Shown: one piece after another, positions 1-64,000 of the stretch
How positions within the stretch are numbered: position 1 is the first letter of the stretch
How the letters are laid out: each line of letters begins with the position of its first letter
Assembly: GCF_000226115.1 (NCBI RefSeq)
Contig: NC_016457.1
Coordinates: 4,402,001 to 4,466,000, forward strand
DNA: 64,000 nucleotides
Reading direction: 5' to 3'
Origin: Thermothielavioides terrestris NRRL 8126
Lineage: Eukaryota > Ascomycota > Sordariomycetes > Sordariales > Chaetomiaceae
Made by a program: the position numbers and the translations under genes
The notes under the pieces: generated by a model
Databases searched by the model: none
Told to the model about the DNA's origin: nothing
The model's input: the letters and a program-made list of their open reading frames with translations, nothing else

Positions 1-1949
1 CTCTAGCCAAAGTCTTTTCGTCCCTCGCCCCAATAGCAATATAGTTTCTAAAACTTGCCTATTGCGTTTATATATAGGATCGCTAAAATGTTAGTCGCTG
101 CTACTACTCTTAGAGGTAGAGGCGTAGGCCATTATCCTAACGACGATAATAACGAAGACTACAATGTAAATGCCTCTAGGATAATCCCGTTGTAGACCCA
201 AGTCGCTTACTAACTACGATGTTATAGAACTGAAATAATCGCTAGAAGAATGATAAGCTATCGATTAGTAGGTTCGTTATTAAAGGAGACTCCGACAACA
301 AGGAAAACGAACTACTCTTCGATAAAGGAGAGTTCTATATATAGTATATCGCTTACCTCCTTAGTAGCACTAAGGTCGAATATACCCCTAGCTATAGCAA
401 ATCCTATAAGGAATATTGTAAAGCCTATACAATATATAAGTAGGACTCTACGTTATAGGCAATAAACCTTTGCCTTTGGTCTAGTCTAAAGAAAATTCTT
501 AAAGTATACAATATAGGCTAGGCTATCGAGACCTTCGCCTAGAAGAAGATAAGCTTATAGCTTGCCTACTATATAGTCTTTAAACGTAAATTCTAGAAGC
601 TAGCTTAGTCTTTCTAAACTACTTTTAACAATATATAGGCGTACTATATTCCTATTTAGCCGATACTATTTCCCTTATCTACTACCAAGTGGACCCTGAC
701 TTATATCGTCCTTTAGACTTTAGTTACCTCCTCTACTATACTAAGCCGCTATAGGGCCCTAGTGCTCTACAATCTACCTACTTCCTCCCTAAACGCCTCT
801 ACTTAGCTAGCTACCTACTTAACTTATTACCTAATAAGTAATAAAGAAGCCTACTAGTATAAAATACGCTACTTAGTCGACGCTATTACAACTATTATTA
901 ATATTAACAATCGTCTTGTCGATTATATTTTAAATTCGCTATAGTCTAGCCCCTCTCTATAGGGCGGCTATAGTTCAACTCCTACTAGGCGCAACATTAC
1001 CCTAGTCCCCTTCGCCCTATATCCTTAACACTACTCGTCTTTATCTACTAAAGACCTTATATATATCCGCTATAAATGTATTAATCCTCCTCCCTAAACC
1101 CTTAGTAGGTCTAATAAGCAGCTAATTATAGAGGTGCTCTCGTCGCTAGATAAAGGTGCTATATATTCGCCTATTAGCGACCTAGTACTATCTAGAGACG
1201 AAGAGGCTATAGAGTAGGGCTAGAGACAGCCCTATCTCCTATCGCGACCCCATCCCTATTTCATTCTACGCTTCGACCCTCTATCGAACCAACCTACCGA
1301 CTAGAGTAATTACAATAATTTTAATATCCGCCCTCGTCCTACCTTAGAGATCTTAGAGTAGATTATATATCGGCTATCGACCCTACCTCCTATTAGCTTA
1401 CACCTAGGTATCCTATAATACTATAGGGTTGACGCCAAGGTAAGGCTAGAGGACTATCTACATTTAAGGAAGTAGACTTAATTGACGTATCGAGATCTCT
1501 CTACGCTTATATTTCTTTTATTATCTTTTCGTAATAAAGCTATAGCCAGACGTATTAGAATAACTATACGCCTAGTAGTACTACCGAGCTATATTCGTTT
1601 TATTATTGTCGTTTCTTATAGAGTAGTCTATATATAAATATTGCGTTTTCCTTTCCTCCTCTAGTTCAACGCTAGCCTATCGTTATATTATACGTCTCCC
1701 TATTCCCGTTTAAACTTATTGAGTATAGCAGTATCTAAGAAGTTCTCTAAAGGCTCCTATATTAGTTTATTATAACCTACCTACTTAACGTATATATCGT
1801 AGTTGTTTCCTTTCCCCTTAGCGTTCTAAGCTTTAAAGATCGCCTCTACCCTATACTCCTACTAAAGAACACCCTCCTCCGATATAACCTATATAAGGTT
1901 TAGCTACTTATTTATAACTTTCTATAAAGGGAGTAGATTAGAGGCTACT

Positions 1950-4900
1950 TACTCAACTAGATCGATATAGAAGGTCGAGTATAGACCACTTAGTATATCG
2001 AGCATCATCGTCAAAGGGGTAGGTACTATAACCACCTTATACTTAGTATTTAGCTAATTAAGTTTCTTACTAGGGCGATTCGTCTTTATATTATATAGAG
2101 AAAGCTATACCTTGTCCTCTACTTTGAACCTCTTAGCTAAGTAGTAGGAGCGGTTTATATTCGTCTATTACTACTACTATATATATATAATAGCTACTTA
2201 GGTCTACTCTATTCCCTTCTTTAAATAGTAGAAGAACCTAGTAGTATAACTCTCCGAGGTCGCTATAGGCGTCGTTGAGATTGTAATAAGTTATATAGAG
2301 CTTATATTAAACCTATAGAGAAGGTAGTTCAAGCTTACCCTAGTTATAGACGAGTCCCTATTATTAAATATAAACTAATAGGCTAGGAGGTATTTAGGCT
2401 AGTCGTACTATACAAAGAAGACGAAGATCTAGAGGATAGCCTATACCTCTTAGTTGACCTATTCTATTCCCCTATCCGTCTAGGGATAGTAAGAAGTCGA
2501 TAGGAGCTACTCTACCCCTATCGCCTTATATAGCGTAGTCTAGAACCTACTTAACTAGTTCGACCTATAGTCGGTTATAATTTAAGTTAAGAACCTATAG
2601 AAGCGCTACTATACATTATAGAACTAGAGGGTATACTCTTCCACTCCTATCAAGTATATCGCTTTAAGCTATATATACTTAGAGAGGCGGTCGGTAATCA
2701 CTATAAAGTAGCTAGGCGCCCCTTCGTCTCTTATAGGGAGGTCGGTTATAAAGTTAATGGAGATCTACTTCTAAAAGCGATTAGGGATAGACAAAGGTTG
2801 TAAAAGCCTTTAACATAGTTGCTAAGAGATCTTGCTCCAATGGCATTGGTTATAGTTCCTAATAAACTGCTTTATATTAGACGATATAAGGTCCTAGTAG
2901 TAATCTCTTTAGAGTATTTTAAATAGCCTATTGCACCCTAGGTGTCCTAATATAGCTAAGTTATAGATCTACTAAATGATTATAGTAGTTAGAGGCTCCT
3001 ATATAGGGAGCTAGAGACAGCTATAGAACTAGAGTGCGCCTTATATATTAAAAGAATAGTCTACGATCTAGGTTTATACTATATTCGCCTCCTTTAGAAA
3101 CTTCTAAGCTCCGTCGTAAATAGCTTAGAGCTAGTAAGTATAGTACTTATCTCCAACAATACCCTTGTCCTATAGGGCTATAAGCTACTTATCTTTAAAA
3201 AGCGTCTCTCCTATAGGCAACCTAGCCTCCTCTTATACACTAGTCTAGTATACCTTGATCGGAGAGAATAGCTAAGCGATATACTAGCTATCTTTAGGCT
3301 CGTCTTATTTATACTAAAAGAGCGTATTAGGGTATAAAGCCTAGGATCCTAGCCAGTACTTTAGCTCGAAGTTGAATAGAGAGAGCGTCTCCGCCTATCG
3401 AGCCTACTATTCACTAATTGGACGTAGCTAGGTAAAGTACTTAAAGTTCTTATAGTCGGTCAAAATAGTAAAGGGGGCTACTATACTTCGAAGCTCCGCT
3501 AACTAAGCTTTGAGATATAAGATAATAGCTAATAGCTCTTTATTATAGATAGTATAATTACATTTAGTAGAGCTTAGTTTTACAAAGTAGTAGGCTATAG
3601 AGTAAAGAACCCTATCCTCTCCCTACTAAGATAAATATCTACTAAGTACTATACTAGAATAGTCTACTTCTATAATCGTCTCTCTCTTAGGATTCTATTA
3701 GGCAAAGATCGACTCTAATATAAATGTAGCCTTAAGTATATCGAAGGCGTCCTACTCCTCTTTGCCCTAGTGGAAAGGGACGTTCTTATAGGTAAAGTAT
3801 ATTAATAGGGCTATCTTCTTAGAGAAGTTAAAGATAAAATCGCAATAGAAATTAGTGAATCCTAGGAAGCTCTATACTCCTTGGACCTTATAGGGTACCT
3901 CCTACTTATAGATAGCCTTGATCTTCTTAGGGTTAGGGTAGATATAGACCTTAGCCTCTACAATATACCTTAGGTACTTAACTTCCTTTATCGTAAATAT
4001 ATATTTCTTAAGGTCTAGGTTAAAGCCTATATCCCTTAGTCTTCGAAGGACCTTATATACCTTCCTTATATAGTCCTTTTAGCTCTTGCTCAAGTATATT
4101 AAAACGTTGTTAAAGTATATCGTTATATAGTCTTCTAACGTTAGACTAAAGGCGTTGTTAATATATCTCTAGAACGTTGTAGAAGTACCTATAAGCCTAA
4201 AGGGGTAGACTAGCTATTTAAATAGTCTAAACCTTATATAAAACGCTATAAGGTACTTATCTCCCTTAGTTATTTAGATATAATAGAATATAGCCCTAAC
4301 GTCTAGCTTCGTAAGCTATTTGGCCCTAGCTAAGGACCAAAGAGTCTCCTTAATTAGGGGGAGTAGGTACTAATCTTACTTAGTAATCTTATTTAAAGCT
4401 CAGTAGTCTATATAGAACCTCTATCCTCCTCTTAGCTTCTTTATAAAGAGGACTAGGGCGACTACCAATAAGGAGCTTACCTAGATCTATCCTTTATCTA
4501 ATAGGTCTACGACCTACTTCTAAATCTCTAGGAGATAGTCCCTTAGTATATTATATAAGGGTCCCTATAAGAGCTTAGGAGGTTTTCTATCTAAGCCTAT
4601 CTTAAGACAGATATAATAGTTGGCCTCCCTCTAATAGGGGGGAAGGTCGTTCGCCTTCTCCTTATCGAAGAGGTTAGCAAAGTTATATAGCTCCTTTAGC
4701 AAAGCGATCTTCGGGTCTAGGTCGATATTGGGCTAGGAGATAGCCACTCTCAATATAGTAGTTATCTTATAGATACTAATAACGAGGAATATGTCTTATA
4801 CCTCTTTAGACTTCTTCCTTTATACCCTATAGGCCAAGTCTATAAATACTATACCTATAATTAGGGTAGCGTTAGCTTCTTTCCACTATAAGGAGCATTT

Positions 4901-5070
4901 ATATACCTATAGGCCGCTTTACAAATTGATAATAAGGACTCTATTAGCTAGGTTTAGTACAATTCTACAGTAGTTTATCTAGGGGAGCCCTAATATAACG
5001 TTGTAGGCTAGCCTTAGTACTATATAAAATATAGTAGTACTAATCTACCTATCGACGTCCATTGTAATAT
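1950..5070 (-). pseudogene. gypsy pol relic: protease end, RT, RNase H, integrase
   Basis: Reading the minus strand, a YNVILGLP-like retropepsin end occurs near 4990. The reverse transcriptase catalytic box near 4095-4140 reads IYFNNVLIYLSK, where gypsy elements have a DD pair before VLIYS; both Asp codons have become Asn codons by G-to-A change. Downstream, NPKKIKAI-like and SFLGFTNFYCDFI-like segments match the RT to RNase H connection, and KCNYTIYNKELLAI matches gypsy RNase H. An integrase core follows to about 2000. The frame is interrupted by many TAG/TAA codons and is certainly inactive. Confidence 0.8.
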
Positions 5071-5464
5071 AGGCAATATATATAATTTTCTTTATAATTT
5101 ACACCTCTTTAACTATAATACCTAGGGTATAGGGAGTTAATAAGCTTATCTACTCGATCTTTAACCTCTAATATACTCTCTCGCTAATAGCTCTATAGCT
5201 CTAGTACCTACTATCTACTTATACGTTTATAAAACTAAAGGAGTTTAGAAAAATAGAGATAAGAAAGGAGGGCTTATCTATTCTCTCTCTAATCTCTATA
5301 AACTCGTTCTATAAATGGCTAGGTCCTTTTAGCCCCTATATAAAACTTTGTATAAGGGCTACTCTTTTCCCTCCTCCTCCTTAGAAGGGGAATCCTCCTC
5401 TATCTATTCCTTAGCCTCCAACTTATTGATATCAACCTAAGGAGCTAGTCTCTTAGCTAGGGCG

Positions 5465-5515
5465 AAGGGATAGGTAGCTACAAAGTGGCCTTAGCGTCTA
5501 TAATAGATATAGGCT
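5465..5515 (-). pseudogene. gag zinc knuckle relic, all three Cys mutated to Tyr
   Basis: The minus strand reads YIYYRR*GHFVATYP. Replacing Tyr by Cys (TAT/TAC from TGT/TGC) and the stop by Gln gives a perfect CX2CX4HX4C retroviral-type knuckle. It lies about 500 bp upstream of the protease relic in element order, as expected for the gag C-terminus. It is a compact illustration of RIP, every change being G to A or C to T. Confidence 0.75.
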
Positions 5516-7020
5516 TTGGCCTATTAGCGCGCTATATATACTTTGTTGTTTATCTACTTCGCCTATAGTATATTCGCACTTCGTTTTCCTCCGTTCTACT
5601 ACTACTTTCCTCTACGACCTTTATTAGCTCCCCCCTAGGCTAGGGCAATATAGATCATATTGATCCCAATTATCAGTATATCTCTATCTATATCCTTCTC
5701 TATATCTATATTAGGCCTAGGTCGCTTACCCTAGGACCGCTAGTGTCGTTCCTCTAGATAAAGGGCCTCTAGGTCGATAGCGATCTTATAATACTTTATA
5801 ACGACTATAATATAGTCGTTCTATAGGACCCCCCGTCCTATTGTAATATACTTCAACTTTAAGGAGAGACATCATTATAGTCTAATAAGTTATACCTCGT
5901 TGCTTTAATTAAATCTTCTAGCCTTCAATAGCTTTACCTTAAAGTAAATAATAAAGGAGGAGAATAGTTCATTATCTCTTTAGTAGAGTATATCTAACTT
6001 CATTAAGGCTATAACCTATTTATAGAGGTTTATATAGACTATTATAAGATATTTAAGAAACGCTCCTAGGTCGTAGTTGTAGCTAGGTCCTCCCAACTTA
6101 TAAAAGGCTACGACCTTAGCCTAGATCCCTTAGCTAAGGTTCCCCTAAATAAATACCTACTAGTTGTAAGGACCTCCGATAAAGTCCTAGTCCGCTACTA
6201 GGATATATACTATCGTAGCCCTTTAGACGGCAAAGAGCTCCTTTTTACTATCGAAGGGTTGTCCTATAGGGAGGCGCTTCTACTATATCTAAGGAGCTAC
6301 TAGAGCTATAGTATTAGTCGTTGGAGCCTAGGCGTTTACTACTATAGGGGCGTTTATAGTCTAAGCTATAGTAATCTAGGCTATATAAAGTTCCTCTATA
6401 GTTATATTCTAATATACGATCGTCTCCTATAAGAGTTGAAAGTGTTTATAGACCTAATCTAGGTCTAGGACCTACAGGACACCTAGGTTGTTTATAGTAG
6501 CGTCTAGCCTACTTGGTACTAGCGTCGAAACGCCTAGTGTACTACTCTCGTCTATATCTAGAAATAATAGCTGCTCTATCTACGTAAAGGTAGTTGAACT
6601 ATAACGTACTAGCCTTATAGCGTCTGCAGATAAGCGTACGATATTCTATTTAACTATCTTAAGGAAAGGAAAAGGAGAAGTATAGGCTACGGTCCTTGTG
6701 TATAGAGTTTTTAGGGGCTCGCGGAGTGGGTTCGGGCCGACGTTATTCTGGGCGCGAGGCGGGCCTACTACGGGTCCGCCCTAGGGCCGCCACGGATCCT
6801 AGGCGTAGCCCCCACATACCTAGCCTGGGTACAGCCTGGTCCGTAATATCGAACTGCCAATACGCCTACTAAGCGTGGCTAATAGGGCCTACAAAAGGAA
6901 TACGATGTACCTATAGGCGATTCGTAGCGCCCTCGATAAGATCCTAGATAGGCAAGGATCCTAAGGTAGATAGCCACTATGTATATACATCAAGGGCATT
7001 GTCTTCCACATCTATAAGCG

Positions 7021-7280
7021 TGATATAGGGTAGGCTAGAATGGGGGGGTCATGTGACCCATATGTCTATGTATATAGATTAGATAAGGGTGCTCTGCGCC
7101 CCGCGTTGCAGACTTTGCAGCGCTAGGCCCATTCGGGCAGGCGGTGTGCGCACATGTGTTCTGCCCTGCAGACACATATTTCTTGGCGCACCACCGCTCG
7201 GATCTTCGATCCACCACCATCATTAATCTACATCTTGTTATTCTACGCATCTAGCCACCTTTCCGTATTTTTCTACATCA
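7021..7280 (+). repeat. 5' LTR of the 2141-bp element
   Basis: 260 bp, TG...CA ends, direct repeat of 8902-9161. It contains a GTCATGTGAC palindrome near 7049. Confidence 0.92.
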
Positions 7281-7359
7281 AGTGGTAGCTACGACTACAA
7301 GATCGATGGCCTAACCATCTCCTTCTTCTTCTTTTCTTTTCGGGCCCTCTAGTGAACTT

Positions 7360-7800
7360 TAGGTAATCGGAGTGTTCAGACGCGAATCGCCTATATCGCT
7401 GTCGAACTCTAGGTAGACAGCCTTACAATCGCTTCGCGAGCTTCTTCAACTACTTCGAATCGATGAACTTAGGTACTCGATTTGGCCTAGATCTATTCGG
7501 CGAACTTAGGTAACTGTTGTGATCTAGTCGACTATGTTACGGCGATAACCACCGAACTTTAAGTAGGTAGCCGTTCAGAATATAGTCAACCATCTCTATC
7601 TTCGACGGTATCGTAGGCGATAACTATCGAACTTTGAGTAGATGGCCATCTACGATATTGTCAGCTGACTGCCTGGCGTACAATACTATCGAACTTTAAG
7701 TAGGTGGCTATACACGATCTAGTCAACTATCCGACGAACCTTTAACTAGGCCCTCGTCGACCACCCGCCTGACAAACCTTTGACTAGGCCCTCGTCAGAC
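7360..7800 (+). repeat. Degenerate tandem units in the leader of the 2141-bp element
   Basis: The motif CGAACTTTAAGTAGGTGGC and variants (CGAACTTAGGTAAC, CGAACTTTGAGTAGATGGC, CGAACCTTTAACTAGG) recur roughly every 60-80 bp between the 5' LTR and the gag-like frame, with intervening GATCTAGTCAACTAT-like segments. The units are imperfect and partly blurred by RIP. Confidence 0.6.
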
Positions 7801-7876
7801 CACTTCGATCGAACGCTTCCAGCTCCGACAAGCCGGATTGGAGCCAATCTTTGATCGACTAATTGAGCGCTTCGCA

Positions 7877-8400
7877 ATGGATCGTCAGGTGGCCATTACG
7901 AAGTTCAACACTGGCCGACTGGCTATCTGGCATATCGTAGAGGACCCAGATGCCCTAGTGAATTTCTTCTAGGCGAAACTACGGTACACGCGAGCTGTAG
8001 GGTATATCAACTATAACAACTCGAATTGGTATAGCGTAGCCGGCACCATCTACAATCGGCTAGATTCAACTATTATAAGCTTCCTTCCACGGCCAAAGAC
8101 CAAATACACCCTAGCGCAATATATACGTAAGATCACCGAAGTACGACCGACTCTCCTTACGGTAGCTTACGAGAAGTATTGGAAGGATAGCCAGAAGGAT
8201 GCCTAGAAAGAGGCTTGGAAGGATTCCTAGGAAGACACCCCGAGCGACAATGATCACTGCGAAGGCCACTAAGGGCAGTGCCAAGGATCTTCTTAGCCCA
8301 GGTAGAACGGCCTAAACTACGGTACAGAAAGATCACAGCATATCCGAGCCAAGGATCACAGTATAGGCGATCGGCAATAGCGATACGAAACATAGGCACA
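7877..8400 (+). pseudogene. gag-like relic of the 2141-bp element
   Basis: From ATG 7877 the frame reads MDRQVAITKFNTGRLAIWHI and continues with only TAG stops (such as FF*AKLRYTRAVGYINY, QKDA*KEAW), that is, former Gln codons. The charged, Lys/Glu-rich continuation fits a retrotransposon gag, but no zinc knuckle was seen and the family is not recognised. Confidence 0.5.
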
Positions 8401-8901
8401 CGGCAAGGAGCATAGTTCGGAAGGCCAACGGCTAGTACATTACACCCATTGGTACACCCTCTAGCACACTGGATACTAGGCAGGAAGATTATACTAATTG
8501 GCGTAGTGCCTAGGCGCTATAGCATCGCGGAATACGACACTACTAGCTAGATGGCTATAGCCAGCACTAGAAGAACCCTATTCCGATTTGACAGGAGGAT
8601 ATAGAAGAGTATAGAAATTGCGAAAATCGCGAAAATCGCAGAATTGGCTGATTCTACAGTTTTAAGCTAGAAAAGCTCAAATCTATAGAGAAATTCGAGA
8701 TGTAGCTAGTTCAATCAACATAGCCCAAATCAGATCAATTCGCCACCTACGCTCCCAACCAATAAGTTATCGCAATGGCTTAGCTACCACCCTATATCGG
8801 CACCGTAGAATGCGATATAGTGGAAGGATGGCAATCCGAAGGCATGATCCGGATTCGGAAGGCAATGAGGGCATTGCAGTTTTCTTTTGTAGGCCCGCAC
8901 T

Positions 8902-9161
8902 TGATACAGGGTAGGCTGGAATAGGGGGGTCATATGACCTATATGTCTATGTACGTAGATTAGATAAGGGTGCCCTACGCCCCACGTTGCAGACTTTGCA
9001 GCGCTAGGCCCATTCGGGCAGGCGGTGTACGCACATGTGTTCTGCCTTGCAGACACATATTTCTTGGCGCACCACCGCCCGGATCTTCGATCCACCACCA
9101 TCATCAATCTACATCTTGTTATTCTGCGCATCTAGCCACCTTTCCGCATTTTTCTGCATCA
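8902..9161 (+). repeat. 3' LTR of the 2141-bp element
   Basis: 260 bp, direct repeat of 7021-7280, followed by the second AAGCG target-site copy at 9162-9166. Confidence 0.92.
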
Positions 9162-9586
9162 AAGCGCGTACAGCCGCCTAGCAATCCAATAGGTATTTAG
9201 TGCTGGCGAGCTAATATTACGAAGAGCCTTAAGATATATAGCAATCTGCGATTTACTATAGCCGAACCGCTTAGCCACAATACGAAGAGAGGGTATTGTA
9301 TAGCCATTAGCCTTACCTCGAAGGTAGTTAGCATAGTAGCGTACAAAGGCGTTGTTAAGCCAGCGGGCGGCGTATACACTAGGCAGCTTAGGCAGGTAGT
9401 TCGAAGATCTAGGCATAGCGCGTCAAAACACTATAAAAAAACATTACCACTTGTAGGTTAGCTGGCGGCAATAGCTTCAAATTGATACGGTTGACGCGGT
9501 CATGATCCCCCGTGCTAGGACGCGTTCGTATACAAATTTAGGTGGGGAGGTGTCCGTTTTTTTTGGGGTGTCCAGCAATTTTGTAC

Positions 9587-9611
9587 CCCTCTCTCCCGGA
9601 GGGAGAGAGGG
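9587..9611. repeat. Perfect 11-bp inverted repeat (hairpin)
   Basis: CCCTCTCTCCC at 9587-9597 and its reverse complement at 9601-9611 are separated by GGA. It lies in a 400-bp stretch (9420-9826) without a recognisable gene, just inside the repeat block beside the gene island. Confidence 0.7.
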
Positions 9612-9825
9612 CTGTGAAAATACCCACTTTTCCTTCCGCCCTCGGGTAGTGTGGTGGGCGCTGTCGAGGGCGCTGTTGACGTCATAGTAGAGCAGTGTAG
9701 CCACGGCAAGCCAGTTCAACCATCGTAAGCAGGTTTCACCACCGCAAGCCGGTTCAACTGACTACCTGGTACCGCGAGCTGCCCTGGTTCAACCACCCGG
9801 GTTAGTGGTGAGGGTTCGGGTTAAC

Positions 9826-9927
<102 letters not shown>

Positions 9928-10229
9928 GCGATCGCATCAGCCTCGGCCCGATCACGCTTCGCTTCACCACTTACCGTGGTGTGACACAGTCAGGTGTCTT
10001 GCAACCTTAGGTAAGGCCAGATCCAGCCAGGGTTTGTTTCCTCCCTCTCATCCTCACAACTCTCGGAAACAAGGCGTGCATTTTTGAAGGTCTATTATGA
10101 GATGAGGCATACCCAGTTATCCAGTTCTAATGCTAAAGAACAACGAGACCGCCCATTTTGGTATCCAACCCATGCGATGAACCCAGACCCCCACCGGAGA
10201 TGCAAACCACTCTATTACCGCGACGCCTT

Positions 10230-10508
10230 CTATGCAAACGAATTCCTCGTGTTGACCCGGTCAATATCGTACGGGTTGCCCTCGTACAATGACCTAGCCG
10301 CCACCGACGACGCCCTCGACCGTGCCCTCGAGAGCTGGCTCGACGGCCTGGATCCCCGCGCACCGATCGGCGCGTACGTCGGCTGGTCCGGCTCCTCTTC
10401 CGCCGCCGTGGCCTCCGAGGAGTCGCCCCCGCCGTGCGGCGTCCGGGCCTCCTTTTCGGCGTCCTTGTCCTCCAGCACTTCCTCCTGCTCTTCCGGCTCC
10501 GACTCCTC

Positions 10509-10542
<34 letters not shown>

Positions 10543-12185
10543 AGCTGGCGCATGAACAACAGCGACTGCGCGGCGTACTTACAGCGCTCCCGGATGACCC
10601 CGCCGTACTTGTAGAAGAGGAACGGGAAGGGCACGCAGGCGAGCGCCAGGAAGGCCGGGATGCTGGACGCCCAGTGGATGCCCAGATTCTGATACATGTA
10701 GGTGGTGAATAGCGGGAACGCGGCGCCGAACAGCGACCGGAGGACCGAGTTGGCCGCGAGGACGGACGCGGCGAAGATGGTGTAAGCGTCGATCAGGTAG
10801 TTCATGATGCTGAGGAAGACGAGGACCATGCCGAAGCCGAAGGGCACGCCGGCGGCCACGCTGGCCATCCAGTGGATGGATGTGTAATTCGTCCAAGCGA
10901 ACCAGAAGAGACCGATCGGGAGGGCGACGCAGCCGACGAGGGCAGGAGGCAGGCGGGCTTCGGGCGGGGCGAAACCGCCGTGCTTGTCTTCGGTGAGGAT
11001 GTACCGCTTGTTATCCCAGATGTTGTACGAGACGGCACCGACCATCCCGACGACGAGGGCGCAGAACGGCAGGCCGCCGATGCCCTGGTTCCAACCGCGG
11101 TTCTGCTGATAGACGATGGGGTAGGCGGCGAAGAGCATGTACAGCGTACCGTAGATGATGGCCATGTAGATGCTGAGGAGCAGGACGATGGGCTCGCGGA
11201 AGAGAAGGATCCAGGGGCGGCTCAGGGCCGTCTTGAGAGACTGGAACAAGGTGACCTTGCCGCGATCGTGATCGATCTTGCTCACATAGACCTTCCCGGT
11301 CATCTTGGAGAGCTTGGCGGCACGTCGGCGGAGGAGGACTAGGGCGTAAGTCTCGGGCACGAGCATAGCTCCGATGATCCAAAGAGCACCAGAGAAGATG
11401 GTCAGGAAGCCCATGACCCATCGCCAACCTGGGAGGCAGACGTCAGTGAGTGCACGGCTGGAGAGAGACACGGTGGACGGAATCCACTACGCACCAGCAT
11501 TCATCCCCAGAAAACCGCCGATAACAGGACCCAACGCGGGACCCAAGAACGGCGCGGCCGCGAACAGCGACATGGCCAAGCCTCGCTGGGCGGCCGGGAA
11601 CATGTCGGCGATGATACCGCCAGCGTTGGTCAGAGGCGAGGAGCCAAACGCGCCGGCAAAGAAGCGCATGATCAGTAGGGTCCAGCTGTTGTGCGCGCCC
11701 GTCGACCCCCCGTTAAAGGCCGTCAGCGCGGCGTAGGTCACGATGAACAAGATCTGACGGCCGAACATCTCGCTCAGGGGAGCCCACAGCAGCGGGCCGA
11801 TGGCGAAGCCCACGACGAAGAGGGACACGCCCAAAGTGGCGACCTCCTCGCCCATGTCCAGCTCGACCATCATCTCGCTGATGCCGCCCGTGTAGGCGGA
11901 CGAGATGAGGGCGACGGCCAGCGTGGCGATGGCCACGACGAGAGTGAGGAACCACTTCAGCACGGGGCTGAACAGCAGGGGGTTGCGCGGATCGTTGGGG
12001 ATCCAATGCACCAGATACGGGTCGTCTTCGGTGCCGGCGCCTTGGTAGGGGTAGTTCTGGACCTCGGGGGTGACGCCGGCCTGGTCGATGACGAGGCGCC
12101 AGTAGGGGATCTTGGTGGGCTGGACAGGTTCGAGGGAGTTGCCCTCCTTGGGGGAGTTGCCCTCCTTGTCACTGTTTTGAGACAT
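10230..12185 (-). CDS. MFS drug/polyamine transporter, DHA1-type
   Basis: Two exons, 12185-11495 and 11428-10230 (66-nt intron, donor GTGCGT, acceptor CTCCCAG), give 629 aa. The splice joins GMNAG to WRWVMGF, the usual end of the first six helices in this family. A long hydrophilic N-terminus (about 85 residues) precedes the helices. Motif A appears as LLWAPLSEMFGRQ near residue 130, and the family-typical PETYALVLLRRRA follows helix 6 near 250; a long cytoplasmic loop then separates the two six-helix halves. The C-terminus is a cytosolic tail with a polyglutamine run (CAG microsatellite, about 10515-10542), acidic residues and Ser/Arg-rich sequence. The family exports drugs or polyamines by proton antiport at the plasma membrane; the substrate cannot be read from sequence. 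It is the outermost gene of the island, divergent from the chaperone gene. Confidence 0.9.
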
Positions 12186-13477
12186 GGCGGGCGGCGGCGT
12201 TGGTACGCGGTAGCACCAGCCGTGTTTTATGGTTCATCTAAGCGCAGGATACGCAGTCTGGGTGGTGGCACGGTCCCAGTCCGGTGGAACCAAGCTCTTG
12301 TTGTTTTCGATCGGGAACGGAAGGTAACCAAGGTAAAGCTCTGGAGCGAGCGAGAGTTGGGATGACAAAGAAACAAGGGGTATCACCAGAATCAAGGACT
12401 AGGAATAGGGAAGGAAACAAAAGAAGAGTCGAGGCGTGACCACACGAAGCAGGACGCTCAGCATCTTGGGAACGGAAGCTTGTGACTGGGAGGAGAGGAG
12501 GCCTGGAAATATGTAGAAAAGGCGAGCCGCAATTCGGGGAATGCAAAGGTACCGTGCCCGTGATGTCAGTAATCCTCTTCCCATGGTCGGGTGCCAATGT
12601 GCCGTGGTGCCGTGCATTATTCGCTCCACCCAGCTTGCAACTCAGGTAGGTAGGTTGGGAGAAGGAAGGACCTTTGCGCGAATGTGACGGAGATAACATC
12701 AGTGGACCAACACAAGTGCCGCTCGGCCTTTACACGATCGGAGTCCGCGATTCCCTCAATCCCGTGCCCACCGAGTACCCCACCCTCGAGCTTCCACACA
12801 CCAAGTTCTGGAAGCTCGGCCTCGGCAAGTTAGAGCCACGGTCCTCGCGTCCCTTGCTTCCACACATCTTGGCTTGGAGGTTATTACAAATGCATCCGAT
12901 GCACAGTCTGACGCCAACGGGCGAGACGGCAGACGAGCAGGGCCAACATCAACACAGTGGGCTCGGGTTCGGGCAGTCGATTACGCCAGTCTGCCATATT
13001 GCTGGGAGGAAGATGCCCAGGGCCGAATGGAAACTCTGAGAAGCTCGTTTGAGAACAATACCAAAATCGAAGGTGAAGCTGAACACAGGTCCATGCCTGG
13101 AGGGGCTGACTCAGTGCCTTACTGCGTACACTACACTACTTTAGTGTATCCGTCCAGTCGGTCTTGGCAGGGCGGCGCGGACTTAACACAAACTATTCCG
13201 AAATTGTCCCACATGCAACCCCACCATCGAACATTTTTATGCACGCCAAGCCTCCATGTCATAATTTCGTGAACAGGCAGGACCTGGCCATGTGCGGCGC
13301 TAGCTAGCCCACGAGGTGGGCAATCAAGAAGATTTTTTTTTTTTTTTCTTTGGCCGTACCAATACTACATTACTATTTTACTTGGTCGCAGCCATCAAAC
13401 GCTTCCACGTTCCTAGGTTTCTTTTTGTCCGCCTTACTCAGACGAGCCATCATCCGGAAGATTCAGGAGCAAGAAAA
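12186..13477. other. Intergenic region between divergent genes
   Basis: About 1.3 kb between the divergent MFS transporter and NAP-family genes, and presumably the promoter region of both. Short open frames exist on both strands but none has a recognisable domain or convincing introns. A T15-16 run occurs at about 13331-13347, just upstream of the chaperone start. Confidence 0.6.
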
Positions 13478-14643
13478 ATGGCAGCCTCGCTGGAAGAGAC
13501 CACGGTCAGCTACGAGGAGCTGGAGGACCTCGAGCATGGGTTCGACGAGGTCGAGACCGAGATCAGTGAGTTGCGCTGCCCCTCTCCAGATGCCGCGATC
13601 GCCGCCGTGACAGAGACACTGATGCATCGCCACTAGTCCGCCAGCAGTATGCCCTCTCCAAGCCGCTCTACGCCAAGCGCGCGGAGCTGGTAGCCAAGAT
13701 CCCCAACTTCTGGCCGCTGGTGCTCGAGCAGGCGCCAATGGACCTGGATGAGTACATCCAGCCGTCCGACTCGGCGCTGCTGCTGTCGTCGCTCAAGTCG
13801 CTCTCCGTGAGCCGCTTCGAGCTCGACGCGGACGAGAAGAACGGCGACCCGCGCAGCGTCGCCATCCGCTTTGAGTTCGCCGAGAACGAGCACTTTGAGG
13901 ACAAGGTGCTGGAGAAGAAGTTCTGGTGGCGCCAGAGCAAGGACGGGTTCGCCGGCCTCGTCAGCGAGCCCGTCGAGATCAAGTGGAAGGAGGGCAAGGA
14001 CCTGACGGACGGGCTGCTGGGCCTGGTCAAGGCCGTCTACGACGAGCAGCGCGCGAAGCCCAAGCAGGAGACCAAGGACAAGAAGGCGAAGGTCGAGTTG
14101 ACCGAGAAGCAGAAGGCGCTCAAGGAGAAGATCGACAATACCGGCATGGGCGGCGTCAGCTTCTTCGCCTGGTTTGGCTACGTCGGCCACTACGTCACCG
14201 CCGAGGAGAGCAAGCTGGCCATCCAGGAGGAGGCGGAGGAGCGGAGGAAGAGGAAGGCTGGCGAGGCGGTGGCTAAGAAGGAGGACGAGGACGAGAAGAT
14301 GGAGGACGCCGATGAGGAGGATGAAGACGATGATGAGGACGACGACCTGGAGATCTTCCCGGCAGGTGACGAGGTCGCCATGGCGATTGCGGATGATCTG
14401 TGGCCCGGCGCACTGAAGTATTTCAGTAAGTTCACATCTATTGTCTTGCCCTCACCTCACACCTACAGACGGCGGTCCGCTAACACACCAGCAGTCCAAG
14501 CTCAGGAGCAAGACTCGCTGAGCGAGCTTGATTTTGAATCGGGGGATGAGGATGAGGATGACGAGGAGGACGAGGAGGAGGAGGGCGGCAATGACAGGCC
14601 CCACAAGAAGCACAAGGGCAGCGCCCACAGCTCCAAGCACTGA
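13478..14643 (+). CDS. NAP-family histone chaperone, SET/Vps75-like
   Basis: Three exons, 13478-13565, 13637-14425 and 14492-14643, give 342 aa. Intron 1 (GTGAGT...CACTAG) joins VETEI to IRQQYALSKPLY; intron 2 (66 nt, GTAAGT...CACCAG) keeps frame and has no stop, so it reads through if retained. The N-terminal helix, then KIPNFWPLVLEQAPMDLDEYI, then the NAP earmuff fold with EKKFWWRQ, GVSFFAWFGYV and DLWPGALKYF identify the NAP superfamily; the size and FWPLVLEQ segment favour SET/Vps75 over Nap1. An acidic stretch (about 200-235) and an acidic C-terminal tail ending in Lys/His-rich residues are typical. The expected role is binding H3-H4 and, for Vps75, stimulating Rtt109 acetylation in the nucleus; this is by family, not shown here. 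Confidence 0.85.
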
Positions 14644-15844
14644 GCTGGCTCTCTTTGCGAGACGGATCCTGCCATGGTCAGCCCTGAGATACCCTAAAAC
14701 CCCTGATGATTTGGACACATGAATTTGGTATGAGATAACGGATAGATAAAAGTTTTTTGCGTTCTTAACCACCGTCCGCAGCCCGGACACCTACTGTGTA
14801 CCAAGCTTTGAACCCTGGGCAAGTGTCGCGGTCTTGAACCCGCCTTTAAGTCTTGGCCTCCAGGCACGCAGCCAATGATTGCTTACGTCTATTTTTCAGG
14901 GGTCCTGAGTGGCAGGGTTCCTCAGCACCGATAAACAACGCCCACTCACGACTCGCCAGGCTCACCACAGCAACGTGAATGGCCAGACCATTCCAACTCG
15001 CAACAACAGCAACTCACATCACTTCCTGATGGTGGTGAGACACCAAATCTAGTTTTGCAGGATCTCATCATGTATGTACTCCGTATACTCCGTAGATCAA
15101 AGCACAACACGGTTCGCGAGACCAGGGGGGCCCGCACGGTCTCGAACTCAAACTGTTTCAGCCTCTTGTGCTCTCCCACTTTCTCCCAGTTCCCGAACGG
15201 CGGTATCCCGTGCTCCCGGACTCACCAAGAAATTGCAGGCGGCTGCCGGCCTGGGACGATCATGGCATACATGTCTCTTTGTTCCGGAGCAGAGGGGCTC
15301 CCCCTGCATGCTGGTCCCTGGGCATGTCTTCCGCTACACCACCATCTTGAGCTTTCCTCGACAAACCTTCACTCTGGGATCGCTTTGTTGGTCCGGAGTT
15401 CATGGCCAGCGCTTGTTAGGCCTTCCTCTCCTTTCTTTTCATTGTCCTCTTTTTTTCTTCATTCATTTTCGATTCATCGCGCGCCGCGGTCGCGGTCTGC
15501 TCTGACTTTCGTTTCTGCTCCAGCTTCGAGGCTGTGCCTCGCTCCTCTTGTTTACAACACCCGGAGGTCTTGCGACACATCTGACGCCCCCATTGTTGTT
15601 CCGTATCGGCGGTTCACGCAGAAGTGATTGATATCCAAGTGGCCCGGAATCTCTCCCAGCTGGGCTGGCTGCGGGACGTTGCCCCTTCTTTTACCATCCG
15701 TTATCCCCAGAGGTTCTGAGCATGTCATGAGCTCAGTCCGCGGCTTCGTTTTTTAGCTGTTTTAGTTTGACTTTATTTTTATTCTTATCTTTTTCTTTTC
15801 TCTTTTTATCGTCGCTCCAGGGCTGCACGGAGGAGCCTGGCGCT
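14644..15844. other. Intergenic region
   Basis: 1.2 kb between two plus-strand genes. A T/C-rich tract (15750-15815) lies just upstream of the GH76 start, typical of fungal promoters. Open frames of up to 190 codons occur but show no domain and no conserved-looking composition. Confidence 0.6.
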
Positions 15845-17308
15845 ATGAGGTTACTTGGGCTCGCGGCCGCTCTAGGTGTGCTGGTGAGATCCGGGGCGGC
15901 AATCGACTTGGTCCTGGAGGATGAAGGTCGGGTGTCTCTCCTTGCCGTGAAAGCAAAACGATCCTGGTGGACTAACAATTGTCCAGAGTCTGTCAAATCC
16001 GCCGCCGCCACAATCGCCTTCGGGCTGGTCAAGTACTACACGGGCAACAACACCGGCGACACGCCGGGAAACCTTCCGGACCCGTATTTCTGGTGGGAGG
16101 CGGGCGCCATGTTCGGCACCCTGATCGACTACTGGGCACTGACGGGCGACGACTCGTACAACAACATCACGACGCAGGCGATTCTCCACCAAGCGACGGA
16201 GAACGGGGACTTCATGCCGGCGAACCAGACGCGCACGCTCGGCAACGACGACCAGGGATTCTGGGGGATGGCGGCGCTCTCGGCGGCGGAGAACAACTAC
16301 CCCAACCCGCCGTCGGATCAGCCGCAATGGCTCGCCCTGGCGCAGTCGCTCTTCAACCAATACGCCTCCCGCTGGGACGAGACCACGTGCGGCGGGGGCC
16401 TGCGCTGGCAGATCTTCACCTTCAACAACGGGTACAACTACAAGAACTCCATCTCCAACGGCTGCTTCTTCAACATCGCCGCCCGCCTGGCCCGCTACAC
16501 GGGCAACGAGACCTACGCCGAGTGGGCGTCCAAGATCTGGACCTGGCAGGAGACCGTGGGGCTCATCAGCGCCGACTACCACGTCCACGACGGCACGAAC
16601 ATCAACCTCACCGACAACACGTGCACGGCGGTGGACAAGAACGAGTGGACGTACAACTCGGGCATCTTCCTTCACGGCGCGGCGGTCATGTACAACCACA
16701 CGAACGGATCGTCGACGTGGCGCGAGCGCGTGGACGGCCTGCTCGCGGCGGCCCAAGCGACCTTCTTCACCAACAACTCGGTCATGGTGGAGCAGCTGTG
16801 CGAGCCGGCGGGCGTGTGCGACAACGACCAGCGGTCCTTCAAGGGCTACCTGACGCGGTGGCTGGCCGGCACGACGCAGATGGCGCCGCACACGGCCGGG
16901 CCGATCCGCGCGCTGCTCGCGGCGGACGCGACGGCCGCGGCGAAGGCCTGCGTCGGCAACCCGGGCGCGCCCGCCTTCAAGGGCCACGCCGGCACGGCCT
17001 GCGGGTTCCGCTGGGACGACGCCGCGGTCGGCGGCGGCTTCGACGGAAGCGCGGGCGTCGGCGAGCAGATGAACGCGCTGTCGGCCGTCATGTATACGCT
17101 CGTCACCAGCAGCAAGGCGGCCGCGCCGCTCACGGCCGACACGGGCGGCACGTCCAAGGGGAACCCGGCCGGGAAGGCGCACCAGCCGGGCGGCGTCGAG
17201 AGCGAGAGCGAGAGCGAGATCAGCGTGGGCGAGCGCGTGGCGGCCGGGTTTGTCACGTCGGCGATAGCGCTGGGGGTGGTTGCCGGGTGCGCGTTTGTGA
17301 TTTCGTGA
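15845..17308 (+). CDS. GH76 mannan endo-1,6-alpha-mannosidase, DFG5/DCW1 family, GPI-anchored
   Basis: Start at ATG 15845, with a signal peptide MRLLGLAAALGVLVRSGAA. A 60-nt intron (15927-15986; donor GTCGGG, branch ACTAAC, acceptor GTCCAG) is likely: splicing gives AIDLVLEDEESVKSAAATIA, the family's usual N-terminus, and 467 aa. Being a multiple of three with no stop, it reads through if unspliced. The catalytic Asp pair is in GNDDQGFWG near residue 113, followed by LRWQIF, the NGCFFNIAARLARYTG segment and many N-glycosylation sequons. The C-terminus has a Ser/Glu-rich spacer and a hydrophobic tail (FVTSAIALGVVAGCAFVIS) fitting a GPI signal. The family is thought to transfer GPI-anchored mannoproteins into the cell wall. 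The donor is weak, so the intron needs RNA support. Confidence 0.9.
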   Translation: MRLLGLAAALGVLVRSGAAIDLVLEDEGRVSLLAVKAKRSWWTNNCPESVKSAAATIAFGLVKYYTGNNTGDTPGNLPDPYFWWEAGAMFGTLIDYWALTGDDSYNNITTQAILHQATENGDFMPANQTRTLGNDDQGFWGMAALSAAENNYPNPPSDQPQWLALAQSLFNQYASRWDETTCGGGLRWQIFTFNNGYNYKNSISNGCFFNIAARLARYTGNETYAEWASKIWTWQETVGLISADYHVHDGTNINLTDNTCTAVDKNEWTYNSGIFLHGAAVMYNHTNGSSTWRERVDGLLAAAQATFFTNNSVMVEQLCEPAGVCDNDQRSFKGYLTRWLAGTTQMAPHTAGPIRALLAADATAAAKACVGNPGAPAFKGHAGTACGFRWDDAAVGGGFDGSAGVGEQMNALSAVMYTLVTSSKAAAPLTADTGGTSKGNPAGKAHQPGGVESESESEISVGERVAAGFVTSAIALGVVAGCAFVIS

Positions 17309-18134
17309 GCCCGGAGCCGGGGTGGGTACCTTATATATCGGGCGGATTTCTTGTAAGGTGTATGATCACGACGGCGTTGGGGTCATATCGGCATGGGCAA
17401 CGGCGTTCGCATCTTCGGGTTTAAATGGGACAATTCCAGCTTTGAGAGCTGCTTATGGGAAATAGGGACATCGTTATGGTCCATGAAAAGAACCGGGTTC
17501 ACCAAATCAGCACTGTTCCATCGAATCGCCTGCATCACCCTCCCTTCCAGGTGCCTTCCTATTAGCCGTTGCAACCATCCGCACTCAATGAAACCGGTAG
17601 TCAAAAAATGCCCATGCTCGCAGTCCACGCAGGCAGGCCGGCGGGCGTGACACGCATTGGCGGGCGGGAGAACGATATGGCTGGGATCAGCCCGCCTGCT
17701 TTTGAGCCCGCTCCACCCCGCACTTCCCTCCCCCACCTCTCGGGTGCGCGTTGCCGGCTCATGGCCGGGCAAGCTCTTCCGGAGCAAGGAGAGCAGAGTC
17801 GCCCGTTTGCCGAACCTCGACCGCTGGGCCTAAGCAAGGGAACCAACCCATCGAGCTTGTGCCGACCGCGGGTCAAGTGAGTGAGTCGAGCAGGCAGTTA
17901 CTTCCTCTGTTATCTAAAGCAATCTCTACATCTGGCTAAAGCCCCCGCGGTTCAAACTCAAACTTGCCTGACTTACATAACGTCCGATATATCCCAGCCA
18001 GCAGTCTGTTGGGTTTGAGACATCCCAACAACACGGCGTTCAAGCATTTCGCTTGCAGCTGAGGGTCTTTCATCTCGGCTTGCAGCCAATACTCGAATCT
18101 ATTCCTCATTTACTGATCTTGACTCAAACTCACC
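17309..18134. other. Intergenic region
   Basis: 826 bp between the GH76 and DAK genes, both on plus. No recognisable gene or RNA. The last 100 bp hold a CT-rich segment before the DAK ATG. Confidence 0.6.
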
Positions 18135-20006
18135 ATGTCGGCCAAGCACTTCTTCTCGGACCCATCCCACCTGGTGCTCTCGTCGCTGCGCAGCCTGACG
18201 CTGACGAACCCGGGCCTGGCGCTCGACGCGCCCAACAAGGTGGTCTACCGGCGCCCGGGCTACGGCGCGGCCGCGCAGCGCGTGCACCTGGTCTCGGGCG
18301 GCGGCTCGGGCCACGAGCCGTCCTTCGCCGGCATGGTCGGCCCGGGCCTGCTCAGCGCGGCCGTCGCCGGCACCATCTTCGCGAGCCCGAGCGCCGAGCA
18401 GGTGCGCGCGGCCGTCATGGCGCTGGCGGGGCGTTCCCATCGGCAGCAGCAGCAGGGAGGTGGGGAAGGAGGTGAGGGCGGCGGCGGCGGCGGGGTGTTG
18501 GTTACGGTGATGAACTATACGGGCGATGTGCTCAACTTTGGGGTGGGGGTGGAGAAGGCGCGGGCGGCCGGGGTGGAGGTCGAGATGGTGGTCGTGGGGG
18601 ACGATGTTGGGGTTGGGAGGGCGAAGGCGGGCAAGGTCGGACGGAGGGGCATCGCAGGCACCGTGCTGGTGCACAAGATCAGCGGGGCGCTGGCGGCGCA
18701 GGGACGCGGGTTGAAGGAGGTTGCGAAGGTCGCGAGGTTGGTGGCGGAAAATCTGGTGAGCGTTGGGGCGAGCTTGGAACATGTCCATGTCCCTGGGAGG
18801 GCGAAGCCAGATGTTAACTCGGCCGAGTATCTGAGGGACGGGGAGGTCGAGATCGGCATGGGCATTCACAACGAGCAGGGATCGAGCAGGGAGGTGGTCG
18901 AGCTGCCGGAGCTGGTGCGGAAGATGCTGGCGCAGATGCTGGACCCGAGCGACACGGACAGGGCGTTCTTGAATGTCAATTCGAACGAGGTGGTGCTGCT
19001 GGTGAACAACCTGGGAGGCGTCAGCGTCCTGGAGATGGGCGGCATCGTGACCGAGGTGGTGTCGCAGCTAGAGAAGAGCTACGGCATCCGGCCGGTGCGC
19101 ATCCTCAGCGGCACCTTCATGACGAGCCTCAACGGGCTCGGCTTCAGCATCACGCTGCTAAACGTGGTCGACACGGGCATCGGCGGACCGAGCATGATCG
19201 ACTTGCTCGACTACCCCTGCGAGGCGACCGGATGGTCGTCGCCAATATCGAAACAGACGTGGGAGGAGAAGAACACGGCAACTTTGGAGCAGGACGCGTC
19301 CCTGGGGGGGAATATCAAGCCCAGCGGCCTGACGATCGACAGCACTGCCGCGCAGCAGGCACTCACCCGCGCGCTTCAGGCCGTTGTCGCCGTTGAACCA
19401 GAAGTGACGCGCTACGACACGGTCGTAGGAGACGGCGACTGCGGAATCGGACTCAGGAGGGGTGCCGAAGGTAAGCGCGGGGTCCACTTCCCTTCCCCCA
19501 GTTGACGGGCACTGCTAACGGATGCAGCCATCCTGACCCACCTGCAGTCGCACCCATTGTCCGGAGACGCAGTAGTGGACTTAGGCAACATCGTCCCCAT
19601 CGTCGAGAAGGAGATGGACGGGACGTCTGGCGCGCTCTACGCCATCTTCCTCAACGCGCTCGTAGCCGCCCTGAGATCGCAGGGCCAAGGCGAGGCGACA
19701 CCGAAGGTCTGGGCGGCGGCACTTAGGCAGAGCTGCAGCGCCCTCTCCAGGTACACGCCGGCCCGGCCGGGAGACCGCACGCTGGTGGACGCCCTGTACC
19801 CGTTTGTCGAGGTGCTCGAGAAGACGGGGGACGTGAGGCAGGCAGCCCAGGCAGCGCAGAACGCGGCCGAGGGCACCAAGGGCATGAAGGCCAGCCTGGG
19901 CCGGACCGTGTACATTGGCGGGTCGGGCTTCGAGCAGGTGCCTGACCCCGGTGCCTGGGGGCTTGCGAGTTTCTTCCTGGGGCTGGCTGGGGTCAAGAAT
20001 GGCTGA
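18135..20006 (+). CDS. Dihydroxyacetone kinase (glycerone kinase)
   Basis: Two exons, 18135-19470 and 19528-20006 (57-nt intron, GTAAGC, branch GCTAAC, acceptor TGCAG), give 604 aa, the usual length of single-chain DAKs. The DhaK-like domain has VSGGGSGHEPSFAGMVG near residue 55, and MGIHNEQG near 240-250, whose His (about 245) is the residue that binds dihydroxyacetone covalently as a hemiaminal. The C-terminal DhaL-like ATP domain starts with DTVVGDGDCGIGL, the Asp-rich Mg-ATP site, and contains GTSGALYAIF. The enzyme phosphorylates dihydroxyacetone with ATP to DHAP in the cytosol, detoxifying it and linking glycerol use to glycolysis. A Gln/Gly-rich insertion (about 98-116) interrupts the first domain; it is low complexity and probably a surface loop. 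Confidence 0.95.
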
Positions 20007-20574
20007 CGAGGGGTGGGAGCAGCTGTGAGTGAGCGAGGGAAGAAGTGTACTCTCGTCGGCTGCGAAGCCGGGGACCTATAAGCAGGTAACAGGCAACGTT
20101 GCTCAGGCAGCTGCGAAGTGAATATTGGGTTATTTCCAAGTTTGAATTGCTGCTTTCGATGCGTTCTTGTGACCACCAACCCGCAATGGATATAGTGTAT
20201 AGCGATAGTCTGTTTCCGCCGATATTCTTCGAGTAGTCAACGGACCATCCACTCGGTGTTGTCTCCAGTGTTGGCCCTTTAGGTCTGGCTCTTGAACCTG
20301 GTGTGCAGCTCGTTGCCAGCTGCCTGCGACCGCCCAGCCTGAAATGCTTCGGAGGTCGTCGGTAACATTACGATTACAGTACGCAATACCGAGGGAGTTA
20401 CCGGGTGCCCCGGCCACTTTCGGCCCAGTAAAAGCTGCAAACCACCAATCGCAGCAGGATACCGCGACGGACGCAGGAAAAGACGGCGGCGACAGCAAGT
20501 GTTCCCGGGCCTCGGCACACTTCTCGGTCAATCCTGCACTGCCCGCGGGACATCATCGCCAGACGCTCTTTTTA
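20007..20574. other. Intergenic region
   Basis: 568 bp between two plus-strand genes. It presumably contains the DAK 3' end and the promoter of the hydrolase gene. Nothing else recognised. Confidence 0.5.
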
Positions 20575-22174
20575 ATGTTCGCCCATACGATCGCCCGCCG
20601 GGCGGCGCCGGCAGCACCAGCAACCGCCTGTCGCGCCTGCCAACAGCGCACGAGGGTCCTCGTCGCCATGCCGCTCAGAGCCAAGCTGCTGCCTCAGCAG
20701 CCACAGCACCAACGATCAGTACGTCGCTAAAGGCTCAATGGCTTGCGGCTATACCAGCCCTCTGCATCTCAACCGGCTGACCAACCTCCAACAGATGTCA
20801 ACACAACAAGCGCACGAACTGTTCAAGCCGCGTGACGGCGACGAACCCGAGGATGTCCTCTTCAACAGCCTCTACGGCCTCCGCTCGATCGAGCTCAACC
20901 GGCCAAAGAAGCTCAACGCCCTGAACGGGTCCATGATCCGCAAGATCGTCCCGCGCCTGCTCGAGTGGTCCAAGTCCGACATGGCCAACGTGATCGTCAT
21001 GAAGGGCGCCGGGGACAAGGCTTTCTGCGCCGGCGGCGACGTAGCCCAGCTGGCCCAATGGAACAAGGAGGGCCCCGAGGGCCAGAAGAAGTCCGAGGAC
21101 TACTTCGCTCAGGAGTACCAGCTGGACCACCTGATTGCGACCTACAACAAGCCCTATATCGCCTTCATGGACGGCATCACCATGGGCGGCGGCGTTGGTC
21201 TGAGCATCCACGCGCCCATCCGGATCGCGACCGAGCGCACCGTCTTCGCCATGCCCGAGACGACCATCGGCTTCTTCCCCGATGTCGGCGCCTCCTTCTT
21301 CCTCCCCAGGATGCCCGGCGCCATCGGGACATACCTCGCCCTGACCAGCTCTCGTCTCACGGGCGCCAACGCCTTCTACGCCGGCGTCGCCACGCACTAC
21401 CTGCACTCGACCTCGCTCCCGCAGCTTGAGTCTCGCCTCGCGGAGCTGCGCTTCAACGACACCGACAGCATGGAGACCCGCCTCACCTCCATCAACGCCA
21501 CCATCGAGGAGTTCGTCACGGGCCTGCCGCACGACGAGCCGATGCTGCTGGCGGGCAAGCTGCGCACCGCCATCGACCGGTGCTTCAGCCACGACAGCGT
21601 CGACGAGATCCTGCGTGCGCTCGAGGCCGAGAAAGGCGCCACGCGCAAGTGGGCCGAGGAGACGCTGGCCGCGCTGCACAAGCGGTCGCCGCTCGCCGTG
21701 CACGTCGCGCTGCGCCAGATGCGCATCGGCAGCAAGTGGAGCATCCACGACGCCTTCGTGCGCGAGCACGCCATGGCCGCCAAGTTCATGGCCACCCACG
21801 ACTTCACCGAGGGCGTCACCGCCCTGCTGATCGAGAAGCGCCCGCCGAGCTGGCAGCCCGCGTCGCTGGAGGACATCGACCCCAAGGAGAGCGCCGCGCT
21901 GACCGAGAGCTTCTTCCTCGTGCCCGAGGACAAGCCCAGGCTGCAGCTACTCACGGACGCCAACTACGACGAGTACCCGTACCCGCAGTTCGGCGTGCCG
22001 ACCGAGGAGCAGGTCGAGAAGAAGGTCATGCTGGGCACCATGACCCGCCGCCAGATTGTCGACGAGTTCGTCCGGGAGCGGAAGCAGAAGCAGGGAGTCA
22101 GGGAGATTGTCGAGGAGATCCTGGCCCGCAAGACGGTCGGCGGTGCCAACGCCGTCGTCAAGTGGGTGTACTAG
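20575..22174 (+). CDS. 3-hydroxyisobutyryl-CoA hydrolase, mitochondrial
   Basis: Two exons, 20575-20718 and 20795-22174 (76-nt intron, donor GTACGT, branch CTGAC, acceptor CAACAG), give 507 aa. Exon 1 encodes an Arg/Ala-rich, acid-free leader (MFAHTIARRAAPAAPATACR), a good mitochondrial presequence, which is why I take this start rather than a Met in exon 2. The crotonase fold is clear: SIELNRPKKLNALN, the oxyanion segment KAFCAGGDV, DGITMGGGVGLS, and MPETTIGFFPDVGASFFLPR with the Glu and Asp used by the hydrolase branch. The C-terminal part includes TRKWAEETLAAL and the F-x-EGV segment of the family. It hydrolyses 3-hydroxyisobutyryl-CoA in valine breakdown. Yeast EHD3 belongs here and was also reported with the mitochondrial ribosome. 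Confidence 0.93.
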
Positions 22175-22585
22175 CTAGGTCGGACTGGGGGTGTATGATA
22201 GACCATGTTGAAAATATAGACTTGTATGATTGGTGAACAACATGGCGATCTTGGATCCGTCGACGGTCAGCCCCAACGTTGATTTGCACCCAAAGACGCC
22301 TGTACTATGGCTCTACCTACTCACGTAGTAACGACGACGTTTGATTAAGGACGTCTTGGAACTTACGACTGCCCCCAGGGAGGGAAGGAAACAAAATCGC
22401 ATGGTCTTAATTCGAAACAAGCACCCCCTGATCTGTGCTGTACCCGAATTCCGGAAAAGGATAATATAAGGATAGCGCAGCCGTGACGCCGCAAGCTAAA
22501 CGGCTACCAAGTTTTTTTCCTGGCCACCATGATAAGAGGTATATCTATATACACATACACTATACCGGCCGCCCATTTTATATCC
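22175..22585. other. Short convergent intergenic region
   Basis: 411 bp between convergent genes, probably both 3' untranslated regions. No feature recognised. Confidence 0.5.
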
Positions 22586-23301
22586 CTATACCCCCAAGCT
22601 CTTGACACAGCCCCACAGCACCACCGGCACGATCACATTATCATTCCCGCCCGTCAACACGGCCTCGGTCAGCGACGCGAGCGACGCACACGCCGCCGCC
22701 CGGGGCGCGCGCGCGCTCAGCCACGGCCACAGCCGGGTGAGATCCAACACGCTCGCAAGACTGTCCCACCCCGACCCAGTCCCAGTGTACCCAGACGCGG
22801 CCTCCGCACCGGCGGCACCAGCAGAAGCAGCAGCAGCATGAGCAGCAGACGACGCGACCTCCCAACCACCGAGCCTCAACCACAGCGCAGCGACCATCAA
22901 GCCGGCAAACACGGCGGCGGCGAACGCGGCGCTGCCCTCGAGGCTCTTGCCGCCGCCCCACAGCCACTTGCGGACGCCCCAGCGGCGGCCGACAAGCGAC
23001 GCGGCGGCGTCGCCGAGCCCGACGCACACCACGCCCGAGACCATGCCGACCTCGCGCGTGGGGACCTCCCAGCCGGCGAGCGGGCCAGCAGCAGCAGCGC
23101 CGCCGGCGGGCGCCGCGCGCCGCCGCGGCAGCGACGCGAGGCTGAGCCACAGCGGGATGGCGCAGCCGATGAGCAGGAAGATGTGGGAGACGACGACGGG
23201 CCCGCGCAGGTCGCGGCCGTCGACGTAGGGGGCCAGGAAGCGGGCGATGGGGCGGGAGAGCGGGGGCAGCTGGGAGGCGCGCAGGAGGTCGAGGAGGAGG
23301 A

Positions 23302-23333
<32 letters not shown>

Positions 23334-25555
23334 GCGAAGCAGGGGTCGAGGTAGACGGCGGGCAGCAGCATGGCGACCATGGTGAAGTGGAAGACCTTGC
23401 GGCGGGTGTCGACCTCGCAGACCCGGGAGAGGCGGAAGACGACGGCGAGGCCGGCGGCGAGCACGGCGACCCAGTAGCCGCTCAGCAGCAGGCGCGTGTT
23501 GGCGGCGCCGAGCCAGGCGAGGCGCACGTGCTGCACCCAGCCGGCATGGCAGGTGGGCGGCTGCGAGCCGCGGGGCGGGAGGCAGATCCAGCGCTCCGTG
23601 CCGGCTTTGACAACCTGCAGGCGGAACTGCGGGATGTCGCCGAGGAGGTAGCCGAGGGCCCAGCCGATGGGTTCGTAGCCGGAGAGGGCGTAGCGCTGGA
23701 CGTAGGCTCGGATGCCGACGAGGATGACCGCGAGGATGCAGATGTAGACGTGGCAGGCGTACAGCCACTTGCGGATGGTGGCCTGGGCCTGGGTGAGGGA
23801 GACGAAGGCGCGCATGCTCGAAGACATGGCGCGTTTCCGGCGGCCGGAAGGGGTGGTGGATTTGACCCCCGTGGCCGACTTGCTGATGGCAGGCAGGGTG
23901 TGTCTCCGGGCCGGGACTCGTTGCCACGGCTCCGCGAAATTCGGCTGCACAGCACCCAAGTTCGCGGGGAGCGCGGGGACAAGTTCGGCGTCGCTGGCGG
24001 CGTCCGCATACGTGACCTTCGTGGCATTTGCGGGGACCGGGCCATCGAACTGGTCGTCAGCAGAGAAATCCGAGTCCGAAACGGCACTGCCGTAACTGGC
24101 CCTCGAGCCGGAGCGCGGGCGCTGGAAGGGCAAGAAGTGGCGAAGATCTCGGAGACCGGACTCGCCCCTGGTCAGAGGGGCGGCACGCCTGAAGCGCCAT
24201 TTTGGCACGCGAGCCAGCGAGATGCCCCATTGGATCACCTGGCTGCAAGAGACGACGAGGCCGAGGCCGCCTCCCCAGAGCAGAGCCTTCAGGATGACAG
24301 CTTGGGGAGAGCTAGCTAATAGGAGCAGGCTGATGAGGCCTGCTGAGAGCAACTGGAGCTCCGAAACCAGCAGGCTGGTGGTTGTGAAGTGGTGAAGAAT
24401 TAGACAGAGCGTCTGATGCAAGGGATAAAGCAAGGTAAGGGTTTCGCGGGAGAATTCATCTGGCCGGAATGATGGCGTCGAGGATGTGAGCAAGTCCAGT
24501 GTGAAAGGTAGGCAAGAGAGGAGCCAGTGCGTGCAGCTAAGGGGCTCCCAGTATCGTGCCCCAGGGACTAGTTGTCTCGGACAGGTGCAAATGCTGAGTA
24601 CGAGGCTTGGCAACACTGCGCCTTTGACACCCTGGGCACACAGAAGAGACACGAGAACCGGAAGCAGTGGGGGGTAGAGGAGTGGTGCCGGGTCGAATGT
24701 GGCAGGGATGCGGATCGGTATGAGCCGCGAAGGCTTCCCCTGTCGATAAGCCCAAGCGATGAGTCTCAGGGGGTACGCTGCAGCCAGACAGAAGAAGAGC
24801 CCGCCCGCCGCGAACAGCTCTATATGAGGAGTGTGTTAGCTTAGGCTACCACTCCCGGGAGAACAGTTCGCCGAAGTTTGTTTACCTTTGCGATAGGTCC
24901 GCAGGGAAGGCTGCACGTCGGCGTTCGAGGCCACCATTCTCGCTTGGCACCCGAGGAGAATTGCTTCAACTGCCCTCCGAACAAGCTCCCTGCGGCGGCG
25001 CGCCCGCTCGGCTGTGCCCCTCCAGTCGAGCCCGTGTTCGCCATGGCTGGGACGCCAATGCGGTCTCCGACCCTCCTCTTCCAGAAGGGCTGGCGAAAGC
25101 GCCGGCGTCGAGCTTCCCGACAGCTGCTCCCTCCTGCCCCTCAGTCCCTTGTGCAGTCGGCGCTTCGGCGCGGGAAGACCCCTGAGGAAGTGCTCGTCGT
25201 CCGCATCGGTGCCGCTTTCGCTGACAGGCGGAGACTCCCTTGCGAAGGAGGGAAGCGAATGGGGCGGGGAGCTTCGTGGGGGGCCGCCATCGGCAGCAGC
25301 GCGACTCGCCCGGGATGCTAGACGGTCGGAGGGTTCCAGCAACTCGGAGGGCAGCCGGCGATACGGATGCGGCGAGCGAGAGCGGATTCGCAGACTGTCG
25401 GAGGTTTCGTCGGCGCTGTCGGAGCCGGCCGTCGCAGTTGGTGACGGGCAATGCTCTGGCATGGCCGGTCGAGCAGGACGAGAGGCGTTCGCAGAGGAGC
25501 TCCTAGAGGAGCTCGTTATCGTCAACCTGGGGCGCGACCTCTCAGCGCTACGCAA
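22586..25555 (-). CDS. Dolichol kinase (SEC59-like)
   Basis: Two exons, 25555-24886 and 24819-22586 (66-nt intron, donor GTAAAC, branch GCTAAC, acceptor ATATAG), give 967 aa. The first 250 residues are hydrophilic, Ser/Arg-rich and low complexity; the actual start could be Met1 or the Met at MPEHCPSP. From exon 2 on there are many hydrophobic helices (starting LFAAGGLFFCLAAAYPLRL). The C-terminal third has the polyprenol-kinase signature: RKVFHFTMVAMLLPAVYLDP, then DGRDLRGPVVVSHIFLLIG, then GVVCVGLGDAAASLVGRRWG and KSLEGSAAF. The enzyme uses CTP to phosphorylate dolichol in the ER membrane, supplying dolichyl phosphate for N-glycosylation, O-mannosylation and GPI anchors; this is a pathway link, though not a genomic one, to the GPI-anchored GH76 protein nearby. 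It is much longer than the yeast protein (519 aa), as is usual in filamentous fungi. Confidence 0.88.
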
Positions 25556-25918
25556 TTCGATGTGAGAATGCAGGATGTTGCATGTTTGGCCGTGGCGTGT
25601 TCCGGCCTGGCTGCACTCGCGTGTCGAGTTTCATTCCTGAGACCAGATCATCGTCACATGCGAGTTGAATGCGCGGCAGCTCCTGTCAGCCGATAACAAG
25701 CTGATAAGGTTCGAGTTCACTGTATTCCGTACTCCGTACGCTAGGATGAAACCAAGGAAAGTGCCAAGTTTGCCAGCGACTTCTTTAAATCCACAACCCA
25801 GATTTCTTATTTCCACAACCCCCTATAGACGGTCCGTACACTCCCACTAAAATTTAGCTACAAACCTCGCTACGCTCCCTATCTAGATAGGGGACGTACC
25901 GCTATAAGATATATAGCA
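25556..25918. other. Island edge
   Basis: About 360 bp upstream of the dolichol kinase gene, in which composition falls from GC-rich to the RIP-type AT-rich sequence near 25850. It presumably includes the kinase promoter. Confidence 0.5.
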
Positions 25919-26287
25919 ATGCCGTCAAAGGACAAAGACATTGCTAGCCTTGCTGCTCTCGCAGGCTATAAGCTTACTATATCGCTAGCCGTATCGCTAG
26001 CTATATCGCTAGCTGCATCGCCAGCTAGCTCGCTAGCCAGCTCGCCTAGTGCCTCGCCTCCTAGATCGTCTCTTAGATTGCCTAGTTTCTTACGTAGTAC
26101 CTCGCCTTTTAGATCGCTTCCTAGATCGCCTCCTAAATCGCCTAATTCCTTATGTAATGCCTCGCCTCCTATATCGCTAGCTGTATCGCCTAGCACCTCG
26201 CCTTCTATAGCGCTAGCTATATCGCTTAGAGCCTTTTCTATCGCATTGCCCGCTCCTAATGTACATCTCTTTACTATTAAACCTTAG
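25919..26287 (+). CDS. Hypothetical 122-aa repeat protein (low confidence)
   Basis: An open frame from ATG 25919 encodes MPSKDKDIASLAALAGYKLT followed by a tetrapeptide-periodic Ser/Leu/Ala/Pro tract, the product of the 12-bp array at 25980-26231. It stays open although the surroundings are RIP-mutated. The same DNA is also open on the minus strand for 76 codons (25966-26196), giving an acidic GGDLGSDL-type repeat. Either, both or neither may be translated; a 12-bp period makes long open frames likely on both strands by itself. No family is recognised. Confidence 0.3.
   Translation: MPSKDKDIASLAALAGYKLTISLAVSLAISLAASPASSLASSPSASPPRSSLRLPSFLRSTSPFRSLPRSPPKSPNSLCNASPPISLAVSPSTSPSIALAISLRAFSIALPAPNVHLFTIKP
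25980..26231. repeat. 12-bp-period minisatellite, 21 units
   Basis: 252 bp fall into 21 consecutive 12-mers of the type TATCGCTAGCTG / CCTCGCCTCCTA / GATCGCCTCCTA with no indel. The units vary at positions 1, 6-8 and 10-12, while the core TCGC is well kept. It lies at the boundary between the gene island and the transposon block. Confidence 0.9.
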
Positions 26288-26346
26288 CTATCTTAAAAGA
26301 ATTTTCTTAACACTACTAAAGACCTTATATAGCACTATAGCTTTAC

Positions 26347-26637
26347 TGTTACACGAACAAAGTGATGTTGCTGCTCGGCCTCGTCAGCCAAGGCAGCGGC
26401 GCACTCAAACCAAATAGGAGTTTTGGAAAAGTGCAAGATGGATGTATTGCAAGAGTGTGAGATGTAAGCAAGTGCCTACCTAAATATAGGAGTGTGGTGG
26501 CCTGTGCGTAAGGTGGCCTGTGCACTGTTGCGGGGCCCAGTGCTATTGTAGAGCCCAGTGCTATTGTAGGGCCTAGTGGGCCCGCACTGCGCAGTTGGCT
26601 ACAGGTGGCCACAGGTGACCCACAACTGCGTATAACA
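26347..26637 (-). repeat. Solo LTR of family B, TSD TTTAC
   Basis: 291 bp homologous to the LTRs at 30415-30689 and 31289-31580, with TG...CA ends (TGTTACACG...TATAACA), flanked by TTTAC on both sides (26342-26346, 26638-26642). It is orientated as in element B, whose transcription strand is minus. It has three copies of a 17-bp GGGCCCAGTGCTRTTGT unit. Confidence 0.9.
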
Positions 26638-27242
26638 TTTACTATCATTAAATGCCGTTCTATAGCTAACTGTTATAGGAAGGTTAGGTATATTGACTTA
26701 TAATATTATAAAGATAGTACTATTAAATCTTAACCTAAAAAAGGTATTTAAAGGAACTTTTCTCTTCTTTCTGCTTGCCTACGTCCTAGCCGCAACGCTG
26801 ACAAACCCTTTAACACCACCACCATTCGAAAGCTCTCGCCAAGCCCTATCTAGCCGTACCGACCACCACTACGCGCAGCCCATTACACAAGTATAGGAGG
26901 TGGTAGAAAGCAGGGCAACTTAGCGGTAGCCGACTAGCAGTTAGACTTTTCGCCCTCACGTGACCTACCTACCCCACTGGGCTAGCCTAGACCCCAACAC
27001 CTGCCAACGGCTAGCAACGTCGTCTACAGCTACCAAGTAATAGGTGCCAACGACCCTACTCCCACAACGCCTAAAGAAGGAGGGTTGGCCTAGACCAGCC
27101 CCCCCCGACTACGTAAGCCTAGCCAAAGACTCACTGGACCTAGAAGAAAGTCTAGAGCCTCTAGAGCAGCCTACTAGCCTTAATGCTAACTGAAGCAAAG
27201 GCCTAGGCCTAGAGTATTATAAGCAAGCTCAAGGAAGTCTAC

Positions 27243-27743
27243 TGAATTAGGGTGATAGACTACCTGGGCATGGGGGACCCAGTTTTTCTGTTTTTCTATT
27301 TGTCTCAGAGCGTTGCATTCGTTGCCAGGGGAGGTCTGACCCTCTAGTCACATATATTTAAGTGGGCTAAGCCCATCTTCTTTATTATGAAGCAAGACAT
27401 CAAGTAGTTGTCAATATACGTTCGTTGATACTATGTTGGTGGTCCCCCTTCTTCTAGGAAGGCTATTGAGCCTCTCCTTCTGTTGTTCTACCTCTGTCTA
27501 GACGATGGGCATTTGAGCTATTGAGCTCTGACCGTATTCTTGTTGTCCTTTCTTGTGTTTCCGCTGCATCCCACTAGACGTACCTGAGCTATGTGTCTTC
27601 CTCTCGGAAGACAGTCTTCCCACTACTCGATACGTACTATCTTCATCTGTCCAAAGGGACACTGCATTCCTTTGGAAGCTATCTTGTACGCCTGGTTCTG
27701 GGTGTGGTGGGGCAGGTTGGTGTAGAGGTTTTGCACCACTTCA
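27243..27743 (+). repeat. Solo LTR, 501 bp, inverted copy at 51499-52001
   Basis: The segment begins TGAATTAGGG and ends CCACTTCA, contains a TATATTTAAG box near 27355, and is closely matched, in reverse orientation, by 51499-52001; both copies diverge abruptly at the same outer bases. CTAC precedes and follows it, a possible 4-bp duplication, but a clean 5-bp target copy was not found. No primer site or internal region adjoins, so I call it a solo LTR. Confidence 0.65.
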
Positions 27744-27759
27744 CTACTAGGCTAGCAGC

Positions 27760-28750
27760 TAAGCCGAAGACCCTACTCTAGGGCCTACGAATATATTTGA
27801 ACAAGGCCTATAGAAGCTTATAGCTAAAAAGGTTAAAAAGGCTATTGTAGAAACCAACCAATGGAAGCTATAAGCTTAAACCTAGGCTAATATAGCTATA
27901 GGAGCCCCCCTAGGAGACCCTATTGCCCCCTTAGAAAATAGTCCTACCTAAGGCTACTAGGGAGCTTACAATATATAGGGCCAATATACTAGCCGAACTA
28001 GCTATAAGAGCCTTAGCCTAGGTGATCTAAGCTATTAACCAAGCCTTAGAAAGGCCTAATAAGGCTATAGCGGCCTAGAAACTCCCTAGTAGAGATATTA
28101 TCTTGACCTTTAAAGACTTAGCTACTAAGAAGTAGTATTTAGCCAACTAGGAAAAGTAGGTTCCAAAGGCCTTTAGCCTATAAGCTTAAGAGGCAATAAA
28201 GACCTTTGTAATCCTAGTCAAAGGGGTATACTGAAGGGACTTAGATAGAGTCTTAGAGGCTACTTTCCAATGGGAAATCGGCCTCTAGAGTATTAATAAG
28301 GTCAAAATCAAGCTTCCAATGACTAAGGGCTATACTAGGGCTATAATCCTCATTGCCTTAGCCAACTAATCCGAAGCTACAAAGGCCTACGAAGAAGGCT
28401 TACTTTAGAGGGCCTAGCTATTCGACTACAAGCCCTACTAGTTAACCTTAGACCCTACCTAGTGCTTCAAATATTGGAAATAGGAGTATATCCAACGCTA
28501 TTGCCGTAAGGAAGCCCTATGCCCCAACTACGAAACTAAGGCCTATAGCCAAGAAGGTGGGCACACTAAGATGGACTGCCCTATTCGCAAAGGCCTTTAG
28601 CTACCCTACTGCCTAGCCTATAGAAGAAAGCATTTAGCCTAAGATAAGGGCTACCTAGCTTAGACCCAAGTCAAGGCTAAAGCCTAGGAGGCCTATATCT
28701 TCTAACCTTAGACCTTCGCTTAGGCCCTAGCCACTAGGCCTAGTCATCAG
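27760..28750 (+). pseudogene. LINE ORF1 relic with CCHC knuckles
   Basis: Around 28450-28650 the plus frame reads CFKYWKQEYIQRYCRK, then EALCPNYETKAYSQEGGHTKMDCP. Restoring Tyr to Cys or His gives the tandem CCHC knuckles of fungal LINE ORF1 proteins. The upstream part has TAG/TAA breaks and probable frame changes. It would have bound element RNA. Confidence 0.65.
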
Positions 28751-28839
28751 TCTTAGAATAATAGTCGAATCTTTACCTTCAACCTAATTAAACCTAATAG
28801 CCCTAGCTTAGCCTAGCTGTTAAAACGACCTTATAGTAG

Positions 28840-29075
28840 GCCTAGTGGTATAGTAGTTGCAGCTTAGGATATAGCTTAGGACCTAGCATAGCGCTAGCTT
28901 GATTACAACTTCGCGAGTTCAATTCCTACCTAAGGCTTTGCTTTCTAGGCTAGCTAACCTAGCTAGCCGCCAAGTTAGCCAGCTAGCTAGCCTCCTAGCT
29001 AACTCCTTAGCTAGCCGCCTAGCTAACTATTTAGCTAGCTAGAGGCCTAGAGCCTAACCTAGCTAGCTACCTTAG
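28840..29075 (+). repeat. Possible tRNA-derived SINE in the LINE spacer
   Basis: TAGTGGTATAGTAGTTG (28844-28860) resembles a tRNA A box and GAGTTCAATTCC (about 28915-28926) a B box; GGCCTAG before and CTAAGGC after could be the remains of an acceptor stem. A tail of CTAGCTAGC-type short repeats follows (28950-29075). A tRNA-like head with a simple-repeat tail is the SINE plan. The distance between boxes is long and stems are imperfect, so this is tentative; a functional tRNA gene is unlikely. Confidence 0.3.
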
Positions 29076-29084
29076 ACCACCTAA

Positions 29085-30414
29085 TGATACTATAAATATA
29101 TAGATCCTATTGTAGAATACTTAGGGTAGCAAAGAAGCGATTGAGACCCTACTTAAAGAGACCGATTTTAATATTCTAGCTATCTAAGAACTATAGATCA
29201 ACCTATTTACCAAGTCGACCTACTGCCCTCGAAGCTCCTAATACTACTTAGTCTATAAGTCTAAGGCCTAGGCAGCCCTATATATTGCCAAGCGCTATAG
29301 GGTTAGCTAATGGGACTACAATGTAGAAGATCTCTAGTGCTAGATTCGGCTAGAGTAGGGCCTCGAGGTCTAGTTAGTTTACAACCCTTTGGACACTAAG
29401 GAGGTACCAAGCAGGCTCCTATAGCTGCCTACCTCTACAATGCCTATAATCCTAGCAAGGGACTTTAACCTCTACTACCCTTATTAGGACCAATGTAGCT
29501 AGCTAGATCGAAAGGCCGACGAGCTGCTTGATCTAGCTATCTAATAGGATCTTAAGCTCTATATGCCCTATAGTACTACAACTTAGGCCCCTTAAGGCCG
29601 TCAGCTAGCCTAGCTATTAACCATTGACCACATTTAGACCTCTATAGGCCTATAAGGCACCTACTATGGCCTAGACACTAGGGGGCGGTCTAACTACTAC
29701 CCCTAGGCCTTCGAAGCTCTAATACCTAGGCCTAAGGGGCGCCAAAGCAACTATTGAACGGGGTAGGCCTAGAGTTTAATATAGAAAGGTGAGGTAGAAG
29801 CTGAGGCGAAGGCCTTGCCTATTATAATGGAGCTTACCTTAGGGGAACTTACTAAGTAGACTACAACTGCCTAGGGCTTATAGAAGGCCTTCAACAAGTT
29901 GATAGCTAAACTGTAAGCCATTGTAAACTGTGCTACCCCTCAGAGATAGCCCTACCAAGGCTTCTAAGCCCTAGAGTGGTCCCTAGAGATCTAAGATCTC
30001 TAGGAGTAGGCTAAGTAGGCCGAAAGAGCTTATAGGGTAGTCCCTACCCCTAAGCACTAAGCAAGTTACAATAGGGCTACCAAAGCTCTATCAAAGGCTA
30101 TTAAGGCCTCAAGAATAGCTAACTAGAGAGCTACCCTCTAGGAAGCTAGTAGCAACTAAGCTCTACTATAGAAGCTAGAAAAGTAGGCCTAGCTTAAGAG
30201 CTATACCCCTATCAACCCCCCTAAGCTCCTAGCCCTCTAGGTAGCCTAGGGGGCCTCTAGCCTAACAACCTTCGAGGCTAAGGCCTAAGCCCTCGTAAAT
30301 CGGTTTTTCCTAGACCTATCTATCGACCTCTTTGACATCTAAGACCCTGGCCTTGCTTAAGACTAGCCTAGCTAGTTTACTATCGAACAGAGAGTAATAC
30401 CTAAGGATATTAGC
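29085..30414 (+). pseudogene. LINE ORF2 relic: AP endonuclease and start of RT
   Basis: The plus frame gives IETLLKETDFNILAIQE, later MPIILARDFNLYYPY, matching the endonuclease GDFN-type box (Gly to Arg by G-to-A), then IDHIQTS, which suits its C-terminal His motif. Near 30260-30330 TTFEAKAQALVNRFFLDL matches the Tad ORF2 linker before RT. The frame stops at the composite insertion; RT motif 1 is found beyond it at about 42400. Confidence 0.75.
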
Positions 30415-30689
30415 TATTACACGAACAAAGTGGGTTGCTGCCCGGCCTCGTCAGCCAAGGCAGCGGAGCACTCAAACCAAGCAGGAGTTTTGGAAGAGTG
30501 CAAGATCGTCTGTTTTTGCAAGAGTGTGAGATGCGAGCAAGTGCCCTCCTAAATACAGGAGTGTGGTGGCCTGTGCGTAAGGTGGCCTGTGCACTGTTGC
30601 AGGGCCCAGTGCTGTTGTGGGGCCCAGTGGGCCCACACTTGCACAGTTGGCCACAGGTGGCCACAGGTGTCCCACAACTGCGTATAACA
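30415..30689 (-). repeat. LTR of element B (two 17-bp units)
   Basis: 275 bp. It is preceded by TTAGC, the left target-site copy. Its first two bases are TA, a RIP-mutated TG. It has one 17-bp unit fewer than the other two B LTRs. Confidence 0.85.
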
Positions 30690-31261
30690 ATTGCCCCCCC
30701 TACAAACAAACAGAAAAGCTGTCCTCAGCTTGCAATTCCATTGTATCTTGCACCTCAACCATCCAATCCATTCAATCCATTCAATCCATTCAATCCACCT
30801 GTCGGGTTCCTTGATCGGGGCGACTGATTAGAGCGATTGATCGGTCGGAGGTTGGAGCGGTCGGAAGGATGGGAGCCGGGCTAGGGCGACGAGGTCTTGG
30901 AAAAAGTGGTCGCAATTGACGGTTGGAAGGATGGGAGCTAGGCCGGGGCGACGAGGTCTTGGAAAGTAGTCGCGATTGACGTGGTCTTTGGGAGCCGAGC
31001 CGGGGCGACGAAGTGTTGAAGGTCGCGATTGACGTTGTTGCCCTGGATATCGACCTCTAGGTTAGGTCTCAGGAGCTCGAGGGCTTCGCAATACTTGGAG
31101 ACCACCCAAGTAAGCAAAACCATAAGTGCTTCCTAGCAGGGCACTCGGGGCACCTGCGCCCGTATGTGGTTGCCTAAGCCATATAACGCGGTACTGCTCG
31201 GGCACGCTGTTGATGAACGCTAGCTCCCTTAAAAAGGAGTCTTATCGCGGTTCATCGTACA

Positions 31262-31286
31262 GGTTCGAGTCCAGTAGTAGGCACCA
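31262..31286 (+). other. tRNA T-arm-like sequence and primer-binding site of element B
   Basis: GGTTCGAGTCC (31262-31272), an exact tRNA B-box, is followed by GTAGGCACCA (31277-31286). On the element's strand this is the primer-binding site plus a further 15 nt complementary to a tRNA, so the tRNA match extends through the T arm rather than stopping at the usual 10-18 nt. Confidence 0.55.
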
Positions 31287-31288
31287 CT

Positions 31289-31580
31289 TGTTATACGAAC
31301 AAAGTGGGTGCTGCCCAGCCTCGTTAGCCAAGGCAGCGGAGCACTCAAACTAAGCAGGAGCTTTGGAAGAGTACAAGATCGTCTGTTTTTGCAAGAGTGT
31401 GAGATGCGGGCAAGTGCCCTCCTAAATACAGGAGTGTGGTGGCCTGTGCGTAAGGTGGCCTGTGCACTGTTGCGAGGCCCAGTGCTGTTGTAGGGCCCAG
31501 TGCTGTTGTGGGGCCTAGTGGGCCCACACTTGCACAGTTGGCTACAGGTGGCCACAGGTGTCCTACAACTGCGTGTAACA
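31289..31580 (-). repeat. LTR of element B (three 17-bp units)
   Basis: 292 bp with ends TGTTATACG and TGTAACA. It is flanked by the primer-binding site on its left and by a polypurine tract on its right, so it is shared between two B units. Confidence 0.85.
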
Positions 31581-31653
31581 ATTGCCCCCCCCACAAACAA
31601 ACAGAAAAGCTGTCCTCAGCTTGCAATTCCATTGTATCTTGCACCTCAACCCT

Positions 31654-31901
31654 TGTTATACGCAACTGTGGCAAGGGCACCTATGACTACACTGTGGTTA
31701 GGGGTGACGAGCATTCCCCTTAAAAAGGGAACCTCGCCCATAACTCTTTTATAGAGACCAGACTATATCAATATACTTTTATAATATATACTAGTGTTCA
31801 AGAGTGCCGCCTTATTAGTTGACGAGACTAAGAGGCATTGATCTTTCTTACTCTCTTACGTTTATCGCTAGATAGTTACTAAGGGCTATCTATATATAAT
31901 A
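31654..31901 (+). repeat. 5' LTR of element C
   Basis: 248 bp, heavily RIP-mutated towards its 3' end (TATATATAATA for CCGCGTATAACA). It contains a CCCCTTAAAAAGGGA palindrome near 31717 and a TATA-rich segment. Confidence 0.92.
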
Positions 31902-33079
31902 AGTGGTACCTACTAACGATTTAGACCTATTTACTTCCTATCGAAGGGAGCTAAGTTCGACTTAGAAAATATTATAAGTTACGTTTAGCAAGTTGTATAG
32001 AGTAGCGCCTAAGGTAGATAATGCTCCTTTACAAAGGAGTAAGCTTTAGAAGATATATTATATAATGAACTAGTTTACTTTGCTAATACTATTAACCTAG
32101 CCTTAGATACTTTGAAGGCATTAAGAACTAGATAAAGTTAAGCCTTATAAATGTAAACGTCTATAAGGACGTTTAGTAGACATTTAAGTTTATTAAGGAC
32201 TTTAGAGTTACCTACAACGTCTAGTAGGTTACTAATATTAGCCTATAAGACCTTAAATACCTAGAAGCTATAGTATCTCTTAAGATAGTATTAGAAGGAG
32301 ACGACTATATATAATACTACGTTTAAGAACTATATATCTTAGAGTATCCTCCCTCTTAGATATTTGATAACTATATTCTATATACCTATTTTATATCTAT
32401 TAAATATAAAGTTTAGGTAATAGTTAGTAAATACCTTATCCTAGACCCTAGGATTAAAGATATTGCTTTAGAGACTAAGGACTTAACCTAAAAGACGTTA
32501 GAGACTTTAGTACTAAAGAGTTAAAGACTATAGGAGACTTTAAAACTTTAGAGGACTAACGATTAATAATTAAGACTAGTTATACTACTAGAAATATTAG
32601 TAAAGACTAGATATAATCTAATTAAGAACTAGCTATTAACTTTACTAAGTTTAACCTTCTAGGAATAACTAGAGCCTTAGGATATATCAACTATTCTTTA
32701 ATAAAGATATAAAACCTATATCGTTAGTAGCTATAATCTTAGTAGACGTTACTAAGAGCTACTAAGAGGATTATAGAATCCGCTACCTTAGAACCAATAG
32801 CCTAAAGAGGAAGACTTATTATCTCTAATAGCTTAGCTAATTAACGCCTTCGACTAGGTTCTCTAGCTACTACTATAGACGTTAAGCTAGCTATCCTAGT
32901 ACTTATCTAAGCTTCCTAGACTAAATATAGTTATCTATAACTTTAGAATAGAATATATAGACAGTTTAGTCGATTCTAATGTCTCCTCGCTATTCTAAGA
33001 GATGCTAAGTCTACTATATAGACAGTAGCCGCCCTAAGAGGGACCCTCTAAATAGATAGCTAGACCCGCTAGACAAGCG

Positions 33080-36000
33080 ATAACCGCTATAGACACCTAA
33101 GCTACGTTCACTATATAGGACCTCCTTACCTAGATAGCTAGAATAATAGAGAACCTAAATATTATAATTGAAAGGGCGAATAGGGTTATAGCTAAAGAAG
33201 ACTGTTAGGCTAAAACCAATAATAGAAGCGTTATATCTTTATAGGCACCTATACCTATATTAAAATAGAAGATTTAAGATATTAGTCTCTTTTAGCTAAA
33301 TATAGAGAACGACTCTAAGGAACCTTAGGACCTATAGTACAATAAGTAATAGCTATACTATAGGGACGTTAACCTTTAGGTTTAGTAAGTGGACTAGGTT
33401 ATTAGGTACTACTTAGTAAAAGAAGAGACCCTATATATAGAGATATAAACCTTATTCTAAGGTTTAGCACTATAGTAGTATAAGCAATAGCTCTTTGCTA
33501 TAAAGAAGGCAATATTGACTATATTTATAAAAATATAGACTAAACGTTTAAAAAAAGAGTTTAGTATTAAGAAATATAAAGTAGAGAAATAGTTAAATGA
33601 AAACTAGTATATTATAAGGGACAACTACAAAGATAAACTAGTTAGGAAATTCGCTATAGAATACTTTAAATATATATATATCTAGGGAGATACTACTAAG
33701 GAGCAATGTCTAATATATCTATATAATAGCCTCTATTCTAAACTTCGCTAGCTTTGCCCTAAACTAGATATAACGACGGAGATAGGTATATTCCTTAATA
33801 TCGTTGATACTAAAGTATATATCGTTAGAGACAAACTCCGATAGGACATTGCTAAGGGCTATATCATTAGCTATAGCTATATCGTTAACAACGTAGATAT
33901 AGAGTACAACGAAGATAGACAAGGAGATAGCTAGGAGGATAGTAGAGCCTTTTAGATAGGAAAAAGTAGAAGAGGATATTACAACTATTAGAAGAGAGAT
34001 AGGGATAGACCTTAGTAGATTGGAAACAACTAATATAGAGATAGCGACTAAATATAGCTATTTAGTAATTGAAATTTCTATAATATAATTAGACGAGGAA
34101 GAGGATACTAACTATTTAACGATTGTAGAGAAGGACTTAGACTATTTAATAGCCTAAGAAAAGGCGATAATAGCAACTAGAGTAAACGACTTCGATAGCT
34201 TTAACGGATTTGTATATATATATATAAGAAGCAGTTTAAAGATAGTATATTTATATACTATAGCGAGATTATAGTAATAGGAGACGATGAGGATGCTAAT
34301 CTTTACTATAAAATACTAGAAAAGGTTAGGTACGTTCTTATTAACGAATACGATATCGAAGCTAAGGACGAGGAATCGGAAGACGAGGAGGCCAACAGTT
34401 CTTACTATATATATTATATATCCTACTAGCCTAGATTGATCTAGAACAAACTGCTACAACAGCTCCTATAGATTTAGTAATATACTGCCTATAGTAGAGT
34501 CTTCGCGATATATCGCGAGCTTTTCAAGTATATAGCAGATAATAGCGACGAAAACAAGTATAAACCTATATAGCCTTAGACGGACCGCTAGTACGACCTT
34601 AATAACAACGAAGATGATCCTAAAGGTAAGGCAATAAACTTTATACTAACTAAAGGATAGATTATAGAAGTATAGCTATATATATCGCTACTAAAGGCGT
34701 TGGATAAGTAAACTATATACCTTATAATCAATATTAGTGTAAATCTAGGCGAACTAGGCACCAAGGTTTACTTCGATATAGGTAGTAATACCAACCTTGT
34801 CGACAAAGAGTTTATCTCCAAGTGGGCTAAACACCTATATTAGATTAATATGAAGCTATACTTCGTTAAAGGCGTTAGAGCCTATACCGAAGTTAAAAAG
34901 TAGGTCGAGTTCAACTTCTATATCTAAGGAATTGTCTATAGTACTAATGTAGAAGGTTATTTTACTATAATAGCCGACGTTATCGAAGATTTAGAAGTAA
35001 AACTGCTGATCGGAACTGACTTTATACTTTGCAACGGAGTAAAGATTGACCTTAATACGTCAACCTATTATTTCTAGTTAGTCTACAATATAAAGGTAAG
35101 AGTGTATATAGAGCGAAGGAGGACGATATAAAAGGTGAAAGCTGTAAATACTATAACGGTTGTACTTATAATAGAACACCTAATTGAGACTACGTTCAAG
35201 CCTATAGACGCCAATGACTATAATATAGATAACTAGAAATATAAGCTCTACTTTGCTTTATATATCGAAGGCGTACTAGACGCTATTGTAAATACGAAGA
35301 GTATATACTAGGCTATTGTATAGAACAACATTGCTCGTCTAATCACTATTGTCAAAGGATAGTATATTAGACACCTCCTCTAGTATAGCCTAGAGGAGGA
35401 TATCTAGGCAATGGTATAGAACTTTATATAGTAGACCTAGGACAACGTTGTAGAAGACAAATATATATAAATAACGACGACTGAGCAATAGGAGCTAAGT
35501 AGTAAGGAACTAGTGACAAAGACGTTAATAGAGGATAAGTATAAGCTACTTACTAAGTAGGAATTCTATATACTATCCTATAGCATTAAGAAACTAGACG
35601 ATATCCTATATATTAAGTTAGTAGCAAAGGTAAACATCTATAGTAGGGACAAACGGTATATAGAAGAAATAAAGGCACTGCTAGACAAGTATAACGTCTT
35701 CTATAACCGTGGCATTGTCCCTATACTAAAGGAGTAGAAGATAAGAATCCTGCTTATCGACAGATAGTAGAACTAGCTTAAACCTATTTAGATCTATCTA
35801 TTGAGCACTAAGGACTAAGCGATTGTCGATAAAGAATATAATAAATTGTATATATAAAGGAAGATAGACTTTATAGACTAGCCAACTCTTGTCGCTTACC
35901 TAGTTTTTATAGTCTATTGTATAGTTGCTAAAAAGACGAAAGGCAAAGCCATTGTAGACCTTTAGCTTTTAAATGTATTGGTAGTACTAGATATATACCT

Positions 36001-39000
36001 ATTACTTAACTAAGACGATATTATAAATATAATAATAGGTAATATAGTCTTTATAGTATTCGACGCTTCTAGATTTTTCTTCTAGCTTCTAGTTATAGAA
36101 GAATACTATAACTATATAGTGGTTATTAGTCCTAGAGGTTTAGAACGTTTAAACGTTGTACTAATGGAGTTTAAAAACTCGCTAGCGTTTATATAGTGCT
36201 TTATAGACCGTTTATTCTATAAGTATAAGCACTTTATATACGCTTATATCAACGATATTATTATTACTAGCAAAGATATAGAGGAGTATCTTAAGTATAT
36301 TGAGACGGTTCTCGATATCTTAGACAAGGTATATATTTATATTTCTATAGAAAAGTCTTTTATAGCCTACCTATCAGTAAGACTCCTTAGTTATATAGTC
36401 AATGGCGAAGGAGTAGCTAAGATAGATAATAGAATTACTGTATTTAAGAAGCTTAAGTTCCCTAATACTTTAGAAGCTTTAGAGTAGTACTTAGGTATAG
36501 CTAAATAGCTATATAAAGGCATCCTATAGTATATAGCGAAGGTATAGCTCTTATAGGACTATAAAACTAAGCTCCTTACCTAAGGGAGAGTGAGTAGGGA
36601 CCTTCCTATCGCTAAGTCGAAGAACGTTAGGAAGGCATTTACTTTAAATACTAAATTCAAGCCTATATTAGTAGAACTAGAGTCCTTTAAGCTATTATAG
36701 AAACATTTATATAAATAGTACTTCTTATACTATTATCGTCCTAATAAGCTACTATTTATTAAGCTCGATATAAGTGGCAAGGGATATAGAGTAATTGTCT
36801 TTTAACTTTATAGCAAATAGGATAGTATTAGTATCCCTAGCTAAGATATTTTAAGCAACGAGATCTAGCTTATTATATTCCTATCTCAACTAACCTCTAA
36901 TGTAGAAAGGAAATATAGGAGTATAGAAGCGGAAGTCGCTACTGTCGTATAGGTAGTTAAGAAGCTCTAGAAAATAATATAGTTAAACCAATATCTAGTG
37001 AATATTCTAATAGACTATATAGTAACTAGAGGTATTGTAAAATATATGTCTCTCGCTACTATAGACCTTACGAAAGCTAATCTAAAGCTTGTCAACGCTA
37101 TAAACTAGCTATCCTAGTTCGACCTTAATATCTTCTATATATTAGGAAAACTCAACGTTGTACTAGACGCCTTGTTATACTTGCCAACTTTCGAGGAAGA
37201 CGCCCTTAACGAAACCCGAGACGCTATTAACGAACTAGAGGACATTTGGTCTACTACTTAGATCGACACTAAGGAATACTACGCTATAGACACTAGTACC
37301 TTTAAGCTAGTTATTAGTGACAAGTTTAAAGCTAAGTTGGCCGTCGTTTACCCTAACGACTATAGGTATAATAAGATTATTAGGAACCTCTATAATATAG
37401 AAGAATAAGCTAAGAAAATCACTAAGTAGAAAGAACGTAAGGAGTAAGAAGGGGAGCTACAAAGAAGATAGTACTAAAAGCTATAGATTGGGCTATATAA
37501 GCTAAAAGATAAACTCCTCTACTATATCAACTACAAAGAAGTAAGGAAGCTCTATATCCCTAGTAGCTATATTAAGGACATTCTTATCGTTATATACAAT
37601 AACATTTACTACTTTAGTATAGACAATATAATAGTGAGCCTATTAGTATTCGCCTTTAGCTAAAAGCGTTGGATAGTATATAAGTATATCTAGTACTGCC
37701 CTATATATAGAGAAAACTAGATCTTAAGAGAACCGAAGCCTAGAGACCTTTAGCTAATTTGGATACCGCTATAGCTTTTCTACACTATTACTATAGATTT
37801 TATCGTCGGTTTACTAGCTATACCCTCTAAAGGGACCCTATAGTCGATAAAGAAGTACCTAATCCTCAACGCTATATATACTATTACCTATAAGTTTAGT
37901 AAGAAAAAGCTTCTTATAGCTAGAAACAATAAAATATTAGTAGAGGAATAGGTAGTTATAATCCTTAGAGCATTGACGTATATAGATTGGAGACTCCTAG
38001 TGTAAATCATTAGTAATAGAGACCCTAAGTTCACCTTAGACCTATAGAAAGAAATCTTTTGTATCCTAGATATTAGCCTCCTTTTCTCAATAGCGCATTA
38101 CCCTTGGATAGATAGTCAGTTAGAAAGGACGAACTAAATAGTAAAAATCGCTATTTATATAGAAGCTATAGAGAGACTAGGGACGCTATAGCTTCTACTT
38201 CTCTCTATACTATAGTACAACCTTAATAATATACTTATAGTTACCGTTGGAAGGTCGTTAAACGAGTTGATATATAGCTTTAAACTATACTCTATCCTAG
38301 ATATCTTTCACTATAAGAAGGGTACTACTACCTTTATAGAAGCTATTAATATTCTTTGGAAATAGTATTAAAAGGAAGTAGTAGAACGGATCGACTATAT
38401 AGGCGCTATTGCAAAGATACACTATAATGATAAGTATACGCCTATTAAGTTCAAAGTAGGAGATACTGTTTATTTACGACTATACAATAGATACTATCTC
38501 CTAGGCAAGCTTAAACAAAAGTGGTCGCTACAATAGGTAGGACTATTTAAGATTGTCTATAAAATCGATAGGAACGCCTATAAGCTTGACTTCCTAGCTA
38601 GTTGGAAAGTTTACCCTATAGTTTTAGTTTCTTAGTTGTAGAAACTAGATTAGGGGAAGGACCTATTTAGCTATAACGTAGAACCCCCTAGCCCTATGAT
38701 TATTGATGGAGATAAGCATTAGGAAGTCGACAAGATCGTATAATAGCGTATCGTCTAGAGGAATAGGAGACCTAAGGTCAAGTATTTAGTATAATAGAAA
38801 GGTTTCATTGCTAAGGACGACCTATAGATCCTATATATCTAGCTTATTAACGATGCTAAAGAGCTTATCGAAGAATATAAAAGGGCGTACCCTATCGACT
38901 AGGAGAAGGAACACTGTAATAAGGGCATCGTTATTAAGGAGTAGGAAGCAGTGATAGAGATCCCTCGACATTGGAACTAAATTGTCGTTGAGCTACTATA

Positions 39001-39030
39001 AAGGAAGGGTAGCGACTAATAATAGCTATA
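33080..39030 (+). pseudogene. gag-pol relic of element C with chromodomain
   Basis: In order on plus: a gag with RIP stops (33080-34200); retropepsin near 34760, VYFDIGSNTNLVD, where DIG replaces the catalytic DTG by C-to-T; ALIGTDF-type end near 35015; RT with YAYINDIIITSK near 36240 (YINDI for a YVDDI box); RNase H DISGKGYRVIVF near 36770; integrase 37500-38450; the integrase tail KVGDTVYLRL near 38455; and a chromodomain near 38720-38890 with KVKYLV..KGF and LINDAKELIEEY. Chromodomain-bearing gypsy elements (chromoviruses) target heterochromatin, which suits this location. It is not functional. Confidence 0.8.
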
Positions 39031-39717
39031 CTATTACTAATATTTACTTTTTTATTTCCTCTTTCCCTCTCTTTCTTTATTCGCTTATACTTTCTTTAAT
39101 AAGATATATTCGTTTTAGTATATCTATCACCGTTATACTACTACTAGATATATAAACACTATCCCTATCTTATAGATCTCCTTTTCTCCTTTTCCCTTTT
39201 CTTGCCTTGTACTTAGACAATACTACTGCTTCTAGTTATAAAACTATAATTATTCAATTTGTTAAATACTCTACTTAGCCTAGTTTTCCTATATATAGAT
39301 TTGTTACTAGCCTCGATTTACAATAGTTAGGAAGAGCTATTCTATTGCTATAAAGGTATAGGGCTCTACGCTTCGAAAGTAAAAATTTCTATTTACTAGC
39401 CACTGCTAGATAATAGTACTGTTTATTAGCTATAGTCGCTATACAACTGTTTTTATTTACTTTTTAAATAGTTTAATACAAGCTATTGCGATTTTCCTTT
39501 CCTTGTATATTGCACCCTTTATACCTATCTCCTATAGCACTTCTATATTGTAATCCGTTATATTCGTTATACAATCAATCTTTAAGCATCTTCTATACTG
39601 AACTATATATACTTATACAAGTAGCTGTCTATTAGTATACGTTTATACTATAGTTGTAACCTAAGACAATTCGCTATACGCTTTTATAAGACCTACTACA
39701 ATGGTAAGACCGACTAA

Positions 39718-41850
39718 ATGGTCGATTCGTCTAACTCGTTTATATTATTAAGTAGCGAAGCGCTTAAAGCCAACTATATCGACATTATAAAAGGAGATAT
39801 ACAACTAGCTTTTGTTATATATAAGATGCCTCCTTATAGAAGAAGAGCGACTACTAGAAATCGTACTACTAGTACTAAAAAGAGAGAAAGCGCTTACCTC
39901 GCTATAAAACAAGTAGGAGATATAAAGAAGGTCGCTATTATACCTAACGTTTCCCTATATACTGTAGACAAGTATATAGCCTAGTAAGCTACAACTAAGT
40001 ATATCGCTACTAGAACTATCTACAACAACGAAATGATAGCTACTAAGAAAGCTGATATAGCTAGAGCGATCTAGAACAGTTTAGAAACTATATATAAGGA
40101 GATGTTGTAGAAAGTTTTAAATCCTATTATAATTATCAATAGCAAGTACAAAGCTGCTAAGGACAACGAAGGAGAACTTAATAGCGATATAGTATAGAAC
40201 CGCCTAGATACTCTCCTGACTTATAAATATATAGAGGGAGAGTAGCCTCTATAGCGTATACTTAGAATCCGGTACTTTGAAGCCAATAGCGCTATAGCTA
40301 CCTACGTATAGTATAAAGGGCCTCGATAGGCTATATATATAGTATCTAACAACGAAGTTATTGTAAGCAATGACGATTAAGATACTTTAGACGACGATAG
40401 TACCGAATATATAAGCGACGAAGAAGACGTGGCCACTGAGCTATATCGTATCCTAGAGCTATAGGAAACTTATATATCCTATAGATACTCCTATCGCCCT
40501 ATAAAAGCTATAAACAAGTATATCGCTACTATAAGCGAAGCTCTTACTTATATATACGTAGATTTTAGCTACGACAAAGAGTATATAGCAAAACTTATAA
40601 TATAGTTTATTAGATTCTATTACGTAGTCCTAAAGAAAGATTTCGATAGTAAGCTTACTAGCTTCGCTTACAACCTATATGTCTATAGAATTAAAGGGAC
40701 AATTAAGAAAGCCTTTAAGGAGTTCTAGGAGACTAGTATAGTAATAGTAAGCTAGATACTAACTATAATTGAAATTCTCGCTTTACGATATATATCGCCT
40801 AAAGGAGAAAGCAACCTATCTATTAATGTAATATTGGTAGAACTTAGTCTTATATACTATAATAACGCTAAGGCTATAGACGTAGTAAGCGGTGCTAGTT
40901 ATATAGTTACTATGAATAACATTGCTATTAAGTCCCTTTAAGTAGATATAAAGAGCGTCTAAGCATTTATTAAAGACCTATTGTAATTTGTATAAAATTA
41001 CTAAGCTTATATTAAGAAGGTCGAGAAGACCGCTATAGAATCTACGAGGTATATTAGTACTATAGACGTAAATAGGAGAGCTAGTTGTATAGAGCTAGAT
41101 AGCCTTACCTTCTAAGACAACCTAGATAAAATGTACTATCATTGGATCGAGAAGGTTAGCGATATATAGCTAACCTACAATAAGACTATAATAGAACTCT
41201 ATTACAAGGATAATATATTTAGAAAGGAGATCGATACTACTATCTAAGTTATTATAAATATATACAACGTCGTTTATATAGGACTAATGTAGTGTATATA
41301 GGACGCTAAACGCTATCTATTAGCTATTGAATCCTATACTGTTATAACCAATATAACCGCCGCTAAAATAGGAATTGCGAAATAGGCTACTACAACTATC
41401 TAAACTGTTAGACACTAAGAAGTAGTACCTAAGGTCAGCTACATTATAACTATAATAACGATATACTCTACTAAGGCTATATAACCGCTTACGTAGAAGA
41501 TATTTATTAAGGTACCTATTGCTAAAGCTACGCTACCAATTGTACCGACAACGCTAGCTAAGACGTTATAAAGCTAGCGTAATAAAAGCACCTATTCAAC
41601 GTTAGGAGCTAAAACCGCCGAAGCTACTACTACTAAGCGCTAGCGCAAAGTGACTATAGACGATAAAATATAGGAGACGCCAATGTATTTACCGAAGAGA
41701 ACTAAGAAAGCGCCTATATCTACTAAGTATAAACTAATATCAAAGGTATTTAAGACGGATAAAGATAACCTTTATATAAGCGATAGTATAGTCGACCTCG
41801 ACAAATAGAACAAATAAACGGATATATTGTAATAGAGAACTTCGCTATAG
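39718..41850 (+). pseudogene. Extra ORF downstream of pol in element C
   Basis: A single frame of about 700 codons runs from ATG 39718 to about 41850, broken only by TAG/TAA at likely former Gln/Trp codons. The intact first part (to 39984) ends a segment with a Lys/Arg-rich MPPYRRRATTRNRTTSTKKR stretch and then a possible helix-turn-helix (DIKKVAIIPNVSLYTVDKYI). Later parts are acidic, then Lys/Thr-rich near the C-terminus. It lies where env-like or accessory genes sit in some LTR elements, but it shows no signal peptide or transmembrane segment, so it is not env-like. I do not recognise the family. Confidence 0.5.
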
Positions 41851-41990
41851 ACTAAGATAATAGAAGTAGGAATCCTATATAAGGTATAATATAGATTAGT
41901 TTTCTTTCCTTTCTATACGCTCCCTTATCTTATATTAAGTTCTATAATAATAGCAAGGACGCTATCTTTTTCTTTTTGTCCCTAGGCACT

Positions 41991-42238
41991 TGTTATATAT
42001 AACTATAGCAAAGGCACCTATAACCGTACTGTGGTTAGGGGTAACGAGCGTTCCCCTTAAAAAGGGAACTTCGTCTACAACTCTTTTGTAGAGACTAGAC
42101 TGCATCAATATACTTTTGTGATATATACTAGTGTTCAGGAGTGCCGCCTTATCAGTTGACGAGACTAAGAGGCATTGATCTTTCTTACCCTCTTACGTTT
42201 ACCGCTAGATGGTCACTAAGGGCTATCCGCGTATAACA
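41991..42238 (+). repeat. 3' LTR of element C
   Basis: 248 bp, less mutated than the 5' copy, beginning TGTTATATATAAC and ending CGCGTATAACA. Confidence 0.92.
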
Positions 42239-42543
42239 TTAGCTAAGCCCTATAAGGCACTGCCCTATAGAAAGCCCTATAAGAAGATCTCTTGCTATCT
42301 AAACCCACCTATCGACCTCTCCAATATCTAAGACCCTAGCCTTACTTAAGACTAGCCTAGCTAGTTTACTATTGAACAGAGGGTAACACCTAAGGATATT
42401 AGCTAAGCCCTATAAGGCACTGCCCTATAGAAAGCTCTATAAGAAGACCTATTGCCCACTGGCCTACTTAAGGCCTATAGCTAACCGCTAGCTTAAGTCT
42501 TAGCAATATTAGCCACTAGATGCTTATTGTTAATATATGACAA
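42239..42543 (+). mobile_element. Tad-like LINE, right part with tandem duplication
   Basis: The LINE resumes at the TTAGC target copy. A unit ending GGATATTAGCTAAGCCCTAT is repeated: 42239 to about 42397 repeats the material found again from about 42398, and also the 75 bp left of 30414, so the LINE carries a roughly 160-bp tandem duplication. The second unit leads into an RT start reading GTAL*KAL*EDLLPTGLLKA, matching the KAPG-D-LP motif of LINE RTs. The LINE is lost after about 42543. Confidence 0.65.
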
Positions 42544-43595
42544 TATAAATAACTAATACTAAGCATTTCCCTATAATAAACCCCCTTTCTAAAGGTTCTT
42601 TAACAATATAACTACTACAGTACTATAACTTATACTTTGGCAGTCGTAGATAGCTAGCAACAGCTATTGATAACTGATAACAACTGTCAAAGGCTGTCGA
42701 CCTTAACGTTTGACAGCGGCTGAGAGCAAATCTAGATAAATAGGTCTGAGCTGTTGGAGATCTAAGTTTAAGCCGTTAGATCCGAGTTAAGCCGTTAGAT
42801 CCGAACGTCATTGGATCTAAACGTTTATATCTAAACGTTATACTCTAGATCTAAACGTTAGACTCTAGATCTAAACGTTATACTCTTATAACTTAACTGA
42901 ATATAGCTAATTCAATCTCGATAGGATATTCGGATCTAGCTTTAAGCGTTCACAACTACGTCGGAGCATTCGAGTAAGCCAAACAAAGCTGAAGATACGT
43001 ACTATAGCTCTTCGTCTATATAGTAATGCAATGCCTCCTAGCTTTATAAGATAGAACCTGTTGAGAATAGATCTTTTTGCAAGTTGAACTCGTAGCCTCT
43101 GCTTCTTTAATCTATTTTTGTATATGCAGTAGTCACCACTTGCGCTACGCCATCTCTGTGACGAAGTACACTAGTACTAGGGTCCGAAGACCTTATATCC
43201 TTGCGATCAACCTCCCTGTTCCGAACCATCCTTCAAACCATCCTCCTGAACCTCCGAACCTTCTAATACCTCCCGATCGACCTACCCTACACCTCTAGTG
43301 CATACCTTCGAACCTGCCCTCCAGTGCTAGCCCTCTCCTCTAGCACAATAACAATCTGTCTCTCTGACACTTATAAGTAGAATGGTTCTCTCTATAGTTC
43401 AAAGTAGCTAAAACAGTAGTTGTAACAGCATAGTACACTGACCACCGTCACATGACTTGCGCACGGACCTATTACGTGATCACACACTTACGTGACCTCC
43501 TGAGTTGGTGGATTTGCAAAATTCGAGTCGACTTCTAGATTAGGAAGGAGGGGTTGACTTGCCAATAAGGAAGAACGCGCTAATAAGGCAAACTG
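42544..43595. repeat. Unclassified repeat-derived sequence with 20-bp tandem units
   Basis: No gene. At 42814-42892 there are about four units of GATCTAAACGTTATACTCTA, and just before them two AAGCCGTTAGATCCGA units. 43060-43590 is less RIP-mutated and contains a short open frame (43077-43298) with no recognisable domain. Confidence 0.5.
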
Positions 43596-43793
43596 TGACA
43601 CGCTATAGCGAGCTGCGAGGTGTGGATGCAACGGTGGGATCGTAGTAGAGTATTGGAATGCAAAGAGAGTGCGTTGTTTTAGTACAAAGGAGAGCTAAAG
43701 ACTGAACAGAGCGTGGTATATATACATCTAGGAGTGGGGAACTATGGCCAGTGCGCTGTGCCAAGCTCTGAGCTCCTTACCCCTGACGTGACA
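43596..43793 (-). repeat. 3' LTR of the RIP-degraded copia element
   Basis: 198 bp, the less mutated of the pair, preceded by AACTG. Confidence 0.93.
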
Positions 43794-44013
43794 CACCCCC
43801 TAGTTGTTTAATAGAGCGCCTGAATATGTGCGAGTTGAACAACTGAACTGCGAAAAAACTAGAATATAGGAAATTCTTATAAACAGTAGGTTGTATAGGA
43901 GTAGGTTGCGTAAGGCTATAAGAAATTCTGAAGCGCGATTCTAGCTAATTAGAGCGCTTAGATCTGGGGGAGGTATAAATTCCTGCTAGTAGGAGCTCAA
44001 GCTTCCTTCTTCC

Positions 44014-44021
44014 TATATATA
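44014..44021 (+). promoter_or_regulatory. Candidate TATA box for the antisense gene
   Basis: TATATAT(A) about 75 bp upstream of ATG 44092, on the strand opposite gag-pol, inside the element. In TA-rich sequence this can be chance, but the position suits an internal promoter. Confidence 0.3.
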
Positions 44022-44091
44022 TCCTCTTGTTTATATACGTAGTAGCTACTACTACTACTATTCCTAGCTCCCTAGAGTGTGTGAGACCACT

Positions 44092-45102
44092 ATGCCTCTA
44101 TACTTCGATATCTTCTTAGACAAATTGCCTATACCTTCGCCTACCCCTTTAGAGGAGGGTAACAGTGCTAAAGAGCTTGTAGTAGAACCTACTACCCTAT
44201 ATACTGCTTCTAAAGAGCTTGCTACGCCTTCTTCTAACTAGCGTCGCGGTCCCCTAGTCGAGTGAGTTATATACTCTTCCTTTTAGCTTACTGCTATATC
44301 GCTCTAATATACTCCTTAGTTATATACTATAAATGACTATAAAGTATAAGATCCTATACCTAGGTTGTATATACGCTACTTTTATAGGCTTCTACAATAG
44401 AACCTACTATAACTATAATGGCTATAGTATATACTACTAGTACTGTAAACGCTTTAACTATAGCTATAAGCCAATCCTACCTACTATTGTAAAGAAGGTA
44501 TAAGCTTTGACTATAGCTATTAACGACTTCGACTAGAAGGTGAGTCTTTACTATCCGCTACTCTATACTCCCTATCTAATATCGAATAGGCTACAAAGAA
44601 GATTCGTTCTATACTTTATATGCTTTTAAACGATCTTTAAGAGGTCGAGGAGGAGGGAGAGCAGGAGAATACGGATATAGCAGAGCCAGTGAAGGAGTAG
44701 CCTTAGTAGTAGGTGTAGGAGTAGGCGTAGAAGGTCCCTATAGTCGCCTAGGGTAGAGCCCTAGATGACCCCCTTGATTTTACGCCTATAGCGTTGATAG
44801 AGAGTAAGGCGTAGGAGATACTCTCTAAGTAGGTAGAGAGCAATAAATTGGTTGATAATTGGGAACTAGAGTAGATCGTTGTATAGACAATAGAGCTAGT
44901 AGAGCGATTAGAGATATAGGCGAAGATCCTTTGGCTTTAGGGAAAGGCGGCGATAATAGAGCTTATTAATCGCTAGAATATATAGGGCGAGAGTATAGAA
45001 TAGCAGCAGTAGATAGTCTTTATAAAGAAGATAGTTGACTCCTCTACTCTTTTTTTACCTAACGTATATTTTAAAAGTTCAATAGAGTGTAGAAGTGCTT
45101 GA
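44092..45102 (+). pseudogene. Antisense, intron-containing accessory gene relic in copia
   Basis: Three exons, 44092-44261, 44320-44539 and 44590-45102 (about 300 codons). Intron 1: GTGAGT donor, CTAAT branch, CTCCTTAG acceptor, phase 2. Intron 2: GTGAGT donor, CTAAT branch, CGAATAG acceptor, phase 0. The frame stays in register through both junctions and is broken only by TAG/TAA until a TGA at 45100-45102. Exon 2 has YLGC, then Tyr 13 residues later, then Y-x2-C, matching the Cys spacing of the intact gene at 58037-58950 if Tyr stands for Cys. After the phase-0 intron comes KKIRSILYMLLNDL and then an acidic tract, again as in the intact gene. It ends tail to tail with pol, overlapping it by about 30 nt. 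Function unknown. Confidence 0.7.
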
Positions 45103-48100
45103 ACTTCTGCTTCGAAAGCTGTTTCGTTAAACCGTTTATAGGCATCTATATAGTAGGGAGGTAGAGCACGTCGAACTACTTGTTCTAATACTCCTAGCGA
45201 AGCTATATATTATAAATATCTATATAGTGTAGGCAAGTATTGATCTTTGTATACTCTCCTACTATAAGCTGAATCGTTTACTGATTATTATAGAAGATCC
45301 TCTAAAGCTCTTTAATCTCGAATACAAGGTCCCTAAACAAGCGCTTTAGGGCGATTGTCTTAGCCGCAGTAAGCGATAGAGCTTTCAACTCTGTCTTAGT
45401 AGAAGATATAGTAACAGTATCTTGCTATATAGCCTTCTAGGAGATCAACCCTCTAAAGAGCATTATAATATAGCCCTATAAAGAGCGTTGTATATCTAGA
45501 TCATTGCTATATAATACGTTAGACGTAATCTAGAGTATCTAGTAAACACCTTTACCCCTATACTATATACTAAGGAAGCGTATAGTATATAGATACTAAA
45601 TAACTTGTTTTACTACTTTGATATACTCTAGTCTTAGATTCGTTAGGAACTAGGAGAGCTTTATAGCTATAAACATAACGTCTAGTTGGATTATAATTAA
45701 AGAGTAGAGGATTAAGTCTACAAGCTTTTAGTATAGTTTGACCTATTTAAGGGACGCCTCTCCTTTGAACTTACGAAGCTCCTCTATAAGAAGAGGGATA
45801 GCTAGAGCGCTTATAATATCGGAGAGACTATATTTCTTTACAATCTTCTTGATATACTAGTTGTATACGAGCTAGATCTTATATATTCTATAGTTATAGA
45901 TAACTCTAATTCTAAGGAAGTGCTTAACATTGCCCTACTTATATACCTTGTACTTCGCTTTGATACCCTTTATAATACGCTTTATAGCTATAGCGTTATC
46001 TCGATAGTAAACTACTAAGAAGTTGTTAATATAGAAGATAAGGATTATCTTCTTCTTAGGGTTAAGGAATAAGCAAAGTTCTTCTACGGAGGGTTATAAG
46101 CTAAGCTCTTTAAGAGTACTATAGAACTTATTGTACTATAGAAGTGGTAAGTCCTTTAGCTTATAGAGAGCCTTTAGAAGCTCTATATAGATCCTTAGTT
46201 TTTTAAATCTATCTAAAAGCTTATAAGTCACCTACTTTGTATCTAGCCTCTTTACGTTTAGGAATATTTACTTGATATTAAACTGCTTTACTTCGAGGTC
46301 AAAGTACGTTGTAAGTGCTATAACGATACGAAAAGAGCGTATAGCGAGGGTAGCTGTATATATGTTCGCGATATTAGTAGTATCTTATAGATCGCCTTGT
46401 ATATAGATATATGCCTTGTACTTCTTGAGGTTACTATCCTTGTTAAGCTTGTAGTCGAACACCTATTTTAGGGGCAGAGGCCGCGTTTTCATATACTCTC
46501 GTTTAATCTCTCGCTATATTCCTTTGCTTGTTAGATTATAGATCTCCTTGTATATAGCCGCCTTGAACTTCTTCCTATATTTGTAGTTCTCTAAGTCTCT
46601 CTAGCTCTTTGGGAGAGGGGGGAGCTCGGTGTTGTAGTATATCGTTGGTATCTAGCTAGCGGTAGTAGTAAATACTGTATATAGGGTTTAGAACGACTTT
46701 AGGAAGAGCGTCTTAATACCTTCCTAAGACGTAGGGAAGAGCGTTTTGTTACTATTGTAGGCTTCCTAGGGAGTAGGATCTAGGTAATTAGTCTAGAACC
46801 TTAACCCTAGGTTTTCCTATATTTCTAACGACTTAATAAAGAAAATATATATACGCTCTAAAGCTGTACTTAGAGCTATATTCTTATATACTTTTATAGA
46901 AGGCTTCCGAATTTGTATACTCCTTCTTATAGGTATAAGTAGCTCCTTAAGTTTATATTATAGTTTTAGTACGCTTAGTACTAGTTTATTAGTCGAAGGT
47001 TACGTTTATAGAGCTTTATACTTTATAGGCTAAGCTTTCTACTCCGCTATATATTCTACTATATTATAGAATATATCCTCTTCTTTACTTTATAGAGCTA
47101 GGGGCTCTATAGGCGGAGATACTTTATAGTCGCTTTATAGAGCTAGGTGCTTTATAGGTAGAGAAGCCTTATATTCGCTTTTAGGGGTAGCGCTTTGTAG
47201 GACGGCTATTGTTGGCCTAAGGTCCCTAGATACTCTACTAGTCTCTAGAAGAGCATTAGAATTATCGACTAGACCCCTATTTCCATTATTACTTCCGTTT
47301 ATAAGCTCTTTCTATAGCTAAGCCTATAGTTCCAATGATATTTTAGGGGTTAAGAGTCTACTTTGCGCCTATACTTCCCCTACTTCTAAGTCTTAACCTA
47401 GTAGTATACTCTTACGTTTAGGAACTATAGTGATAGACTCTAGCATTGGTCCTCTATACTTAAGTTCGTAGAGCGTTCGAAGAATCGACCTAGCGTCCTA
47501 GGTCTCTTTAACCCTCTTGTCTAAGTGCTCTGCTATATCCTTGACAATAGCAACTTTATAAGCTAGAAGCTCTTCCTTATCTAGATAATAAAAGGTCCTC
47601 TCGTTAAATGTTATATTCCTTGTTATAATAACCTTGTTGAGCTTAGGCACCTAGATATAGTAAATGTTAGATACTCTATATCTAACTAGGTACTTGATTC
47701 GCCTATATAGCTATACTTTAAATTCTCTCTTCCAATGCCTAGCCTTACGCTCTTTATCTAAGGGGTATACTCTATAGCTATATACAAAGATCCTAGACTA
47801 GTTGGAGCGTAGATCCGCCGTTAGCGTTTAGTAGAAGGTCGGTTCCTACTAGCGAAAGTAGTTCTTAAACTAGGAGTAGAGCACCTTGTTAGGGCTCTAA
47901 AGACTGTGAGCATAGCTAGGCGAGATAGTATATAAGAAGGCCATTACCTTTATACCCTCTAGTTAGAGCTTTGTAGGTAGGTTCGTGTTAATGAGTATCT
48001 TTATACTCTTTAGCTATAAGACTTATCCTATATACTCTAAAGCTCTATTTAGCTATAGTGTATATATTAGTATAAGCTCTAAGTCGATGCCTTCGTTGTA

Positions 48101-50239
48101 TACCTAGAGCTAGTAAACTGTTGGTTAGTAATCTTCTAGTGCGATAACTCCTATATCGTTGTTCTAGTAGATCTTATAGACGTTGAGTCCCTACTGCTAT
48201 TTAACCTAGCGTTCAAAAGCTCTAATAGTGTTAAAGAGCTTAGTTTAACTTTTGTTAGAGAGTGTAAAAGCCTAGATCCGTCCATTGAATTTGTCCTTGA
48301 TCGTAAAGAGGTACTAGGATCTATTAAACCTAGGAGGGAATAAGAAGAGGTCCTAGGAGATGCGCTAGAACGGCTATAAGGCGCGATACTTTGTTTTATA
48401 AAGCGTATTATACTCCCTAGTATATAATAGAGTATATACCTTGTATTCGATTGTCGGTGTTCCTTAGATCTTAACGTTCTTTACGCTCTACGCTAATGCC
48501 TAAAGAGCTCTTTGACCTAGATGTCTAGATCTTTTGTACTAGAGCTCCTTAGTATCTTCTTTCTCTTAAGGCATATATAACGTATACGACCTTATATTAT
48601 CCTTATAAACAACTGTATTTACTGTTACTAGGCCTATAAAGCTTTATAAAGGTTAGAGAATATAAAAGTAAGAGGAAAGGTTCTTCGATTCGAGGAAAAC
48701 TATATTGAACTTACAAACTAACTGCTTAACCTTTATACTCTTTTTAAGCGTTCTACACTATAGAGAGTAGTCTAGACCTAAATACTAGATACTAACTATA
48801 TATAGAGTGGTCTCTAATATAATATTAGTGTAAAAGCCCTCTACTATAGCAATATTCTTTAAGTAGAAGTCTATAGTTCCTTTCCCCTACTCTCTATCTA
48901 GCACTCTTTTTATAATACGCTCTCCTCTTCCTAAAATAGGAAAAGTGGTAGTGCCTACTTCTATATAGTCACTGTCTTCTAATAGTACGAAGGTGCTAGG
49001 AACTAAGAGCTTTTTGTCGTTGACGATATATAGAGTAGTATAATTGTCGAGGAGAATGCTTTAAGAGAGCTAGTAGGTAATAGTAGTTAAGAATATAAGT
49101 AGGTAGTAAGCTCCTTTATCTAAGAGGCTTAGGTCGATAATAGTATAGACGATTTTATTAGAAGAAGCTAACCTAAAGTTCCTTTGCTCTATAGAGCTAG
49201 AGCTATACTACTTTTAGAGGCTCTTCTAAAGGGAATTCTACTTTAGTTCGTTGAGGCACTTTCTAATCTTAGTAATCTATACTTCTAAGAGCTTATAGCA
49301 GCCTTTCTCTATCTCGGTAATTACTGTCTAGAGAAACTAGTACTCTACTAGCTTCTATCTATACTTGCTATTAGCTTTATAGGGGTATAAGTAGAGCCTC
49401 GAGCTATAAGAGCCTATATTATCTATAGAACTATTGCCTTAAGCTACTTTTAAAGAGGTAAATATACTATAGCTAAGCCCTTTAGTAGCAGTGTTGTCGA
49501 TCCGAATGCTAAGGCGAGCGCTTAGCTCTTCGAGAGTAGGAATTAGGTGCCCTTAGGCCTTGAGTACCTTGATCTTAGAGAGCTAGTGACGAGCCTAGTC
49601 TAGGGTAATCTAGTAACCAACCACCTCGATAAGGTGTTTAGATGCTCTAGGTCCAACTACTTTGGGGATGTCGAAGCTCTTTGTATATAGGTACACCTTG
49701 TTCTAAAAGTAGTACCACTTATATAGGTTGATACCTACTCTATACGCCTCTTATAGTACTGTTATATATTGTTAAGCAGCTAAATCTTCAACGAGAGCGT
49801 CGGTAGGTATAAACTACTTGTAGAGCTTACGAATAAGAGCTTAGGGACTGCTAAGTCTAGCGTTCAAAATGACGATATATATAGCGTTGAGTAGAGGTTA
49901 GTAAATAGAGTATATAATCTACTAAAGGATAAACGAATATAACTTTATCCTACTCTCCTAGATAGCTATAAGTACAAGGTATTCCTTATATATAGCTTTA
50001 AGCTTAGTAGCAACCTCTTGTTTAGTAGGAGCTAGGGCTTGGCCTATAGGGATACCTAATTCCTTAGTACGCTTCTTACAAAGCTCTTTAACTGCTTTAT
50101 CCTTTAAAGGAACTTTTAGTCGCTTATCCTAAGGCTCGTCGGGAGTATCTAGATTATATTTGTCCTAGATACTATTGCTTATAGCTATAAGCTTAAGCTC
50201 TATAAACCACTTAGTCCAATCTGCATAGGACTGGAGCAT
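45071..50239 (-). pseudogene. copia gag-pol relic
   Basis: The minus frame starts at ATG 50239 (MLQSYADWTKWFIELKLIA, a copia gag start) and ends with GLTKQLSKQKFKHFYTLL then a stop at 45071-45073, the standard copia RNase H end. The RT box at 46022-46033 reads YINN for YVDD, both Asp codons hit by G-to-A. Gln and Trp codons are widely replaced by TAG/TAA. In copia order integrase precedes RT, consistent with the layout here. Confidence 0.85.
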
Positions 50240-50361
50240 AATGGTTAAGCTGCTCTTAATAGTCGTTATATTGAGGTGTAGAGTATGAGAAAAGGAGAGA
50301 GAGAGAGAGCTTGCTATAGGTTACTAGCTATATGCAATTATAGAGCGCCTAGGCTTATAAT

Positions 50362-50559
50362 TGATATACTATAGCGAGCTGCGAGGTGTGGATATAACGG
50401 TGGGATCGTAGTAGAGTATTAGAATGCAAAGAGAGTACGTTGTTTTAGTACAAGGGAGAGCTAAAGACTGAATAGAGTATAGTATATATATATCTAGGAG
50501 TAGGGAACTATGGCTAGTGCGCTGTGCTAAGCTCTGAGCCCCTTACCCCTAACGTGACA
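50362..50559 (-). repeat. 5' LTR of the RIP-degraded copia element
   Basis: 198 bp, direct repeat of 43596-43793, followed by AACTG. Confidence 0.93.
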
Positions 50560-51498
50560 AACTGCGTCTTACCCTGCAACGTATAGACTTTGCAGCCCCA
50601 CTGCAAATTGTAGCCCCACTGCAAATTGTCTATACGCACTACCCAAGGTATTTGAGCACGGTTTTCCACCTACATATTGATAATTTTCCTCTCTCTCCTC
50701 AGACTTAAAGTCTTCATTAATCGAGGATCAATTCAACTATAGGTTCTCTAGCACTCGTTTTACCTTGCTATAACATTACTTTAAGTCTTACTACTATAGG
50801 CCTACAAAGGCGATACAATATCCAATATAGTCTTTCCCAATAGGACTAGTTTAGTTGGCTAGGGAACCTAAATCTCCGATAGAACCTTCGACTCGCTAAC
50901 AGTGCAGTACGACAGGTTAGCTAGGAACCGATTAGCACTAAGGACGAATCGTCAAACGTATAATAGGTTGCCGATAGCAAAGTAACCTCCAACCGACTAG
51001 CGGCAAGTAGTACAGTTATCCTATCAAAGCGACTAAACTATATTGATCGATAGAAGAAGTCCCGAAAGAGGCACGATTCCGACAATAGCCTACGAAGTAG
51101 AAAACGCAGGACATACTCCTAGGCCCACTGAACAGGGCTAGAACACTTAGAAAATCGAACTGGTAGACCTCTATAAGTTCAATATAGGAGGTAACTGAGG
51201 AACCTAAATTCGATCGAAGATTAGCGATTTAACTCCGTTTAGCTCCTAAACTCGAATGACCACCGACTTAATCGAGGAATACAAGCTTATAAACCCTATT
51301 CCTAAGTTTTTCGACCGAATCAGCTAAATCAAGCACTTGGCCAAAGAATAGGAGGCAGATTTAATTAAGCGTTATTATTATTATTATTATTTCCTACCTC
51401 GATATACCCTTGGCTAGGGCTCGCCGGTCCTTCTACTGCTTATATATAGGAAAACCGTGCCCCGAGGGCTAGATGAAAAACCTGTATCCGACCTTTAG
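50560..51498. repeat. Unclassified repeat remnant
   Basis: No gene recognised. It contains a tandem pair of GCAGCCCCACTGCAAATTGT-like units near 50608-50650, an ATT microsatellite at about 51371-51393, and the sequence GCACGGTTTTCC (50656) with its reverse complement near 51449. Frames on plus carry RIP-type stops, so this is probably a decayed gag-like region. Confidence 0.45.
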
Positions 51499-52001
51499 TG
51501 AAGTAGTACAAAACCTCTACACCAACCTGCCCTACCACACCCAGAACCAGGCGTGCAAGACAGCTTCCAAAGGAATGCAGTGTCCCTCTGGACGGATGAA
51601 GATAGTGCGTATCGAGTGGTGGGAAGGCTGTCTCCCGAGAGGAAGACACGTGGCTTAGATACGTCTAGTGGGATATAGCGGAAATATAAGAAAGGACAAC
51701 AAGAATACGGTTAGAGCTCAATAGCTCGAATGCCTATCATCTAGACAGAGGTAGAACAATAGGAGGAGAGGCTCAATAGCCTTCTTAGAAAAAGAGGGAC
51801 CACTAACGTAGTATCAACGAATGTATATTGACAACTGTTTAATGTCTTGCCTCCTGATAAAGAAGATGGGCTTAGCCTATTTAAATATATATAACTAGAG
51901 GGTTAGACCTCCCCTAGCAACGAATATAACGCTTTGAGATAAATAGAAAAATAGAAAAACTAGGTCCCCTATATCTAAGTAGTCTATTGCCCTAATTTAC
52001 A
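51499..52001 (-). repeat. Solo LTR, 503 bp, inverted copy of 27243-27743
   Basis: Reverse-complement homologue of 27243-27743 with the same outer limits. No matching 5-bp target duplication was found (TTTAG left, TTTCC right). Confidence 0.65.
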
Positions 52002-52220
52002 TTTCCCTTTTGAGCTTGCTATATACTCCTATAGGCAAGCTCGTACTTTAAAAGCTCTTTGATATACGCTTCTTATCGTTGCTACTCTTTGAGCTACTCT
52101 CTATATATAGCTCTCTTAGCTCGCGAAGGTCTAGCTAGCTATAGTGGTTGATTATATCGTCTCTTGTACTCCTCTACCTCCTTGATATATACGTCCTAGC
52201 CTTGCTACTATACTAGATAC

Positions 52221-52402
52221 TGTCGCGTGCTAGTGCACACGTGACTCTATCTGCCAGGCTCCCTGCGCTCAGGGGGCACATGTCAGCTCTGCCCACACAT
52301 GTATATAGACCTCGGCGCTCCTCCCACCCAGCTTGAGAGGAGCACCTCTCTCAATACACATGCCTCTGCATCCTGCATGGCCCCACTTCGCTGCTCTTCT
52401 CA
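52221..52402 (+). repeat. 5' LTR of the intact copia element
   Basis: 182 bp, TGTCGCG...CTTCTCA. It contains CACGTG (52239), a CCCTGCGCTCAGGG hairpin (52261) and a TATATA box (52302-52307). Confidence 0.97.
52302..52307 (+). promoter_or_regulatory. LTR TATA box
   Basis: TATATA within the 5' LTR, about 278 bp upstream of the gag-pol ATG, in otherwise GC-rich DNA; the same box occurs in the 3' LTR at 59679-59684. Confidence 0.6.
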
Positions 52403-52414
52403 GTTATGAGCCCG
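52403..52414 (+). other. Primer-binding site (initiator-Met half-tRNA type)
   Basis: GTTATGAGCCCG immediately follows the 5' LTR. It is complementary to the CAU anticodon loop and stem of initiator tRNA-Met, as in Drosophila copia, which is primed by an internally cleaved tRNA. It is not complementary to a tRNA 3' end. Confidence 0.7.
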
Positions 52415-52579
52415 GTTCGCGCACAACACTCATAACAGCGGTGTAGCCCAGTTGGGGCCATCCTTCTTCTTTTCTCCAACAACCACTTCCAGTTTTCTCG
52501 ATCGTCAACAACTCCCACAAGTTCACATCACCCCCATCGTTCAGTCTGAACAACGCAGCACACCTCAGTTTGCTTCAAG

Positions 52580-55500
52580 ATGACACTCGAAACTGAGAAA
52601 ACCGTCACCGTTGCTGTTGCAGCGCTTCCAACCCTCGACAGCCCCAAGGACTGGCCAAGATGGATCTCTGCTGTTCGCCAAGAGGCCAACAACCTGCGTG
52701 TCTGGCACATCATCGACCCAGACACCGAGCTCGCCACCGAGGCTGAGATGCTCGGCCTTCCTGTGCAGCCCACCCAGGGTGCGGCACGTCAGGCGGTCCA
52801 GGACCGCCATCTTCAGGCGTGGCACACTGCACTGCAAGCCTGGAAGGCAGCCGATCCCACCACCCGTGGCGAGGAACCTCAGTCAACCAATCCTACTGAG
52901 GAGGAGATCCGCCGTGAATTCCTCAAGCTGTGCGAGGCGTTCTCGAAGTCCGCCATCGACACTGCGGCGTTCCGTGCCGTCAACAAGCTCCGCGAGATGA
53001 TCAACGTGTCTGTCAGCGACCGCTACGCACACACCGCACACGACATCATGGAGGCCGAGAACGTCACCGGCACACGCGGGTTTATACAGACGCTGCGCAA
53101 GATTATCGCACCCTCCAACAGCGCTACTTTCACTGCGCTTGCCGAGGAGTACGCAACTGTCCTTGCCAGAGGCAGCCAGAGCGGCGTCGAACCCAGGACC
53201 TGGATTCTCGAGTACATGTCGGTCCTCCACCGCGCAAGGGCGGCCAACATCGCCGCAGTCACCGACGCAACAGCCGTCACCACATTCCTCAAGACTGTGC
53301 AGAGACGCTTGGATCCAGAGTGGGCGACTCGCATGCTGAAGGATATCAGTGTGACTGAGAAGCTCGGCGGCAAAGGACCAACCCTTCTCGACTTGGCTCT
53401 CTCACTCGAGGCGATCCTCCAGGCTGAAGCGGTGGTCCACCCGAAGCCTGGAGCCTACCCCGTGCTTCCAGGAGCGCAGAACGGTCAGAAGGGCAGTCAG
53501 AAGCGCAAGAAGAACCGCGACTGCCCGTGCAAGCCGAAGACTTTTCGCCACTGGTGGTTTCCCTCGGAATGTCGGCAACTTCGGTACGCTCTGACAGGGG
53601 AATCCCTGAACGGCGTGACGCTCCCAAACGACGCGGTGAATGCAGTGCGCCAACGATTCGCCAAGGAGCGCTGGAACGACCTTCGAGTGGAGCTCCAGAA
53701 GCTCGGTTGGAAGATCCAGAACGCATCGTCAAACGCCAAGACCACTAGTTCCAATAGTGGCGCGGGTCCTTCATTTCCGGGAGCGCTCCAGGTGCACGCT
53801 GTCATCGACCCAGCGATCGCAAGCGAGCTCGAAGGAGCGCGTGGCGTGTTCGCATCTCTCGAGTTTGGCCCACACCCGCTCAGCAAGTGCATTCTGTTTG
53901 ACAACTGTGGAGCGGTCAATCTCGTCAATGACAGGGCTCTCCTTGTCCCTGGCACGTTCGTCAAGACGAGCGGTGAGACTGTTGAGGCAGGCACCACATC
54001 CTTCCCAATCTCTGGCCGCGGCAAATGGATCATCAAGAACGTTTTGAACGGCGCGCGCGGCCCGAACACTGAGGACCTTGTCATAGACAACGTTGCTGTC
54101 GTCGAGGGCTTTCACGTCAACATTGTCTCTGAGAGACGCCTTCGAGCGCAGGGCGCTTGGTACTGCGGTCTGGATTGCACGCTGCGTTGGGGAACTTTGG
54201 AGAAGAGTATTGTACTCAGGCAGCTGGTCGAGAAGTTCAACCTGACCTTCTTGCAATACAATGCTCTTTCCTCCTACTCTGATGCCCTTCGGGTGCTCCC
54301 CAGAAGCTTTGCCGGACTTGTGACTTTGAGCGCTGCAGTTGTGAAGAACTTTGGGAGGAGCAGGCCCTCCAAGGACCCGCTCCCAGAGAGAGAAGACCCA
54401 GCTGCTCTCTGGCACATCAGATCTGGTCATCTGAGTTCAGAGGCGCTGGAACATCTCGTCTTGAACGCCAGAGGTGTGCGGATTCGCGGGCCTCGCAGAC
54501 TGGAATGCGAGGTATGCGCGCAGGCATACGCGGAACAGGTTATTTCGCGCCGCCCACCATCGAAGCCGTCACCACGCCCATTTTGGAGGGTCTCTTGGGA
54601 CCTGTTCGACTTTCCGAGGGCACTTGACGGCTCGAACTGGCTGCTGGTCATCAAGGACGAGTACAGTGGGAAGCTTTTCGCGACTCCACTCATACGCAAG
54701 ACGCACGACAGTGTGTACGATGAGCTCGTCCGCTTCGAACGCTGGGTGAAACGCCAATTCGGGCTGCCCATCTGCAAGATCAGGCAGGATGGCGACACCA
54801 GTGTCATTGGCATCAAGGGATACACAGCGTACGAGCTCTGGGCGCAGGAGCAGGGCATCGACTTGGAGGTTACGCCTTCGGATACCAAGGAGCCCAACGG
54901 CGGTTCAGAACGCGCAGGCAAAGAACTTATCACAAAGAGCCTTGCAATGCTCACGGGCGCCGGACTTCCTCAGAACCTGTGGCCAGAGTCGACGGTTGCA
55001 GCTGCGTACTTGCACGGCATAAGCCCAAGTCGCGCTCGCAACTACCGCTCACCGAACGAGGTGCTCGACTCTTGGTTCAGACACTGGTTTCGCTGGTATC
55101 AGCCCGGTCTCGTGCATTCCCTGACTGCCGACCTGCGCCCTAACTGGGGCGGCGTTTATGCGTACGGCTGCCGAGCGTACCCGCTGACGAAGGAACGCGA
55201 AAAGGGGATTGAGAGGCGTGCTGGGAAGGTCAAGCCCAGAGCGCACATCGGGTATCTTGTTGGATACAGGGCGTCCAACATTTACCGCATCTGGGTACCG
55301 AAACTCAGGAAGGTCATCACAACGCGCAACGTGACCTTTGACGAACGCACGTTCTACCGGGAGGGAGAGGAGCAGCTTGATGCTCAATCGGTGGCAGTCG
55401 CCAGAAAGGTTGTTGAGCTCATCGAACTCCCCATAGAGCCTCGGGACGCCGAGGCAGTGCCGTTCGGAGTTACAGATGCCCATGAAGACCCAGTGACGGT

Positions 55501-57949
55501 TCCCGGCTCTCCAGGACATCTGGGGGGTGTGACTGAACGGGAACCGGAAGGGCAGGCTCCTCCCCACTCTCCATCCTGTCTGGGGGGTGCGGAAGTACTC
55601 GAGCATCGCGGCCAGAGTTCGGGTGAGGAGCCCACTGGTGGTCTTTACACTCCAGAACCAACACCGGAGCCGCGCCAGGAACGCCCGGACGGTTTTGGAG
55701 GGAGCGGCCCCCCTGCTGATCACGGTGCTAGCAGTGACAGCAGACCGGTGGGAACTGCATCATCGGAGGCCCCTGATGCAGTTATCGGAGACGCCAGTAG
55801 CAGCGTCGCTGGCGGCACAACTAGGAGTGCCAGCCAGGGCAGCACGACGGCAAGTGCTGCCGCAGTCGATACTCCTAGCAGTGAAGAGGAGGTCGACCGC
55901 CCTGGCGATCAGCCAGAGGCTCCAGACGACTGGGAAGACGCCTCAAACCATGGTTCTCAGCCTGATTCTGGAACACCCGCAGCCACGCCAGCGAGGGAGA
56001 AGCGCAAGTACGTGCGCAAGGTATACGGACCACCAACTCGTTACTCAAGACGGATCCGTAGACAGTCTCCCGGCGGCGGTGCAGGCGGAAGCGGCGGTCT
56101 GGTGTGCTTCGCAGCCCCCATGTACCATGAGGAGAGCATCGACGTACCAGATCAGCACGCGTGGCATTCGTTCAGCCACACATTTTTGGATGACCCTGTA
56201 ATCGCTCTGCAGGAGGGCGACAGCATCCAGCACCGCACATTGCATGCGGTTTTCGCGGCGGCAGTCCGCCAACATCGTGACGCGCGTCCTGGGGCAACGC
56301 CAAGCAGGCCCCGGGTGCATTTTGACGACCTCGCCAAGCTTCCTAAGCGCTGGAGGGATCTCGCCAACCACCCTCAAGGGCCCGAGTTCATCAAAGCGGC
56401 TGAGGAAGAGATTCGCAATCTCGTCAACAGGAAGACATGGCGCAAGATTCGGCGCGAGACCTTCAAAGGAAGACCACTCCCTCTGAAGTGGGTTTTCGTC
56501 TACAAGTTCGATCAGAATGGCAACCTCGAGAAGTGCAAGTCTCGCATCTGCGTTCGAGGCGACCTTCAGGAGCTCACTACTCTGCAAAGCACTTATGCAG
56601 CCACACTCGCAGCGCGCTCGTTCCGCACAATGATGGCTATCGCCGCGCAGTTTGATCTTGAGGTCAAGCAGTTCGACGTAGCGCAGGCGTTCTTGAATGC
56701 GGACCTGCCTGAGGGTGTTGTTTGCGAGATGCCTGAGGGGTTCGAAGAGCCTGGATTTCTTGTGGAACTGCAGAGAGCTCTGTACGGCTTGCGAGAGTCT
56801 CCGTTGCTCTGGTACCGAGAGTTCTCCGGCACACTTCGGAAGCTCGGCCTCACAGCTTCGCCTGAGGAGCCATGCTTGTTCTTCGATCGCCAACGGCGCG
56901 TGCTCGTGCTGTTCTACGTGGACGACTACCTAGTCTTCTACCACAGAGACCACGCGGAGACAGCTCAGAGGATCATCGACGCTCTGAAAGCGAAGTACGA
57001 AGTGCACGAAAAGGGGGACGTGGCTTGGTTCCTGGGCATCAGGGTGATCCGCGACCGCGCGCAACGCAAGATCTGGCTCTGCCTTGACCAGTACATCGAG
57101 AAGATTGCGAAGCGCTTCGGTCTCGCGGATCAAATCACCTTTCCAAGCATCCCTCTCCCTGTAATGGAACTCCGCAAGTTCACTGGCACTGCCACTCGAG
57201 CGCAGATCAGGCTGTTCCAGGAGCTTGTTGGATCGCTACTCTACGCCGCGGTCGTACTGCGCGCGGAGGTCGCGTTCCCGGCATCGTTGCTCTCGCACTT
57301 CCTGACGAACCCCTCGGGGACACACATTGATGCTGCAAAGCATGCAATCTCCTACCTGTTTGGCACGCGCTTCCTCGCTATTCAGTTCGGGGGTGTGCCG
57401 CAGGATGCTGCTCCCACGCAAATCTTGCTCATCGCAGGGGACGCGTCGCATGCGGATGATCCTGATACGCGCAGGTCGTCACAAGGCTATCTCATCTCTC
57501 TGTTCGGTGGGCTCGTTCATTGGAAGGCTGCGCGCCAAGATACAGTCACCACCTCGTCTACGGAGGCGGAGCTCCTCGCTCTGTCCACCGCAGCGCGGGA
57601 GACAATGGCGTTCAAGCGTTTCCTCAGCGACCTGCAACTTGAGCTGGGTGTGCCTTGGACTGTGTTCTGTGACAACACGCAGACCATCCGGCTCGTGGTG
57701 GGAGAGAACGAACGCATCAGCACTCGCCTGCGTCATGTTGACATCCACAACATGTGGCTGCGTCAGGAACACGCGAAGGGATCTTTCGAGGTCGCGTACT
57801 TGCCAACTGCTGAGATGCCTGCAGATGGGCTTACGAAGGTGTTGACTCGCCAGAAGTTCGAGCACTTCAGGGAGCTCCTCAACCTGCAGGATGTGCGTCA
57901 TATGGTGCAGGGAGACGATCAGGGGGACAGGAACGCAAGGCTTGAGTAA
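52580..57949 (+). CDS. copia gag-pol polyprotein, intact
   Basis: One frame of 1789 aa without frameshift or stop. Gag with a W-x2-W-type N-terminus (residues 1-290) and a variant knuckle CPC...H...C near 315. Protease-like region near 441 reads FDNCGAVNLVND, where copia elements usually have DSGA or DTGA. GAG-pre-integrase WHIRSGH (611) and CEVC give the HHCC zinc site. Integrase core: Asp in SWDLFDF (674), Asp in RQDGDTSV, Glu in EPNGGSERAGKE. A Ser/Gly/Pro-rich linker (about 970-1160) follows. RT has WVFVYKFDQNG, VKQFDVAQAFLNA and YVDDYLVF (1446). RNase H has AGDASHAD, SSTEAELLAL, FCDNT and the C-terminal DGLTKVL. It makes the particle, protease, integrase and RT for cDNA synthesis and insertion. 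The upstream leader is 177 nt. Confidence 0.97.
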   Translation: MTLETEKTVTVAVAALPTLDSPKDWPRWISAVRQEANNLRVWHIIDPDTELATEAEMLGLPVQPTQGAARQAVQDRHLQAWHTALQAWKAADPTTRGEEPQSTNPTEEEIRREFLKLCEAFSKSAIDTAAFRAVNKLREMINVSVSDRYAHTAHDIMEAENVTGTRGFIQTLRKIIAPSNSATFTALAEEYATVLARGSQSGVEPRTWILEYMSVLHRARAANIAAVTDATAVTTFLKTVQRRLDPEWATRMLKDISVTEKLGGKGPTLLDLALSLEAILQAEAVVHPKPGAYPVLPGAQNGQKGSQKRKKNRDCPCKPKTFRHWWFPSECRQLRYALTGESLNGVTLPNDAVNAVRQRFAKERWNDLRVELQKLGWKIQNASSNAKTTSSNSGAGPSFPGALQVHAVIDPAIASELEGARGVFASLEFGPHPLSKCILFDNCGAVNLVNDRALLVPGTFVKTSGETVEAGTTSFPISGRGKWIIKNVLNGARGPNTEDLVIDNVAVVEGFHVNIVSERRLRAQGAWYCGLDCTLRWGTLEKSIVLRQLVEKFNLTFLQYNALSSYSDALRVLPRSFAGLVTLSAAVVKNFGRSRPSKDPLPEREDPAALWHIRSGHLSSEALEHLVLNARGVRIRGPRRLECEVCAQAYAEQVISRRPPSKPSPRPFWRVSWDLFDFPRALDGSNWLLVIKDEYSGKLFATPLIRKTHDSVYDELVRFERWVKRQFGLPICKIRQDGDTSVIGIKGYTAYELWAQEQGIDLEVTPSDTKEPNGGSERAGKELITKSLAMLTGAGLPQNLWPESTVAAAYLHGISPSRARNYRSPNEVLDSWFRHWFRWYQPGLVHSLTADLRPNWGGVYAYGCRAYPLTKEREKGIERRAGKVKPRAHIGYLVGYRASNIYRIWVPKLRKVITTRNVTFDERTFYREGEEQLDAQSVAVARKVVELIELPIEPRDAEAVPFGVTDAHEDPVTVPGSPGHLGGVTEREPEGQAPPHSPSCLGGAEVLEHRGQSSGEEPTGGLYTPEPTPEPRQERPDGFGGSGPPADHGASSDSRPVGTASSEAPDAVIGDASSSVAGGTTRSASQGSTTASAAAVDTPSSEEEVDRPGDQPEAPDDWEDASNHGSQPDSGTPAATPAREKRKYVRKVYGPPTRYSRRIRRQSPGGGAGGSGGLVCFAAPMYHEESIDVPDQHAWHSFSHTFLDDPVIALQEGDSIQHRTLHAVFAAAVRQHRDARPGATPSRPRVHFDDLAKLPKRWRDLANHPQGPEFIKAAEEEIRNLVNRKTWRKIRRETFKGRPLPLKWVFVYKFDQNGNLEKCKSRICVRGDLQELTTLQSTYAATLAARSFRTMMAIAAQFDLEVKQFDVAQAFLNADLPEGVVCEMPEGFEEPGFLVELQRALYGLRESPLLWYREFSGTLRKLGLTASPEEPCLFFDRQRRVLVLFYVDDYLVFYHRDHAETAQRIIDALKAKYEVHEKGDVAWFLGIRVIRDRAQRKIWLCLDQYIEKIAKRFGLADQITFPSIPLPVMELRKFTGTATRAQIRLFQELVGSLLYAAVVLRAEVAFPASLLSHFLTNPSGTHIDAAKHAISYLFGTRFLAIQFGGVPQDAAPTQILLIAGDASHADDPDTRRSSQGYLISLFGGLVHWKAARQDTVTTSSTEAELLALSTAARETMAFKRFLSDLQLELGVPWTVFCDNTQTIRLVVGENERISTRLRHVDIHNMWLRQEHAKGSFEVAYLPTAEMPADGLTKVLTRQKFEHFRELLNLQDVRHMVQGDDQGDRNARLE
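55520..55589 (+). other. Two internal copies of the polypurine-tract decamer
   Basis: CTGGGGGGTG occurs at 55520-55529 and 55580-55589, 60 bp apart and in the linker between integrase and RT, identical to the tract next to the 3' LTR. A fourth copy is at 57992-58001, after the pol stop. Confidence 0.75.
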
Positions 57950-58036
57950 AAAACAAACTAAACACAGGAGCGCACGCCGGCGCAAAACAGACTGGGGGGT
58001 GCCCGCACCCGCGAAACAACAAACAACAACGCGGAA

Positions 58037-58950
58037 CTACTTGCCACCCTTCTTCTTCTTGGGAGTCATGGCGGCCAGCACCGCCGCCGCCACACCACGC
58101 GCCAGCGCCTCCGGGTCAAAGCCCGGAGCAGCCTCCTCCTCGCTCTCGTCCTCATCCTCGTCCTCCTCCTCGCTCTCCTCCTTCTTGGCCTTCTTGGCCT
58201 TCTTGGACTTCTTGGTGGGCGCGGCCGCCTTTGCCTTGCCCTTGCCCTTGCCCTTGGCGGGCGCGGGCGCGCGCTCGTCGTCATCGTCGTCGTCATCCTC
58301 GGCGTCGGCGTCCTCGCCCTCCATGGCGAGGAGGGCGCGCAGGGTGGCGCGCAGCGTCTTCTGGTCCTACCACACACAGTCAGACTAGCTCTTTTCCTTT
58401 GTCTTTTCATTTGTACTCACGAGATTGGCCTTGGGCTCCTGGCGCCCCTGCATCAGGGCCAGGAAGTGCTTGGCGGCGGGGAGCACACTCGCGGGGCTGA
58501 TTCATCAGTACCGTGCGCCTTGCAACTGTGCTGACAGACTTACATGGAGCGACACTTCTTGCCGCGCGCACAGCGCGCGCACCGGGCCGCTTTGCCGGGG
58601 GCCTCCCGGCACTCCCCAGAGCTCTTGCCGCGCATGGCGGACTTCAGGCAACCCAGGCAGGGCTGCTCTCTCAGGGCGCCCTCCTCCTCCTCATCCTCCG
58701 AAGAGGAGGAGGAGGAGGAGGGGGGCGCCGCACGCTTGGAGGGGGTCTTCGGCGTGGCGGGGGTCCTGCTGCAAGTGTCAGAGACGCGGATGTACGCGCC
58801 GCGCCAGTCGGGCAGATTGTGGTGTGCTCACTTCTTGCTGGCGCCAGCGCCAGCCTTGGTGGGGGTGGCCGGGAGCGGGGGAGGCTTGTTCTTGGCCGCC
58901 TTGGCGGCGCGGGCCTTCTCGAGAGCGGCGAGGCGAGCAGAGGACGGCAT
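58037..58950 (-). CDS. Antisense four-exon accessory gene of the copia element
   Basis: Four exons, 58950-58832, 58768-58544, 58496-58421 and 58366-58037, encode 249 aa. Introns of 63, 47 and 54 nt have donors GTGAGC, GTAAGT, GTGAGT, branch-like CTGAC/CTGAT, and acceptors TTGCAG (or the next CAG), ATCAG and GGTAG; phases 2, 2 and 0 keep one open frame. Exon 1 is Ala/Lys-rich. Exon 2 has a Ser/Glu run and then a Cys-rich motif, CLGC at its start and RCARCARGKKC at its end (CX2CX12CX9CX2CX5C), probably zinc-binding. Exon 4 has KTLRATLRALLAMEG, an acidic run, a Lys/Ala-rich basic stretch, a second acidic run and a KKKKGGK end. A CAA-rich leader precedes the ATG, and a possible 42-nt 5' UTR intron lies at 59006-59047. 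The gene converges on pol with 87 nt between stops. It shares organisation with the relic at 44092-45102. Function unknown; nucleic-acid or chromatin binding is a guess. Confidence 0.75.
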
Positions 58951-59099
58951 GGTTGTTGTTGTTGATGTTGTTGTTGTTGCTGATGCTGCTGCTGTTGCTC
59001 GCGGTCTGCAGAGGAAGAGTTCGGGAGATGGTTTGAGGCGCACTCACCATGATTAAATACTTCCAGGAGTGCAGCCATCGACCGGCCTGCGGCACTGCG

Positions 59100-59597
59100 G
59101 TATTGTCTGCATGGCGCGAATGCAACAATGGGTAGCAATGGTGGGCGTGCATTCAAGACGTTGGGCAACAAAGGCCACAATGGCACACATGCGAATGATC
59201 GCAATGCTCAATTGCGCAACCTGCACCCACAATCGAGGCGGCACGATTCAAGATACGCGCCTGAATGGAGGATGGGGATGGAACGCGCTGCGCAATTGGG
59301 AACTGCGCACAATGCGATCAATGGCGCTCGCAACAATGCCAACGACAGCGCCCCTGAATGTCAACTTTGGCGCCCCTGGGTCTGACCGCATTCAGCGCAG
59401 CACGCAATTCGCCAACGCACGCGCCACAACGCGTACACAATGGCGCGCGGACAACTTGCACAATGGCGGCGGCTGCGCGCAATGGTGGGATCAATACCGG
59501 AGGCCACAGTTCAATGCGCCTGGCAGTGCGAGCTCCAGAGTCAGTGCCCAGCATGCGTGTTCCACAGACAGCCTCCTGAGAGTCTGTCTGGGGGGTG
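59100..59597. other. CAATG-rich spacer before the 3' LTR
   Basis: About 500 bp between the antisense gene and the 3' LTR. I count roughly eleven CAATG words on plus between 59120 and 59520, often as CAACAATG, CACAATGG or GCAATGG, where well under one would be expected by chance. Open frames here are short and differ in all frames, so I do not call a gene. It would include the promoter of the antisense gene, and the 3' region of the genomic RNA. Confidence 0.55.
59588..59597 (+). other. 3' polypurine tract
   Basis: CTGGGGGGTG immediately upstream of the 3' LTR start (TGTCGCG, 59598), the expected place for the plus-strand DNA primer. Confidence 0.8.
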
Positions 59598-59779
59598 TGT
59601 CGCGTGCTAGTGCACACGTGACTCTATCTGCCAGGCTCCCTGCGCTCAGGGGGCACATGTCAGCTCTGCCCACACATGTATATAGACCTCGGCGCTCCTC
59701 CCACCCAGCTTGAGAGGAGCACCTCTCTCAATACACATGCCTCTGCATCCTGCATGGCCCCACTTCGCTGCTCTTCTCA
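59598..59779 (+). repeat. 3' LTR of the intact copia element
   Basis: 182 bp, identical to 52221-52402 over its whole length, followed by GATAC. Confidence 0.97.
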
Positions 59780-62700
59780 GATACTTATACTTGTAGGCAA
59801 AGGTATAGTTGTATAGGTTGTATAGTGGCGAGCGAAGTAGACGTCTAAGCTTCGTTGGCTCCTTACGAAGGCGCTTGCTATAGTACTGTACTGAGGGTGA
59901 CGTTTAGCTAGATAACGTAGATGATCTTTACGCCTAAAGATGCTTTTGTACTAGAGTATAAGGCATCTCGAGGTAGTTTAGCCTCTTTATAAGTATATAG
60001 ACGAGCGTCTCCTCTTCCTAGAGGTAGGGATCGAGTACTATCTTCTTAAGGGTTGCTTATACCGGTGCTCTAAGGTTCTTGACTAGGTTATTGCCGAGAA
60101 GGCGCTTATAGTCTATCTTGTCTACGAGGGTATCGATAAGCCTTTGTATCGCGGTTGCTTGTAGTATAGCAATCTCTATAATTTTGGCTCTAATATTCTA
60201 CTAGGTCGATATATTGTTAAGATCCTTCGCGAGTGCCGTTGATAGACTTGAAGTAATTGGTTAGTCCTCTAGTCGGAGAGGTAGAACGGCGCTAGGTGCT
60301 AGAAACGTACCTTGTAGCTATTGTCTAAGGTCGCCTATAGGGTCTTATAAGGGTAGTACGCTACTAAACTGTCTATTTAGCGGGAGTTCTACGACCTTGC
60401 GATAGTATATCTAGTACGCTATATCCTTCTTTGACTAAGGTGTAAAGATGATTTAAGCGATAGCGATTACTCCTTCTTCGCTTTAGCTAGGGAGCTAGGC
60501 TTCCTTGAACGCTACTGAGTATATAGCTAGGATCCTAAGTTCTATATCACTAAAGTAGTTGTAGAGATATATAGGTAGGTTATCGAATTTAGGGGTATTA
60601 GGCGTAAATACGTCGTCGGCTTAGAGGACTTCGATCACCTTGTCTTCGTTGTACTCCGAGAGTATAGGCTATATAGGTTCTTAGGTTAGAGACAATAGGT
60701 CTAGAGGAAGCTTATACGTCTTCCCTTCGTTCTACTATAACGAAGGGATTCCTTTAGCGTAGAGCGGGCAATCTTTAAAGGTACTGAGAGTATTCTTGTA
60801 AGCTCCTAACTATAAATGCAATATACGTCGCTATACAACTATCTCGCTATCTCCCTAGTATAGTCGAAGCTAGGGTAGCCTAAACTACGTTTATCCGTCT
60901 AGAAGACGGGGCTAGAGCTTTTGAAGAAAGGCCTATATAAACTCAAAGACGAACTATCTATACTTCTATTCTAAACTTTGCTAAAGGTAGCGGATAATGA
61001 CCTCCTTATATAGCTACGATTAAAGGAACCTATAGACGGACTAGAAAGTAATCTAGACCTTTAATAAGATGTTAATATACGTCTTTGTGCTCTTGAGTAT
61101 AGAGTCGAAGTAGTAAAGCTAGCCTACAACTTGGTCGAAGATCGCAATAGCCTAATGCCTTCTATCGACGAAGCAAAGGAAGACCTAGAAGCGACAATGG
61201 TTGGCAATGACCTTTTGGCTAGATCGGTGGAACTCCTTTGGCGTAGGACTAGTATCCGAGATAGGCTATAAGTAGAACTAGAGATAGTCTTTGTAAAGAC
61301 GAAAGAAAAACTATATAACGTCTAGGATTATCTAGCCCTCTAGCTATTCCTTAGCGAATAGTATACCTTCTACGTCGAAGAGCGAAATACCTATATCTAT
61401 GAAACTAACCTCGAAAAACCGATCTATCGTGTATCTTCCCTCTAGCTAGCCTAGGAATAGGTAGCTTACGATCTTGGGGTTCGCGCTAAGCTAAGGGCTC
61501 TGAATCTAGTTGGGCCGCTAGTTGATTATATTTTATAAGTACTTCTTCGGGGTTAATAGAAATAGAAAAAGCTTAGGACTAGTCTCCCTAGGGTGACTTA
61601 GCATCTTTGAGTCTAGCTCTTGCCCTACGAGGGAGGCGTAATACTTTGTTTAATTACTATCTCTTATAAGCCTCTACGAACCTAGTGGTATATAAAACTT
61701 GAGCTCTCTAAGTAGCTACTTCTATCCTAGGGCAACGGTTATATCGCCCCGAGGTTGTATAGGCCCTATGAAATTGGGAATCCTACAACGACCTATAGCA
61801 ATACTTACGATAGTATATAAAAATTTAGCTCGATAGAAAAGTCGCTCTCTAGATAGAAAGATCTAGACCGATTAAAGCGATTACGAGAAAATCCAAAGTA
61901 CGGTGGGCGAGGCGAAAGAAATGGTTGATTGTAAGAGAGCTAGTAGGAGGATTAAGAAAAAGGGGCGGGCAAGCCTTCGAAGGTAGGAGGGCTACTTAGC
62001 TCTTTCCTAAACTAGGCGAAAGAAAATGGATAAGGCTCGTAGCGTCTACTGATTAGCTAGAAATAAGTATTCGCCCCCTGATTTCTTAAGGCCTTCCTCT
62101 CCTCCTTGCTATCCTAGAAGCATTTTCTTTCTCTAACCTTCTTACCACTTTATTCTAGTGCCTTCGTCTCTCTAGGCAGATTGGGTTCTTAGTAGTCGGG
62201 TCTTCTACTTCCCTTTCGAATTCGTATATAGCTTTTATATACAAATTCGCAACTTAGAAACTATAATGCCAAGTAGCTAGTATACCTACGATATATCGTA
62301 GGAAATCACCGATGAAGTAAGTGACTAGAGGCTATTATTATATAGGATTATAAACCGCTAGATCGATCTCTTGCTTATATTAAAAACAACGATCTTCGTA
62401 GCCTAGAAGTACGTCTAGGTAGTCTAAAGTAAGATAAAGGATTCGCCGATGTCGAAAGATAAGCGTTATATTAACGAATATACTACGATCTTAGTCGAAT
62501 ATAAGGCTATCTATAGTATAATTAAGATCTTCCGACTAAACGTTAGATTACTATATATCCAATAGGTCTTACTAAGCAATTAGTAAGATTAGTGTAGGAT
62601 ATAGCGATCGGTTTATATCGACGATAGGCTAGTTGATATAATTAAATGGTACTGTAATACTTTGGTTCTTTGTCCAATGTTTATAGAGCATTATAATAGC

Positions 62701-64000
62701 GGACTACTTAGGCGTTAGATATATTATCTTACTATATATCTAAACTGAGCTTTAGCTCTCTTAATCTAGGTATAGGGTTGCGAATAAGTGCTATACTTCC
62801 CTTTTGTACTTGCCCTTAGAGTAGAGGAAGACTGACATTTCTATAGCAATAAAGTTCTTTACTAAAGTTATGAACTTTTATATTAACGTTCGACAACTCC
62901 TTTTAGCGAAGATGGGGATATCTATATAATTTGGCCCTTTAATAGCTACGCTTCTTTCACTCCTCTCTTTGCCAATAAGTATACCAACTATATCTAGTCA
63001 GAGAAGGAATATACCTAGACTCGCGTCTATAGGAACAATCAGAAGTACCTAGCTTAGGACTTAATCTCGTAGGGCTACTTTCTATATAATCTGAAGAACG
63101 ATCCTAGGCTGAAGCTATACCTAGAAGAGGTGGGCCAAGAGTGGTTTGTCCTGCTAGAGGATACTATTAGGGAGCAAATAGCGCGATACTAGGCCAACTA
63201 TAAGAGCTTACGTTGCTAAGGGACGGAGACAATGGACAGGGATAGGTAGAGGGTAGGATATAGTCTAGGAGCTTAGCCTATAGATAGTAGATTAAGAGAC
63301 TATATACTCTAATTGTAGATTTTTCTTAGCTTCGGCTTTGGCTCTAAGAAACTCAGTCCTATACAATAGAAACTATTTATCTAGAGGATAGAAGTGAAAA
63401 AAAAAAGGTATAAATGACTATAAAGCTCCTAAGAGTAGGGTTACCCCTTGGGAGGAAAACTTGGATATTAGTAAAAAAGAATAAGGTCTCGAAGGCTAAA
63501 AACGAGTGAAGGATAGTAGATAGACGAAGACTAAGTGAGACGTAGCTAACAGAGATATTATTGGTGAGTAGAAGGCCGATATAACAATGGGTATTAGGAA
63601 GGAAACGTAGCTAAACGCCAGTGAAACTATTAGAGGCGGTAGCTTCTATACCCTTCCCCCTTTCTAGAACATACGTCCCTATACGTCTAGAAGGCCAGTG
63701 TTAAAAACTAGGTGGCTTTCTATAGGGGATTTCAACGATAAGCTCCTAACGAGGTTGCTCCTTCTTTGCCCCCTTCGTAGTCGAGCGAGTCTAGCTAGCC
63801 CAAGGCGCTATAGCACGACTAGGGGTTTCTTCCTTAAGGACCTCTTCCTCTACTATAATCGTAGCGTCCTTTACGACCGTTCGTATAGTTTCCTCCCTTA
63901 GTAGGCCGTCGCTATAAGCGTAATAAGGATCGCTAAGGCGGTGCTATCGACTAGTTAAAGCGTTGTATAGTTCGTTGCTATGAGGAAGCTTAACTAGTTG
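59780..64000. repeat. RIP-mutated repeat, unclassified
   Basis: Continuation of the sequence interrupted by the intact copia element. On minus, about 60900-59790 gives a frame broken only by TAG/TAA (for example RAKIIEIAILQATAIQRL). On plus, from ATG 62262 to about 63240, another such frame includes DPRLKLYLEEVGQEWFVLLE. Neither is recognised. No LTR pair or terminal repeat was found, and the element may extend past the right edge. Confidence 0.6.

What the first reader, a model, noticed from the sequence alone, without database searches (positions are those of the whole stretch)
44092..45102. A second, older copia family has the same antisense, intron-bearing gene
Seen: in the 43596-50559 element, on the strand opposite pol and between pol and the 3' LTR, a three-exon relic shows a phase-2 intron before and a phase-0 intron after a Cys-type domain. 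YLGC, Tyr at +13, and Y-x2-C ending at +26 align without gaps with CLGC, C+13 and C-x2-C of the intact gene. After the phase-0 intron both have K-x2-R-x3-L-x2-LL and then an acidic run. LTRs differ in length (198 against 182) and sequence. Inference: the gene is an old, conserved part of a copia lineage, not a chance capture. I know of no description, but could not search.
Basis: partly seen in the sequence, partly recalled or inferred. Interest (0 to 1): 0.93.

Follow-up and report, generated by a model that had tools for sequence, protein, structure and literature searches.

The report
Antisense spliced gene in fungal copia
Two distant families of a fungal jumping gene appear to carry the same extra gene, written backwards and split by introns, which suggests an old built-in accessory gene of one copia lineage rather than a chance pick-up.

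Summary
The 43596-50559 element is a RIP-mutated copia element (AACTG duplication, 198-nt LTRs), pol on the minus strand; the three plus-strand exons lie between pol and the 3' LTR. In 20 of 41 matches examined, the claimed frames hold none of the 10 certain TGA stops found in the other plus frames. Cys occurs at codons 3, 16, 26, 29, 36 (and two others) against 0, 3, 16, 26, 29, 35 in the intact gene; both have K-x2-R-x2-L-x2-LL after the phase-0 intron. Placement tests give about 1 in 1000 or better; tblastn and whole-exon profiles on damaged copies find nothing. The intact gene is under purifying selection, weaker than pol. RT trees put both families in one clade (100/100), on opposite sides of a weakly supported deepest fork, with Mycothermus and Remersonia elements, so the gene is probably as old as that clade; other species were not examined. 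Antisense accessory genes are known in plant elements and Botrytis Boty (brtn); none in fungal Copia turned up in ten literature searches. Organism: Thermothielavioides terrestris. Function, a nuclear zinc-binding regulator, is inferred. The de-RIP consensus was referred.

The parts
43596..50559 (-). older, RIP-mutated copia element; pol on the minus strand
   Evidence: AACTG duplication and LTR comparison; CpA observed/expected 0.26; tblastn with the intact pol 41-43%
43596..43793 (.). 3' LTR (198 nt) of the older element
50362..50559 (.). 5' LTR (198 nt) of the older element
45062..49150 (-). pol of the older element, outer limits of two tblastn matches
44092..44261 (+). relic exon 1, ends in phase 2
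   Evidence: a stop at 1 of 56 codons in any of 20 copies; donor GTRAGT 17 of 20
44262..44319 (+). relic intron 1 (phase 2)
   Evidence: donor as above; phase-fitting acceptor TAG in 16 of 20; a second phase-fitting AG ends at 44286
44320..44539 (+). relic exon 2 with the Cys domain (codon 0 at 44357)
   Evidence: Cys seen at codons 3, 16, 26, 29, 36, also at -4 and 31; placement test
44540..44589 (+). relic intron 2 (phase 0)
   Evidence: donor GTRAGT 19 of 20; acceptor TAG 44587-44589 read in the sequence
44590..45102 (+). relic exon 3, starts with K-x2-R-x2-L-x2-LL and an acidic run; true end unknown
   Evidence: no certain TGA stop in frame; 9 codons are stops in all 20 copies
52221..59779 (+). 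intact copia element, 182-nt LTRs, duplication GATAC
   Evidence: bounds read from the ends printed
52580..57949 (+). gag-pol of the intact element (1789 aa)
   Evidence: RVT_2 4e-32
58832..58950 (-). intact accessory gene, exon 1
58544..58765 (-). intact accessory gene, exon 2, six-Cys domain
   Evidence: the NCBI model THITE_2120895 = P0001 starts inside this exon and splices introns 2 and 3 in the same way
58421..58496 (-). intact accessory gene, exon 3
   Evidence: corrected by one base; P0001
58037..58366 (-). intact accessory gene, exon 4, helix then acidic and Lys-rich tail
   Evidence: P0001
59126..59516 (-). array of 11 CATTG, all on the gene strand, upstream of the intact accessory gene

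Best explanation
An accessory gene inherited with the element since near the base of one fungal copia clade. It sits antisense to gag-pol between pol and the 3' LTR, is interrupted by introns, and encodes a small protein with a six-Cys, probably zinc-binding domain, a short helix and an acidic, Lys-rich tail. Shown: position, orientation, intron-interrupted frames, multi-copy presence, purifying selection in the intact family, and local similarity between the two families. Inferred: transcription from a promoter between the 3' LTR and the gene; splicing; that the antisense orientation lets introns persist, because the genomic RNA that is reverse-transcribed carries only their complement; and that the protein acts in the nucleus on the element's own DNA, RNA or chromatin, most likely as a regulator of its expression or of integration, as proposed for plant antisense proteins and retroviral antisense factors.
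For: Copies: 19 places at 98-99% (the window's own included) and 19 at 55-74% for exon 4 of the intact gene, plus shorter fragments; 41 matches of the older region. Selection: transversions fixed in at least 5 of 7 copies of an older subfamily against the intact gene fall 9/5/19 on codon positions, N 20: S 13, expected N 0.80, p 0.007; exon indels are 3, 6, 9 or 18 nt, intron indels 1 or 4. Similarity of the two families: Cys seen at 4 of 6 positions (5 of 6 with Tyr), against 1 of 5297 other placements with 4 and none with 5, placements of the same frame in 44300-44420 left out; helix first of 5452 placements averaged over the copies, domain fourth of 5302; 39 of 36712 single-copy placements in four other loci reach 15, the window copy's helix score summed by hand. 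RT: both families in an 11-row clade, 100/100. The public gene model P0001 splices introns 2 and 3 as here.
Against: hhalign on the unaltered exons finds nothing; on the trimmed domain P 0.0064, probability 5.9%. tblastn of the intact protein does not hit the relic at E up to 10 or 50. In the window copy alone at least four other placements outscore the helix, and the domain is not among the best four. The domain-plus-helix pair ranks 3 of 5221, so two chance pairs score higher. Cys is also seen at two codons that do not fit, and the sixth is off by one. Exon 1 and the tail show no similarity by eye. No homologue outside T. terrestris was found. The gene is less constrained than pol (0.38 against 0.07, the latter from one copy). 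The indels lie partly in trinucleotide-rich runs, where steps of three are expected anyway. No expression data.
Confidence: 0.6

Rival explanations
1. Chance resemblance: RIP turns Cys into Tyr and leaves Tyr-rich, low-complexity frames in which a six-position pattern and a short K/R/L helix can be found.
For: Whole-exon profiles and tblastn show no match; two other placement pairs score higher; exon 3's frame has as many all-copy stops as the other frames.
Against: Cys, not only Tyr, is seen at the predicted codons in some copies; placement tests; frames free of certain TGA stops; same strand, order, position and intron phase.
Confidence: 0.13
2. Gene exchange: one family acquired the gene from the other by recombination inside the genome, so it is not as old as the clade.
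For: Both families are multi-copy in one genome.
Against: The shared part is about as diverged as pol (5 of 14 in the helix, read by eye; pol 41-43%), and intron content differs; recent exchange would leave more similarity.
Confidence: 0.12
3. Independent capture of a host Cys-rich gene (DUF3716-like) by each family.
For: DUF3716 has a similar six-Cys order; hhalign of the intact domain with 8 host sequences gives P 0.005, probability 7%; 10 places in the genome match PF12511 at E up to 1e-3.
Against: With the related copies added the same comparison gives P 0.14. PF12511 does not list either gene at E up to 10, nor do Pfam scans. With Cys positions kept, 23 of 300 shuffles score as well; with full shuffling 3 of 300. 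Same place and orientation in both would need a coincidence.
Confidence: 0.08
4. The antisense transcript, not the protein, is the functional product (for example double-stranded RNA control of the element).
For: Antisense transcription with a regulatory role is proposed for other elements.
Against: Codon-level constraint in the intact family.
Confidence: 0.07

Closest known systems
brtn, antisense gene of Boty-like elements (Botrytis cinerea, Sclerotinia); Zhao et al. 2011, not read, seen only as cited in PMC7264820, PMC8365987 and PMC4227169
   Same: Filamentous ascomycete; additional antisense gene between pol and 3' LTR of an LTR element
   Different: The host element is filed as Gypsy and carries a chromodomain (passages of PMC8365987 and PMC4227169); the sequence of brtn was not compared here and its intron content was not seen
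Plant aORF-3R genes: Grande gene23, RIRE2, Retand (TRP28 domain), PvRetro13
   Same: Antisense, between pol and 3' LTR, present in most copies, protein proposed to be nuclear or regulatory (PMC7264820 sections 5-7, PMC11963269 passages)
   Different: Plants; unrelated domains by name; the word intron does not occur in the review's main text
HBZ of HTLV-1 and APH-2 of HTLV-2
   Same: Antisense gene of a retroelement, protein with nuclear localization (passage of PMC11963269)
   Different: Retroviruses; leucine-zipper type protein (recalled), no Cys domain (recalled)
DUF3716 (PF12511) proteins of fungi
   Same: C-x2-C ... C ... C-x2-C ... C order
   Different: Not recovered in sequence tests; weak beyond the Cys order; host genes

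Membership tests
Ty1/copia elements | RVT_2-type reverse transcriptase downstream of integrase-side domains, flanked by LTRs | tested here: met
   intact: RVT_2 4e-32, SH3_retrovirus 1.8e-14, gag_pre-integrs 0.00097 (below its cut-off); older: RVT_2 57.3 bits at C1:4447794, LTRs and duplication
Antisense additional ORF (aORF-3R) | coding region between pol and 3' LTR, antisense to gag-pol | tested here: met
Antisense additional ORF (aORF-3R) | present in most copies of the family with conservation | tested here: met
   19 near-identical and 19 diverged places; 41 matches; N/S test
One gene family shared by the two elements | significant sequence similarity of the proteins | tested here: inconclusive
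   placement tests in favour, tblastn and profile tests on damaged exons negative or weak
One gene family shared by the two elements | shared intron positions | tested here: inconclusive
   phase-0 intron before the helix and phase-2 intron before the Cys domain in both; distance of the latter to the domain differs; the intact gene has one more intron
DUF3716 (PF12511) | score above the curated cut-off | tested here: not met
brtn of Boty | sequence homology with BRTN | not tested

The most novel reading that the evidence does not exclude
A whole clade of fungal copia elements, across several genera, carries one ancient, spliced, antisense accessory gene encoding a zinc-binding nuclear protein that recognises a repeated site array (CATTG in the intact family) in the element and controls its transcription or integration.
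Probability: 0.25. Interest if true: 0.8.

Novelty: new variant of a known kind. Interest (0 to 1): 0.58.

Why it matters
Antisense accessory genes have been reported in plant and Botrytis elements, and the review read here calls their functions unknown. An intron-bearing one shared by two distant copia families would show how such a gene is kept through retrotransposition. The codon-level evidence says that the protein is selected, and the fungus offers 19 near-identical places in which expression and function can be tested.

Tried and rejected
A first alignment of the older copies mixed strands and was discarded; one search oriented them. DUF3716 as the identity of the domain: not supported beyond Cys order. 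Structure of exon 2 alone: mean pLDDT 57.7, not searched further. Four other copia loci of the genome (L039-L042, one copy each) gave no convincing antisense match: tblastn (the best, L041, E 0.08, lies on the pol strand) and ungapped scans, in which these loci reach raw scores as high as the older window copy does; single copies, so weak evidence of absence. A first RT tree paired the older family with L043, judged an effect of shared RIP, and was rebuilt without L043, L039 and L042; the older row stays a long branch. The post-domain stretch VLPAAKHFLALMQGR was not supported (60 of 5445 placements as good). The CATTG sites change less than their surroundings in the older subfamily, but not significantly (1 of 55 against 29 of 365, p 0.074, sites chosen in the intact copy). 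In one search the rows for exon 3 were printed two bases out of frame; and later used the frame from 44590.

Full report
Setting. The window is C1:4402001-4466000 of a 36,912,256-base, six-contig genome; a protein identical to part of the intact accessory gene is named as from Thermothielavioides terrestris NRRL 8126. The window holds an intact copia element (52221-59779) and, 1.7 kb away, the older RIP-mutated one (43596-50559). In the older element CpA is at 0.26 of expectation, against 1.33 in the intact one. In both, a second gene lies between pol and the 3' LTR on the strand opposite pol.

Is the relic real? One search found 41 matches to the older antisense region. I examined the 20 for which loci were returned, the window's own included. 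Over 1031 nt they differ at 461 columns by transitions only and at 16 by transversions: one burst of nearly identical copies, then RIP. A frame test that ordinary RIP does not mimic counts codon columns that hold only TGA or TAA, with TGA in at least one copy. The claimed exon frames have 0 of 300, the other two plus frames 10 of 599; for pol the figures are 0 of 490 and 15 of 979. Donor sites are GTRAGT in 17 and 19 of 20. Against this, exon 2 has one codon that is a stop in all 20 copies, and exon 3 has nine from 44590 on, no fewer than the other frames (8 and 9), so its end is unknown.

Is it the same gene? The intact gene has Cys at 0, 3, 16, 26, 29 and 35 of its domain. In the older copies codon 0 is Tyr in 20 of 20, and Cys itself is seen at 3 (6 of 20), 16 (1), 26 (4), 29 (10) and 36 (2); it is also seen at -4 and 31 (2 each), which do not fit. 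Of 5297 other placements in six frames of the same alignment (those of the same frame in 44300-44420 left out), one reaches four seen Cys and none reaches five with Tyr counted. After the phase-0 intron the first 14 residues of the next exon score best of 5452 placements, averaged over the copies, and the first 26 best of 5380; the domain itself, with Tyr penalised, ranks 4 of 5302. The joint placement ranks 3 of 5221. By hand the window copy's own helix scores 15 in BLOSUM62; 39 of 36712 placements in four other loci reach that, and in the window copy alone at least four other placements outscore it. tblastn of the intact protein does not find the relic; profile comparison of whole damaged exons gives nothing and of the trimmed domain P 0.0064 with 5.9% probability. 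I put homology at about 0.85, because independent local signals agree in strand, order, position and intron phase.

Is the gene selected? The intact family has 19 places at 98-99% and 19 at 55-74% for exon 4, besides shorter fragments; I read 18 of the latter 19. Eleven are RIP-mutated copies of the same family (1-12 transversions) and seven form an older subfamily 35-49 transversions away. Transversions fixed in at least 5 of those 7 are 9, 5 and 19 by codon position, 20 nonsynonymous to 13 synonymous, p 0.007; exon indels are 3, 6, 9 or 18 nt, intron indels 1 or 4. In the 19 rows (intact and 18 relatives) the three donors are GT in 18, 1 and 6, the rest AT as RIP would give, and the acceptors AG in 17, 19 and 19. 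The ratio per possible change is 0.38, against 0.07 for pol, the latter from one copy over RT and RNase H: a real but looser constraint. The public gene model P0001 starts inside exon 2 and splices introns 2 and 3 exactly as here.

How old? The pol search scored 7992 candidates and listed 120 of 765 relatives. A careful tree of 46 rows places the intact and older families in an 11-row clade, 100/100, kept in 100% of 200 bootstrap trees; the group was named after the first tree. The older family stands with P0005-P0007 (94/80) and the intact one with P0004, P0008 and P0013 (98/92), on the two sides of the clade's deepest fork, whose branches are weak (94/80 and 92/76). Holding INT, OLD and P0004 together is rejected, p 0.015. 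Members with an organism name are Mycothermus (P0006, P0013) and Remersonia (P0008). The older row is long and biased by RIP, so its exact place is unsure. If the gene is shared by descent it was present near the base of this clade. This predicts it in those species, which I could not examine: pattern scans of viral contigs and genome contigs confirmed no relative, and the two protein searches with the accessory gene found only T. terrestris (where only the 7993 candidates sharing most words were scored, 55 candidates).

What does it do? No Pfam family reaches its cut-off; the weak ones lie in the acidic, Lys-rich part or tail. The domain has the order of Cys of DUF3716, but with Cys positions kept 23 of 300 shuffles score as well. 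I infer a zinc-binding nuclear protein acting on the element. Upstream of the intact gene 11 CATTG stand on one strand and none on the other; the most frequent 5-mer in 200 shuffles reached 9 at most, and the rest of the element has 0-2 per strand and 500 nt. The motif was chosen after looking. Most sites persist in the older subfamily apart from RIP changes; two read CGTTR in 3 and 4 of 7 copies and single copies lack others. They may be binding sites or promoter elements; the older element shows no such array by eye.

Known? Reviews describe antisense genes between pol and the 3' LTR in plants (PMC11963269, passages; PMC7264820, sections 5-7 and passages) and in Boty of Botrytis and Sclerotinia (brtn; the 2011 paper itself not read). 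In a survey of fungal Copia diversity (PMC5445492, passages) the words antisense, additional ORF and intron do not occur; in LTR Retrotransposons in Fungi (PMC3248453, passages) antisense does not occur. Ten literature searches, of which I saw titles and the start of abstracts, named no antisense gene in a fungal Copia element; one listed paper on antisense RNAs from transposons in Blumeria (PMC10648671) was not read. The library is partial. Hence a new variant of a known kind.

Noticed in passing
window 59126-59516 (minus strand): Eleven CATTG, none reversed, between the 3' LTR and the intact accessory gene; in 10 older copies read, most sites differ only by RIP-type changes, two sites read CGTTR in 3 and 4 of 7 subfamily copies.
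   Followed up: partly
window 52580-57949: Gag part holds a variant knuckle, C-x-C-x6-H-x6-C; C317, H324 and C331 are nearly invariant in 22 related polyproteins.
   Followed up: no
window 59069-59713 (+): A 214-aa open frame on the sense strand over the region upstream of the accessory gene; perhaps an effect of composition.
   Followed up: no
L019-L038 at window 44708: A 12-nt gap in exon 3 is present in 13 of 20 older copies.
   Followed up: no
G000, RVT_2 places: At least three further copia groups lie far from this clade: C1:9516912 with C3:856763 (L040, L041, 80% alike), C2:5090719 (L039), C1:249306 (L042).
   Followed up: partly
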